Positions 1 to 64,000 of a stretch of DNA of 64,000 bases are shown one piece after another (positions within the stretch are counted from its first letter, which is position 1; the number at the start of each line of letters is the position of its first letter). The DNA comes from Sipunculus nudus (lineage: Eukaryota > Annelida > Sipuncula > Golfingiida > Sipunculidae). The position numbers and the translations under genes were made by a program. A model generated the notes under the pieces. It was not told the DNA's origin and did not search any database. It worked only from the letters and a program-made list of their open reading frames with translations. The DNA is taken from NCBI GenBank assembly GCA_026874595.1, contig CM049306.1, positions 107,405,142-107,469,141 on the forward strand, read 5' to 3'.

Positions 1-352
1 CGGCATAATGTGCCTCAGTACTATTTGTACTTCACAAAAGTTTGTGCATATATAAATATATGTACATATAAATGAATACCTTGTATCAATCTTTTGTACG
101 AAGGATGATTGGCCCAAGCTGGATCAGGGTACCAGTTATGTTTTTAAGTGTTTTCTGTAAATGTTTGATGTTCTTTATTCATGTGTGTCTCGCTATGTAT
201 TTCTTTTGTGGATCTGATATGAACTGTGGTTTTTGTACAGACATCATTAAATGGAACCATCGTTTGCAATTATTGCAATTACTGTATTTTATATTTAGGT
301 GTACCTTCAGTTTTATGGAATTACTCTTTTGGACACAGTGATTGATGAGCTT

Positions 353-586
353 ATGAAATTTAAAATCTTAACTATAAATGTAAATGGAATAAGAAACTAT
401 GTCAAAAGAAGAAAATTTCTTAATTGGTGTTATAAGCATGGAATGGATTATGGTATATGTTATGTACAGGAATCCCATTCAGACAATAACTGTGAACGGG
501 CTCGGAAAAATCAATGGAGGGGACAGATGTTCTTGTCACATGGTAGCCATGACAACATGACATTCAGGCCTTCGGAAATAAACTGA
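353..586 (+). mobile_element. LINE (non-LTR retrotransposon) endonuclease fragment, broken
   Basis: The frame opens with MKFKILTINVNGIRN and continues to a QESHSD block. This is the typical start of the APE-type endonuclease of non-LTR retrotransposon ORF2 proteins: the TINVNGIR strand carries the metal-binding Asn, and the QE.H motif carries the catalytic Glu. Only about 78 residues survive before a TGA at 584-586, against over 200 for a whole endonuclease domain. Fragments such as GVMMAV follow in another frame, so the copy looks frameshifted and 5'-end only. No reverse transcriptase follows. It is a dead relic; the clade (CR1, L2 or RTE-like) cannot be told from this stretch. Confidence 0.75.
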
Positions 587-1281
587 TAGGGCCTGGAGTC
601 ATGATGGCAGTCACAACAGAACGCCCATTCTAAGGGTCGGATCAAAATATTTACTGTCTGGTATTATTTGGCATCACAGGCATATAAAGTCGTATTATAT
701 GTGCTGAATATCGAAGAAGAACTGTTGTTACACAAAAATAATTACATTTATTACCTCCTTTCATCACTGTGGCACCGATTCACGTGAAGCGATACTTCTC
801 ATTCAAAACTAAATGTGTCATGGCGCGGTCGTGTATGTAAACTTGGAAGTCGGAAGCCGGAAGCCGGAAACCAAGGAATTGTCTTATAAATAAAGCAGTT
901 TAAAGCATGTACAAAATGCTAACGCTTCAAAACCGTTTTGTTTTTCCCCGATAGAATAAGATCTTCATTATCATTCTGTGAGGAATAATAGTGATCCATT
1001 CTTTAATCTGAAAGTTATGGATGATTTTGTGCTCGGAGGCCATCTCGAAAGTCAGTCAGAAGTGCTGGGATGTGATCCAATGTGTATAACTCGGAAGTCA
1101 CAGAGACGCACTGGTTAACTTGTGGTCAGTTAGAGCCACAGCCCAAATGCAGTTACATTATAATTATAGTTGCATGCATATATTAAAATTGTTTATGCAT
1201 GATTCTGCTTTTAATTAGTGTATAATACTATATACATGATACATACGTAATTGAAAAACTATAATTTTTTTTATTTGTAAA

Positions 1282-1285
<4 letters not shown>

Positions 1286-1329
<44 letters not shown>
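1286..1329. repeat. (TA)n microsatellite
   Basis: An uninterrupted TA dinucleotide run of about 42 bp ends in acatatgtgtg. It lies inside the inverted-repeat element at 831-2994. Confidence 0.95.
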
Positions 1330-1333
<4 letters not shown>

Positions 1334-1767
1334 GTGTGGGTGTATTTTCACGTAATATATTTCGCCCCATCTAGAGCTATGTTTTTGTTAAAGATATTTA
1401 TAATTACATGGGGAATGTATGGGAAGGGATTAATTTTTAAAATATGCAATGTAAAGAGGACATTTTGAGGCACCTTAAACAAATGATTATGAGGATTTTC
1501 TGTTTTCCGCAACTATTCTCCTACATGTTTTAGAACAATATATTCAAACTTGAGGTTGTTGGGCTTTAATATTTATATTTCTATAAAATTACGGTATAAA
1601 CTGTAAAGTCCAAATATTCAAAAGTTCGTAACATGTTAATGTCAATGATGAAATGCGCGTCTATACATTTATAACTTGCAAAATGTCACTATTTAAAGGT
1701 AGTACTCATTGTAAAATAATTGATATGTTTAAGTCTTATGACAATCTTTGCATTTTACCGACTTTTG

Positions 1768-1893
1768 AGATCTGTGAGCGCCCAGGCTCACAGTGCGTGA
1801 GTCTGAGTATCAGCCGAGGAGGCGTGAGATTTTTCACGGTCGATCCCACCCCGAGCTGAGCTCTGTGGGGAGACCGTGCATGACTCGCACGGT
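1768..1893. other. GC-rich multi-hairpin island
   Basis: In otherwise AT-rich DNA there are several consecutive potential hairpins. CTGTGAGC pairs with GCTCACAG (1772-1793, 6-nt loop). CGTGA pairs with TCACG (1823-1838). CCCC pairs with GGGG around an AGCTC palindrome (1849-1870). ACCGTGC pairs with GCACGGT (1873-1893, 7-nt loop). A run of G follows at 1904-1929. No tRNA-like clover leaf or polymerase III boxes are evident. It could be a structured RNA gene or the structured core of a mobile element. Confidence 0.45.
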
Positions 1894-3176
1894 AATGCGA
1901 TGGGGGCGGGGGGGGGGGGGGGGGGGGGGCGATTCCTCAATATACTAGTATATATTTGGATGCTCTCATAGTGGAGTAAATCACCAACTTATGAATTGGA
2001 AAGTAAAAAAATATAATAATGAAATTGCTGGGGAATAAAAAAGTAATCTGAAAAAGAAATGAAAATTGATTACGAATTTATTGGAAAAGAACTCGATAAA
2101 ATGAGAGATATTACGTCTGGATGGGCTTGAGCCCTCTATGGATGCACCACTGAATAATAAATATGGTATTATAAACCCTAATACGGCATTAAAAATAGTT
2201 ATAAATTACAATGTCATTAAAAAAAAAACTAATATATTTCCCATACGTTGAACAAATATGAAAATTCAATATATTTTGATCTTTATAAAAATCCATGCAT
2301 CTGAATATTCCGTGTATACACACTATTTTTATTTGATCCTTATATTTTTATCCTCAGAAAACAAAATTGACCGGACTATAGTCGGAATTCTCGATACAGT
2401 ATAGTACCGTGCGCTTTCGGACATCCTTCTCTCTGAACTTAATAGTTGCTGGTATCAGGTTCTATAATTAAACAGAATGTTTTATATCTATAACATTTGC
2501 TCTGTAACAATTTATTTTTAAACATTTACTGAACTTTTTCCCCCAACATACGGTAAAAGCGTAAAATATTGATGAGTTAATATAATCTTGTTTTACAAAA
2601 TGAAATAAAATATCAATATAATATATTATAAAAAAAAAACAGCATCATGAATGTTAAAAAACAGATTGAGTTTATGAAAAATATGTCATATTGAAATAAT
2701 TGAAAATGCTTGACACATTTGCTGACGATATGATGACCAGTGCATTAGCCATTACTGGCTTCCGAGTTTTACACATCTGGACCATAACCGGGCATTTCCG
2801 AGAAAAAAATAGTCCATAACTTGGGATGGATAACTTTGATTTTTGCATTATGATAGAAAAAACCCTTATTCTATCAATAAAAATAAAATGGTACTTTCCA
2901 TTGATGTAGTAGCATTTTAATTATGCTTCGATCATTGCTTTATTTTAAAAAATCCTTGCTTCCGACTTCGGACTTCCGAGTTTTACACATAGCCGTTTGG
3001 GAATCCCCTACCGGAAGTTATGGTTCTCCCGCTAACAGACGTGGAGACGAGTTTTTTGAGTAAAACCAGCCTCGGTATTAAAAACTGCTGCACGAATACA
3101 CGTAAGTCAACCGTAGATGTAATAATTATTATTTTCCCCAACAGAATAACGTCACTTTTTGTCTTAACTCAGGAAA

Positions 3177-3335
3177 ATGACAGCTCGAGAAGTAGATGAA
3201 GATGAAAAAGTAGTGTCAGAAATGGCGTGCACATCTGCACATACTAGAATTGATGCGAACCCAATAGCTTGTACTGTCACCCCATCGTCTTCCGTATATC
3301 TAAAATCGACGTTTGGGGTGACAGGCTGTCGCTAG
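3177..3335 (+). CDS. Possible small coding exon, unrecognised
   Basis: A good acceptor (cttaactcag) precedes an ATG by four bases. The frame runs 52 codons to TAG, starting MTAREVDEDEKVVSEMA, an acidic composition that looks protein-like. A strong donor-like site (cacGTAAGTC) lies at about 3100, which would give a 71-nt intron after a non-coding first exon. Against this, the 3' half contains a 10-bp inverted repeat (TGTCACCCCA at 3275-3284, TGGGGTGACA at 3314-3323), suggesting a mobile-element footprint, and no domain is recognised. Treat as a weak candidate. Confidence 0.22.
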   Translation: MTAREVDEDEKVVSEMACTSAHTRIDANPIACTVTPSSSVYLKSTFGVTGCR

Positions 3336-3399
3336 TCACATGGTACAAATAAAGCCAGGGGAACGTTAGTACTAATTGGTGACAAGTTAGAGTTTACGT

Positions 3400-6300
3400 T
3401 GCTTAATAAAATAACAGACCCGGACGGGAGATATGTTTTTATATATTGCAGGATTCAATAATAACTCCTACCAAATACATGGGTCAATAAGCACCTCAGC
3501 AAAAGGACAGTTTGGCAAGGATTAGGTCAAGACATCTCTGGTAATAATATAGTAGATTTCTAATGGCTAATTAGGTCTGCCAGTTTTACTGTTTCGAATT
3601 AAGATTTATAAGACATAAAAAAGCTTAAACTGTGTTATTACATCATCCCTTCATGAATAGGTTTTGACACCTTTTGTGAGAGAGGAACAGTTTGTGATCT
3701 GTTAACTTGTAGCTGAAGGATTACAGGGATGTTTTCCTTAGTTCATGGTGTTGCAGTGGAGGGTTTTCATTATTTTGATTAAACAAGGCAGAAACTGACA
3801 CTTTGTATTTTCTGTACTGATTCCAGTGTGGTAAGCATATTGTACCTGTGTTCAACAGTGCTGTAGGACTGATCAGTATATATATGGATGTCAATATATA
3901 TATATCTATTCTCTGCTCAGTTTTGGCTTTGACAGTATTGAAGGTAGCAAGCCTTATGGATTCTTTAAAGCACTTCAAAATCAATGAAGACATCAAATTT
4001 CACACTTTCCATATAGTGACCCCAACGAAATCTGAACTTTTGTGGGTATTTTTATAACTGTTGACTAATGACAGAAAAATTTTGTAAATTTCTTGATGTG
4101 AGAGGTTAAACTGTTTAGCACAATTTTTTTAATAGCTTTCATTGCAGTATTTGGTTTAAGTAAGGCTAGAAATTTTGATATTAAAATTTAAAGTACCAGA
4201 CTGGTGGGTCAAATGGCTGCAATGATGTCCATGGTTTGACTAGTGAAATGCCTGTCTACATAAACATGACAAGCATACATGTTTAAAAGCCAGGGGTTAG
4301 CATTGTCCACATGACATATGGGTAGATTCTTATGAAACCTACTGTAAGTACTCATATATTTACACTCATAACATAAATGAGTTCTTGAGGAAACAGTTTT
4401 AACATCAATTTGTTAAATGATGTGTTTGAAATTTCCAACTACACAGCCTCTGTATATGGCAAACATGATACAATGACAATACTACATGAGACCTTGAGAA
4501 GAAAGCCACATGTACCACTACAAGTACACAAAATATGGATGTTCAGGAGACTGATCTTGTAAAGTCAGCGTGTATTCAGATTTACCAATAGCCCATGAAA
4601 TTACTGGCTTTCTTGTCTGCAGCCCCTGAGTGAGAAACCCAAGCTATCACGCCACACAAAGAATGAATGTCCTTTAAAAGAGTGAGCAGGATCGATGTCA
4701 CCACAGTGATGTTTTCAATAACATATTCACAACACGTGTAGGGAAGCATTCCCGTGGAGCGACAGTCAGTCTGTCTCATACAGACTTTGTTATCTGATAA
4801 ACAGGTTGTCAGGGGCTGTGTTAGGCAGCCACACAGCCACTTTGATTTTTCATTGTGTTCTGTCATACCCTCACAGCATTGTTAGCCTAACAGGATATAT
4901 TGGTTTTCACAGGAATAAAATATGTTACATTGAATAATAGAAGTATCATTTATATGACTTTCAAGAGCTTTTACCAAACACATTATTCTGTAATGCTTAC
5001 TTTTACTCCCACCAGAACTTTATCATATTATATTATGAAGAAGTTATGAGTGCCCTAATATTTACTTTATCAAGGAGGTAATGTTTCCACAAATATCTGT
5101 CTGTTTGTTGGTTAATTTGCTTGTAAGCCAGTAGGATTGTTTAGCCCTGGCAGTGGTACGTGCTCTACAGTGTGTCATTCAAGCTCCTGTTTTAGAAGAT
5201 ATTTATCAACATAAGACTTAACTAGAGTTTTCTATTAAAATTGTTCAGTCAGGCTACCTTAATTCAGCCATTTCATTAATTAATTATAAGCCATTGCTTT
5301 CACTGTATGATGATTTTATAAATTTTCCCATGATCCAGTATAATTTTTGCAACAGCAGAAGATTGAAACCATATTTACCTACCATTTACGCAAAATCCAT
5401 CACTTTTTAATAAGTACTAAGCTTGGTTTCTACTTGTTGCATGTTATGCTGTCATATTACTACAAGGATAACCTAGTGAACCTTTATAGGTTATGAAATC
5501 ATGTTGGGTGGGTGAAAAGTGGGTCCAAACATAGCTGAGGTCTCAGTATCATAGGGGGGGGGGGGGGAGAGGGGGGAGGGGGGGGGGGGGGGGAAGCAGG
5601 TTAGATGGAAGAAAGGCTTCCATAATATTTACTACAAATATGCAAACTATATCACTTGGGTGTTGGTGGGGATGGGGTTAGCAGTTTGTGTTTCACTCAT
5701 ATTCAAATGAAACGCAGTTGGCTTGTGACTTTTAAACAGTACAAAGTAAAACTTAACATTGTTTAAGTAAGAGATACTGCATGAATTTGCACGGTCCTGG
5801 GTATACCTGTGAGGACTAACAGATAATGTACTTATGGCTGAAAACACTCTGCCTCAATGCCTATGCTGTTTGCTTTTACACAGCTGATAATTATATTTTA
5901 AAATTAAACTTCAGTCCTATTAAAATACACAGTACCTCAACAGACCTTGGAACCTAGGTATTGATTTGACATATGCTCTGCTGGCATTTCAGAGCCCACC
6001 CGCGCACTAGCAATGTATGACTTTGCACTGTTAAACCATAGTCTGAAAGTGTTTAAATGGCCATGCATGTAACACAGACTGCTCTGTTTGAGCCATACCC
6101 AAAATGACATTGCTGTTATTAATACACAAAAGCAGGACAAAAATCAATACCACTGTGTATGTCAATTCTTGCAAAATGACTGGATAAACACAGAACCATG
6201 GTCTCATAAATGTGAAATGTGACAGAAATTGGCCACACCTGTTCAAATGCATTTGTGTTAATACCATGGTATTAAAATACTGAGCTAGGTCTATGATTCA

Positions 6301-7590
6301 GCTTGTGAAGATGTTTTTCCAGGATAAACAAAAAAATTCTTTGTTGTCAGCCTCAGTGACAGGCAGGGCAACTTTTCAGACAAATTGAAAAAAATTTATT
6401 TTTTTACTCTGCATTGGACTACAGATACGCAAACTGGCCCAGAGGTATTTGCTGTTGTTTTTGTTTGAAGATACGTCTCATCATTTTGAACTTTTATACA
6501 GGAGAATGTTAATATTGATTATCAGCAAAGGTTTGACCATCAGTTATCAATCAAATTAAAGCTTTGTACTAGGGAAAAATGTCAATAATGATGCACGAGT
6601 TAGGCAAATGATTATTATTGATTAAACTATGAGTTGAATATCATTAGAAATGTCAGTTATGATAACTAGCATAAAGTTATTGATTTAATAATGTTTTTCC
6701 CTGAAAATGTTTTCATGATGTTATCAAAACAGGCTATGCTTCAACTTTATTTTATTAATGTTGAAATAACTTTATACAGGCTCTCACAATCTTTGATGCA
6801 ATGCTTTCTATGCGGAAAGATTAAGCATATTTAATCTTAGGAGAGGAATTAATATAGGGCTATGCCCTGTTTTCCGATCCTTATTGATGATTCAATAAAC
6901 TACTGTTTACACCAAGCATATTTAATCTATAAATTTGTTTGCTATGTTGTATCAGTTTAAGAAAACTGTACTTATATTTTGCGTTTATACTTGTACCAGC
7001 CATTGATATTCAAACCACTAAAAATTGCTTCTTTCAAAGAGAAAAGGCCATATCTGTTATTTTGCACTGACCATTTATCAGTTTATCACAAAAGCCCTAT
7101 CATTAAAAAAGTTATAAAATTAACTGCTTGACTTCCGTCACAGATATTGTCATAACATTACTACAGAAATGTGTGCTTTATGAAGATATTCAAAACAAAA
7201 CCATCTGTCTCTATTTCTCTATTTAAATAACCACTACATCATATGGTGATTGGTCCAGGACAAATCTTAAACTGGGATTCAAAGTTATTCAAAATGCCCA
7301 AAAAGGTACTGGGCTTGATGAAATGGCAACTGATTAATCCTAATCTCAAAACAAACCCATAAGTATGTAACTGTAAATCTTAAATTAAATCACAGTGACC
7401 CATATCATTTTTTTTTCATCAGATGTGGAACTCATGTTCTGATAAACATATAAACATGAAACATGCAACCTGGACCAGTAAGAACCCTGACATCTGAGGT
7501 GGGGTTTATTTCAGGGAGGTCTTATCTTGGGGAACCTTCCATTTCTGTTTATTGTCATGTAAATGTGACACCTTGGAGAAATGTTACAGT
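3400..7590. other. AT-rich stretch without supportable genes
   Basis: No convincing exon on either strand. Open frames are short. A G-rich run lies at 5556-5593. The minus-strand frame at 4866-4582 (Cys-rich, with a hydrophobic stretch) lacks usable splice sites in the phase gene 1 would need. This may be an intron or the 3' side of gene 1. Confidence 0.5.
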
Positions 7591-7597
7591 TCTAACA

Positions 7598-9591
7598 AGT
7601 GACCCATGGGTCATGACGCTCAGCCGACTGACATGTTGACAATATAACCTTGCACAGGCAACTAGTTAAGAATATGTAGGTGGCATCATTCATGCACATT
7701 AGCTTAAATTCATCAAGACCAATAAACACACCAAATTTGATGACAATCAATCTAGTAAACTGGCAGTTTGTGTGTATTTTGCATTATTTCTGGGGTGCTT
7801 AAACATGCCAATTAAGTTGTAGGATATTGGTCACAGTGACCTTATGTCAAATTTCTGAGGAATACTTTTTAGGAACTCTCATGATGTCAAATTAGAAGAT
7901 TCATGGTCCAATGGTTATGATTTGTGCCCTGCTTTGGTATCACATTTTCAATTATTATGGGGTGCTTATAAGCACCAGGTCGTCGAATAATGGTAAGAGA
8001 ATCCTAATTTCAGGTTTCAAAGGATATTTTTTATGGATCTCCCTGCATGTCAAGTATGAACATTCTAGGTCCAGTGGTTGCGAAATGTTCCCCGTTAACA
8101 GATGAGCTTTTGTATCAAAATTTTTAATTATTCTGGGGTTACTTCTGTGCCTCATTGATCGGAGGATAGGGGTAACAGAGACCTTATTTCAATTTTACTA
8201 AGAGACGTTTCATGGACCTGTCAAGTAGGAAGGTTCTAAGTCCAGTGGTTATAAAATGAATCCCATTAATAGATGAGCTTTTGAATCAAATATTCCATTA
8301 TTCTAGGGACTAATTCTGAGCCCCATAGCTCAGAGGGTATGGGAAACAGAGATCTAATTTCAGGTGAACATGGACACACTTCATGGACCTCCCAGTACAT
8401 CAAGTAAGAAGATTTTAGGTCCAGTGGTTATGAAATGTGCCCTGTTAACAGCTGACTGCATCTTGTAAGGTCTCAAAAATAAAGAAAAAATGCATGAAAA
8501 TTGATAAAAAAACAGGTGGTGCCACCAGTCTGAAAGAAACTGATGAAACATTCGATGATCAATATGCATGCAAAGAATCATAGTGATCAATGCATTAGTT
8601 GTTCTGATACTTGAGCTTTTGTATCAAATTTTCCATTATTCTAGGGACTATAGAATTCTGAGCCCCATAGCTTGGAAGGTATGGGTTACAGAAACCAAAA
8701 TTCAGGTGTCCAAGGACACTTTCGTGGACCTCAAGTATGTCAAGCAAAAAGATTCTAAGTCCAACGGTTACAAATTGTGCCCTGTTAACAGATGACCACA
8801 TCTTTTAAGTTCTAAAAAATAGAGAAAAAAAAATGCATAAAAAAATTTAAAATATACAGGTGGCACCACCAGTCTGCAGGAATTGATGTAACACTCCATG
8901 ATCAATATGCATGCCAGAAATCATGGTGATCAATGCGTTAGTTGTTCAGATACTTGAGCTTTTGTATCAAATAATCTAGTATTCTAGGGGGTACTTCTGA
9001 GCCCCATAGCTCAGAGGATATGGGAACAGAGACCTAATTTTAGGTTTCGAAGGATATTTTTCATGGACCTCCCTTTATATAAAGTGAGAAGATTCCAGGT
9101 CCAGTGGTTACGATTTGGGCCCTGTTAACAGATGACCCCATCTTTTCAGGTCTCAAAAATAGAGAAAAAAAATGCATAAAAAAATAAAAAAAAAATGCAG
9201 GTGGCGCCACCAGTCTGCAGGAACTGATGAAACACTCCATGATCAATATGCATGCAAAGAATCATGGTGATCAATGCTTTAGTTGTTCAGATATTTGAGC
9301 TTTTGTATCAAATTTTTCATTTTTCTAGGGGGTACTTCTGAGCCTCATAGAGCTATGAGGCTCAGAGGATAAAGGTAACAGAGACCAAATTTCAAGTTTC
9401 CATTGAGATTTTTCATGAACCTCCCTGCATGTCAAGTTACATCATTCTAGGTACAGTGGTTACAGTTTGTGCCCTGTTAACGGACAGATGCCCAGACGAA
9501 CAGACGACTGGATGGACGACGGACAAAGAGTGATTGCTATAGCTCAGATGACTTACAGTCAAATGACTTACAGTGAGCCGAGCTAAAAATT
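7598..9591 (+). mobile_element. Family A repeat element (Helentron/pearl-like), copy A1
   Basis: The left end reads ACAAGTGACCCATGGGTCAT followed by gacgctcagc. The right end is a GACG/GACA-rich tract followed by atagctcagatgacttac and a GAGCTAAAAA terminus. Between them are core tandem repeats: the phrase gagccccatagct recurs near 8317, 8658, 8998 and 9338, a period of about 340 bp, while the leftmost units (about 7966, 8145, 8317) repeat every 175 bp. Core repeats, then a tetranucleotide tract, then a conserved right flank is the order described for bivalve pearl-type and Helentron-type elements. No protein is encoded. The right end stops 32 bp from the splice donor of the gene 1 exon at 9624. 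Confidence 0.75.
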
Positions 9592-9623
9592 TTTTCCATG
9601 TAAAACTGATTCATATTACTTAC

Positions 9624-9726
9624 CTTGAATGTCAGGTTAATATTCTGAAATGAGTCAAACATGGCTGCATAGCAATCATGTACATCCTTCCATTCATTTG
9701 CTTCCTTGGCCTTAGAGATTTCAGCC
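9624..9726 (-). CDS. Gene 1 exon (third seen), unrecognised protein
   Basis: The minus-strand exon is bounded by acceptor cttttag|GG and donor CAAG|gtaagt. It enters in phase 2, completing the Arg codon left open by the exon at 10093, and leaves in phase 0. The 34 residues begin AEISKAKEANEWKDVHDCYA and end in NINLTFK. They look like an amphipathic helix with a conserved aromatic/acidic character, and contrast with the low-complexity segment before it. I cannot name the family. No following exon was identified left of here, so the C-terminus is missing from this annotation. A Family A repeat begins 32 bp beyond the donor. Confidence 0.75.
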
Positions 9727-10092
9727 CTAAAAGTATGAGATAACGTATATGTCAATATGTACATAAATAAATGCAGTAATATACTGAAAATATTTGAAAA
9801 CAAATGAACTATAACATACATCCTTTATATTAACAGAAGGTAACAAGTAACATAGATAAGATCAAGTCTCACATAAAATAAACCCAATAAAACTTGAGAA
9901 ATGTAGATATTTGTCCCATTTGTTATGGTGATATGAACTGCTTTGTGGTAAAATATTAATAAACCGAGTGGGATAAAGGACAAGACACCCAATATCATGC
10001 ATATGGAAAAGGGTTCTTTTGAAGGTTCATTAAAGACAAGACTGCACATTGTCAATAAAAGGAATATATCTTTATAAACAGGAGACGCTCAC

Positions 10093-10394
10093 CGGAACTG
10101 ATCTGTGGTTTTCCTCCTTGTGCTTGAGAATCTGGGGCTATTTCCAATCTGTCTACGCCCAGTTCTTGACGATCTTCCCGAGGATGGTCGTGATGAAACA
10201 CTTGGTGTGGTAGCTGTCAATCGGCCACGAGAGTCCGGAGAAATCGGGGGCAGTTGGGTCTTAGAGGAGGCCCGACTACTTGACCCTGATGGTTCATCTC
10301 GCTTAGAACTTCCTGACCTTGTTCTCCTGTTTGGTCCAAGGTTCTGGAAAAAATTTGCTATTGTCTGGAGCCTACCCCCTGGTTTGTCCTTTTC
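10093..10394 (-). CDS. Gene 1 exon (second seen): Ser/Arg/Pro-rich disordered segment
   Basis: The exon has acceptor atcttgcag|GAAAAGG and donor TTCCG|gtgagc. It enters in phase 0 (matching the end of exon 1 at 30320) and leaves in phase 2 (matching 9726). It encodes 100 residues plus two bases. A short hydrophobic helix-like start (LQTIANFFQNLG) is followed by about 80 residues dominated by Ser, Arg, Thr and Pro, with PPISPDSRG and repeated SSRxSS pieces. That composition predicts a disordered, basic, potentially phosphorylated linker. GC content is well above the surroundings, which supports coding status; the open frame on the opposite strand is its shadow. Function is unknown. Confidence 0.8.
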
Positions 10395-13300
10395 CTGCAA
10401 GATAAAGCAAATACTGTCACATATATATCTGTCACACAAATTTGAATATTTAAGAATCAGAAATATCAGTGTGCTTTCAGTCGGTGGAATTTAAGGTTTA
10501 ACTCTTGACTGAAAACAGCCACATACCCATATTTTTTGCATAATAAGCCTGTGACATGTGGGTTTTAGTGTGTATGCAAAATGGCAGCCCCAATGAGTGG
10601 TTTAGAGAAAATCAGATGGATGTGCTAAGGACAGTGTCCAGGATATAATCTATCCAGGCAGAGTGTGTGGTGGCAAGGGGATGGGTGTATCGACAAAGTT
10701 TACAGAGGAATAACAGTTATCTGGACCAGGCTCAAATCTTCAAATTATAGTCAGCTCATTGGGCTGAGAGCGATATCATATATCCAGTAACTGAGCAGTG
10801 AATTGCTGGAATAACAATGACCAGAAATATGAATGTGCAGATCATTTGTTTTGTTAAGATTAAGAGCAAAAGGTATATTTACAGAGGTCTCAGGTTGAGG
10901 ACAGATGTGGTCACTCTTAATCTACAGCTGGTGTGATCCATGACTGACCACTGGGAAGTGTAAACCTGATTGTCCTTGAATAATTTTGGATTTCTATAAG
11001 TTCACATCAATCTACACACTTTTCGCACAAATTAATAATTAGCTCTGTTTTATACTTTGTCTGGGATAACAAAATTTCTTGTTGTCCATGTTTGCATAAC
11101 TTTCATTTTCACTGAAAACTGCAAGCCCTCACCCAATGCATCACTTATGGCGCTATTTTCATATTATCTCCCTTGTTTACTGCTACCCCATGACAGCTCA
11201 GGCGTCTGTAGCCATGATGGCTTCACACGCTGTCGCACGCTACACAATGTTTATATGATAATATATTGTGTAAAGTTATGATTGTTCCAATCTTTACATT
11301 TAATACTCAAGATTAATTCCAGGAGAAACTAACGCGTAAGCTTACGCTTGGGGTGTCCAGAAACAAACAGCTTGTTGCGAAGTCATGCCGAAGGGGGGGG
11401 GGGGGGGGGGTTCTAGGGCTGTAACAATAAGTGTCGGGCTTACCAGGGGCATCTCTCTGTGCCTTTGAACAGCGAGTTTTTTTTTACCCTGGTCAGCAAC
11501 ATTCAGAGTTGGGACTACATTTGTTATAAACTGCTTGATCACACACTTGCTATATCAACGTCTATGGCTGACTACGGTATCAGTACTCTCTATGAGTTAC
11601 TATACAGGTCATGGTGTGATAAATTGTACAGGAAGAACATGTTGCCCTACTTCCAAGTAATCCATCAATGTTAATTAGTCATCATGCCTGCAGTAACCTG
11701 GAGAGCTGTAACTTGTTGAGAGGGTCTGAGACAGAGTTTTTAATTATTATTCTGGTGTGAACTCTCACCATTGGACCAAATTTATACAATGACACATTTA
11801 GGTTTTCAAAACCTTCAAATTTAAAAGGGGGCCGTTTTATTTAGTTATTTTTTATCTAATGTATTTGGCTGTTGATACTAGGAAAGGACTAGAAAAGAAA
11901 AGACTTATGGTGACTATCTGGCAATAGAGTGATACTTCACCTCACACTCACATAGATTTAATGGAATTAATTGAAGCAAAATATGAGAAAAGTTCAAAAC
12001 AGTCTATATAGTTACTGTGCCATTTTATACCTGGTAGAATAGAACTAGATCTTATGGCTGTAAATCGTGAAAATGTCACAGAGGGAAAATGTGTGCTTAC
12101 ATGTGACACTTATTTGTCACAGGGATAAACATGTATGAACACTTTTATTAGTCACCATGGCATCCTGCTGGTCATCACAGACAAGCACTCAAACTCAAGA
12201 TTGTTTAGTAAACACTTAAAAATTTACACGCACTTATAAACACCATAAATACCGTAAATTGCAAAGCTAATTCTTGGGATACCTGCTGATTTACTGTTTC
12301 ACATAAACAAATTTTTAAAGGGACCCACTCCGTTATCTGATATATATATTTAATAAGGAAAATCTCTTTATTTCTCCCATTTTATACAAATTATGTGGGT
12401 GAAAAGCTGGCTTTTAAAGAAAAATCTAGAAAAAATGCATTGACAGGGGTTTCAGAATACAGAATAGCCATCAGAGCTTCTATTCTAAAATCTCATATCA
12501 CTCTAGTAGCTAATTAAGGAGAAAAACACTGTGTGCAGGAAAAATAAACCTCTTCTTAATCTAGCAAATACACAGCATATCTCTACAAGGCTGCCTTACA
12601 AGTTAATGATGACCAGTTGCTTCCTTATATTTATTTTTTTTTTTGCTGCTTTTAAACTTGAGAAATCCAAAGTTTGAATATAAGATTGTAAATGGAGAAT
12701 TACAATGTGCTACAAATAAAAATGACAGTGGCTAATTCTTTTTCCCCACCCATTGACTGATACACACAATGATGGTAAACATGACCAAGTCTGAAGGTTC
12801 ATACCAGTACTACAGTAACACTACTGTTTTCCAAACTTTGACTTTATGTATCATCTGATCAGAAACCAGATTGAATTTGTGTTACAGGAGTTTGGTTTAT
12901 TGTTGCCACCGGATACAGCCATACCTGAGAAACAATCAATATCCAAGTGCACGCTTTCAGAAAAGACAGCGTCTGATTAACCTGTGCCATAGACTGTTGC
13001 ATTATGGATAAACTTGTACCTGCCTGTTGGTGGACATACTAAATACAGCTACAGGCTAAATATATAACAAAAACAATGCCTTCTGGAACCCATACAGATT
13101 TTTAACTACCACAAATAATACCAGGGGAAGCACTCCATTGTCAAACCAACAACTATATAAATACAACTCCTGAGCAAAGAATTATTATATTTGATTCCAA
13201 TAATTGTGCACTGATCCAAGACCCAAGTGTATTAACTCAGAAGCCGGTTCAAGGTACAGACTTATTCAACTGAACTAACAAGTAACTAACACAACAAAAA

Positions 13301-13440
13301 CAATTCAGTCTATTTATTTTATTGTTTACTTTTTTTTAATTATACAAAGCTGGGAGATCCTATAATACTAGTATATAATTGAATACTAGAATAATAGAAT
13401 CTGTCCCAAACTGCTCTCAATACTAAACCAATACAAATTA
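10395..13440. other. Intron 1 of gene 1, proximal part, no genes seen
   Basis: AT-rich sequence with a G run at 11393-11411 and no frame with splice sites that fits. The phrase cctgtgacatgtgggttttag near 10549 resembles the right end of the inverted-repeat element at 30688-32288, so a relic of that family may lie here. Confidence 0.45.
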
Positions 13441-14633
13441 AAAAACAAGTGACCCATGGGTCATGACGCTCAGCTGACCGGGAAGAGATTTGCAAAAGGA
13501 AATTTTATCATCTGAATGGTAGTATATAACCATTCAACTGAAGCATCAAACAGATGAACCAACAGGCTGAGATTGTGTCTGTATTAATATATCTCAAAAA
13601 CAGAGAAAAAATGCGTAGACTTTAAAAAAATACAGGTGGCTCCACCAGTCTGCAGAAACTAATAAAAACATTTAATAGTCAATATCCATGCAAAAAAGCA
13701 TGGTGGTCTCTGGATTAGTTGTTCAGATACTTCAGCTTTTGTATCAAATTCCCATTATTCTGAGGGATACTTTGAAGTCCTATAGCTTGAAGTATATGGG
13801 TAACAGAGACCTAATTTCAGGTTTCCACAGACTCTTTTCATGGGCCTCCGTGCATGACAAGAATGAAGTTTCTAGGTTTAGTTGTTACAATTTGTACCCT
13901 GTTGACAGATAACCACATCTTTAAAGGTGTCAAAAATAGATAAATAATTCGTAAAAATTTGAAAAAAAAATAGAGGTGGCACACCCAGTCTGCTGAAACT
14001 GATAGAACATGTCATGATCAATATGTATGCCAAATATCATGAGCATCAGTGTTGTAGTTATTGAGATACTGGAGTTTTTGTATGAAATTTTTCACTATTC
14101 TGGGGGGTACTTTGGAGCCCCATAGCTTGCAGGAAATGGGTAACAGAGACCTAATTTCTGTTTTCCATGGAGACTTTCCATAGGTCTCTCAGAAGGTCAA
14201 GAATAAAGATTCTAGGTCCAGTCTTTACAATTTGTGCCCTGTTAACAGATGTCCAAATTTTTCAAGGTCTCAAAAATAGAAAAAAAAAATAATTGAAAAA
14301 TCGAAAAATACAGGTTGCGCCACCAGTCTGCAGTAACTGATGAAACATCTCATGATCAATATGTATGCCAAAAATCATGACAATCAGTGATGTAGTTAAT
14401 CAGATATTGAAGTTTTTTTATGAAATTTTTCACTATTCTGGGGGGTACTTTGGGGCCCCATAGCTTAAAGGATATGGGTAACAGAGACCTAATTTCTGGT
14501 TTCAATGAAGACTTTTCATAGGTCTCTCAGAATGTCAAGACTGAAGATTCTAGGTCCTGTCTTTACAATTTGTGCCCTGTTAACATATGTTCAAATTTTT
14601 AAAGGTCTCAAAAATAGAGAAAACAATTCGTAA

Positions 14634-17600
14634 ACTAGATGTGTCGGAATGACACGAATGCGTTGCTTGGAGCAAATTAGAAATATTTGTTAAATTTTGT
14701 GAATTTTTTTAAGTTCAGGAGGTGTCATATGGTCAAAAGTAGGTCAACAAGGGCAAAATGCAAACTTGATCTGTAATGGGTCATTATCAAGCAACACACC
14801 AAAAATCAGGCCAGTATCTGCAGGCATTGTGAAAAAAAAGTCCATACATGTGAATTTTCCATAAAAATCAAAACTAGACGACCATAGGTCGAACGCTTGC
14901 CGGAATTCGGAAGTGAAACACAGACGGACAGACAGAACATATTGTCGGTTTTCTAATAATGGAATGACTCTCAGAGACATTGCTGAGAATATGTGGCCCG
15001 TAGAATGACATATGAGACAAAAGAACAGGCAAGCAGACAAAGCTGACAACAAAAGACGAACAGACAGACATACTGACTTTGTGAGACAAGATTGACACCA
15101 GATGACATAAGCTAGTTATTGAGAAGATACAAAGGAAGAATATGAGTTATAATTTATGTAATTTAGATTTATAGTTTACGAGGTATGGCGAATTAATGAT
15201 ATACTTGGGAGGCTCGACTGTAGCGCCCTCTAGCAGACATATTCCGAAGACGACAAATGCGTTTCGTATTATTAGTGTATGACATGAGATGTCTCAGTTT
15301 CAAAAGGATTCCGTCAAAGCTGTGGCCTGTAGAATGCTCTATGTAAGGAGTAAGAACCAGCAAGCAGGCGACTTTGAGGATAAGGGACAAACAGATGGAC
15401 ACACTGACAAGTGACAGAAGATAGAAACCAGATGCCTTAATCAGGGTATGGAGAAGACTCAAAGGAAGAAAATAAGCTATAGCTTATGTAACTGAGGCTT
15501 TGGGTGTAGAGTTATGGCCAATACAATGGTATGTGTGTGAGAGTCATGTGCAGCGCCCACTAGTAGCCATATCCGGAAAATGAAAAATTTATTTCTAGAT
15601 ATTAGTGTAAGACATAAGATGTAATAGTTTCAAAAGGATTCCGTAAAAACTGTGGCCTACAGAATGCTATATGTGAGACGCAAGAGCCAACAAGCATGCG
15701 AATTTGAGAACAACTGACAAACAGACGAAAACACTGACAAAGTGACTCAAAATTGAGTCCAGATGACTTTTCCAGGTTATGGAGAAGACTCAAAGGAAGA
15801 AAAAAGCTACAGTTTATGTAACTGAGGTTTATAGTTTTGGAGATATTGCCAAAGCATGATATGTTGGGAGAGGTTCGAGTTCAGCGCCCCCTAGCGGCCA
15901 TATCCGGAAAATGAAAAATTGGTTTCGAGATATTAGTGTAAGACTTAAGATGTAATAGTTTCAAAAGTATTCTTTTAAAACTGTGGCCTGTAGAATGCTA
16001 TATGTGAGACGCAAGAGCAAGCAGTCGAATTTGAGGACAACTGACAAACAGACGGACACAATGACAAAGTGACACAACATTGAGATCAGATGACATTATC
16101 AGTTTATGGAGAAGACTCAGAGGGAAAAAATAAGCTATAGTTTATGTAATTGAGGCTTTGGGTTTTAGAGATATGGCCAATGTAATGATATCTGTGTGAG
16201 GGTCGTGTGCAGCGCCCCCTAGCAGCCATATTCAAAAAATGAAAAAACCATTTCGAGATACTAGTGTAGGACTTATGATATGTCAGTTTCAAAAAGATTC
16301 CTGCAATAATGTGGCCGTTGGCGCAAGATGAATGAAATCTCGAAATATCTCTATTCACGAGATATTTTACGAGATACTGCAAGACTTGTAATAAAATCTT
16401 GTAGTACTAGTTGAGAGCTACCTGATGCAAAAAACTAGATCACTCTAGCTTTAAAACTGACAAAGTTAGAAAAATAAGATCCCTTATTTTCGAATATCAT
16501 GACTTTTCCCCAAAAAATTGTAACCATGGTTACGGCAAATTTGAGTCAGCTTCACACCAGATGACAGGCCTTGGAATGACGATTAAAATGAGCTATTGTT
16601 GAAGTAGATACGACTAAAAGTCACAAAGATATGAAGAAAAAAACGTTTTGAGAAGTTTTGACGACCTTGACCTTGACCTTTGACCTACTTTAACCAAAAA
16701 CAATAGGGCACCTAGAAATTATGTTTTCCAACATCCCTGTAAGTTTCAAGGTTATTGTGGCAAAATTGTGGCCAGGAGAGTGGTGACAAACAAACAAACA
16801 AACAAGAACCAGCAAGTAGGCGAATTTGAGGACAACTGACAAACAGACGGACACACTGACAAAGTGACTCAAGACTGAGTCCAGATGACTACTCCAGATT
16901 ATGGAGACGACTCAAAGGAAGAAAAAAGCTACAGTCTATGTAACTGAGGTTTATAGTTTTGGAGATATTGCCAAAGCATGATATGTTGGGAGAGGTTCGA
17001 GTTCAGCGCCCCCTAGCGGCCATATCCGGAAAATGAAAAATTGGTTTCGAGATATTAGTGTAAGACTTAAGATGTAATAGTTTCAAAAGGATTCTTTCAA
17101 AACTGTAGCCTGTAGAATGCTATATGTGAGACGCAAGAGCAAGCAGTCGAATTTCAGGACAACTGACAAACAGACGGACACAATGACAAAGTGACACAAC
17201 ATTGAGACCAGATGACATCATCAGTTTATGGAGAAGACTCAGAGGGAAAAAATAAGCTATAGTTTATGTAATTGAGGCTTTGGGTTTTAGAGATATGGCC
17301 AATGTAATGATATGTGTGTGAGGTTCATGTGCAGCGCCCCCTAGCAGCCATATTCAAAAAATGAAAAAACCATTTCGAGATACTAGTGTAGGACTTATGA
17401 TATGTCAGTTTCAAAAAGATTCCTGCAATAATGTGGCCTTCGGCGCAAGATGAATGAAATCTCGAAATATCTCTATTCACGAGATATTTTTCGAGATACT
17501 GCAAGACTTTTTATAAAATCTTGTAGTACTAGTTGAATGCTACCTGATGCAAAAAACTAGATCACTCTAGCTTTAAAACTGACAAAGTTACAAAAATTAG

Positions 17601-18080
17601 ACCCCTTATTTTCGAATATCATGACTTTTCCCCAAAAATTTGTTACCATGGTTACTTCAAATTTGAGTCAGCTACACATCAGATGACAGGCCAGGTGATG
17701 ACGAAAAAAATGAGCTATTGCAGAAGTGGATAAGCTTATTTATGGCGAAGTTATAGTGCAAAAACCATTAACCATACCTGTCGTGACCTTGACCTTTGAC
17801 CTTTGACCTATTTTAACCAAAAACAATAGGGCACCTAGACATTATGTTTTTCATCATCCCTGTAAGTTTCAAGGTGATTGTGGCAAAATTGTGGCCAGGA
17901 GAGTGGTGACAAACAAACAAACAAACAAACAGACAAACAGACATACGCAACTGAGTAATATGCTTGCCGAAATCTTTGATTCCGGCAAGCAACAATCAAA
18001 AGTAGGTCAACTGGGACGAAATGCATACTCGATCTGTAACTGTCATTATCTGCCCAAACATAAAACAAGTCAGCTATAAG
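14634..18080 (+). mobile_element. Family B repeat element inserted in A2, split by Family C
   Basis: The head actagatgtgtcggaatgac is the same as the head of the intact Family B element at 24104. One core unit follows (ggtcaaaagtaggtcaac, caggccagtatctgcagg). It breaks off at about 14872, where Family C begins, and Family B core words resume at 17992 (atcaaaagtaggtcaactgg). The Family B tail is not seen on the right side. Family A core resumes by about 18190. Confidence 0.65.
14873..17991 (+). mobile_element. Family C tandem-repeat element, innermost of the nest
   Basis: Begins with actagacgaccataggtcg (CGACC...GGTCG hairpin) and ends with the hairpin TGCTTGCCG...CGGCAAGCA at 17960-17991. 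The word cagcgcccNctag recurs at about 15219, 15550, 15882, 16209, 17004 and 17331, a unit of about 330 bp. Much of it (about 15.7-16.8 kb) is duplicated with an offset of 1122 bp. CAAA-type runs follow at 16790-16805 and 17910-17940. Core array, simple repeat, then hairpin end is again Helentron-like. Confidence 0.65.
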
Positions 18081-18810
18081 ACTGAGCTTGTGTACCTTGT
18101 AGTAGCAAAACAAGAAAAACAACAAATGATTTTATTATTTTTGCTGTTGTTTTGAATAAATATTATGACCATATGATATGTGTCTTAAAAGGTCTAAAAC
18201 AATAAAGTGAAAAATGTAAAAATAACAAAAAAATACAAGTGGTGCCACTAGTCTGCAGAAACTTATGAAACACTCCATGATCAATATCGGTGCAAAGAAC
18301 CATGGGGGAAAATGCATCAGTTCTTTGGATACTTGAGCTTTTGTATTAAATTTTGCATTATTCTGGGGGGTAATTTCAGATTTCCAAAGAGACTTTTCAA
18401 AGGCCTCCCTGCATGTCAAGAAAGAAGATTCTAGGTCCAGTCATTATGATTTGTGCCCTGTTAATATATGACCAAATCTTTATTCTGGGGGGTACTTCAG
18501 AGCCCCATAGCTCACAGAATATCGGTAACAGGGACCTTATTTCGGGTTTCCATGTAGACCTTTTATGGGCTTCCCTGGAGGTGAGGACAGAAGATTCTTG
18601 GTCCAGTCATTATGATTTGTGCCCTGTTTACAGATGACCAAATGTTTAAAGATCACAAAAGTAGAGTAAAAAAACGTAAAAAATAAAAAAAATATAGGTG
18701 GCGCCACCAATCTCCAGAAATTGGTGAAACACTCCATGATCAATATCCATGCAAAGAATCATGGTGATTAATGCATTAGTTGTTAAGATACTTGAGCTTT
18801 TGTATTAAAT

Positions 18811-20200
18811 TTCCTTGTACTTCAGAACCCCATAGCTCGGAGAATATAGCTCACAGTGACCTAATTTCAGGTTTACAAGGAGAATTTCCATAGACCTACA
18901 AGGATGTCAAGTAAGAAGATTCCAGGTCTAGCGGTTACGATTTGTGCCCTGTTAACAGACAGACGCCTGGATGGCCGGACGGACGGACAAAAGGTGATCC
19001 CTATAGCTCAGATGACTTACAGTCAGCTGAGCTAAAAATTGAAAAAATACAGGTGGCGCCACCAGAATGCAGAAACTGATGAAACATTTCATGATCAATA
19101 TCCATGCAAAGAATCATGGTGATCAATATAATAATTGTTCAGATACTTGAGCTTTTGTATCAAATTTTCCATTATTCCGGGGGGTACTTCGGAGCCCCAT
19201 AGCTCAGAGGTTATGGGTAACAGAGACCTAATTTCAAGTGTTTAAAAAGACTTTTCATGGGCCTCTCAGCATGTCAAGAAAGAAGATTCTAGGTCCAGTT
19301 GTTAAGATTTGTGCCATTTTAACAGATGACCACATCTTATGAGGTCTCAAAAATAGAGAAAAAAATTCGTAAAAATAAAAAAAATACAGGTGGCGCCACC
19401 AGACTGCAGAAACTGATGAAACACTCCATGATCAATATCCATGCAAAGAATCATGGTGATTAATGCATTAGTTGTTAAGATACTTGAGCTTTTGTATTAA
19501 ATTTTGCATTATTCTGGGGGGTACTTCAGAACCCCATAGCTCGGAGAATATAGCTCACAGTGACCTAATTTCAGGTTTACAAGGAGAATTTCCTTGTACT
19601 TCAGAACCCCATAGCTCGGAGAATATAGCTCACAGTGACCTAATTTCAGGTTTACAAGGAGAATTTCCATAGACCTACAAGGATGTCAAGTAAGAAGATT
19701 CCAGGTCTAGCGGTTACGATTTGTGCCCTGTTAACAGACAGACGCCTGGATGGCCGGACGGACGGACAAAAGGTGATCCCTATAGCTCAGATGACTTACA
19801 GTCAGCTGAGCTAAAAATTGAAAAAATACAGGTGGCGCCACCAGAATGCAGAAACTGATGAAACATTTCATGATCAATATCCATGCAAAGAATCATGGTG
19901 ATCAATATAATAATTGTTCAGATACTTGAGCTTTTGTATCAAATTTTCCATTATTCCGGGGGGTACTTCGGAGCCCCATAGCTCAGAGGTTATGGGTAAC
20001 AGAGACCTAATTTCAAGTGTTTAAAAAGACTTTTCATGGGCCTCTCAGCATGTCAAGAAAGAAGATTCTAGGTCCAGTTGTTAAGATTTGTGCCATTTTA
20101 ACAGATGACCACATCTTATGAGGTCTCAAAAATAGAGAAAAAAATTCGTAAAAATAAAAAAAATACAGGTGGCGCCACCAGACTGCAGAAACTGATGAAA
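18811..20200 (+). repeat. Near-identical 779-bp-offset direct duplication
   Basis: Sequence from 18811 to about 19421 recurs at 19590 to about 20200 with a constant offset of 779 bp and no difference that I noticed by eye. It includes an internal Family A right end. An extra 77-bp piece (aaccccatagctcggagaat and following) is also duplicated at the junction (about 19513 and 19590). The identity is far higher than among other core units, indicating a recent event or an assembly duplication. Confidence 0.8.
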
Positions 20201-20763
20201 CATTCCATGATCAATATCCATGCAAAGAATCATGGTGATCAATGCAATAGTTGTTCAGATACTGGAGCTTTTGAATCAAATTTTCCATTATTCTGGGGGG
20301 TATTTCGGAGCCCCATAGCTCAGAGGTTATTGGTAACAGAGACTTAATTTCAGGTTTCCCATCATGGGCCTCCCGGAATTTTAAGAGAGAAGATTCTAGG
20401 TCCAGTCATTACAATTTGTGCCCTGTTAACAGATGACCACATCTCAAGAGGTCTCAAAAATAAAGAAAAAAATTCGTAAAAATCGAAAAATATAGGTGGC
20501 GCCACCAGACTGCAGAAACTGATGAAACATTCCATGATCAATATCCATGCACAGAATCATGGTGATCAATGCAATAGTTGTTCAGATTCTGAGCTTTTGT
20601 ATCAAATTTTCCATTTTTCTGGGGGGTATTTCGGAGCCCCATAGCTCAGAGGTTATGGGTAACAGAGACCTAATTTCACGTTTCCAAGGAGATTTTTCAT
20701 GGTACTCCCTGGATGTCAAGTAAGAAGATTCCAGGTCCAGTGGTTACGATTTGTGCCTGGTTA

Positions 20764-20794
<31 letters not shown>

Positions 20795-20850
20795 GACGAC
20801 GGACAAAGAGTGATCGCTATAGCTCAGATGACTTTCAGTCAGCTGAGCTA

Positions 20851-22573
20851 ACAAGGGACCTATGGGTCACTGTGCTCAGCTGAAGTTGACCTTGTACTTA
20901 AAATCTAGAACAAATTATCAAATGGAGATAAAGTGTGAGAAGAAGAGGTAATATAGGCCATTGTTGGTTGATATGACTGGTTTTTATTGATGAGTAAGAT
21001 ATTGTTGCAAATAATATTTTGTGACCTGACCATGTGTTTCCTAATATTGAAACTGAAGCATGTAAGCAGTTTGTGAACAAATGATCTGTACTATTACCAT
21101 GATCATTTTTTTTTTAATAAACTGTTGACAGTTCAGCAGTTTACACATTTGTTTCATCAGATCTATTTTTTTATGTTATATTATTAAATAATAAAACTTA
21201 CGTCCCCAGTCTACAGGTGCAAGGACTTGATGGTGGAAGTGTGTGTGTGTTTGTTGGGGGAGGGTGATGGAGTGTTGGAAGTTATAACATCTCTCTATAT
21301 AGTACATACATACAGGATAATCACTAAATTCAACAGTGCTTACAAGACACAAAAAAGTTCATTCCCAATTACTGAATATTTAAAAATGGACAGACTGGCT
21401 GGTAGGCAAACAAAGCACTTTATCTCCCATACTGCTGAGGCAGAAAAATAATACACAAATGTTTGCATTAGTTCCTCATTTGTTCATTGCATTTTTTCAA
21501 CTTTGTAATTTTAATATATTCCCAATATAATATATATATCCGAATATAAATGTTGATTTATAATTTTAAAATGTGCCTTTATTTATACATAATTTTGCTC
21601 ATATATTCATATATTATCAGTTTATGCATACTGATGGGTTACGTTATATTTTAATTTGCTAATATCATTTACCAGAAAACTGATTTCTTTAAAAATGTTA
21701 TACTACCACAACATTGCATCTTCTGGGTGTAATACAGTGTTAACAATAACAGTTACTACATAACACTTGGGGGGGGGGGTGTTATGAGAATAACTGTAAA
21801 CCTGTCACAGCAGGGGACTTCCTCCAGTGACCTACAGGAGACAAATCAGGTACCCTGGCACAGATGACCTCCAGTGCCAACCTGCAGCTGGACATTATGA
21901 AAGTGAATACAACAGAGCCTCTGAAAACACTAATTGTTTTATTTTCAAATTTCAGAATTTAACAGATTCAACCTTATATGTACCTGCTGAGAAAATGAAA
22001 TCAAATGTATTTACAGGAAAAAACATGCCATGGTCAAAGTTGGGCAAAATTTAAGATACTGAATTAATATTTATGCTAATTACTTAAAAAATTTATAAAT
22101 GCAGATCTAATCTTGAGCATACAATTGAATCTTGATTAAATAAAGTTATTTTCCTGAAAAAATTCTCTAGCTTTCCTGACTTTTTTATGAAGTGCATTAT
22201 GTTTGGGCCCATAACTTTTATAAATTAAGTAATACTGTAATTTCTGGCATGTACATATGAACTATATAGGGGAATATTAATGGTACATATAAAGATAAAC
22301 AGACGAGTCAGGTTTTGAAATTAGGTAGTCCTGAAGTGTGATAATAGGTTTTTAATTGAAATTTGAGGTTTTTCCTTGATTTCTCAAAGGAACAAAGTCT
22401 CAGTGACCCAGTTTTCAGTCTTGTAGGATATCTTGGGGACATCTAACAGTATGCCAAATTTTGGATTTGTAGGTTTAATGGTTTCAAAACATGCCAGTCT
22501 AATGGATGGATGGACAGACAATGGACCACAACTATAGCTCAGATATGACTTAAAGTCAGCTGAGCTGAAAAAG
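20851..22573 (+). mobile_element. Family A element, copy A3, without core array
   Basis: The head acaagggacctatgggtcac begins directly after the A2 terminus. A right end occurs at 22500-22570 (atggatggacagac, then ctcagatatgac and cagctgagctgaaaa). The 1.7-kb interior lacks the tandem core except for a diverged piece near 22390-22500. A G run lies at 21770-21779. Confidence 0.5.
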
Positions 22574-24100
22574 AAATCCCAAGATAGAAAATTATGAATG
22601 GACAATACTGGTACTACTGGTCATTTATTCAGGAACCATGGCAGAACTGGTTTGTAAGTTCAGCTGTTCACGTTAACAGCTTGATGTAATTATCACACAC
22701 TATGGTCTGAACATGCACATTAACCAATTAAATACCAAGTTAAATCATTTCTTGTCAATGATGTTTTGCCTTACAGTATGCTGAGCTGATGGCTATTATT
22801 ATATCAGCAGATACTACGTTTTCCCACTCTGAGGTTTGCAGTAGTTTGGTGCATCTACTTCTTCTGGAAACTGTTTCACAAGTCAGATGCAGATACAATA
22901 ATAAAAGCAACACCTATAATAACATTCTTGTGGAAGATGTAGGTTAGCACAATTACAGGTGAGAAGGAAGGATATTAACAGCTAGTTACTACATGACAAA
23001 CACATGATATAAACCACTTTTGGGTATGATTCACCTGGATTCAACTGGTACTTACAGCCAAGTCAACATGATTTTAATTTTTAATTATTTCATATGTAAA
23101 TTTCATCAACAGATTCAACAGTGAGTATGTACTGATACAAGGCAGTTATTGAAAAGCAGACGGAAGGATACATAGGTTTGTTTGGTTACCACGGTGACAC
23201 CTGCTGATGGCCTGACATGTCTGTCTTGATAATGAACACTAAGATGCTCATGCATTCGTCCAGAAATCTCCTACAGTCAGGTACTAAAAAATGATACTAT
23301 AACTGTCTATACACTCATGACAATGTAATTACTTTGGCTTTATTTGAGCCTGATTTGTTTTGATCAGTTATTGAGATCTGTAGTTCAGTAATTAAGTTCA
23401 CTTGATTATAATAATATTTCCCATGATCAAAATATGTGAAAAGAACCAAATTGTTGCAAAAATTCATAACAAAATATGCATATTTCTTAATTGTCTGCAG
23501 TTTCTTATTACAATTGCTTCCTCAAACCTATTCATTATCCTAGATGGACCTGCCCCCTTATTTGAATCTCTGATTACCGGTCATACCTAATCATAACAGG
23601 TAAATGCCTGGCACCTGACAGGTGTACTATTCCCCGTCTATCCATAGCATTCCTTGTGCATGTAATCCCTCCACAAAACTTCAGTACTTGACACTGAAAT
23701 ATCAGTGTTTTCTTTTTTTACGCCACAAGTTCAAACGCAGTTTTTCCCCCTAAAATAGAAAAATAGAAATCTGTGGAGGGTGTGGAAACTTAGAAACTTA
23801 TCTGAGCTGATTGATTAATTTTGTTCTGGGGGGAAGGGGTGGAGGAGTCGTGGGTAGAATATACAGTAACAGAACACACTTAGATTATGTGCAGTGCTTA
23901 TAATGCTAAGAGATTTATGACAACACAGTAGCTTTGTGACTTATGATTTTCATATATGAAAATGAAGAGTGTAACATTTAGCATCACATAACTGAACATT
24001 GAATTACAAATCCTAGATTAAACTGTAATTAAATCTTAACCTAAATTGAAACAATTTGTTTTGATTATCATATTTTTGCCTGTACCATAGTTGCAATTAA
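22574..24100. other. Unassigned AT-rich intronic sequence
   Basis: Probably part of the long first intron of gene 1. No exon, tandem repeat or inverted-repeat element was recognised. Confidence 0.4.
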
Positions 24101-24103
24101 AAA

Positions 24104-25466
24104 CTAGATGTGTCGGAACGACACGAATGCCCCCGCCTTGGGCAAATTAGAAACATTTGTAAAATTTGGAAAATTTTTTAAGTTCAGGAGGTGTCGTATG
24201 GTCAAAAGTAGGTCAACAAGGGCAAAATGCAAACTCGATTTGTAACGGGTCATTATCAAGCAACACACCAAAAATCATGCCAGTATATGCAGGCATTGTG
24301 AAAAAAAGTCCATACATGTGCATTTTCCATAAAAATTTCTGTCTTTCATGAAATTTTCTATGTTTAGGATCCGTAAAACAATCAAAAGTAGGTCAACCAG
24401 GATGAAACGCAAACTCGAGCTGTAACTGTCATTATCTGCCCACACACCAAAAATCAGGCCAATATCTGCAGGCATTGCAAAAAAAAAGTCCGTACATGTG
24501 TATCTGTCATGAATATTTCTATTTTTCATGAAACTTTCTATGTTCAGGAGCAGTCAAATGGTCAAAAGTAGGTCAACTGAGACAAAACAAGAACTCGATC
24601 TGTAACTGGTCATTATCTGCCTACACACCAAAAATCAGGCCCATATCTGCAGGCACTGCAAAAAAAAGTCCATACATGTGCACCTTTTTTATGAAATTTT
24701 CTATGTTAGAGCACCGTCAAACAGTCAAAAATAGGTCAACTGAGACAAAACGTGAACTCCATCTGTAACTGGTCAATATCTGCCGACACACCAAAATTCA
24801 GGCCAATATCTGCAGGCATTGCGAAAAAACATCTGTACATGTGTATTTGTCATGAAATTTCATATTTTTCATGAAATTTTCTATGTTCAGGAGCCGTAAA
24901 CGGTCAAAAGTAAGTCAACCGGGACGAAACGCGAACTCGATCTGTAACTGGTCTATATCTGCCCACACACCAAAAATTAGGCCAATATCTGCAGGCATTG
25001 TGAAAAAAAGTCCGTACATGTGTATATGTCATGAATATTTCTATTTTTCATGAAAATTTCTAAGTTTAGGAGCCGTAAAACGGTCAAAAGTAGGTCAACC
25101 AGGACGAAACGCGAACTTGATCTGTAACTGGTCTATATCTGCTCACACACCAAAAATCAGGCCAATATCTGCAGGCATTGCAAAAAAAAAGTCCGTACAT
25201 GTGTATCTGTCATGAATATTTCTATTTTTCATGAAATTTTCTAAGTTTAGGAGCTGTAAAACGGTCAAAAGTAGGTCAACCGGGACGAAACGCGAACTCG
25301 ATCTGTAACTGGTCTATATCTGCCCACACACAAAAAATCAGGCCAATATCTGCAGGCATTGCGAAAAAAAGTCTGTACAACTGTTTCATTTTGGAATGAC
25401 GGAAGGACGGAATGACAGACATGGGTAAAACTATATGCCCCGGCCACTTTGTGGCGGGGGCATAAA
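24104..25466 (+). mobile_element. Family B repeat element, apparently complete
   Basis: The head actagatgtgtcggaacgac carries a GTGTCG/CGACAC hairpin and then atgcccccgcc. Seven core units follow, marked by ctgcaggcattg at 24291, 24470, 24651, 24814, 24992, 25172 and 25354, a period of 163-182 bp. A short GGAAGGACGGAATGACAG tract comes next, and the end is a strong hairpin (gccccggccac ttt gtggcggggg) at about 25436-25459. The tail ggcgggggcat is the inverse of the head atgcccccgcc. The architecture matches non-autonomous Helentron/pearl-type elements with roughly 160-bp bivalve core repeats. No coding capacity. Confidence 0.75.
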
Positions 25467-25659
25467 AAATTAAAACACTCAAATTATAGAAATTAACACC
25501 TTTAGTAATGATTAAATCCAAAATCAAATAAAAAATAAAGAATCAAGTGTCAGGACAAATGAAATACTTTGCTAAAATGGTTATAACCAGGAAACACTGA
25601 GTAAACATATCACAATAGAAATTTCTTAATGAATGAATCATTTGTGATTAGCACCACTG

Positions 25660-26034
25660 CCAACAACTGATGTTCAGCAGGGATAACACTGATGTTCAGC
25701 ATGGATAACACTGACATTCACAGGGATAACACTGATGGTCAGCATGGATAACACTGATGTTCAGCAGGAATAACTCTGATGATCAGCAGGGAGAACACTG
25801 ATGATCAGCAGTGATAATCCTAATGTTCACCAGAGGTAACACTGATATTCACCAGAGATAGCAGAAATATTCAGCATGGATAACACTGCTGTACAGCAGG
25901 TATAACAACCATGTTCAGCATGGATAACACTTATGTTCAGCAGGAATAACACTGATGTTCTGCATAGATGATTAGCTGGGATAACACTGATGTTCAGCAA
26001 AGATAACACTGATGTTCAGCAGAGATATTAAGCA
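25660..26034 (+). repeat. 22-bp minisatellite, left block
   Basis: Degenerate tandem copies of tgttcagcagggataacactga (22 bp when read as a circle; shown here as one unit split into tgttcagcag and ggataacactga). The array continues at 27031 after the inserted element. Confidence 0.9.
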
Positions 26035-26042
26035 TGGATAAC

Positions 26043-27030
26043 CAGGGTTTGGGTCAAATACATACTTGTATTTAAATACAGTCAAAGTGTGTATTTGTAT
26101 ATGTGATGTGCAAAATGATAATATTTGTATTTGTATTTTATCTCAATATTTGATGTATTTGATTAAATACTGTTCAAATACATATGTATAAATAAATATT
26201 CATATCTGCCATAATTTTGAAAATTTAACTGCTACCTAACTTTTGAACAACCTAAAAGGCAGCATCAGGTCAAGTGTTTTTCTTCTTCCTGATGTTTGCA
26301 ATCACAAATGTGCCTGGAAAATTAACTGCCTAGTCACTGACAGGGTTGGCATTCTTCCGGGAAGATAGGTATTTCTTCCCTTCCCAGGGAAGTTAAAGAA
26401 ATTTCCAGGAAGAAAAGGAAGTTTCTGAGAAGAAAAGGAAGTTAGGGAAGAAACTGTTGACATTTTTCACAATTTTTTTTAAACATTTACACATATTTAA
26501 CAGATAATCACAGTGACTCACTGTGCTCATGGTCCATGACAGCTCATAGTCTCTGCCTCACCAGGTTGTTCAGTGGCAAGGGTCAGAATTGGGAAAGTGT
26601 TCTGTCCCAAGCACTGCTGTCTTTCAGATAGCAGTGTCTTTCAGACAACAGGTTTGAGGAACTTGTGTTCCTGCATTGCAACAGGGAATTTACTCAGACT
26701 TTCTAGAATAAAGATGTCTTTCAGACAGCAGGTTTGAGGAATTTATGTTCCTGTGTTGCAACAGGAATTTTTTTTTTAATTTGTAGAATATAGAAGGACT
26801 CTGATCTCTTAAATTACACAAGTAGTATTGGTATGAGTAGACATCATGAATATTTATGATGCTCGGAATTAATAATTATTCTGTATAACCTACATTTGCG
26901 TATTTGTATTTGATGTTCTGTATTTGCGTTTGTAATTGTTTTTACTTCACCCACCTTTATTTGTATTTGGAGGGGAACAGCTCAGGTATTTATATTTGTA
27001 TTTAGCATACTGTATTTGACCTCAACACTG
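26043..27030. mobile_element. hAT-like non-autonomous element in the minisatellite
   Basis: A 988-bp insertion. Its ends are imperfect inverted repeats beginning CAGGGTTTGGGTCAAATACA on the left and, read inversely, CAGTGTTGAGGTCAAATACA on the right. Both flanks carry the 8-bp word tggataac (26035-26042 and 27031-27038), as expected for a hAT target-site duplication, although the word is also part of the host minisatellite unit. Subterminal regions repeat tatttgtattt words. An internal tandem duplication of about 80 bp (tttcagacaRcaggtttgagg) lies near 26625-26785. No transposase frame. Confidence 0.7.
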
Positions 27031-27655
27031 TGGATAACACTGATAATCAGCAGGGATAACACTGATGTTCAGCAGAGATGTTCAGCAGGGATAACACTGA
27101 TGTTAATCAAGGAAAACACTGATTTTCAGCAAAGAAAACACTTTGTTCACCATGGATAACACTGATTTTCACAAGGGATAACACTGATGTTCAGCATGGA
27201 TAACACTGATGTTCAGCAGGGATAACACTGATGTTCAGCAGAGATGTTCAGCAGGGATAAAACTGATGTTCATCATGATAACACTGATGTTCAGCAGGAA
27301 TAACACTGATGTTCAGCAGGGATAACACTTATGTCTGGCAGAGATGTTCTGCAGGGATAACACTGATGTTAAGCAGGGATAAAACTGATGTTCAGCAGAG
27401 ATGTTAAGCAGGGATAACATTGATGTTAGGCAGGGATAACACCAATGTTCAGCAGAGACAACCCTTATGTTCATCAGAGGTAACACTGATGTTCAGCAGG
27501 GGAACACTGATGTTCAGCAAGGATATTCAACATGGATAACACTGATGATCAGCAGAGATATTCAACATGGATAACACTGATGTTCAGCATGGATAACACT
27601 GAGGTTCAGCAGGGATAACACTGATGTTCAGCAGAGATAACCCTAATGTTCACCA
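27031..27655 (+). repeat. 22-bp minisatellite, right block
   Basis: Continuation of the array seen at 25660-26034, with units such as gataacactgatgttcagc and interspersed short cagagatgttcagc pieces. Long open frames here are repeat artefacts. Confidence 0.9.
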
Positions 27656-28182
27656 AATTTTCAATATTTTGATACATTTCACTGAAATACACCGTCCACT
27701 GACATCAGAAACCCATTTTTATTAATTTACACATTAAAAATGATGTTAGATGGTAGCACAAGATTCAACTGGATTTGCTTGCTCTTTCACAGTGTTTTTA
27801 ATTACAAATTGCCAACAGCCGCCTTCATGCACACTTCTGGCTAGGCTTTGGGTCCATTTGGTGGGTGCGCAGGAGCCGATCAGGCATCACAAAAGTGCAA
27901 ACTGGACATATATATTTTTGTGCCACTAATATCCCAGCAGGTTTTCTGCATTCATTTGTTAAATGCATAAGGAATAAATCGACAGAGGAACCAAAGAAAT
28001 TGTAAAAGTAAGAAGTAATGCATTTTTGCTTCAAAATTGACCTATAAATTGTTAACTATACACTTGTTTTTCTTAATCACCATGTATTTTCGCTGTAAAT
28101 AAATGCTCACAAGCAACTTTGAATGCTTATTGGTTGACAAGATAAATTTCTTTAAATGATGATTAGATACTGATATATAAAT

Positions 28183-28187
<5 letters not shown>

Positions 28188-28234
<47 letters not shown>

Positions 28235-28363
28235 ATATTTATACATAAATTATGATATACATACATATAAATATTTGAGATACATATATAAATACATTTA
28301 TTCATGTATTAGGGAAATAAACAATATATAATTTAATATTATGCTATATATTTACATATATCA

Positions 28364-28402
<39 letters not shown>
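28188..28402. repeat. (TA)n microsatellite cluster
   Basis: Two TA runs of about 40 bp each (28188-28232 and 28366-28402) separated by TA-rich sequence. The open frames here, rich in Ile and Tyr, are artefacts. Confidence 0.9.
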
Positions 28403-28405
<3 letters not shown>

Positions 28406-29176
28406 AATCATTATAAAAGGAATTCGGTCAACATTTGACATACCTCATTTTAAAGGTTATTGTCCCCGCAGTGACATAGGTGATATAAGAATAAATAATT
28501 TTTAATGTACACATCATTTTGAGTGATTTATCCGCTTTTTCTGACCTGTGCGGAGGTTAGACCTAGCACAGCTGAACTGCCTTCAGCAATGACTGGAATA
28601 TGTCCATTGTGGTCACTCAACCACACAATTAAGGGCTATTCAGGGGGTTTCAGGCCTCAATATTGGTCTGATACGATGAAAAAAAAGGTTGCAGCAGCTG
28701 AAAATGGGATATGGACCCTCTGCATGGTGTCCCTTTGGGTCCGCTTCTGCTTCTTACAAGGTATGCATATTTCTGTTTTTTTTCCCTTCAGAAACAGTTT
28801 CCTTGCAACATACATTTAATTGATCTTTCATGTGTTCCTCACATCAACTATTCTTTACACATCCAATGATAGAAACCAGTTAAATATCATCAGAAAACTG
28901 AAGGCCCCCGCATCTCATTTCGGTTGGCAATGTAAACATCATCACTGGCCAGGTCTTCATGGTAAGCACACCGGGATGTGATTTTTTTGCTACGAGAATA
29001 TTTGTATATAAGTGTAAAAAATATCCCAAAAGTATCCCACGAAAACCTATATTTTTTTTAACTTTTAGAATAAAAAATGAGCCAACATTTCACACCTCAG
29101 TTAAAATATCTCCCTATAACCCTGGTAAAAAGCCCCGTATACCGGGTTTATCAGCTAGTATATATATATATATATA

Positions 29177-29305
29177 AAAACACTGTTAATTCTCAACAGT
29201 CTCTTTCACGGGATGCGACCTGATCATCAGGGGAATGTGGTTAGAATGAAGTTAACGGCGTGGTTTGAAAGGCCGAGACTTTACGAGAATTAACAGTGTT
29301 GTTTT
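29177..29305. repeat. Short inverted-repeat element (about 130 bp)
   Basis: AACACTGTTAATTCTC at the left is matched exactly by GAGAATTAACAGTGTT at the right, flanked by A and T tracts. The loop contains a second pair, AGTCTC and GAGACT, so the single strand could fold into a long hairpin. It sits next to a TA microsatellite. MITE or structured RNA; nothing further can be said. Confidence 0.55.
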
Positions 29306-29377
29306 TCTTCAGAGTTATACCCCTCTGGCCTAGTCTGTAGGCCACTGAGCACTTTACAACGGAGGGTAACTCTACCT

Positions 29378-29826
29378 TCTATATATATATATATGAGAAA
29401 GAGAGAGATAGAGAGCAGAGAGAGAGAGAGCAAGCGAGCGAAAGAGACAGAGAAAGAAAGTGAGAAGCTATACTATATATAATTTTTATCTAATATATAA
29501 AGGAGAGAGAAAGAAAGTGAAAGAAAAAGGGAAAAAGAGAGAGATAAAGGGAGAAAGAAAGAGAGACTGAGAGAGAGAAAGAGAGAGAAAGAAAGAGAGA
29601 GAAAGAAAGAGAAAAACTGGAATAAGAGAGGGAATGTTAACAAAAATCCATATATATATATATATATTTATATATATGCAATGTATATAATATTTTTAAG
29701 AGGGTATGCTATATTATAAAAACTGATACATGATTTACTGCTTGGTATATGAATAACATATATATAATTTATATATATATATATATATATATATAATACA
29801 TATATATGAGGGGGTGAATATGTTAT

Positions 29827-29887
<61 letters not shown>

Positions 29888-29900
29888 AATAGAGAGAGAG
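29378..29900. repeat. GA-rich and TA/CA microsatellite region
   Basis: Purine-rich GAGA/GAAA sequence at 29393-29620 is followed by TA and CACA runs at 29655-29895. The open frames through it, rich in Ile, Tyr, Val and Cys, are repeat artefacts. Confidence 0.9.
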
Positions 29901-30319
29901 AGAGAATGAGTGGGAAAGATAACGTAAGTCTTCACTTATTCATGGTCTATAAACAAATACAATGTAAATAATTGAATATGATGTTTTGTGTTGAATGCTG
30001 TTAACAACTACTTTTATTACGATATTTTTCCAGTAAAAAGACCGAACGCTCAGTATCTCCACACAGGTCAGAGCAATGCCTGGTGCAGTGCTTGATAAAA
30101 TGTCCCAGAGAGGGCTAGTGCTCAATAAAAAGAACGACCTGACAAAAGATGCAGGTGAAAACATAACCTCCTTGAAGGAACTATACTATAGTAAATATGT
30201 TGAAAAATAATAAAATTAAAAATAGGATATATTAATTTATACATTAATGAAAATACACAGACATATTTGAGCATTTGTAATATGCCCATTATGTTGCCTA
30301 TGTGTGTGATACCACTCAC

Positions 30320-30529
30320 ATTTCTGTTGAGCAGTGGTAGTTTCCTGTCGTCCGTGGATGACTGATTCGAGTTCACACGGGTGGGCGGGCCTCGGGGAGC
30401 TGTGCTCGGATCGTAAAAATCTCCACAGTGAGGACAAATTGTCCGGCGTGTCCCCGGGGCCAGAACGACGGTGACACTGCACGATGGGCACGTGAGTGTG
30501 TTGACCGAGGGAGTAGGGCTCGTGGCCAT
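30320..30529 (-). CDS. Gene 1 first coding exon: CxxC-CxxC zinc knuckle protein
   Basis: The frame starts at ATG 30529, with an in-frame TGA four codons upstream, and so this is a true N-terminus. It ends after 70 codons at the donor AGAAAT|gtgagt in phase 0. Residues 14-17 (CPSC) and 32-35 (CPHC) form a pair of Cys knuckles spaced 14 residues apart, with an intervening APGTRR turn. That layout resembles small zinc-ribbon or LSD1-like plant-type zinc fingers, here used as an N-terminal module. After residue 40 the chain becomes Pro/Ser/Asn-rich. It is followed by an intron of about 20 kb to 10394, although small exons between the two cannot be excluded. Gene name unknown. Confidence 0.8.
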
Positions 30530-30898
30530 TAACTTGTTTCACGCTGACATTTATCCTGTCATGGTTTTAATTCGCTGTTACTTGGCAGACGATCTTTGGC
30601 TTATCAAGGCCGCCATGTTGTTTGGGCTGAAAATAGTGCCGCGGTATTTCTAGAAATCAATCCGCGATGTTTTCCTTACAACGGTACGGACTAAAACCCG
30701 GATGTCGGATGTCACATGCTAAATCGGATGCCCCGTCGGATGCCTCTCGGGAGGTCGGTTGCCATACCCGGATGCGATCCAAGACATGACATCATAGGTG
30801 GTGAAACCGGGGATGCCTGCACTGATCGAGTTCAGCTCTCGATTGGCATGGCTGGGTCCTCGCTGCTGGGATCGGTGGAGGGAATACTCCTTTGTGGC

Positions 30899-31116
30899 CA
30901 GGGGCGTAACCAGACCTAACCATCCGGGGGGTCAAGACTCAAGACGTTTTCCGATTCTGTACTTCTTTTTTCATCTTTCTTCCCTTTCTCCTTTTTCTTT
31001 TTCTTTTCTTCTCCTTTTCTTCTTCCTCCTTTCCATTCTTCCCTCTTTCCTTCCTTTTTTTCCCTTCCCCCCCTTTTTTTTTTTGGGGGGGGGGGGGCTG
31101 TTTGATTACGCCACTG
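30899..31116. mobile_element. hAT-type MITE with 8-bp target duplication
   Basis: The 218-bp element has ends CAGGGGCGTAACC and, read inversely, CAGTGGCGTAATC. The flanks are tttgtggc (30891-30898) and tttgttgc (31117-31124), 7 of 8 identical, as expected for a hAT target-site duplication. The interior is a CT-rich tract ending in a long G run. Confidence 0.75.
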
Positions 31117-31579
31117 TTTGTTGCTGTGGTTGCTGCAGCGCTGATATATTGTAAACAGTGATCAAGCATATCACATATAAACGGAGTCCGTATGTCGGGG
31201 TATGCCTGTGGGTGCTGTGGCTTTCCTCAGGTCACCGGTGCGGTTGTGGTCTTGCACGGCTCCCTGCATTGCTTGGTGACATCACTTCTGTTGCCTCTCA
31301 AAATTATTTAAGGAGCGCACAGCGCTGGGGTGTTGACCACAGCAACCTGTAGCTGCTCAACAAAGCGAAAACATCTTCAGTCAGGGGGGATGGGGGTGGG
31401 GGTAATGACACTTTTTTTTTGGAGGGGGGGGGGGTTCAGCAGCTGACCCCCTCCCAATAAAATGATGAAAAAACATAAGGAGTTCCAGTATTGATCAATG
31501 TACAGATATCATATTCTCCTCTACACGACTGTATTAGACTACTCCCGTCCCAACATCATACCCATGTGTGTGCGTGTGT

Positions 31580-31582
<3 letters not shown>

Positions 31583-31631
<49 letters not shown>
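31583..31631. repeat. (TG)n/(TA)n microsatellite
   Basis: A short TGTG stretch is followed by about 45 bp of TA. Confidence 0.9.
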
Positions 31632-31638
<7 letters not shown>

Positions 31639-32288
31639 ACTACTATTGGGCGTCAAATGGAAATTTAGCCTGAGCTTCGCCGCAAATGGGTGACATCATG
31701 TTTTTTTTAATTAAAGGTATAACCTGTCTTTGGTTTAACATAAACGTACCTTATTTTCTAGAAATCAACTTATTTTGTTGCTTATTGTCCTGAAAGCCAT
31801 TTGCTGGGGAATGTTAGTCTGTGCAGACTCGCATTTTCTTAAGAAGTCAAAAGAAATGGTGTGATGTCTGGCTGTGAAATTTGGTACCATTGTGAATTTG
31901 ACATAGTTGATCCTACCAATTAGATGGATGTTTCATGGTTGCGTGATTAATGCACCATGTAGAATATTAGCTGTATATATTTAATAAAAGGTTACTGTTT
32001 GGTAAATAGGCCCTTATTCATGTATATGTGATGTATAAACGTGTGTGTTTGCATGTTAGAATTGCCAGTACTTATTTATATAGAAGTATCTCATACTATC
32101 TGTTCAGTGGGAATCTGGAATTATTATGTACAATTGAAACTTGTCAGTTTGTACAAAATGCACAAATTATTATATATCATTGATGCCAAAATCTTAAAAG
32201 AGTTTTAGTCCATTAAGTTTCACATCCGGTTATATGGTTTCTGGGTTTTAGTGCACGCATTTTGGCATGTGACACCCGGGTTTTAGTC

Positions 32289-34615
32289 AGCGTAATCTCT
32301 CAATCGGTCCCCATAACGAAAATGATGGTTGTTATTCTGTGATCTTTGCGGTTGTTTTCTAAATCGAAAAAGCAAGCTTGATTATTGCGTTTGTTGCATG
32401 GTTTACAGAATGCCTTTCATTTTTACTTGGATAAACGTATCATCAGAGGTCCAAATATAAAGCAACTTGTGTTTTAATTTTTAGATGAGGACAGTGTCGA
32501 TGAAGTGAGAGCTGCTCTCAACTAAGTATTGATTAAAACAAGATACCAGTAATGTGGTATATGCCTAGAAATATATGTTATTTGAAGGTCACTTTGCTTT
32601 TCAGTGAGTAAGTAAATTACATTCTAATTATCTGTGATAGTCATAGTTGTGTTACAGAAATCACATTGGGAATGCGTTTATGGTAAAATCGGGGCTGTTG
32701 TTAGGGGACTATATTGCATTACTGATAGCGCCATCTATAGTTCCGAGAAGAAACTTCCCAGCGATTATCGACATATCACATAATTCAAGAGCATGTAAAC
32801 TATAAATGGTCCATGTAAAACCCTCTTTAAGTTTAAAGAATCGCTAAGTTGTCCACACAGAACCAAAAATTAACCCGAGCATATTAAATGATATCATATG
32901 CGTACGGTATATACTTAAAAAAGTATATGGTTATAAAAAATATATATGTTTATATGAAATTCCGCCCAGCGCTACTGGCAGTACTGCACGACTCCATTTT
33001 CTAAATTGTTATCAACATTAAAAAATGAAAGCGTTTATCCTCCGTTGAATCATTGTGCCAATTCGAAAAGAAAAATACATTTTAATAGGACGATTTAAGT
33101 ATTTTGTACAATCATAAATACTAAAGTGAAATGAGAATATTATAAATCCGTTTAAGTCCATCAGAAAATATTGCTTTTGTTTATTTACTTATGTCATTGA
33201 AACAAAAACATAGCACATTCACATAGCACATATTTACTCACGGGTATATTCTAAGGATTGTTCAAGTTACAGAAGAAGGAAATACTGTTGTTTCTAGAAG
33301 GGTTCTTGAAAGAAATAGAATACGTGTATTTTCCAATCCTTTTAGCTAACAAAAAAAAAAAAAAAAAGGTATACCGGTAGTATAATTTTTCCTTCTTTTA
33401 AATAATTTATTCGTTAACAATGTTATTATCCTTCTCGACATACACCTTGAAACTGTTTAGAACTGGCTTAGCATTTTTCATTAATAGTACGCACAAATAA
33501 ATCTCTCTTAAAAAGAATGCACATATTTAGGTCATTTTATTCTTCTCAAATATCCTAAATAATAAGTTCTTACAGGAGTCACCACCAACTTCTATGTTCC
33601 ATTTTTCTGTGTGTATAAAGTACCAACTAATTCTTTATATATTCTACGTGTCGACCTTTTTATTTTCACAACCCTTTTAAGGTTCTATGAGAAGTCTTAT
33701 ATATTTCTAGTTGATTTGTTGTTAGGATTTTCTTCCAGTTTGTCGGGATAACATCGACATTATTAATGTACTAGTATTTCATCTTTTCAATGTATAATTT
33801 TGATCTTATCTGTTAGTCCTGTGTGGCATCCGATAAAAAGATATATTCATCTTAAGTGTGTTTGATGACTTTTTTATGCCCTCTCTATACATTTTTTTTG
33901 TTCTTAAACACTAAGTTTATTTGTTTTAATATAAGCAATAAAACATTACGTCTACTAAAATATTTCTGACCGTGGGAGCTGATAACCGCTCATACCTGAA
34001 TACCATACCTTTTTAAGAAAGACACAGCGGCTAACAGTTTTAATTGTAATTACAGAGTGCAGATTCCGCGGACTGCCTGATGACTGAGGATAGTGTAGTA
34101 AATACTCACCAGGTGGCATCGAGTTACAGCTCCCTATTCCCACACAAGAGGACCACGTCGTTAAGGCCACAAACACTCACATACACAAATAGTTGTTCTA
34201 TGGATTCACCGCTCCCGTTTTTGGTGGATATTTCATTTATTTTTTTTCGCAATGTCGGCACTGTTGATACTTTGTGCTCTTCTCCCGAGTGCCAAGAGGA
34301 ATTCTTTAAGTCATGGGAAATGGACGATATTTTGTGCTGATATTTTCCACCATTTCAATAACAGAAGCGAAATTTTGCCCCCACCCCCTCCCACAAGTAT
34401 TGTGTTTCGGCTGATAATGTAAAAGAAAGAAAAATGAATCTCTCGCTCGCGCATGATCTTTGGTTCTAATTCAGTTTAGTAAGATACTTTTTTTTATTGC
34501 TCAGCGATGCAGGATCAACGCATTTAACAACAATAAAGATTAAAAGCCATAGGCAGAGAAACATGCCCCTAAGACCATTTCGTGTTTAAAAGGAAAAAGC
34601 TAACAGGGTTTTCAA
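32289..34615. other. AT-rich stretch without supportable genes
   Basis: No exon with matching splice sites. A donor-like CTG|gtgagt on the minus strand near 34108 follows a short open frame, but there is no good acceptor. An A run lies at 33353-33367. Confidence 0.4.
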
Positions 34616-34619
34616 TAGT

Positions 34620-35790
34620 TAAGGCCAAATAGTTTTTTTAAGTAGACTACGACCAGCAAAGTTTTTAATAGGACAAGTATTTAGCAGCAGAAAGTCAACT
34701 GGGTATAGGAATGGCGCTTTGTCCGTCGTCCGTCCAGTTGTCCGTCCGTCTGTCCGTCCGTTAGCAAGGCACACATTGTAACCGCTGGCCCTAGAAAATT
34801 TCACGTCTACATGCAGGGAAATCAGTAAAAAATCTCTTTGGAAACCGTATATTAGGTCACTGCGGCCGATATCCTTTGAGCTATGGGGTTTGTTAGTACC
34901 CCCCAGAATAGTTAAAAATTTGTACAAAACCTCAAGTATCTTGAAAATAAATGCATGGATTGTTATGAATATTGGCTTGAATATTGACCATGACCACGGT
35001 TATTCGTTCATAAAAACTGGCGTTTTTTTATAATTTTAGGATTTTTTTCTGTTTTTGAGACCATCAAATGACAGTAATTATGGCAGTTTCTTAGCTGTAG
35101 TTTCATCTAGTGTTTCGAGAAATAGTGTGGTTATTGATTATGACTGGTTTCTACAGTTCCTAAAGATTGGTCGCGCCACCTGTATTTTTCCACTTTATAT
35201 GCATTTTTTTTATCAAATTTTATTGATACTAACAGATTTGCAACTGGTTTCATCTGGTATCCTGAAACCTTGTGTGTTTATTTAGCGGATGCCTTATAGG
35301 AATAACCCTTTTCGGCCGTCTGTAGGCCTGTTCGTTTTTCTGTTTGTACGTCAAATTTGTTTCCTAGTGGTAACTCCAGTTTGGATTGACATTTGGATTT
35401 TAAACTTGACTTAAACATGGCCTTACTCCCTAACTCGAAAGCAAAAATTTTATTGATATTGGGGTCATGAGGTCAAAGGTCAAGGTCACAGGGCCCACTT
35501 ATTTAGAAAGATTGTAGACGCATTTTAAGCCAAATTTTTCATCTAAAATCTTACATCTTCCACACGTGGGTCACCTGCCAACAGGGAAAGATTTTTTTTT
35601 TTTTTTTTGGGTCACAAGGTCAAAGGTCAAGGTCACAGTACCCATCCATTTACAAATTAGTTTATGGATGATAACTGCAGTTTGAGGAGACAGTTTGGCT
35701 TCGAACTTGATCACAGGACCTACATTTGAAAAAGCTCATAAACATATCCTTATAGAGCGTCGAGATCCATGGGTCCCTAGTTAACACGAT
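34620..35790 (-). mobile_element. Diverged Family A-related repeat, inverted orientation
   Basis: Reads inversely to the other copies. A GTCC/GTCT-rich tetranucleotide tract at 34722-34762 is followed by core words (tatcctttgagctatgggg, ccccccagaatag, gcgccacctgta), then repeated ggtcaaaggtcaaggtcaca phrases. It ends in a head-like atccatgggtccctagtt at 35767-35784. Substitutions are numerous, so it is an old copy or a sister family. Confidence 0.55.
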
Positions 35791-36539
35791 AAGGCTAATA
35801 AGGTTTTCAATAGGTAAGGCTTAACATTTTCTTTTAATAGGTAAAGGTCAACAAAGTTTTTAAATTCTTAAAATGTGGAAAGAAGTTTACCTCTGAAAAC
35901 TGCTCATATGTTAGACGATCAAAGTACCTCTCTTTAAGACAGTTCAACATCAAAGCGACCTTGAAAGTATGTATACTATATAAAAAAGTACTTTTCCTGT
36001 TTGTGGAAACATGCCGCTACAGATTGTCAATTGGCCAATAATCTTCAGGGAATAAAACATGACAAACATAATGGAACAGGCATGGAAATCAAGACCACCA
36101 CCCACTGACTTGCTTGACGTTATGGGGTGGTCCCGTGAGTTTTATTTGCTTACATAAGCCAGGGAGACTGTCGCGCCATGACTGAGTCATGCTGTGCTGA
36201 CTCCAACAAACAATCAATGTCTGTAACATAATGCTCCGGGCATATAGGTGCGATGAGTCTGTTAAGGGTGAATTACATGTTACACCTTTTATATTGATTA
36301 ACGTTCATAAACAACATGACTGCTGCATTCTGTTTTTACTCTGTGACCTGCATGGAGGGTTGGCAGAGTTAAACCACTCTAGCATATGGAATTGGATTTT
36401 CTCTCAGCAACGATGGAGTCATTGTGGAAACTATATTTAAAAATACGATTCCAGGTTATTTGAAAAGATCGTTGTTAACTGACGAAAGCACAACTTTAAC
36501 TTGCGAAATGTAACTTTGTTGCTCCATCCGTCAGTTTAA

Positions 36540-39500
36540 TTGTGTCATATATTTGTTTATCTGCATATTGCGTCTGTTTACCTGGACCGTATGTCTATAC
36601 CTACACCTTGTGTCTGTTTATCTGTACCATGCGTCTGTTTATCTGTACCATGCGTCTGTTTATCTGTACCATGCGTCTGTTTACCTATATCATTAACTGT
36701 TTACTTGTGCATTATATCATTTTACCTGTACCATGTGTCTGTTTACCTGAACCATGTGTCTGTTTACCTGAACCATGTGTCTGTTTCCTGTACCATGTGT
36801 CTGTTTCCTGTACCATGTGTCTGTTCACCTGAACCATCTTTATGTTTACTTGTACCTTCTGTCTAATTACCTTACCATGTGCCTGTTTAACTGTATTATT
36901 CCTGATCAATTTGTCTGTTTACCTGTAAAATTTGTCTGTTTTCCTGTATCCTGTGTCTGTTAACGTGTGTTTTTATCTCCGTATACCTGTTTTATGTTCC
37001 TGTTTACCTGTGCCATGTGTCTATATACCTGTACCATGTATTTGTTTACCTGAACCCAGTGTCTTAATACCTGTACCATGTGTCTTTTTACTTGTACCAT
37101 TTGTCTATTTATCTGCACTATTTGTCTGTATACTTGTGCCATATGTCTTTTTTTCTGTACCAAGTGTCTGTTTTTCTGGAACAAGTATCTGTTTACCTGT
37201 GCATTGTGTCTGTTTACCATTAACAAGTGTCTGTTTAACTGTACCATGTGTCTGTTAACTTGCGCCATATGTCTTTTTACTTGTACCATTTGTCTATTTA
37301 CCTGTACCATGCGACTGTTTTTCTGTACTATGTGTCTGTTTACCTGTACCGTGTGCCTGTTTACTTGTACCATGTGTCTGTTGACCTGTACCATGTGTCT
37401 GTTTTCCTGTACCATGTATCTTTTTTCCTGTACTGTCTGTTATCTGTACTATGTTTCTGTGTACCTGTACCATGTGTCTGTTTACCTGTACTGTCTGTTA
37501 CCTGTACCATGTGTTTGTTGACCTGTACCATGTGTCTGTTTTCCTGTATCATGTGCCTGTTTACCTGTACTGTCTGTTACCTGTACCATGTGTCTGTTGA
37601 CCTGTACCATGTGTCTGTTTTCCTGTACCATGTGCCTGTTTACCTGTACTCTCTGTTATCTGTACTATGTTTCTGTGTACCTGTACTATGTGTCTGTTTA
37701 CCTGTACTGTCTGTTTACCTGTACCATGTGCCTGTTTACCTGTACTGTCTGTTATTTGTACTATGTTTCTGTGTACGTTTACTATGTGTCTGTTTACCTG
37801 TACTGTCTGTGACCTGTACTATGTGTCTGTTAACCTGTACCATGTGTCTGTTTACCTGTACCTTCTGTCTGTTTACCTGTACCATTTGTCTGTTTACCTG
37901 AACCATGTGTTTGTTTACCTGTACCATGTGTCTCTTTACTTGTACCATCTGTCTGTTTACCTGTACCATCTGCCTGTTTCCCTGAACCATGTGTCTGTTT
38001 ACCCGTACCATCTGTCTTTTTACCTGAACCATGTGTCTGTTTCCTGTACCATGTGCCTGTTTATCTGTACCATGCGTCTGTTTACCTATATCATTATCTG
38101 TTTATCTGTACCAAGTGTCTGTTTACCTGAACCATCTTTATGTTTACTTGTACCATCCGTCTGTTTACCTTACCATGTGCCTGTTCAACTGTATCATATG
38201 TCTGTTTACCTTATCCATTTGTCTTTGTACCTGTAACATTTGTCTGTTTTTCTGTATCCTGTGTCTGTTAACCTGTGTTTTATGTCCGTATACCTGTTTT
38301 ATGTTCCTGTTTACCTGTGCAATGTGTCTATATACCTGTACCATGTGTTTGTTTACCTGTACCCAGTGTCTTAATACCTGCACCATGTGTTTTTTTACTT
38401 GTACCATTTGTCTATTTACCTGCACTATTTGTCTGTATACTTGTGCCATATGTCTTTTTTACTGTACCAAGTGTCTGTTTTTCTGTAACAAGTATCTGTT
38501 TACCTGTGCATTGTGTCTGTTTACCATTAAAAAGTGTCTGTTTAACTGTACCATGTGTCTGTTAACTTGCGCCATATGTCTTTTTACTTGTACCATTTGT
38601 CTATTTACCTGTACCATGCGTCTGTTTTTCTGTACTATGTGTCTGTTTACCTGTACCGTGTGCCTGTTTACTTGTACCATGTATCTGTTTACCTGTACCA
38701 TCTGTCTGTTTACCTAAACCATGTGTCGGTTTACCTGTACTATGTGTCTGTTGACCTGTACCATGTGTCTGTTTTCCTGTACCATGTATCTGTTTTCCTG
38801 TACTGTCTGTTATCTGTACTATGTTTCTGTGTACCTGTACCATGTGTCTGTTTTCCTGTACCATGTGCCTGTTTACCTGTACTGTCTGTTATCTGTACTA
38901 TGTTTCTGTGTACCTGTACTATGTGTCTGTTTACCTGTACTGTCTGTTACCTGTACCATGTGTCTATTTATTTGTACCATCTGTCTGTTTACCTGTACCA
39001 TGTGCCTGTTTACCTGTACTGTCTGTTATTTGTACTATGTTTCTGTGTACGTGTACTATGCGTCTGTTTACCTGTACTGTCTGTGACCTGTACTATGTGT
39101 CTGTTTACCTGTACCATGTGTCTGTTTACCTGTACCTTCTGTCTGTTTACCTGTACCATTTGTCTGTTTACCTGAACCATGTGTTTGTTTACCTGTACCA
39201 TGTGTCTCTTTACTTGTACCATCTGTCTGTTCACCTGTACCATCTGCCTGTTTCCCTGAACCATGTGTCTGTTTACCCGTACCATCTGTCTTTTTACCTG
39301 AACCATGTGTCTGTTTCCTGTACCATGTGCCTGTTTATCTGTACCATGCGTCTGTTTACCTATATCATTATCTGTACCAAGTGTCTGTTTACCTGAACCA
39401 TCTTTATGTTTACTTGTACCATCCGTCTGTTTACCTTACCATGTGCCTGTTTAACTGTATCATATGTCTGTTTACCTTATCCATTTGTCTTTTTACCTGT

Positions 39501-40530
39501 AACATTTGTCTGTTTTTCTGTATCCTGTGTCTGTTAACCTGTTTTTTATGTCCGTATACCTGTTTTATGTTTCTGTTTACCTGTGCAATGTGTCTATATA
39601 CCTGTACCATGTGTTTGTTTACCTGTACCCAGTGTCTTAATACCTGCACCATGTGTTTTTTTACTTGTACCATTTGTCTATTTACCTGCACTATTTGTCT
39701 GTATACTTGTGCCATATGTCTTTTTTACTGTACCAAGTGTCTGTTTTTCTGTAACAAGTATCTGTTTACCTGTGCATTGTGTCTGTTTACCATTAACAAG
39801 TGTCTGTTTACCTCTACCATGTGTCTGTTTTACTGTACCATGTGTCTGTTTACTTGTGCCATATGTCTTTTAACCTGTACTATATGTCTATTTATCTGTA
39901 ACAAGTGCCAGTTTACCTGTACCATGTGCCTGTTTACCCGTACCATATGTCTTTTTACTTGTACCATTTGTTTATTTACCTGTACAATGTGTCTGTTTTC
40001 CTCTACCATGGGTCTGTTTACCTGTACTGTCTGTTACCTGTACTATGTTTCTGTTAACCTGTACCATGAGCCTCTTTACCCGTACCATATGTCTGTTTCC
40101 TGTGCCATGTGTCTGTTTACCTGAACCATGCGTCTGTTTACCTGTACCATCTGTCTGTTTACCTGTACCATCTGTCTGTTTACCTGTACCATGTGTTTAT
40201 TTATCTGTAACAAGTGTCAGTTAACCTGTACCACGTGTCTCTTAATTTGAACCATATGTCTTTTTACTTGTACCATTTGTCTATTTACCTGTACCATGTG
40301 TCAGTTAACCCGTACCATGTGTCTGTTTACCTGTACTAAGCGTCTGTTTACCTGTAATATGTTTCTTTTTACCTGTACTATGTGTCTGTTTACCTGTATC
40401 ATGTGCCTATTTACCTGTAGCATGTGTCTGTTTACCTGTAGCATGTGTCTGTTTACTTGTGCCATCTGTCCTTTTTCCCCTGCCATGTGTCTGTTTCTAT
40501 ATGCCATGTGCCATTGGGCCATTTTATATT
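36540..40530. repeat. 21-bp minisatellite with 1.3-kb higher-order repeat
   Basis: About 190 tandem copies of a 21-bp unit, tgtctgtttacctgtaccatg with variants. Because 21 is divisible by three and the common unit lacks stops in several frames, long open frames appear on both strands: plus-strand heptads such as CLFTCTM, VSVYLYH and VCLPVPC, and minus-strand HMVQVNR. A longer variant pattern is superimposed: accatctttatgtttacttg occurs at 36833, 38131 and 39398, so blocks of 1298 and 1267 bp are repeated. I regard the frames as artefacts; no splice sites, start context or signal supports translation. Confidence 0.95.
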
Positions 40531-40991
40531 GATTTAATTTTAATATACATATATAAGTAAGAGTGGAGCACGACATCCATTTTTGAGACAGGAGTGCAGA
40601 CACTGCTAATAAAATTTATTACAATTTTTATAGTCTTATATATTCATTTTGTTTAGCATGGCCATATTAATCCTGTTAGGTCCCTGATTGGCTAAAAAAG
40701 GAGCGTTCCCGTTGATTTATCTGCAGTCACTGGTTTTGGTGCATTTATCGTATTTATTGTGTGCAACATTTCTATCATTAACGACTTTTCCGGACAACTG
40801 TTCTCGTTCTTCTTGTTTAGTATCATCTGTAAACTTTTTATGCACTCTGTCCAACGACGGTTATATGTAACCTTATTTTGAAAATTTGTCATTTTAAATG
40901 AACATGTATACATAAAATATGCATGTGTGTTGGTCGTATTCCACACTGCTTTCTTTACTTATGGCCCAAAATCGATGCCGGACACTTTGCT

Positions 40992-41420
40992 TTAGACTAT
41001 AGTTGCGCCTACTTTATGACTGTACGTGGTAGTGTTACCCGGCGACGAAACAGTGACTTTCGCGTGTTTACGGTTGAAACCTGTCCCGTCATGAAAAACA
41101 GATCTCTTTTGATACATAATTAATTTGTAACCTGGTGGGGCAAAGCGTTCATGAGAGAAATAAGCTTTGATGACACAATGGTTTTCTACCAATTGCAACA
41201 TCAAAACATCTGATGAATCACTGCCCATAAAACTGAAGTTATATCCTTCCTCCCGTGACAAAGTACTCGCACGTGGAATTAAGTACACGTTGAGATGAAC
41301 TATTGTGTGTTTGTTGTTGATTAACAGAGCCGAGCCCGGAGGCACGGCATCTGACTGCAAGGTACAAACAGCTGCTCTAGTTCCGTTGCTCTTTTGGAAA
41401 GCCCTGAAATATTTTGCCAC
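40992..41420 (-). CDS. Uncertain open frame or terminal exon, unrecognised
   Basis: A 142-codon frame without an early ATG, ending in TAA. An acceptor-like aatatttcag|GG at 41408-41407 would open it in phase 2. Its composition is protein-like (for example LLINNKHTIVHLNVYLIP and SSDVLMLQLVENHCV) but matches no family I know. A frame this long can arise by chance about once in a window of this size. It lies 5 kb downstream of the Shisa gene stop on the same strand, in a phase that would accept the 47610 donor as an alternative last exon. Low confidence. Confidence 0.2.
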   Translation of the reverse strand: MAKYFRAFQKSNGTRAAVCTLQSDAVPPGSALLINNKHTIVHLNVYLIPRASTLSREEGYNFSFMGSDSSDVLMLQLVENHCVIKAYFSHERFAPPGYKLIMYQKRSVFHDGTGFNRKHAKVTVSSPGNTTTYSHKVGATIV

Positions 41421-42614
41421 CTCCTATCTCAGTGGATTAATAGGACAGCACGAGAGGCCCTCTGTGCACAGTGTAGAGAGTATAGTGCATTTTTGTAACA
41501 TCAACACGAATCACAAAGATAACTAATAAACAGACGTAGAAAAAGATTACATTCTTCAATCCATGAACAGATATTACAGAAACGGTGGAACATCATTCAT
41601 GGTTATTATTTAGCTTTTAATTTCAATAAAGCAACACATTATGTTGGCCTGCTTTATTTTTGAGGTACTCAAAATTATACATATCAAATTGATCGAAAAT
41701 AATTAAGTTAGAGAAAACAATCTTCAGATAAAATGATTAAGGTAACGTCTGTCCTCTGTTCGTGTTATTTTCTATACAAATACTCACAATGAGATTAAAA
41801 TATCAAAAATGGATTTCGATTCTGTGAACATTTTGATCGCACTTTTATTATCGATATATATGGTAACCAAAACCAGTTTTAGAAGGAAATTGGCTTTCAT
41901 AACTCCGATGGAGCCCGATATATAATAGACTTGTGGCATGGCAATATATTTTAAGTGGTTATTGTAGAGTTTTTGGCTCATCGGTACCCCTGAATCCGAG
42001 ATGGCCGGTAACGCCATATTTATAAGACATTATATGTGCTTGCTTTGACACTGAATGGGACAGAGGGAAGGATGATAAGGGAAGGGTTATTGTATACTAT
42101 AATATAATCATTGTGTTAACTATTCGCCAAAATTGTTATTGTGAACTTCCTGGATGATCTAAGCTCAATTAATCAAAAAATGGCTAAAGTGACGCTATAT
42201 TATAAAAGAAAATATGATATATCTGTTACCAGATGACCTAGAAACACAACCGAGTTGTCATTTGCCTGTAATTTTGGCATGACGAGTCCCCTGAAATGGT
42301 TATTGTAGAATTTAGGCACTACCCTGACCTGTAAGTCCAAGATGGCCACCGTCGCCCGCTTCATGTGACTGCCATCCACACCAAAAGAAGTCACTTATCA
42401 CACATCTATACCCGAAAAGCTCATCAAATTTAAAGTGCTACACATGCGCAGGAATATATGCGAACGCACCATATAGGAAGCGTTGTCACGGTTCACATTA
42501 ATAATTATAATTGATACTTACTGAATATGTAAATATGTAAATTCAGCACCTGAATAGACCACAGAATAAAAAAAATTAAGCAACTCATACTGATGGCCTG
42601 TCAAGTAAAAGAGG

Positions 42615-43049
42615 TACTGTGGTTGGCTTCATATTCGCGAGGCTGAAATTTCGCGATTTCTCCATTTTTAATGTTTCGCGAGGGTGTCATTTTCGCGATC
42701 TCACCAGAACCTATATCAAATCTTTGGTAAAGCCATTGCTGTGTGTATTATAATTTGAGAATAATTCATGAGCTTGAGATATTCTCCTCATATAAGGATG
42801 GGCCCGTACATACAGCACAGGTTCTTTAGTTCAAATTTAAGGGAATGTTTTCCCTATACCTGCATGAATGTAAATTATATTAAGATTTCTCACTGTTCTA
42901 ACCTATTTCCATTCAAGGATTGGCTACACTTAATCAGAAGGACACACTCAATTGGCCAATTATTCCCGAGGGTGTCATTTTCGCGATTATTTCCCATTCG
43001 CGAATATCGCGAAATTAAAACCCTCGCGAACAAAAAGGCAACCACAGTA
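42615..43049. mobile_element. TTCGCGA-rich MITE with TIRs
   Basis: The ends are TACTGTGGTTG and, inversely at 43039-43049, caaccacagta, with TA at both edges suggesting a Tc1/mariner-type TA target. Subterminal regions are packed with ttcgcga palindromes on both sides. The phrase gagggtgtcattttcgcgat occurs at about 42680 and again at 42968, bracketing about 270 bp of unrelated sequence, so the middle may be a captured or inserted piece. Confidence 0.7.
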
Positions 43050-44318
43050 TATCCCTGATATTTGCATATAAATACGTTATAAGGTCGTTAAGAGGGCCGG
43101 AGATTCTCTCTCACTTGCTTATCATTACGTCCCCTTTTAGGTCTAGAATACTGAATACCTATGCTGTTTTTTTTGCAAGGAAATCCAAAGAAAAATTCAT
43201 ATATTTTTGGCATATCAAGAGAAAAACTCAGTTCAGCGAGGCGGTGGGATTTCGCGCTATACCGCCTCACCGTCCACTTAACCAGTCAATATGCCTGCCG
43301 TCGTGTCTGGTATCACGTTTTATATACCAGTAATTCACTCCGGTCTATAGGTAAATCCGGTAACTAATTCAATATCCGGGAATTTAATGTATACCGATTA
43401 AGCCGGTCTAGGTTCACAATAAAGGTCAGCTTTTTGGCCCAGGTAAAAGGCGGGCCTTATGGCAGTGAGCGATTTACTTGTTGATTTACTCTTTGTGCTT
43501 GTGCTCACCTAGGAAAAACAAAAGATCGTATCTCATAATGGTAAACAGAACCATTTGCACATAAACATAATGATGATCCAAACTTAACATTTAATGTCTC
43601 GTTTCATTGATGCTCATTAGATCATTACTGGTTGAGTGAAGCTGTTAACAGGCAAACCAACCAACTAACCAACCCAATGTGATAATAACTTAATGTCTAA
43701 CCACCTGGCGGGGTGATGCAAGTACTGATCACGGAAGGCAGGCAAATGTGAAATAAAAAAAATCTGAAGGGGAATGTGTATATATCGGATTAGACTAATA
43801 TGACGTCAGCGGGTCATGACATCTGACCTTAAACGCAACCTTTATCTTTAGGTTTTATCTGTATATCAAAAGACAGTTTTAGCAAAGACTTAACCAACAA
43901 CGCCTCAGCACATATCAATACAATAAAATAAAGAATTTCCACATGTTCCAGGATTTGTTTGACTTGCCGATAATTTGATTCATAATGGTGATATATAACT
44001 GGCCTCTTTCAACACCAGATCTCTTAAAACATGTTTTCCTCTGTCGTACGCTCGTTCTTTTAGTTCTAAATAGACGTAGTCACTCTCCTCATCCCATGAA
44101 TAACTAACTTGACTCAAATGATCACAGAAGTATTGTTACTCATGGCATCCTAACTGCATTAGGTTTAATGCGATTAATAAGAAAAATAACGATCAGCGAT
44201 TAACAAATACAAGAAAACTCGATTAAAATTAGAAATGAAGTCTTTATTTCATAATAAGTTTGACATTCACTCTGAGCAAAGGTTTCAATTGATTAGGAAA
44301 TACTCAAAGCACACCAAT
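43050..44318. other. Unassigned sequence; CRE-like palindrome at 43800
   Basis: No exon recognised. A TGACGTCA palindrome, the consensus cAMP-response-element core, occurs at 43800-43807. Whether it is functional is unknown. Confidence 0.3.
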
Positions 44319-45233
44319 CAGGGGCGGAACCAGAAAGGGGGTGGGGGTGGGGGGGGGCAGAGAGTGATAACAAATTCAGATAATCGGAAAAGGGTGAGAG
44401 CGGTTCACGATTAGGAGTGAATATCTTACCAACATGGTAATACCATTACTGCTGAAATAAAGCGAAAGCAGGAAGTACATATGTCAGAAAATAGTATGAT
44501 TGGAAATAAACATGTACACGTTACCAAAGACAAGTATATCTCGCATTAGTAAGCCTTGGGGATCATTAGCAGTTATTGGACTCACGATTATATACGGAAT
44601 ATAATAGGGTTAAACCTTTAAATGGAAGCCAAACCAGTCCATTTTAAAAGGAACAAGTGACCCAGGGGAAATGACGCTCAGCTGTCTAGAAAGACATTCA
44701 CAAGAGGAGTTTTATCATCTGAATGCCAAATTTAGTAGGTGGTATGATAATTCAACTGAAGCATAGCTCGTAGAATATGGGTAACAGAGACCTAATTTCA
44801 GGTTTCCAAGGAGACTGTTCATGGATCTCCATTCTAGGTGCAATGATAAGGATTTTGTGCCCTGTTAACAGACGATTGCATCTTTGATGGTCTGAAAAAA
44901 AAATAAAATAAAATAAAAAAATGCGTAAACATTTGAAATCTAAGTGAACTACCAGTCTACAGGAACTGATGAAACACTCCACGATGAATATTCATGCAAA
45001 GAATAATAAAGATCAATGCATTAGTTGTTCAGATACTGGAGCTTTTGTAACAAATGCTTATTTATTCTGGGGGGGGGGGGGGGGACTTAGCTCGACGGAC
45101 AAAGATCTCTATGGCTCAGATGACTTTCAGTCAGCTGAGCTAAAAAGTGTTTGCAGGGAAATAGAAACGAAAGTGTAGGTCCGAGTAAGAAAGCCCCCCC
45201 CCCCCCTTTTTTGGCTTCTGGTTCCACCCCTAG
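44319..45233. mobile_element. GGGGCGGAACC-type inverted-repeat element split by Family A
   Basis: The left end CAGGGGCGGAACCAGAA and the inverse right end (ttctggttccacccctag) pair well and are each followed by G-rich or C-rich tracts. The end style matches the hAT-like MITE at 30899. A Family A copy lies inside. Confidence 0.55.
44652..45150 (+). mobile_element. Family A element, short copy A4
   Basis: The head acaagtgacccaggggaaat is at 44652 and the right end ctcagatgactttcagtcag with gctgagctaaaaa at 45115-45148. Only about one and a half degenerate core units remain, and the tetranucleotide tract is nearly gone, leaving a 0.5-kb deletion derivative. Confidence 0.65.
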
Positions 45234-45242
45234 CATCCCATT

Positions 45243-45620
45243 CTAAAATGATCATCTGTTTTGGAATCTGCCTGATCATAGCCGGTGTAACGTCAATACT
45301 AGCAGTTTCAGGGCACTCTGGTGTCGTTTATTACCGCTGGTTTATTGCTCCCATTAATCCCGAGTTGATAATATTTGATAATCTCTTCTGTAATAGCTCG
45401 CTTTATTAGGGGTTATGAGTTATTTAATAAAGGAATTAAAGGCGCCGTGAATGCTCCGAGTCGTAACAAATCCGGGTAATGTCTCCATTAACTAAATGGG
45501 GGTCACAAATTATGTGGCTCATAAAGGGATAGTCTCCGGCGCTTTCCGCTGTCACTGTTAGGCCGAAGCGGTGCTTAAATATAATGTTCTATGTACTTAT
45601 TTTCCGCAGTCTATAATAAT
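45243..45620. promoter_or_regulatory. Candidate conserved non-coding element, 3' of the Shisa gene
   Basis: A non-repetitive block of balanced composition, with many TAAT-type homeodomain cores (cccattaatccc, tttaataaaggaattaaagg, ctccattaactaaatgg) among CpG-containing words (ggcgccgtgaatg, cctccgg). No open frame. Its look differs from the surrounding repeats. The enhancer reading is purely an inference. Confidence 0.25.
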
Positions 45621-46372
45621 CTCGTGTGTTTACTAGCTGTGTGGACCCTCCGGCTTTTAATATATAAGCTAGTTCACCACCAAGTCCACTTAAACTTTGG
45701 ATTTTTTATATGAACAAGACTATACATCATGAAACAGACCTGCCAGAAAATAAAGAAATATTTCATGCGATTTGTTGAACACACGAAGACCTGTTAGTTG
45801 TAAAGGAAGACTTTTACTATTGATAAATAAAATATATCATAGGTGTTTTAGGTACCTAGAAAGAAATAGAGATAGCTGCCAACGCAAGGAGACGCATCTT
45901 GTAGTGAATAGATATTCCTTCCTTCCTAGCTTACCAGTAAGGTATGGAGTATAAAGAGGAACAGCTAAGTAGAAAATCATAGTGATAATGATCAAACAGA
46001 ACCTCGGTGTCTCTTGATCGTTCTAACTTATTTAAAAATTTACCATACGTCGAAAAATTTTATCCTTTCCATCCTTTCAACTTATTTTTCAATCTGCCCC
46101 TTTATCCTTAAACTGATTTGAGCCATCTGTTCGATTTTTCGTAATTTTTATCAACTGCCATGATCAATTTTTAAATTCTGCTTCCATTGATTAATTTTTT
46201 TGCATCCATCTTTTCGCACTTCTTTGTTCCTCGAATCTCATTGAAAGCTGAACAATATTGCTACAGGACACTTTGCAAAAACACTGTGTGCGTATCAACC
46301 ACAAGCATGTCCATATTTGGCGATTTGATAAGTATTATGATATTCAAAGAAACAGACAGTATACTGATTCTG

Positions 46373-46535
46373 CTACAAAGTACTGCAGGTCAGATTTTGA
46401 AGGACACATCCTTGCATCGTGTAACGTCTTTGTGACCCTGTCCGTGTATGCCACGTGCCATATGACGTAGCATTCGTATCTGAAGGCTGAGTGATCCTTG
46501 GGGAAGGTAAACCAACCCGCGTCCATCTCTCTTTT
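46373..46535 (-). CDS. Shisa-like gene, last coding exon
   Basis: Acceptor ttgatttcag|A, entered in phase 2 so that AG from the previous exon plus A gives Arg. 53 further codons lead to TAG at 46375-46373. The tail is rich in Ser, Thr, Arg and Gln (for example SDTNATSYGTWHTRTG) with no further membrane segment, as expected for a Shisa cytoplasmic tail. Another frame here is also open and begins MDAGWFTFPKDH, but it does not match the phase of the exon at 47610 and has no usable donor, so I prefer this one. No canonical AATAAA was found on the minus strand within the next 600 bp. Confidence 0.7.
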
Positions 46536-47609
46536 CTGAAATCAACAAAAAATGAAAGAACGTCAAATTCTATTGTATCTGGACTTCATCTCATATAACG
46601 TGTATTTTTATATAAACATTCTTATTTCATTTGTAAAAAAATCCAGAAAATTGGCAATGCAGTATACAAAAACAAGTATATAATAAATAAATTGTAGTAT
46701 ATACATATGTGGCCAGAATATAAATCACATGCGATAAAACATTAAATAAGATAAAAACTGATCAAATTCTGGATTACAAATGGGGATCTATATATAAATA
46801 CCGCAGCCTCAGCAAGATACGAAATCTTCTGTAAACTCCTACCATGACAAAAAGCGAGTGTTCAGTTCACGGAAGTGAGTCAATTACTAATGCAGTGGAA
46901 TACATATATGTTTTGTATTTGATAAATAATCCAACCCACAATAAGAAATTAAATAATTTTGGGTGAGGTTAGATTGGAGATTAATACAATAATTTTAACA
47001 TTTAACCAAAAACTGACAACAAATTAGTAGGCAGAGCATATTTTCTTCTAATTCTTTTGAGTGTATACTTGTATGTGTATTTATTATTAGTTGTATGAAA
47101 GATTTGAAATATGAATCTCTATAAATGTGAAAAAGAGTTTGACATAGGTTATATTTCTTGCAGTAGGATATCGCCTGATGTCCTTTACATATGGTATCAC
47201 TTCATCATTCAATGCATATATGATCTCATATATATGTATATGGTATCTAAAAATTTGCGGAGCCCATTTGATCACAAGAAGTGTTTGTATTCGGACAAAA
47301 ACAGATCCCTTTACATATATATTCCTTCATATTTACGTTTGATCAACGAGTGAATGGAACAAAAGAAAAAAGTATATATATCGCATGCATGTACAACATA
47401 AAGTGTTATTGTGTTTCCTGTTTTGGGCGTCCTTCAGAAAGTCGGCTGATCCAAGGATTAACTCCCAGTCATCCAAATATCATCATCTGCCCGCCATAAC
47501 ATAAAACTCCCGGAGAGGAAAATAGAACAGGAAATCCATTATTTATCCCGGTCTCGTCTATATGGCAGGCAGTCATGGCCAGTATAACAGGACTAAATGA
47601 TTAATGTAC

Positions 47610-47748
47610 CTCCTGTCTGCGAGTAGTATCGGTTTCCCTGACGGCGGAATGGTTTCGTCCGATTGTTTCTTCCACCGGGTAAGGTCTTCCGGTGTGTAAG
47701 GAGGTGGCGCTTCCTCCAAGTGCGGGTAGAGTGCAGTCAGGTCCACAT
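47610..47748 (-). CDS. Shisa-like gene, cytoplasmic exon with PPPY motif
   Basis: Acceptor ttaattcag|AT and donor CAGGAG|gtac. Enters in phase 1, where G from the previous exon makes Asp, and leaves in phase 2. It encodes DVDLTALYPHLEEAPPPYTP followed by EDLTRWKKQ. The PPPY sequence is a class I WW-domain ligand, a hallmark of Shisa and related small membrane adaptors, which use it to recruit HECT-type ubiquitin ligases such as Nedd4. The preceding YPHLEE adds a further Tyr site. GC content is well above the flanking intron. Confidence 0.85.
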
Positions 47749-48038
47749 CTGAATTAATATAAAGAGCAGTACATTTAGTTTAATATAACTTTATATAGAG
47801 TACGTTATTATGCCTTTCATGGAAAATCAGTCGAGAAAACATAGGACAATCACATATTGCCTGAAATCAGTAACAAGGCCTACAGGCCTAATGCGAACCT
47901 GTGCATTGGGAAATACACCAGATATAATGCTTCAATACTTGACCATTACTTCTCATGTACATGTATATGAACAATGCAAGTACTATACATTTTGAATAAG
48001 AAACAATTACACCATCATCACTGCTGAAATTCTGGCAT

Positions 48039-48430
48039 GGGTGCACACAACACAAAAATGATTGTAGCTGGCACCACAAGTCTTGTATACAACGAAGCTA
48101 TCAGAGATATATACATATGCCCAATTTCAGACGGATATATCAAACCCCTCCTGAGAAATAAACAGGGACACACACTGTGCAAAAATTATTGTAGGTGGAA
48201 CCATCAGTCTTATATAGCTTGTACAAAGCTGTTCGATATGTACAAATATACCCAATTTCAGGCCGATATATCAAATTCCTCTATAGAAATAAGCAGGCAC
48301 ATACACTGTGGAAAAGTCAATGTAGGTGGCGATACCTGTCTTGTAAACGAGAAAGCCATCAATGACACATAGACAGGTCAAAATATCAGGCCAATACATC
48401 AAACTTACCTTGAGACTGATGCATGGGGCT
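48039..48430 (+). repeat. Tandem repeat of about 130 bp, three copies
   Basis: Three diverged copies start near 48039, 48169 and 48301. They share cacacactgtgcaaaaat, tgtaggtgg...cagtcttgta and ccaatttcaggccgatatat. The gtaggtgg..cca word resembles the palindrome in the cores of Families A and D. It lies in the intron between the Shisa exons at 52518 and 47748. Confidence 0.7.
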
Positions 48431-48469
48431 GACCAGGCTTAGGTGAGAAAGGCAGTTGCCCCGAGTGAA

Positions 48470-49110
48470 CTGTGACAAATTTGCTGGCTCAGGCTACTGC
48501 ACTGAGTGAACTCATGACCTGCACCTGGCTAGACTGAGTGAACTTTTGACCTGTACCTGGCTGCACTTAATGAACTTTTGACCTGTTGCATAATCTGACA
48601 CAGTTGGCAGTCTTCCAAAGCTATAAATAGATCCAGGCTGAACTTTGGTGCCAAAACTTATGCAGTGGGCAGTCTGCCAACGCTATTAATAGGATGCAGC
48701 TACTTCACTGAGTGAACAACTGACCTATACCTGGCTGCACTGAGTGAACTTTTGACCTGTTGCCTAATCCGATACAGTTGGCAGTCTGCCAAAGCTTTAA
48801 ATAGATCCAGACTGGCCTTTGGCCTGTTGCCAAATCTGAAATAGTAGCCACACCATTGCATAAGCTCACAGATTGACTCCACATGCAGCCCTGAGGGGAT
48901 GACACCCATGAGGTGATCACTTGGTACCCATGAGGTGTTCACATGTCACCCATGAGGGGATCACATGCCTTGTGCTTGGCTGCACTGATTGTACTCTTGA
49001 GCTATATCTGGCTGCACTGAATGAACCCCTTGATCTGTTGCCAAATCTGAAATGGTTGACAGTTTCTCAACCTATTAAAGATACAGACAAAACTTGGCCT
49101 GTTGGTTAAT
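48470..49110 (+). repeat. Degenerate tandem repeat in Shisa intron
   Basis: The phrases ctggctgcactgagtgaac, ttgacctgttgc and cagttggcagtctgccaaag recur several times at uneven spacing between 48500 and 49100. The last units are shortened. No coding signal. Confidence 0.75.
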
Positions 49111-49499
49111 CTGTTTACACATACTGAAAGACTGGCTAAAATGCTTTTTTTTCAAGCTGACATATTCATAAACTTTTTATCAAAATATCTAGAATAATAA
49201 AAGATGCAGTTCTTTCATTGTTAAAGTTCCAATAATTCAGCCAAAAATCATTCAAGTAAACTTGAACAAAGGCCACCGAAGAATAATTTTTGTGCCAATT
49301 TACAGAAGTTATAAATTTAAACAAAAATTTTGTAGAAGAACAGTTTTGCAGTCCTCAGTTTGAAATAGACATAATAGTGGCCATAAGACCAACTTAAGCT
49401 TTTCTGATATGCTCGAAAGAACCATGTCCTAGGATAATTCTTTTAAAAAATTGAACGATTCAACCTGACAGTTTCATCATAAACATTTTAAGCTGAAAG

Positions 49500-51800
49500 A
49501 GGCTAAAATTAGAGGTTTTTGCCCATAAAAAAAAGTCTACGTTGGTGGCACCACAAAATCTGCAACTTCAAATATGAGTCATGTGACCAACATTTGCACA
49601 ATACTTGGTAATGCTAGCTTCTGTCATTTCTGAGATTACTATGTCAGTATGCTTACTTGGCCAAATGACTGTTCAAATTCGTGTAACTCTACTAGAATTC
49701 ATCAAATGCAACTATTTGAACAAACTTGAGAGGGCTTGCCTCTGGGATCATTTGTGTAAAATATTGAACAATTTGGCTGAACCGTTTACAAGAAGAAGAC
49801 TTTTAAAGGTTTTTGAGCTTTTTCCCTATAAAATCTAGGTAAATGCAGATAGCAAAAAAAATAAGCTGAATCCCTCAATATTTTATATGTGACCGATTAT
49901 TGCATAAAATCTGGGGATGGTAGCTCCTGCTATTCCTGAGATTATGGGTTAATGTACAGATGACCAATGACTCCCGTACAAAAAAAGGTTAATGCAGGTG
50001 GCGCCACCAATACCTGAATTTCATATATGACTCATGTGACCAACACTGGCATAAAATTTGGTGATGATAGCTTTGGCCGTTTCTGAGATTTTTTTTATTT
50101 TAGTATGCTTTTTTGGACAGATGACTGGGTTCAACTTCCTCTGACACTCAGCGAAAATTCACCGAACTTGAACCATTCGAACAAACTTGAGAGAGATGGC
50201 ATAAAAGATTATTTCTGTGAAATATTGAACCATTTGGCTTGACCGTTTCGGAGGAGAAGATTTTTAAAGTTTTTTTTAGCTTTTTCTCTATAAAATCTGG
50301 GAAAATGCACAGTTTTTCAGATGGCTTTTTTTTGCATTAAATTTCATGATGCTATCTCCAGTCGTTTGCGAAATAGTATAGGTTAACGTACAGACGACGG
50401 ATGACGGACGCTGCCACACCATCGCATTAGCTCACAGGCTCGCTAAAAATTACTACAGATGCATATTGAATGCAAAATTATAATACAGATACATCTCACT
50501 GATGGCAAAATCTTGAATTAAGTTGAGTATGGATACCAATTATTTATTATCCATGTACAGCCGTCTTTATATACCCTCAGAGAGCTGTATAACTGTGATT
50601 GTAAACATTGCCTGGCATGAGGATTATCTAAAGTCATAAATCTACATTTTTTAAAAGCTTTTAAAAACACTCTGATCAATAATTACCATTGATAACCTGA
50701 AATCTAAATGTCCAGAGGCATGATGTAACGGATGCTGATAAACTGGTTCCAGGCTAGATGTATCTGCTTCACACAGCTAACATATATGGTAATATGACTC
50801 AATTCAATCTTTAAAATTCAGCCAAACTTTAATTATTATAAGAATTATTCAGGGGATTATTCTTGTAAAATATTAAACAAATTGGCCTCAGTGGTGCCAG
50901 TCAAAAAACGTTTTGCAGGTTTATAACTCATATGGGAAATAAAGCAAAATGGCTAAGTTAAGCTTCCCATAATTCAGCCAAAAATCACTGAACCAAAACC
51001 ATTTGAACAAACTTGAATTATAAAACTCTAAGAATAATTAATGTGTGAGATTTAAGAATTTGGTCCAGTGGTTTTTGAGAAGAAGATCTTTGTAGCCACT
51101 GAGCTAAAAAGGGATGTTATAACTAATGTTATGACTAAATTCAGCTCCCCATAACTCAGCCAAAAGTCACTGAACTGAGACCATTTGAACAAACTTCAGA
51201 AAGCACTACCCTAGGATTATTTCTGTGCGATATTAAACAATTTGGCCATATGGTTTCAGAGAAGTTTTTTGTAGCCATCAGTATGATACGGGCACTGATG
51301 ACCCCGGTACAAAAAAAGGCCGACGCAGGTGGCTCCACCAATACCTCAATTTCAAAAATGTCTCGTGTGACCAACATTGGCATAAAATTTGGTGATGATA
51401 GCTCCAGCCGTTTCTGTGATTGTAATTTTAGTATGCTTTTTTGGACATATGACTAAGTTCAACTTCCTGTAACTCTGCCAAAAATCACCGAACTTAATCC
51501 ATTTGAACAAACTTGAAAGAGATTGTTCCAGGAATAATTTCTGTGAAATATTTAACATATTGGCTGAACAACTTCGAAGAAGCTTTTTCCCTAGCTTATT
51601 TTTTTAGCTTTTTCCCTATAAAATCAAGGAATATGCAGTTACCCAAAAAATAAGATAGAGTTTTTTTCTATGACTATTTTTTTGCATAAAATTTCGTGAT
51701 GCTAACTCTTGCCGTTTTCAAGATAGTATGGGTTAACGTACAGACGACGGACGACGGACGACGCCACACCATCGCATAAGCTCACAGGTTCGCTAAAAAT
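49500..51800 (+). mobile_element. Family D repeat elements, two tail copies
   Basis: Core words such as ggcgccaccaatacctgaat, tgtgaccaacattggcata and aaatttggtgatgatagct recur from about 49540, 50000 and 51330. Two right ends, each a gacgacggacgacg tract followed by gccacaccatcgcattagct and cacaggctcgctaaaaat, lie at 50385-50450 and 51735-51800. The terminal gctaaaaat resembles the Family A terminus. The order core, tetranucleotide tract, conserved end is again pearl/Helentron-like. Confidence 0.65.
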
Positions 51801-52517
51801 ACTCACAGAGGAGCCTTGAGTTAATTTTTAATAGGAATAATATAATTTTCAAAACATGATATACAATACTTCCAAATTGCAATCCATTCTCTCTAGCGTC
51901 ATGATTCATCTCTACAGATTACGCATTGAAATCTAACAATAACATAGGTTTATATAACACGCACGGAAAACAGACGAGTAGCAAAACAGGATGACTGATC
52001 CTGTTTTTTGTACACATCTAATACTAACGCATGTATAAAAGAATAAAAAACCTCCGGATAAAAATTATGATTCTAACAACCATTATTGAAGTATGTGTTA
52101 GCATCGTCTCAGCTCTTTAATACAGGCACACCGTATATATAATGACTGAGCTATAATACCTGAAGAAAGGAGATAAAAGTAAAACGTGAATGTGTAAGGT
52201 GATTTTCCCAGCGGTTTGAAGCTGGGCCATAAAAAAGAACCTTTGACATTCGGAAGAATCAAAGCCGAAGTGCTCTGGTCTAGTGGGACCATGTTGATAA
52301 AGTGATCAGTAGTTCAGCATTGACTGGTGGCAGCGGCCTGTCCTCACACTTATTACTGTCGATCCCACCGGGACCTAAGACCACCACGCGTGACGTTCAT
52401 ACTCGCCCAAACGCTTGTAACCTCTATATTTACAATGTCTGTATATTATGGCGTTACATCCGGGGAGAGCCGGTTAAAGCACGCCGCAGACATATTGTTT
52501 GACTGGACTGGACGTAC

Positions 52518-52658
52518 CTGTTATGCTGAAGTGCTGGTAGTTGCCGGCCTGGCACTGGTACAGACACTGTTGCAGTTCTAAGCTCTCCCGCGCTGTCGCA
52601 AGCATCCCGCTTAACCTGCCAGCAGGCCGTGACTCACGACTTGAATCTCGACGGATAT
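52518..52658 (-). CDS. Shisa-like gene, first fully cytoplasmic exon
   Basis: Acceptor tgctaacag|AT and donor ATAACAG|gtacgt. Enters in phase 1, completing Asp from the transmembrane exon, and leaves in phase 1. It begins DIRRDSSRESRPAGRLSGML, a basic and Ser-rich juxtamembrane stretch, and continues through a Gln/Cys-rich part (ELQQCLYQCQAGNYQHFS). Vertebrate Shisa tails also start with basic and Cys-containing segments, but this sequence itself is not one I can match further. Confidence 0.8.
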
Positions 52659-52689
52659 CTGTTAGCATTAAAAAAGCTCCATATTACCA

Positions 52690-53150
52690 TACACCCAAAA
52701 AAACAGATTGATTAAATATATAACCAATTAAATTGGTTAAGCCAGTTTTTGTTGTTTTAACCAAGAAACTGTTTATCGTAACCAACGCATTGATAAATTA
52801 CTAACCAAACGAGTTAGTTGTTCTGACAATTTTTTATTGGTTAACAGAATAAAAATACTGTGTAGGTTTAACCAATATATTGGTCAACTGATAACCAGAA
52901 TATTGGTTACCTTACACATATATGACCAATTTGGTTGGTTGATATGATATTGTAGAATTAACCAACACATTGGTAATTTCAACCAACTTGTTGGTTATGA
53001 AGTAACCAAACTCATTGGTCATTGTGACAAATTTTTATTGGTTGACCATTTGCTTGCAAATATTTAACAAGTTTTCTTGGTTGAGTTAAAAATTGGTTGA
53101 TTTTACCAACATAATGGTTATTTTTACAAACTGATTGGTCAATCAAGGGC
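52690..53150. repeat. TAACCAA/TTGGTTA palindrome-dense stretch
   Basis: About 450 bp in which the words accaa and ttggt alternate, giving frequent short palindromes such as accaatatattggt. Spacing is irregular, so this is not a simple tandem array. It lies in the 896-bp intron between the Shisa transmembrane and cytoplasmic exons, filling most of it. Confidence 0.7.
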
Positions 53151-53554
53151 TTATCCTTTAGCAGGGACAACCATAATCTTAAACACATGATATAGATTTA
53201 CGACGAGCTAAGTTAGGACGTGATCTTTTAGGAGATCCGTAATGGGGCAACTTTGCCCCACAAGCCTCAACTTATGGGGCAAAAAAAAAATGTTTAATAC
53301 GGTGAATACAGGCAATTTCTTGCATATAACGTTAATGTTGATTAATTTTGCCGGATTTACCATTTCATGATGTTCTTAACATAGAGAGAGAAACCAAAAA
53401 ATGAAAAGATGAAGATTTTGAAAAAAAATTCAAAACACTTGCTGAAAACAAATGTTCAGTTGGCTTTTGTGCATGGATTTCCCGGTTATTTAATTATTTT
53501 TTATAAAAAATGAATATTTACATAAATGTAATATACAAAACCCTATATGCGTAC

Positions 53555-53670
53555 CCAATCGTCTGTGTCTCTTTTTGTAGAGCGGGCACGCCGGAGACAA
53601 CAAGCAGACGACCATCAACACTGACGTCACAGCAGTGGCGCCCAAAATAACCCCCACAGCCAGCGGGATC
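53555..53670 (-). CDS. Shisa-like gene, transmembrane exon
   Basis: Acceptor cgttgacag|G, entered in phase 2 so that TG plus G makes Trp, and donor TTGG|gtacgc in phase 1. It encodes IPLAVGVILGATAVTSVLMV followed by VCLLSPACPLYKKRHRRL: one hydrophobic helix of about 24 residues, a membrane-proximal Cys pair (LLSPACP) that could be palmitoylated, and a strongly basic stop-transfer sequence. This gives type I topology, with the Shisa domain outside. A second AG 22 bases upstream (tatacag|TTT) would read the wrong phase and reach a stop, and so the inner acceptor is chosen. Confidence 0.85.
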
Positions 53671-53697
53671 CTGTCAACGATATAATCAAACTGTATA

Positions 53698-53861
53698 CAG
53701 TGAAACCTCTATAATGTGGGCATCCTTGGGACTGGCCAAAGTGCCCACTTTATATAGGTGCCCGCTATACGGAGGTCATGGTCGTAACATAAATAATAAG
53801 AATGAGAAAAATCGGGACTGTCAAAAAGTGCCCATCATATAAAGGTGCTCACTCTAAAATT
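53698..53861. mobile_element. Pogo/Tigger-like MITE fragment
   Basis: Starts TA|CAGTGAAACCTCTATAATGT, the characteristic pogo/Tigger terminus with a TA target, followed by gtgcccactttatatagg and an inverse echo of it. The other terminus is missing, cut by the element at 53862. It lies 27 bp upstream of the Shisa transmembrane exon acceptor. Confidence 0.7.
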
Positions 53862-54303
53862 AAAGGTATGGGTCTCAGGCACCGCCCGCATCAATTTTAA
53901 ACTCGCGCATCAAAAATTTTGATTTTAATTTTCAATAGAAACTTAGCAATTGTGAGCTGCAGCCGCTTGGGCATTTCTTTCAAGAAGATAAAATATATAC
54001 AATTGCACCGCCCGCATCAATTTTAAACTCGCACATCAAAAATTTTGATTTTAATTTTCAATAGAAACTTAGCAATTGTGAGCTGCAGCCGCTTGGGCAT
54101 TTCTTTCAAGAAGATAAGATATATACAATTGCCTTTGTTATGTAGTGCTTTTACTTTTTTAGCAAAATAAATCTGTTATTATCATGCTTTTCCCTTATAA
54201 TTTGACATTTTTATCGAAACATACCAAAAAATTAAAAAAAAAAAAAAAAAACGCCCGCCCGCATTGATTTCTGAAAAAGTTCCTGAGAACCATACCCCTT
54301 TTT
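53862..54303. mobile_element. MITE with GGTATGGGTCTCAGG ends and internal 125-bp duplication
   Basis: Left end aaaggtatgggtctcagg and inverse right end cctgagaaccataccccttt. Inside, a 125-bp segment starting accgcccgcatcaattttaa is present twice in tandem (53881-54005 and 54006-54130) with almost no differences. Poly-A and cgcccgcccgc follow. Confidence 0.65.
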
Positions 54304-54749
54304 ATTTTGGCCTTATATTTCATATTAGGTCTGTGTTTAGGTATAATTGTAGGAATACTGGACCACCATCTTTTTTCACTAGACCCGAGAGAGATCTAAG
54401 CTCGGCTATGTTCCTGTGAATATTGTTTTTAAATATTGATAATTGAATGGTGCCAGCTAATGACGAGTTTACATTTAACAGACATTTTAAAAAACAGTTA
54501 TACCACACATACAATACAGAGAATGAAAATAATAAAATGGTGTCTAATAACATGTTTATAAAAAGTAAGTGTGTTGGGGTCACAAGTTCTTAAACACCTC
54601 TACTCTGACCTAAAAACATTTTTTTATTTAAACTAGATTTATACTACATTTTTATATTATACTAGAGGCATGCAGTTGTAGGATGGACTTGATATCGAGT
54701 GTATCCCGCCAAATGCAAGAAGCTTGGTAACGTCTGCACTTGCAATAAC

Positions 54750-54945
54750 CAGAAGCGGATCCGGGGGGGGGGGGGGGTCCAGGGGGTCCGGACCTCTCCT
54801 TTTTTGCAATCCGAAGCAACCTTTTTTCAAAGGTTTTAGGCAAAATTTTGCTGCATGCCCCCCCCCTTCCCTTTTTTTTGGTTTATCATTAGCCCCCCTG
54901 GATTGGACCCCTCCCCCCTTTTCCTTAATCCTAGATTCGCCCCTG
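54750..54945. mobile_element. GGCGGATCC-type MITE
   Basis: Left CAGAAGCGGATCCGGGG and inverse right CAGGGGCGAATCTAGGA are imperfect inverted ends around G-rich and C-rich tracts. The style is close to the elements at 30899 and 44319. Open frames on both strands here are not genes. Confidence 0.6.
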
Positions 54946-56205
54946 ATTATGAATGCACTCCAATGTATACAGGTCAATTCAATTGGATACAGTTAACCAT
55001 ACGATGATAGTTTAATGGTGTTCAGATTTCATATACACGTATGTCTCTGCATGAGGTTAACTTGAGATTTCAGTATTTCGGTCTAGACTCTGGTGGGGCT
55101 TGAGCAAATGGCCAGTTTAGTCCAACTGGAATAAACATAAATTATAAACGGTCAACATGGGTGAAAGTCAGAAGACATCAAGGGAAACGGGAGTCAAGTA
55201 GACGGGGTCACCTGGTAAATTACTTTCCCGGGAATATAGCGAAGACGACAGCTGGTCAGAATGGCCAAGGGCATGACGTCCATCTGTGCCCTTGTGGAGG
55301 AAAAGATGGCATATGGTCTGTGCGCGTGCGTTAGTAAAACATATATACACAGTATACACGGTGTGATACCATCTGTTTATGACCGAAATGCAAGCAGATG
55401 ATGAAGTCAAGGGGGTGAAGCGAGCGTGAATTAGATCTGCCTGGTATAGTAATTTAACCCTTCTCAAGAGGCCGGCACTATATACAGAGACTACATACTT
55501 AGAAAAGACCTCTCACTAAGTGGATGAAGCGACTGATCAACACAGCTGGGCACACGCTCACTTTATTTTGATTATCAACAACGATCTAATCCAAGAATTA
55601 AGCAGGCTTATCTAGTATGCGAATTGTGTCGCAGGCGCGACTGTATGCTGCAGCCGACGTTATTATCACATGCTACTGTCTATACTAGGAGTCTAGGACG
55701 ATGTTTTGAAGCCTGTATAAATAAAACGCTACCCTTATAATAACGGGCTATGTTCGGACAAAAAAATAATCCTGTCGTTACAGAGCACTCCTTGGTTTCC
55801 AATTTACGAAAGGTAACAAAAAGAATATTGAATTAAACGTAAGATTACTTTTCACAAAAAGGACACTTGATTTTTCTCCAATTTGTTGTTTTCATTTAAG
55901 CCGATTTATTTTCATGGCAAATAGTTTTGATTTGTATTGAAGTAAATCAGTTGCCTTCATTTCCTATTATGTTTTTGGGTCTTTTTTTGCTTCCACACTA
56001 CTTGTTTCTCATTTTAGATGAATACCAATTTTCTGCAGCTTCCAAAATCCTTAATGTAATTGACACGGAAATCATTCGCTTGCAAAATAAAGAGTGGTAA
56101 GCTCTGGTATGCTCACAATAGACACTGATTATGTTACTTCAGTTCCGTAACTATATCGCTGGGTTTATATAATGGTGTACTTCATTATGCCATGGTATTT
56201 AATTA
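54946..56205. other. Shisa intron sequence without recognised features
   Basis: No splice-bounded exon found. The minus-strand frame at 55467-55168 is open for 99 codons but has no motif or matching splice signals. Confidence 0.4.
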
Positions 56206-58470
56206 GTTTTTAGCTCAGCTGACTGTAAGTCATCTGAGCTATAGCGATCACCCTTTGTCCGTCGTCCGTCTGTCTGTCTGTCCGTCTGTCCGTCCGTCCA
56301 TCCGTCCGTTAACCTGGCACAAATCGTAACCACTGGACCAAGAAACTTGTAACTTGACATTCTGAGAGGTCCATGAAAAATCTCTTTGGAAACCAGAAAT
56401 GAGGTCTCTGTTACCCATATCCTTCGAGCTATGGGGCCCCAAAGTACCCCCCAGAATAGTAAAAAATTTCATACAAAAACTTCAATATCTCATTAACTAC
56501 ACCACTGATAGTCATGATTTTTGGCATACATATTGATCATGAGATGTTCCATCAGTTCCTGCAGACTGGTGGCGCCACCTGTATTTTTCGATTTTTTACG
56601 ATTTTTTTCTCTATTTTTGAGACCTTTAAAAATGTGAACATCTGTTAAGTGGGCCAAATCGTAACGACTGGACCTAGAATCTTCATTCTTAACACACTGA
56701 GAGACCTATAAAAAGTCTCCATGGAAACCAGAAATTAGGCCTCTGTTACCCATATCCTTCAAGTTATTGGGCCCCAAAGTACCCCCTAAGAATAGTAAAA
56801 AATTTCATACAAAAACTTCAATATCTCATTAACTACATCACTGATGGTCATGATTTTTGGCATACATATTGATCATGAGATGTTTCATCAGTTTTTGCAG
56901 ACTGGTGGCGCCATCTGTATTTTTCAATTTTTTACGAATTATTTTCTCTATTTTTGAGACCTTTAAAAATATGAACATCTGTTAACAGGGCACAAATCGT
57001 AAAGACTGGACCAAGAATCTTCATTCTTGACACAGTGAGAGTTCTATCAAAAGTCTCCATGGAAACCAGAAATAAGGTCTCTGTTACCCATATCCTTTGA
57101 GCTGTGGGGCTCCCAATAACCCCCCCCCCCCCCCCCCCAGAATAATGGAAAATTTGATAAAAAAAACTGCAACATCTCAATGACTACAACACTGATGGTC
57201 ATGATTTTTGGCATACATATTGATGAAGAGGTGTTCCATCAGTTTCTGCAGACTGGTGGAGCCACCTGTTTTTTTTCAAAATTTTACGATTTTTTTTCTC
57301 TATTTTTTGAGACCTTTAAGGATGTAGATATCTGTCAACAGGGTACAAATCGTAACGACTGGACCTAGAATCTTCATTCTTGACACACAGGGAGACCCAT
57401 TAAAAGTCTCCATAGAAACCTGAAATTAGGTCTCTGTTACCCATATCCTTTGAGCTATGACACTCTCAAGTACAGCTCAGAATAATGGAAAATTTGAAAC
57501 AAAAGCTGAAGTATCTGAACAACTTATGCAGAGATCACCATAATTGTTTGCATGGATATTGATCATTGACTGTTTCATCAGTTTCTGCAGACTGGTGGCA
57601 CCATCTGTAATTGTTCGGTTGTTTACACATTTTTTTCATAATTTTTTAGACCTTTAAAGATATGAACATCTGTTAAAAGGGTACAAATTATAACAACTGG
57701 ACCTAGAATCTTCATTCTTGACACACAGGGAGACCCATGAAAAGTCTCCATGGAAACCTGAAATTAGGTCTCTTTTACCCATATCCTTCAAGCTGTATGG
57801 CTCCAAAATGACCCCCAGAATAATAAAAAATTTGATACAGAAACTGCCGTATCTCGATAACAACAACACTGATGTTCATTAATTTTGCCATACATATTGA
57901 TCATGTGGTGTTACATCAGTTTCTGCAGACGGGGTGTGCCACCACCATTTTTTTCAAATTTTTACGCATTTTTTTCTCTATTTTTTTAGACCTTTAAAGA
58001 TGTTATCTGTCAACAGGGTACAAATCCTAACAACTGGACCTAGATTCTTCATTCTTGTATTACAAGGAGGCCCCTGAAAAGTGTCTGTGGAAACCTGAAA
58101 TTAGGTCTCTGTTACCTGTATCCTTCAAGCTATAGGACTCAGAAGTACCCCCCAGAATAATGGAAAATTTGATACAAAAGCTGAAGTATCTAAACAACTT
58201 ATGCAGAGATCACCATGATTCTTTGCATGGATATTGACGATGTGTTTTTATTAGTTTCTGCAGACTGGTGGAGCCACCTGTATTTTTTTAAAGTTTACAC
58301 ATTTTTTTCTTTATTTTTGAGATATATAAATACAGACACAATCTTGGCCTGTTGGTTAATCTGTTTGATGCTTCAGTTGAATGGGTATATACTACCATTC
58401 AGATGATAAAATTTCCTTTTACGAATCTCTTCCCAGTCAGCTGAGCGTCATGACCCATGGGTCACTTGTT
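56206..58470 (-). mobile_element. Family A element, inverted full-length copy A5
   Basis: In inverse order: right end ttagctcagctgactgtaag at 56210, a GTCC/GTCT tract at 56262-56308, about seven core units of 310-345 bp carrying gcagactggtggcgccacct or variants, and the head cagctgagcgtcatgaccca with tgggtcacttgt at 58440-58468. It lies in the intron between the Shisa-domain and transmembrane exons. A run of C occurs at 57121-57138. Confidence 0.75.
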
Positions 58471-58774
58471 ACTGTATTGTCGGGAGCCTATATGCTTTTT
58501 TTTCTGGTCTGTACATTAATTGCTTTTGTGATAATATATTGTGAGTTCATCCATATTTGTAACCATTGTTGATTATAAAATTTATATTTGTTGTTAATTT
58601 GTTGTTTAGTTCTTCTACAAATCAATCAACGTATTTCTTAAATATCACTAGTATAGGGCACATGAATTTGCACCTCGTAACTCCTACTTTGAGGATTCTT
58701 GTTTTTATGTAGACCTATTATTTTTATATATATTTTCGGTAAAAAAAAATAATTTGTCCAGTATGTGGACGGCG

Positions 58775-58878
58775 ATAACGTATGATCCCAAGTATAAGCA
58801 ATAACGTATGATCCCAAGTATAAGCAATAACGTATGATCCCAAGTATAAGCAATCATGTATGATCCCCAGTATGGCAG
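58775..58878 (+). repeat. 26-bp tandem repeat, four copies
   Basis: Unit ataacgtatgatcccaagta plus taagca starts at 58775, 58801 and 58827, with a diverged fourth at 58853. Confidence 0.9.
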
Positions 58879-59219
58879 AGCTCAGCAGACCGGCATCTGA
58901 TTGTGAATTCAATACCACACTGTGCAGAATCGGACACACATCAGTACGACTCTCCTGGTTACTACATAATAAATAATGAAGAATAAATAATATTTTGAAA
59001 GCATGTGCATGTGACATGTAAACAGGTGGTGTTCATAAAAAAATGTTCATAACAAATTTTTATTTTAAAGTTTGACAGTGGTAGTCCCGGCCGTCGAACA
59101 CTGCGTAACTGGAAGAGGTTTTGTTTGAGAAGAAACGACCTCTGGCGGAAAATAGATTCAATACAATAAAATACATATGCATCATCACTGCATCATCAGT
59201 TTAAAGTAAAGAATCTCAC

Positions 59220-59388
59220 CAGTCTGCCTTTTCAGTGCTGGTCTTTTCGGACGGCGCCATTGGAGGGCAGCAGTATCGGAGGTGCTCGGTACCACAACAA
59301 AAATGTGTACTTGTTCCACTATCAGCGGGACATGGGAACCCATTGTTCCAGACCCCCGCCTCGTCAATAAAACCCGGACAATACTTAT
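59220..59388 (-). CDS. Shisa-like gene, extracellular cysteine-rich Shisa domain exon
   Basis: Acceptor ttttcgcag|AT (phase 1) and donor GACTG|gtgaga (phase 2). It encodes KYCPGFIDEAGVWNNGFPCP, then HFCCGTEHLRYCCPP. This is the N-terminal Shisa signature: C-G-x-D-x2-G-x-W-x2-GF-x-CP, then FCCGT-x3-RYCC. Shisa proteins are single-pass membrane proteins that in vertebrates retain Frizzled and FGF receptors in the ER or act as AMPA-receptor auxiliary subunits. Most have CCGTC in the second motif; here Cys is replaced by Glu, leaving six Cys. A Thr/Ser/Lys linker leads to the transmembrane exon. The subfamily cannot be assigned. Confidence 0.9.
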
Positions 59389-59968
59389 CTGCGAAAAACA
59401 GGAAGGTACAAGCATTATAAATGAAGAAAACAGGGTTTTTACAATCGCTTTGTTTTTGCGAAAAAATTAGGGTTTTCTGATTAAATATACAAATATTTTG
59501 TGATTATTGTGAAGGTCATGTCTTTAAAATACACTGTGCAGTTAATATAGCAAGGATTCTGTTTATATTAAACCGGAACTTTCAAGATGTACCTTGAAAT
59601 ACTGGATATTATTTATGACAACATCTGAAGAGCAACGTTTTATAGTTTTTGCAATTAAGGCTTCATGCTTTCTCCTTAATTACATGGCATGAACATTTTG
59701 TTGCGATTCTAAAATTGTGTCTTTGCATGCAAATTTAGTGTATCCTGAGATCATTGTATTTTGTTTCGCCAAGATTGTGATAGGCTCTCAGAAATATTTT
59801 ATTGTAGCATCGAACAAAACAAGGAACCGTGTAACCAATGTCTGCCCAGGGAGTAGTTTCTACTCATCAGCAGAGTACGTATCACAGTCAGCATGGGTGT
59901 AAAGAACTGTGAATTGGCAAGGGAACAGTAAACCCAAGCCCGGGCTGTTAATTGTTTATCACACTTAC

Positions 59969-60104
59969 ACTTGGCCTGACTTTTGGACTGATGGTCTTTA
60001 TACTGATGAGCATCCAAGTCTTTATTCCTGAATGAGGCCTCTGTGGCTTGTTCGCTGTATGCTTGTAATATAATGTCAGCCTGTTTGCTACTACTGGAGT
60101 GCAT
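59969..60104 (-). CDS. Possible upstream exon of the Shisa-like gene
   Basis: A 45-codon frame from ATG 60104, with an in-frame TAA immediately upstream, ends at a strong donor AAGT|gtaagt in phase 1. This is the phase needed by the Shisa-domain exon 581 bp further on, and joining them makes Tyr at the junction. The residues (including TEASFRNKDLDAHQYKDHQS) are polar and charged and could be the spacer between signal peptide and Shisa domain. No signal peptide is encoded, and acceptor candidates upstream are weak. It may be an internal exon or a coincidence. Confidence 0.33.
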
Positions 60105-62664
60105 TTACTAATATTGACTAAGAAATATACATGTATAGACATTCATCAGGCTATATGGATTTATATACATAAATAACTGTGAAACCCTGAATAATAAACT
60201 TTTTTATGGAATAAAATAATACATAAAATAAAACACATAAACGTACTACTAGTACATAAAACATATACTACCATACAATACATGATATAGATGATATAGA
60301 TGGATACTCTTCCTCTTATAGCAAACTTTTATGTTCAGGACTGCTTATTTATCAGTATATCAACATAATCCAATATATATAAGATTATAAATGTATATAA
60401 ACATATAATCCAATATGTATAATAACGCAAGTATAGTCAGTAATCGCAGTTCCTGAACAGAACTGCACCGCTTGTCCATGTTGACCTTCAAATTCGTAAT
60501 TACTCAAATATGCTCCAGAATATATTTAAAATATGTTATTAACTGTTAAACAAAACAACTCCTACCACAACAATTGTAAAGATAGAGTTTTTGTCTGTGC
60601 ATCAGTCAAATTAACAAGAAAGTACTCAAATTTGAGCTGGCATTTATATTTAAATAAGAGAAGAAACCCTGTTCTATACAAGTATACATACAAATATAAA
60701 CAATCCTCATATATCATCTAGTATATAATACCTTTGCGAACAAGTGCACATTAAGAATAATATTCAGTTTAAATGAAAATACATGCTACTTGGGAAATGA
60801 TTAAAGGAGAGGATGATAAGTATAGTCGATTTTTTAGTTGTCGAGAGCTTGGTAGAAAACATTTCAATTATGAACACTTTATGCATTTTCCTTTCGGTAA
60901 TAACTATATATTTCTTTTCTTTTTATATACCATTGATGGACCTTTGCAACGCCACGAGTGTTTTTTTTGTCTACTCACATCTTGTCTCTTAACTAACAAC
61001 TTAGGAAAGGTTAAAGATGTTGGTTCCACAACAAATGTGGAATACAATTTTAGTTGTCAGCTGAAAGGAACCGTCTAATGAGCCGAATAATTTAAACTCT
61101 GTAAATATCTCATATCATTAATATTTGGGAATTTGACATCCCACGATAAATGCAAAAAAAGTTATCTTTTCATTTTCTCAAAAAAAAAAAAATCATTAAG
61201 TTAATTCAGTTCTATTAATTCATGTGAACAATCTTTTTTGATCTATGAATGTTTTTCATGGTGCACTCTGGGTAAATATAAATGTACCATGTTCAAACCC
61301 TATTCTCCACAGTCGAAATTATTGTGCATAATACGACCAACTATTAAATAAACTGTTTTGAATCTGATTAAAGATTTCTTTTAATTTTGAAGGACTGATA
61401 GAAGATAATTAATTGAGATATTATGAAACTTTTTTCTGACATCATGCATCATCGTATTGGGGTCAGTTTTCGCTGAGACTTCACATCACATCATTATTAT
61501 ATATTTTTTATTTATGTTTTCTGTTTCGATTTATTTATGTGTTAATTATATGTTGTAATAACGATGGATTGTAATGAAGCTTAAATGATTGTTTCAACTT
61601 GTAAACTTATTTGATCTGTCCATTTAATCGTTTTATAGATCTAAATTGTTTTAACACTATAGTTTTCTACATAACTGGTCTTTTTAAGGGGCATTATGGT
61701 TATTTATCGAACCGGAAACATAGTAAATTCCTTTTAAAAAATAAAACATTCACATTTTCAGTATCTGTTAGAAATAAGATAATGCCAAATATAAAAAAAT
61801 GGTGTCATTTAAATATTGTGTACACTTGTAAACATGTATACGGTTTTTGAACGTTTGGCCTTTTAAATTATTAATAAATCTATATCAGCCAGTGAATAAA
61901 TCAAAATAAATATACACTAACTGGTCACCAATGGAGGTAAACGCTTCAGTGAGTGCTGTTCATTGAAGTAACATACGTGTCTCTATACACTAGGTGTAGC
62001 ATAATTCAATGTGGCTTTTATTTCTGAGAGTATTTATTGCTTTAGTGTTCAGGGTGCACGTGGTAGAGGGGGAATGGTTAAATCTTTCATCCTAAAAGCG
62101 ATGTGATAGTGCATTGAAAAACGCAGATCCGCAATCAAATATAACATAAAAACATTTAACAGGATTGATCCATAGAAGATTGTTAAACTTAGGTATTAAT
62201 TGATAAAAAACGATGAAAAAAACGTTCAATGACCGGCTTAGTGAGAGATGAATTTTAATAACTGGTGTAGAACACTATATATATTGTTTCATTCACCATA
62301 TTTGTGGAGCTATAGTAATTTGAACAGACCAGATTGTCAGATTTCCGTTTGCACGGGCAATGCCAATCCTGCTGTATGTTGAAATATACCAGTACTGAGT
62401 AAGATATTTATACTGCACAGGAGAAATTTAAAAATTGCAAAATATTGCGGTGTTTTTCTAAATACCAGTTCTGTTGTTTGTCTATTTCAAAGTTTCTTGA
62501 CATTATGCACTAACCCAGCCTGCAAGTCCTACATCGTGTCGGTACAATATCAGATATGGGAATGAAATACACAAGACGGCATACCGAAGATCTGGTTGCT
62601 GCATATTTATATAAGGTGTCGATAAGTAGATCACATTAAGAATTTTATTTACTCTGTCATGAAA

Positions 62665-62952
62665 GTAGTTCAATTTCTTTATGTGCAATTAGTTTTCTTT
62701 TTCCCTTGGGTATATTAAACGATCACCCCCTCCCCCCCCCCCATTTTTATCTTATCCATCCATCAATTCAACCCGACACTTTATTCTAAGTCAAGAGTCT
62801 TATTCATGGAAGTAGTTCATTTCTATATGTGCTATTAGTTTATTGAAAACTTTCTTTTTCCCTTGGGTATATTAAACGCCCCCCCATTTTTATCTTATAT
62901 ACATCCATCAATTCAACCTGACACATTATTCTAAGTCAAGAGCCTTATTCAA
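62665..62952. repeat. 147-bp tandem duplication with C-rich tract
   Basis: The stretch gtagttcaatttctttatgtg to tctaagtcaagagtcttatt recurs once at an offset of 147 bp. The two copies differ mainly in the length of the C run before atttttatcttat. Confidence 0.85.
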
Positions 62953-63239
62953 GAGACTTCAGAAAACAATTGATTAGACGGTGATCGACATTTGTATACT
63001 GTGTATTTACATCCTTACACATAACTCATTTAAACCAAATGTAAAATATAATATTTTAATTAAAAAATGAAAATAAGGGTTTAAAAAATAAAATAATGTT
63101 AAAACAGCCATTAAACAAAATAAATGACATATTCTCTTTTATTATAAATAAGAAACCTTGTTTAGTTATTTATTTTTAATTGATAGTTATTCTCTCACTC
63201 TGAGCTAAAAACAAAATCCTATTTCTTGATCTTAAGTGC

Positions 63240-63370
63240 ACATTGTCACCGCTCTGCAGCTACTTCGGCGGCCATGAATTATAATGAATTCTTTGTTAAT
63301 GGAAACAATTAACATAACATTTTATTACCTGTTTATGCTATCTGTCACGTCATTGCCTTCATTTCAGAAT
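63240..63370. promoter_or_regulatory. Candidate regulatory block with SOX/homeodomain-like words
   Basis: Contains gaattataatgaattc, ctttgttaatgg, aacaattaaca and ttattacctg in about 60 bp, words resembling SOX (CTTTGTT, AACAAT) and homeodomain (TAAT) sites, next to a CpG-containing cttcggcggccatg. Non-repetitive. This is an inference from word content only. Confidence 0.2.
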
Positions 63371-64000
63371 CAATTTCCACATGTCTAATGTAAATTTACA
63401 AAAAAAGTAAATATAAAATAACAAAAATTGGACAGTTTTAAATTATTTGTTTTGTATTCCCGGTTAAATTGTCATTCATAAACTTCCCAAGAGCATATGT
63501 CTCCCAACTTGGATTATATCATACATTTACTGCAACCATCTAAAGTGTACTCTATATAATTTAGTTTATTAATATGGTATGCAGGAAGTTCACAGACTCA
63601 ATAGCGCCATGTTCAGGGACAGTTAGGAGAAAAACAAATACTATCATTATATAAATAAGGTCACATGACCTTAAAAAAGAAACTACAAAAGAAACTCATC
63701 TCCGCTCGGAAGGAGTACTGTTAAAAGTTCATTACGTTAAGTCTGAATATGACAGTTATCTATATCAGACGACTGCTCGTGATACCACATCCGGTTTCTC
63801 AATTTCGCACAGTGTCCATGCAGAACATAAGACGTAAAATGTTTGATAAAGGGTTTCTGGAAGGCCGTGGGACAAGTTGTTCTTTTTATGGATGGTATAC
63901 CTTTTTTAAATTAAAGCTGAAGGTATACAAAAGTTCCTCAAATAATTAATTTGTATCAATTTTTCATGATGCATCTAATGCGCTGAGGTTAGATATATAT

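Follow-up and report, generated by a model that had tools for sequence, protein, structure and literature searches.

Does a series of five minus-strand exons, which a sequence-only reading had joined into a Shisa-family membrane protein, belong to one intact animal gene, and what might its product do? We addressed this in a window of 64,000 nucleotides (C1:107405142-107469141), the whole stretch of DNA analysed, which comes from an assembly of 1.43 Gb in 153 contigs. In reading order, the exons are:

Exon A, 59220..59388, minus strand: acceptor phase 1, donor phase 2; beginning of the mature lumenal part, with the Shisa_N Cys-rich domain
Exon B, 53555..53670, minus strand: acceptor phase 2, donor phase 1; transmembrane (TM) helix
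Exon C, 52518..52658, minus strand: acceptor phase 1, donor phase 1; cytosolic tail, 141 nt or 47 codons
Exon D, 47610..47748, minus strand: acceptor phase 1, donor phase 2; PPPY (PY) motif within EEAPPPYTPED
Exon E, 46373..46535, minus strand: acceptor phase 2, ending at the stop; C-terminal tail NLTCSTL, then TAG

Five exons join in phase into a Shisa-type protein

Joined, the exons encode 241 residues that start with KYCPGF and run to the TAG stop without internal stops. The borders carry AG acceptors and GT donors (exon E ends at TAG), the phases agree at all four junctions (2-2, 1-1, 1-1, 2-2), and the exons lie where the sequence-only reading had placed them, with the phases it gave. As a full coding sequence the five exons fell short: exon A starts within a codon, at phase 1, so the window does not contain the whole gene and at least one upstream coding exon is absent, in keeping with a candidate signal-peptide exon in one paralogue (p05).

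We compared the exons with chance by scoring splice sites with rough hand-typed matrices; these, the hydropathy scale and the thresholds came from general knowledge and were untrained on this genome. The control comprised 339,386 bases of other strands and other regions, with the window exons' own scores as thresholds. It contained three phase 2-to-1 TM exons scoring at least as high as exon B, no look-alike of exon C, one of exon D, and five terminal exons like exon E, two of them with a GC content of at least 0.45. At the same thresholds, a scan of the gene's own region recovered each of exons B–E as the claimed exon and nothing else, apart from a longer variant of exon B with the same start; the donor of exon B is weak (0.08 bits), with a second donor of the same phase 33 bases on. 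GC content is 0.48–0.57 in the exons against 0.32–0.38 in three of the four introns. Codon scores, based on usage in 1,569 paralogue codons, were set against open intron fragments of equal length: the exon's score was reached by 0 of 3,049 fragments for exon A, 221 of 7,520 for B, 101 of 4,807 for C, 0 of 5,100 for D and 37 of 3,523 for E. Exon B was beaten on the opposite strand, in stop-containing frames, and exon C by two other frames, both closed by stops; exon D has a second open frame, which scored 14.4 compared with 19.0 for the claimed frame. Searching the entire genome with the joined protein (11 candidates scored) found relatives of exons A and B only, with no second copy of exons C–E at E ≤ 10.

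The join and a Pfam search bear out the predicted layout: a Cys-rich Shisa domain, a single TM helix followed by a basic stop-transfer sequence, and a tail with PPPY. A Shisa profile match for exon A, whose absence the sequence-only reading had named as a refutation, was found: the exon scores 47.8 bits against PF13908 (Shisa_N; cut-off 22) and the full join 44.1 bits. With a score over the curated cut-off, the protein is a member of Pfam Shisa_N. The join matches no other Pfam family at E ≤ 1, and exon A alone also touches DUF2650, at 11.7 bits, below the cut-off of 22.9. The best PDB sequence match of exon A is the N-terminal domain of mouse Shisa-3 (5m0w, E 4.2e-6), to which the Cys-rich domain is 40–46% identical over 41–43 residues. 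A structure predicted for residues 1–55 without an alignment (pLDDT 71.9) gave the same domain as its top Foldseek match (probability 1.00, E 0.015; next match E 2.9). The two differ in that Shisa-3 has CCGSC where the window protein has CCGTE, and in that the window protein, after its last CC, has no further Cys ahead of the TM helix. Exon B carries two Cys near the cytosolic end of that helix, followed by CPLYKKRHRR, in which KKRHRR is the basic stop-transfer sequence.

A separate signal-peptide exon is expected for the window gene because p05 has a good candidate for one, 5 kb upstream and with a phase-1 donor. The remaining 4.6 kb of the window held no convincing signal-peptide exon. In the 60 kb upstream, the best candidate lies outside the window at window-equivalent positions 77826-77703, 18.3 kb upstream, with a score of 16.9. 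It is the top candidate both under strict thresholds (1 and 5 passing) and when these were relaxed (29 of 686 pre-candidates passed). A 540 kb control gave one candidate reaching 16.9, itself the predicted TM exon of paralogue p01, and one more at 16.7. We keep 77826-77703 as no more than a tentative candidate for the signal-peptide exon of the window gene.

A family of Shisa genes shares the exon plan

A profile search of the genome with PF13908 gave at least 12 matches, all over the cut-off, among 22 scored candidates. They comprise six single places and three tandem pairs:

C10, 43.54/43.55 Mb: tandem pair of PF13908 matches
C1, 21.04/21.05 Mb: tandem pair of PF13908 matches
C16, 56.99/57.00 Mb: tandem pair of PF13908 matches

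Eleven of the 12 Shisa_N exons have a phase-1 site as their highest-scoring acceptor in the open frame; in p11 the phase-1 site comes second, and p04 has other sites of almost equal score. The best-scoring donor is phase 2, again in 11 of the 12, with p07 an exception by 0.7 bits and the donor of p09 very weak. Eight of the 12 genes, the window gene included, have a phase 2-to-1 TM exon, which in p08, p09 and p12 was recognised only with relaxed thresholds; in p04, p07, p10 and p11 none was found within 5.7–9 kb. A PPxY tail is common to all eight genes with a recognised TM exon, and every one of them has a phase-1 site as the top-scoring acceptor of its PY exon (p09 has two candidate PY exons). 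Because the exon phases agree among paralogues, we read a shared plan of signal peptide, phase 1, Shisa_N, phase 2, TM helix, phase 1 and a tail with a PY motif. Exon B is 44% identical to the TM exon of a paralogue on C6. Paralogue p01 (C1:81680537-81680680) is 59–60% identical in the Cys domain, has the same phases, a TM exon and a PPSY tail, but differs in its tail sequence, and its 32-codon candidate exon between the TM and PY exons is unlike exon C.

Three members (L024, L025 and L026, at C10 43.54-43.55 Mb and 52.04 Mb) form a subgroup with long single-frame tails. These tails carry two close PY motifs, PP[SA]YESLPKDPPKY, and two of the three end in VETH.

The cysteine is missing from all twelve domains

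Exon A contains six Cys in the order C*C*CC*CC. The window protein had been said to lose a Cys usually found in the CCGTC motif; the residue is indeed absent, but its absence is not special to this protein. All 12 Shisa_N exons of the genome lack it (CCGTE in the window protein, then CCG followed by TE, TS, QA, TV, NR, HV, NI, NQ, SP, DK and EK), so we rejected it as a peculiarity and regard it as a feature of Shisa in this genome. Nor does the literature make it one, since six Cys in the order C*C*CC*CC is the general pattern of the STMC6 family in the available text of PMC5578492.

Aligned with 11 paralogues, the window protein lacks Cys 5 and Cys 8 of the vertebrate-type pattern, for which the reference is zebrafish Shisa (eight Cys, C*C*CC*C*CC*C; PMC10531659, in part); the eighth Cys of Shisa-3 is not visible in the alignments examined. 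Because the zebrafish pattern is not found in it, the window protein is not a vertebrate-type eight-Cys Shisa. Zebrafish Shisa-1 to -9 have a signal peptide, a Cys domain, a TM helix and a tail with PY and/or PDZ motifs; the window protein, with a predicted signal peptide, has the Cys domain, the TM helix and a PY tail in common with this layout, and it differs in having six Cys instead of eight (same excerpt). Its six-Cys order, single TM helix and PY tail make it a member of STMC6. The likeness is to CYYR1, WBP1, VOPP1 and fly CG15760, which have six Cys as C*C*CC*CC, one TM helix and a cytosolic PY motif (PMC5578492, available text); the window protein differs from STMC6 proteins in scoring above the Shisa_N cut-off.

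Seven of the 12 domains have six Cys and five have eight; none has an odd number. The eight-Cys domains have exactly two extra Cys, one at YC(D) and one after the last CC. These counts could fit, tentatively and on balance doubtfully, a lineage-expanded Shisa set with a disulphide swap, in which an optional fourth disulphide has two alternative partners and the window gene is the minimal form with a skippable tail exon. The early extra Cys lies within CCGxC in vertebrate Shisa and at YC(D) in this genome's eight-Cys domains, and the swap would hold if the late Cys pairs with either early Cys. As evidence for a swap, the parity of the Cys number (six or eight, never odd) is weakened by the tree, where the five eight-Cys domains group together, if weakly (77/88), so that parity may reflect one event. 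Six of the ten inner branches of this tree are open and the window sequence is a long branch, and it was used only for the eight-Cys grouping.

Other features of the window and the assembly

On the same strand as the Shisa gene and 5 kb past its stop, positions 40995-41423 (minus strand) hold an open frame of 143 codons, protein-like in composition, for which Pfam gave no match. A tandem array of 3.9 kb at 36572-40496 (21-base unit, about 189 copies, 73% matches) leaves several frames open and yields long spurious open reading frames. An open frame at 30125-30538 (minus strand) contains MATSPTPSVNTLTCPSCSVTVV and ICPHCGDFYDP, a possible zinc-ribbon exon; its Pfam matches are all below their cut-offs, with a best E of 0.002.

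Elsewhere in the assembly, nine CoxA-type cytochrome-oxidase genes (418.8–420.4 bits) lie on eight minor contigs (C60, C61, C62, C66, C72, C74, C75 and C89, with two on C89), and a tenth gene, cbb3-like by reading, lies on C123. The C60 copy is bacterial and at most 59% identical to the listed genomes, the best being an Oligoflexia metagenome-assembled genome. Some contigs in the assembly seem to come from a poorly known bacterium, whether symbiont or contaminant. The COX1 search, which returned these ten genes, all on minor contigs, recognised no animal mitochondrial gene. A muscle-myosin exon has the squid structure 3i5f as its best solved match, at 194.1 bits, narrowly ahead of myosin-6 at 193.0 and the scallop chains 2ec6/2os8 at 192.8; this is compatible with a bivalve host and not decisive for one. 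At C2:44.849-44.852 Mb, four versions of one myosin-head segment (about profile positions 109–153) lie next to each other, an arrangement like that of genes with alternative muscle-myosin exons. A plus-strand exon at L027 8137 may encode part of an amiloride-sensitive (DEG/ENaC type) channel.

A putative PY-motif adaptor, and the alternatives

We consider it fairly probable (about 0.6) that most of an intact animal gene lies in the window, and that it encodes a type I single-pass protein of the Shisa/STMC6 kind which acts as a putative PY-motif adaptor for NEDD4-type ligases. A predicted signal peptide (exon not found) would precede the six-Cys lumenal domain, the TM helix and the cytosolic tail with one PPPY. 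By analogy with its relatives, its most likely role is to connect a membrane partner with a WW-domain protein, probably a ligase of the NEDD4 type. The exons, their phases, the domain, the TM helix, the PY motif and the gene family are seen in the sequence; ligase recruitment, partner and compartment are what we infer here. The lumenal domain and TM helix would pair with a partner membrane protein on the secretory or endosomal route, PPPY would bind WW domains of NEDD4-family E3 ligases, and the surface level of the partner would be set by ubiquitination and sorting. The precedents come from several relatives. CYYR1 binds WWP1 via PPxY at late endosomes, WBP1L is an adaptor for NEDD4-type ligases on CXCR4, and the two recruit ligases of the WWP1/NEDD4 type to late endosomes or to the plasma membrane (PMC11399591, available text). 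VOPP1 and WBP1 bind WWOX through PPxY (PMC6125347), and vertebrate Shisa proteins hold back Frizzled and FGF receptors (PMC5578492, excerpt). Counting against the adaptor reading, CYYR1 has three PY motifs and the window protein one; in CYYR1 the loss of one motif had barely any effect and the loss of two abolished WWP1 binding (PMC11399591, same text). Shared architecture also does not give one function, because in flies Xenopus Shisa4 failed to enhance midline crossing that depends on Robo, as the excerpt of PMC5578492 has it.

It is unlikely, though far from negligible, that the gene is real and its 3′ half partly misread, with exon C a skipped cassette, exon E in another frame, or both. 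Exon C is symmetric, with phase 1 on both sides, and could be skipped without a frame shift. A 1-to-1 exon between the TM and PY exons was sought in two paralogues: p03 has none, and p01 has one candidate (32 codons, score 8.9, unrelated sequence) at the same place. The extra tail exon may therefore not be peculiar to the window gene, and the uniqueness of exon C was not upheld among the two paralogues examined. The splice sites of exon C score well (2.6 and 5.6 bits) and the 339 kb of control contains no look-alike of it, so that it is probably used at least sometimes; it also outscores the region's two other 1-to-1 candidates (8.2 against 4.0 and 3.1). Exon E is the least certain of the five exons. 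Its alternative, with the acceptor 5 bases on and the ending SVYCLFL, is open for 61 codons, but the acceptor it needs scores −2.7 against 4.2 bits for the claimed one, and its frame has a codon score of 1.7 against 5.8.

Exon E bears equally on a quite improbable reading in which the protein is a synaptic-type auxiliary subunit like vertebrate Shisa6–9, its S-T-L end binding PDZ scaffolds and the protein modulating a ligand-gated channel. The C-terminus does match the PDZ-ligand pattern [ST]x[VLI] given in PMC10531659, whose available text also describes PY and PDZ motifs together in zebrafish Shisa-7 and a zebrafish Shisa-6 without a PDZ-ligand motif; in mussel gill, Shisa-like proteins and neurotransmitter-gated channel domains are both over-represented (PMC5549309, in part). 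Yet S-T-L is three residues on the least certain exon, the motif is absent from the four paralogue tails that were followed as far as the first stop codon (two end in VETH, one in REH and one in KTM), and the two Cys near the TM end resemble Shisa1–5 and not Shisa6–9 (PMC10531659, as above). The accessible portion of PMC7653359, moreover, confines AMPA-receptor Shisa to vertebrates. That the gene is a decayed or unexpressed copy would fit with there being no convincing signal-peptide exon nearby, but five open exons with canonical borders and raised GC, with exons C–E in single copy, make this very improbable. An intact Shisa/STMC6 gene with a PY-motif tail is the reading we prefer.

Shisa in protostomes

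The sequence-only reading called invertebrate Shisa proteins little studied, and this is fair: no paper devoted to molluscan Shisa was among the matches listed in a search that covered little of the subscription literature. Among the few bivalve mentions is an over-representation of the Shisa Pfam family in mussel gill (PMC5549309, available portion), which suggests several genes in a bivalve. In the accessible text of PMC7653359, C. gigas and L. gigantea have no Shisa and A. californica has one, and protostomes that have any Shisa have one or two.

The single window gene is ordinary of its kind, and the extra value lies in the Shisa family of the genome. The six-Cys form offers a test of which disulphides the Shisa domain needs. 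At least 12 Shisa domains in this genome stand against the published 0–2 per protostome (PMC7653359, same text). Reading exon by exon, with the phases as a guide, brings out a fast-evolving family which may have escaped gene counts, and, if the host is a mollusc, the view of Shisa as few or lost in protostomes needs redoing.
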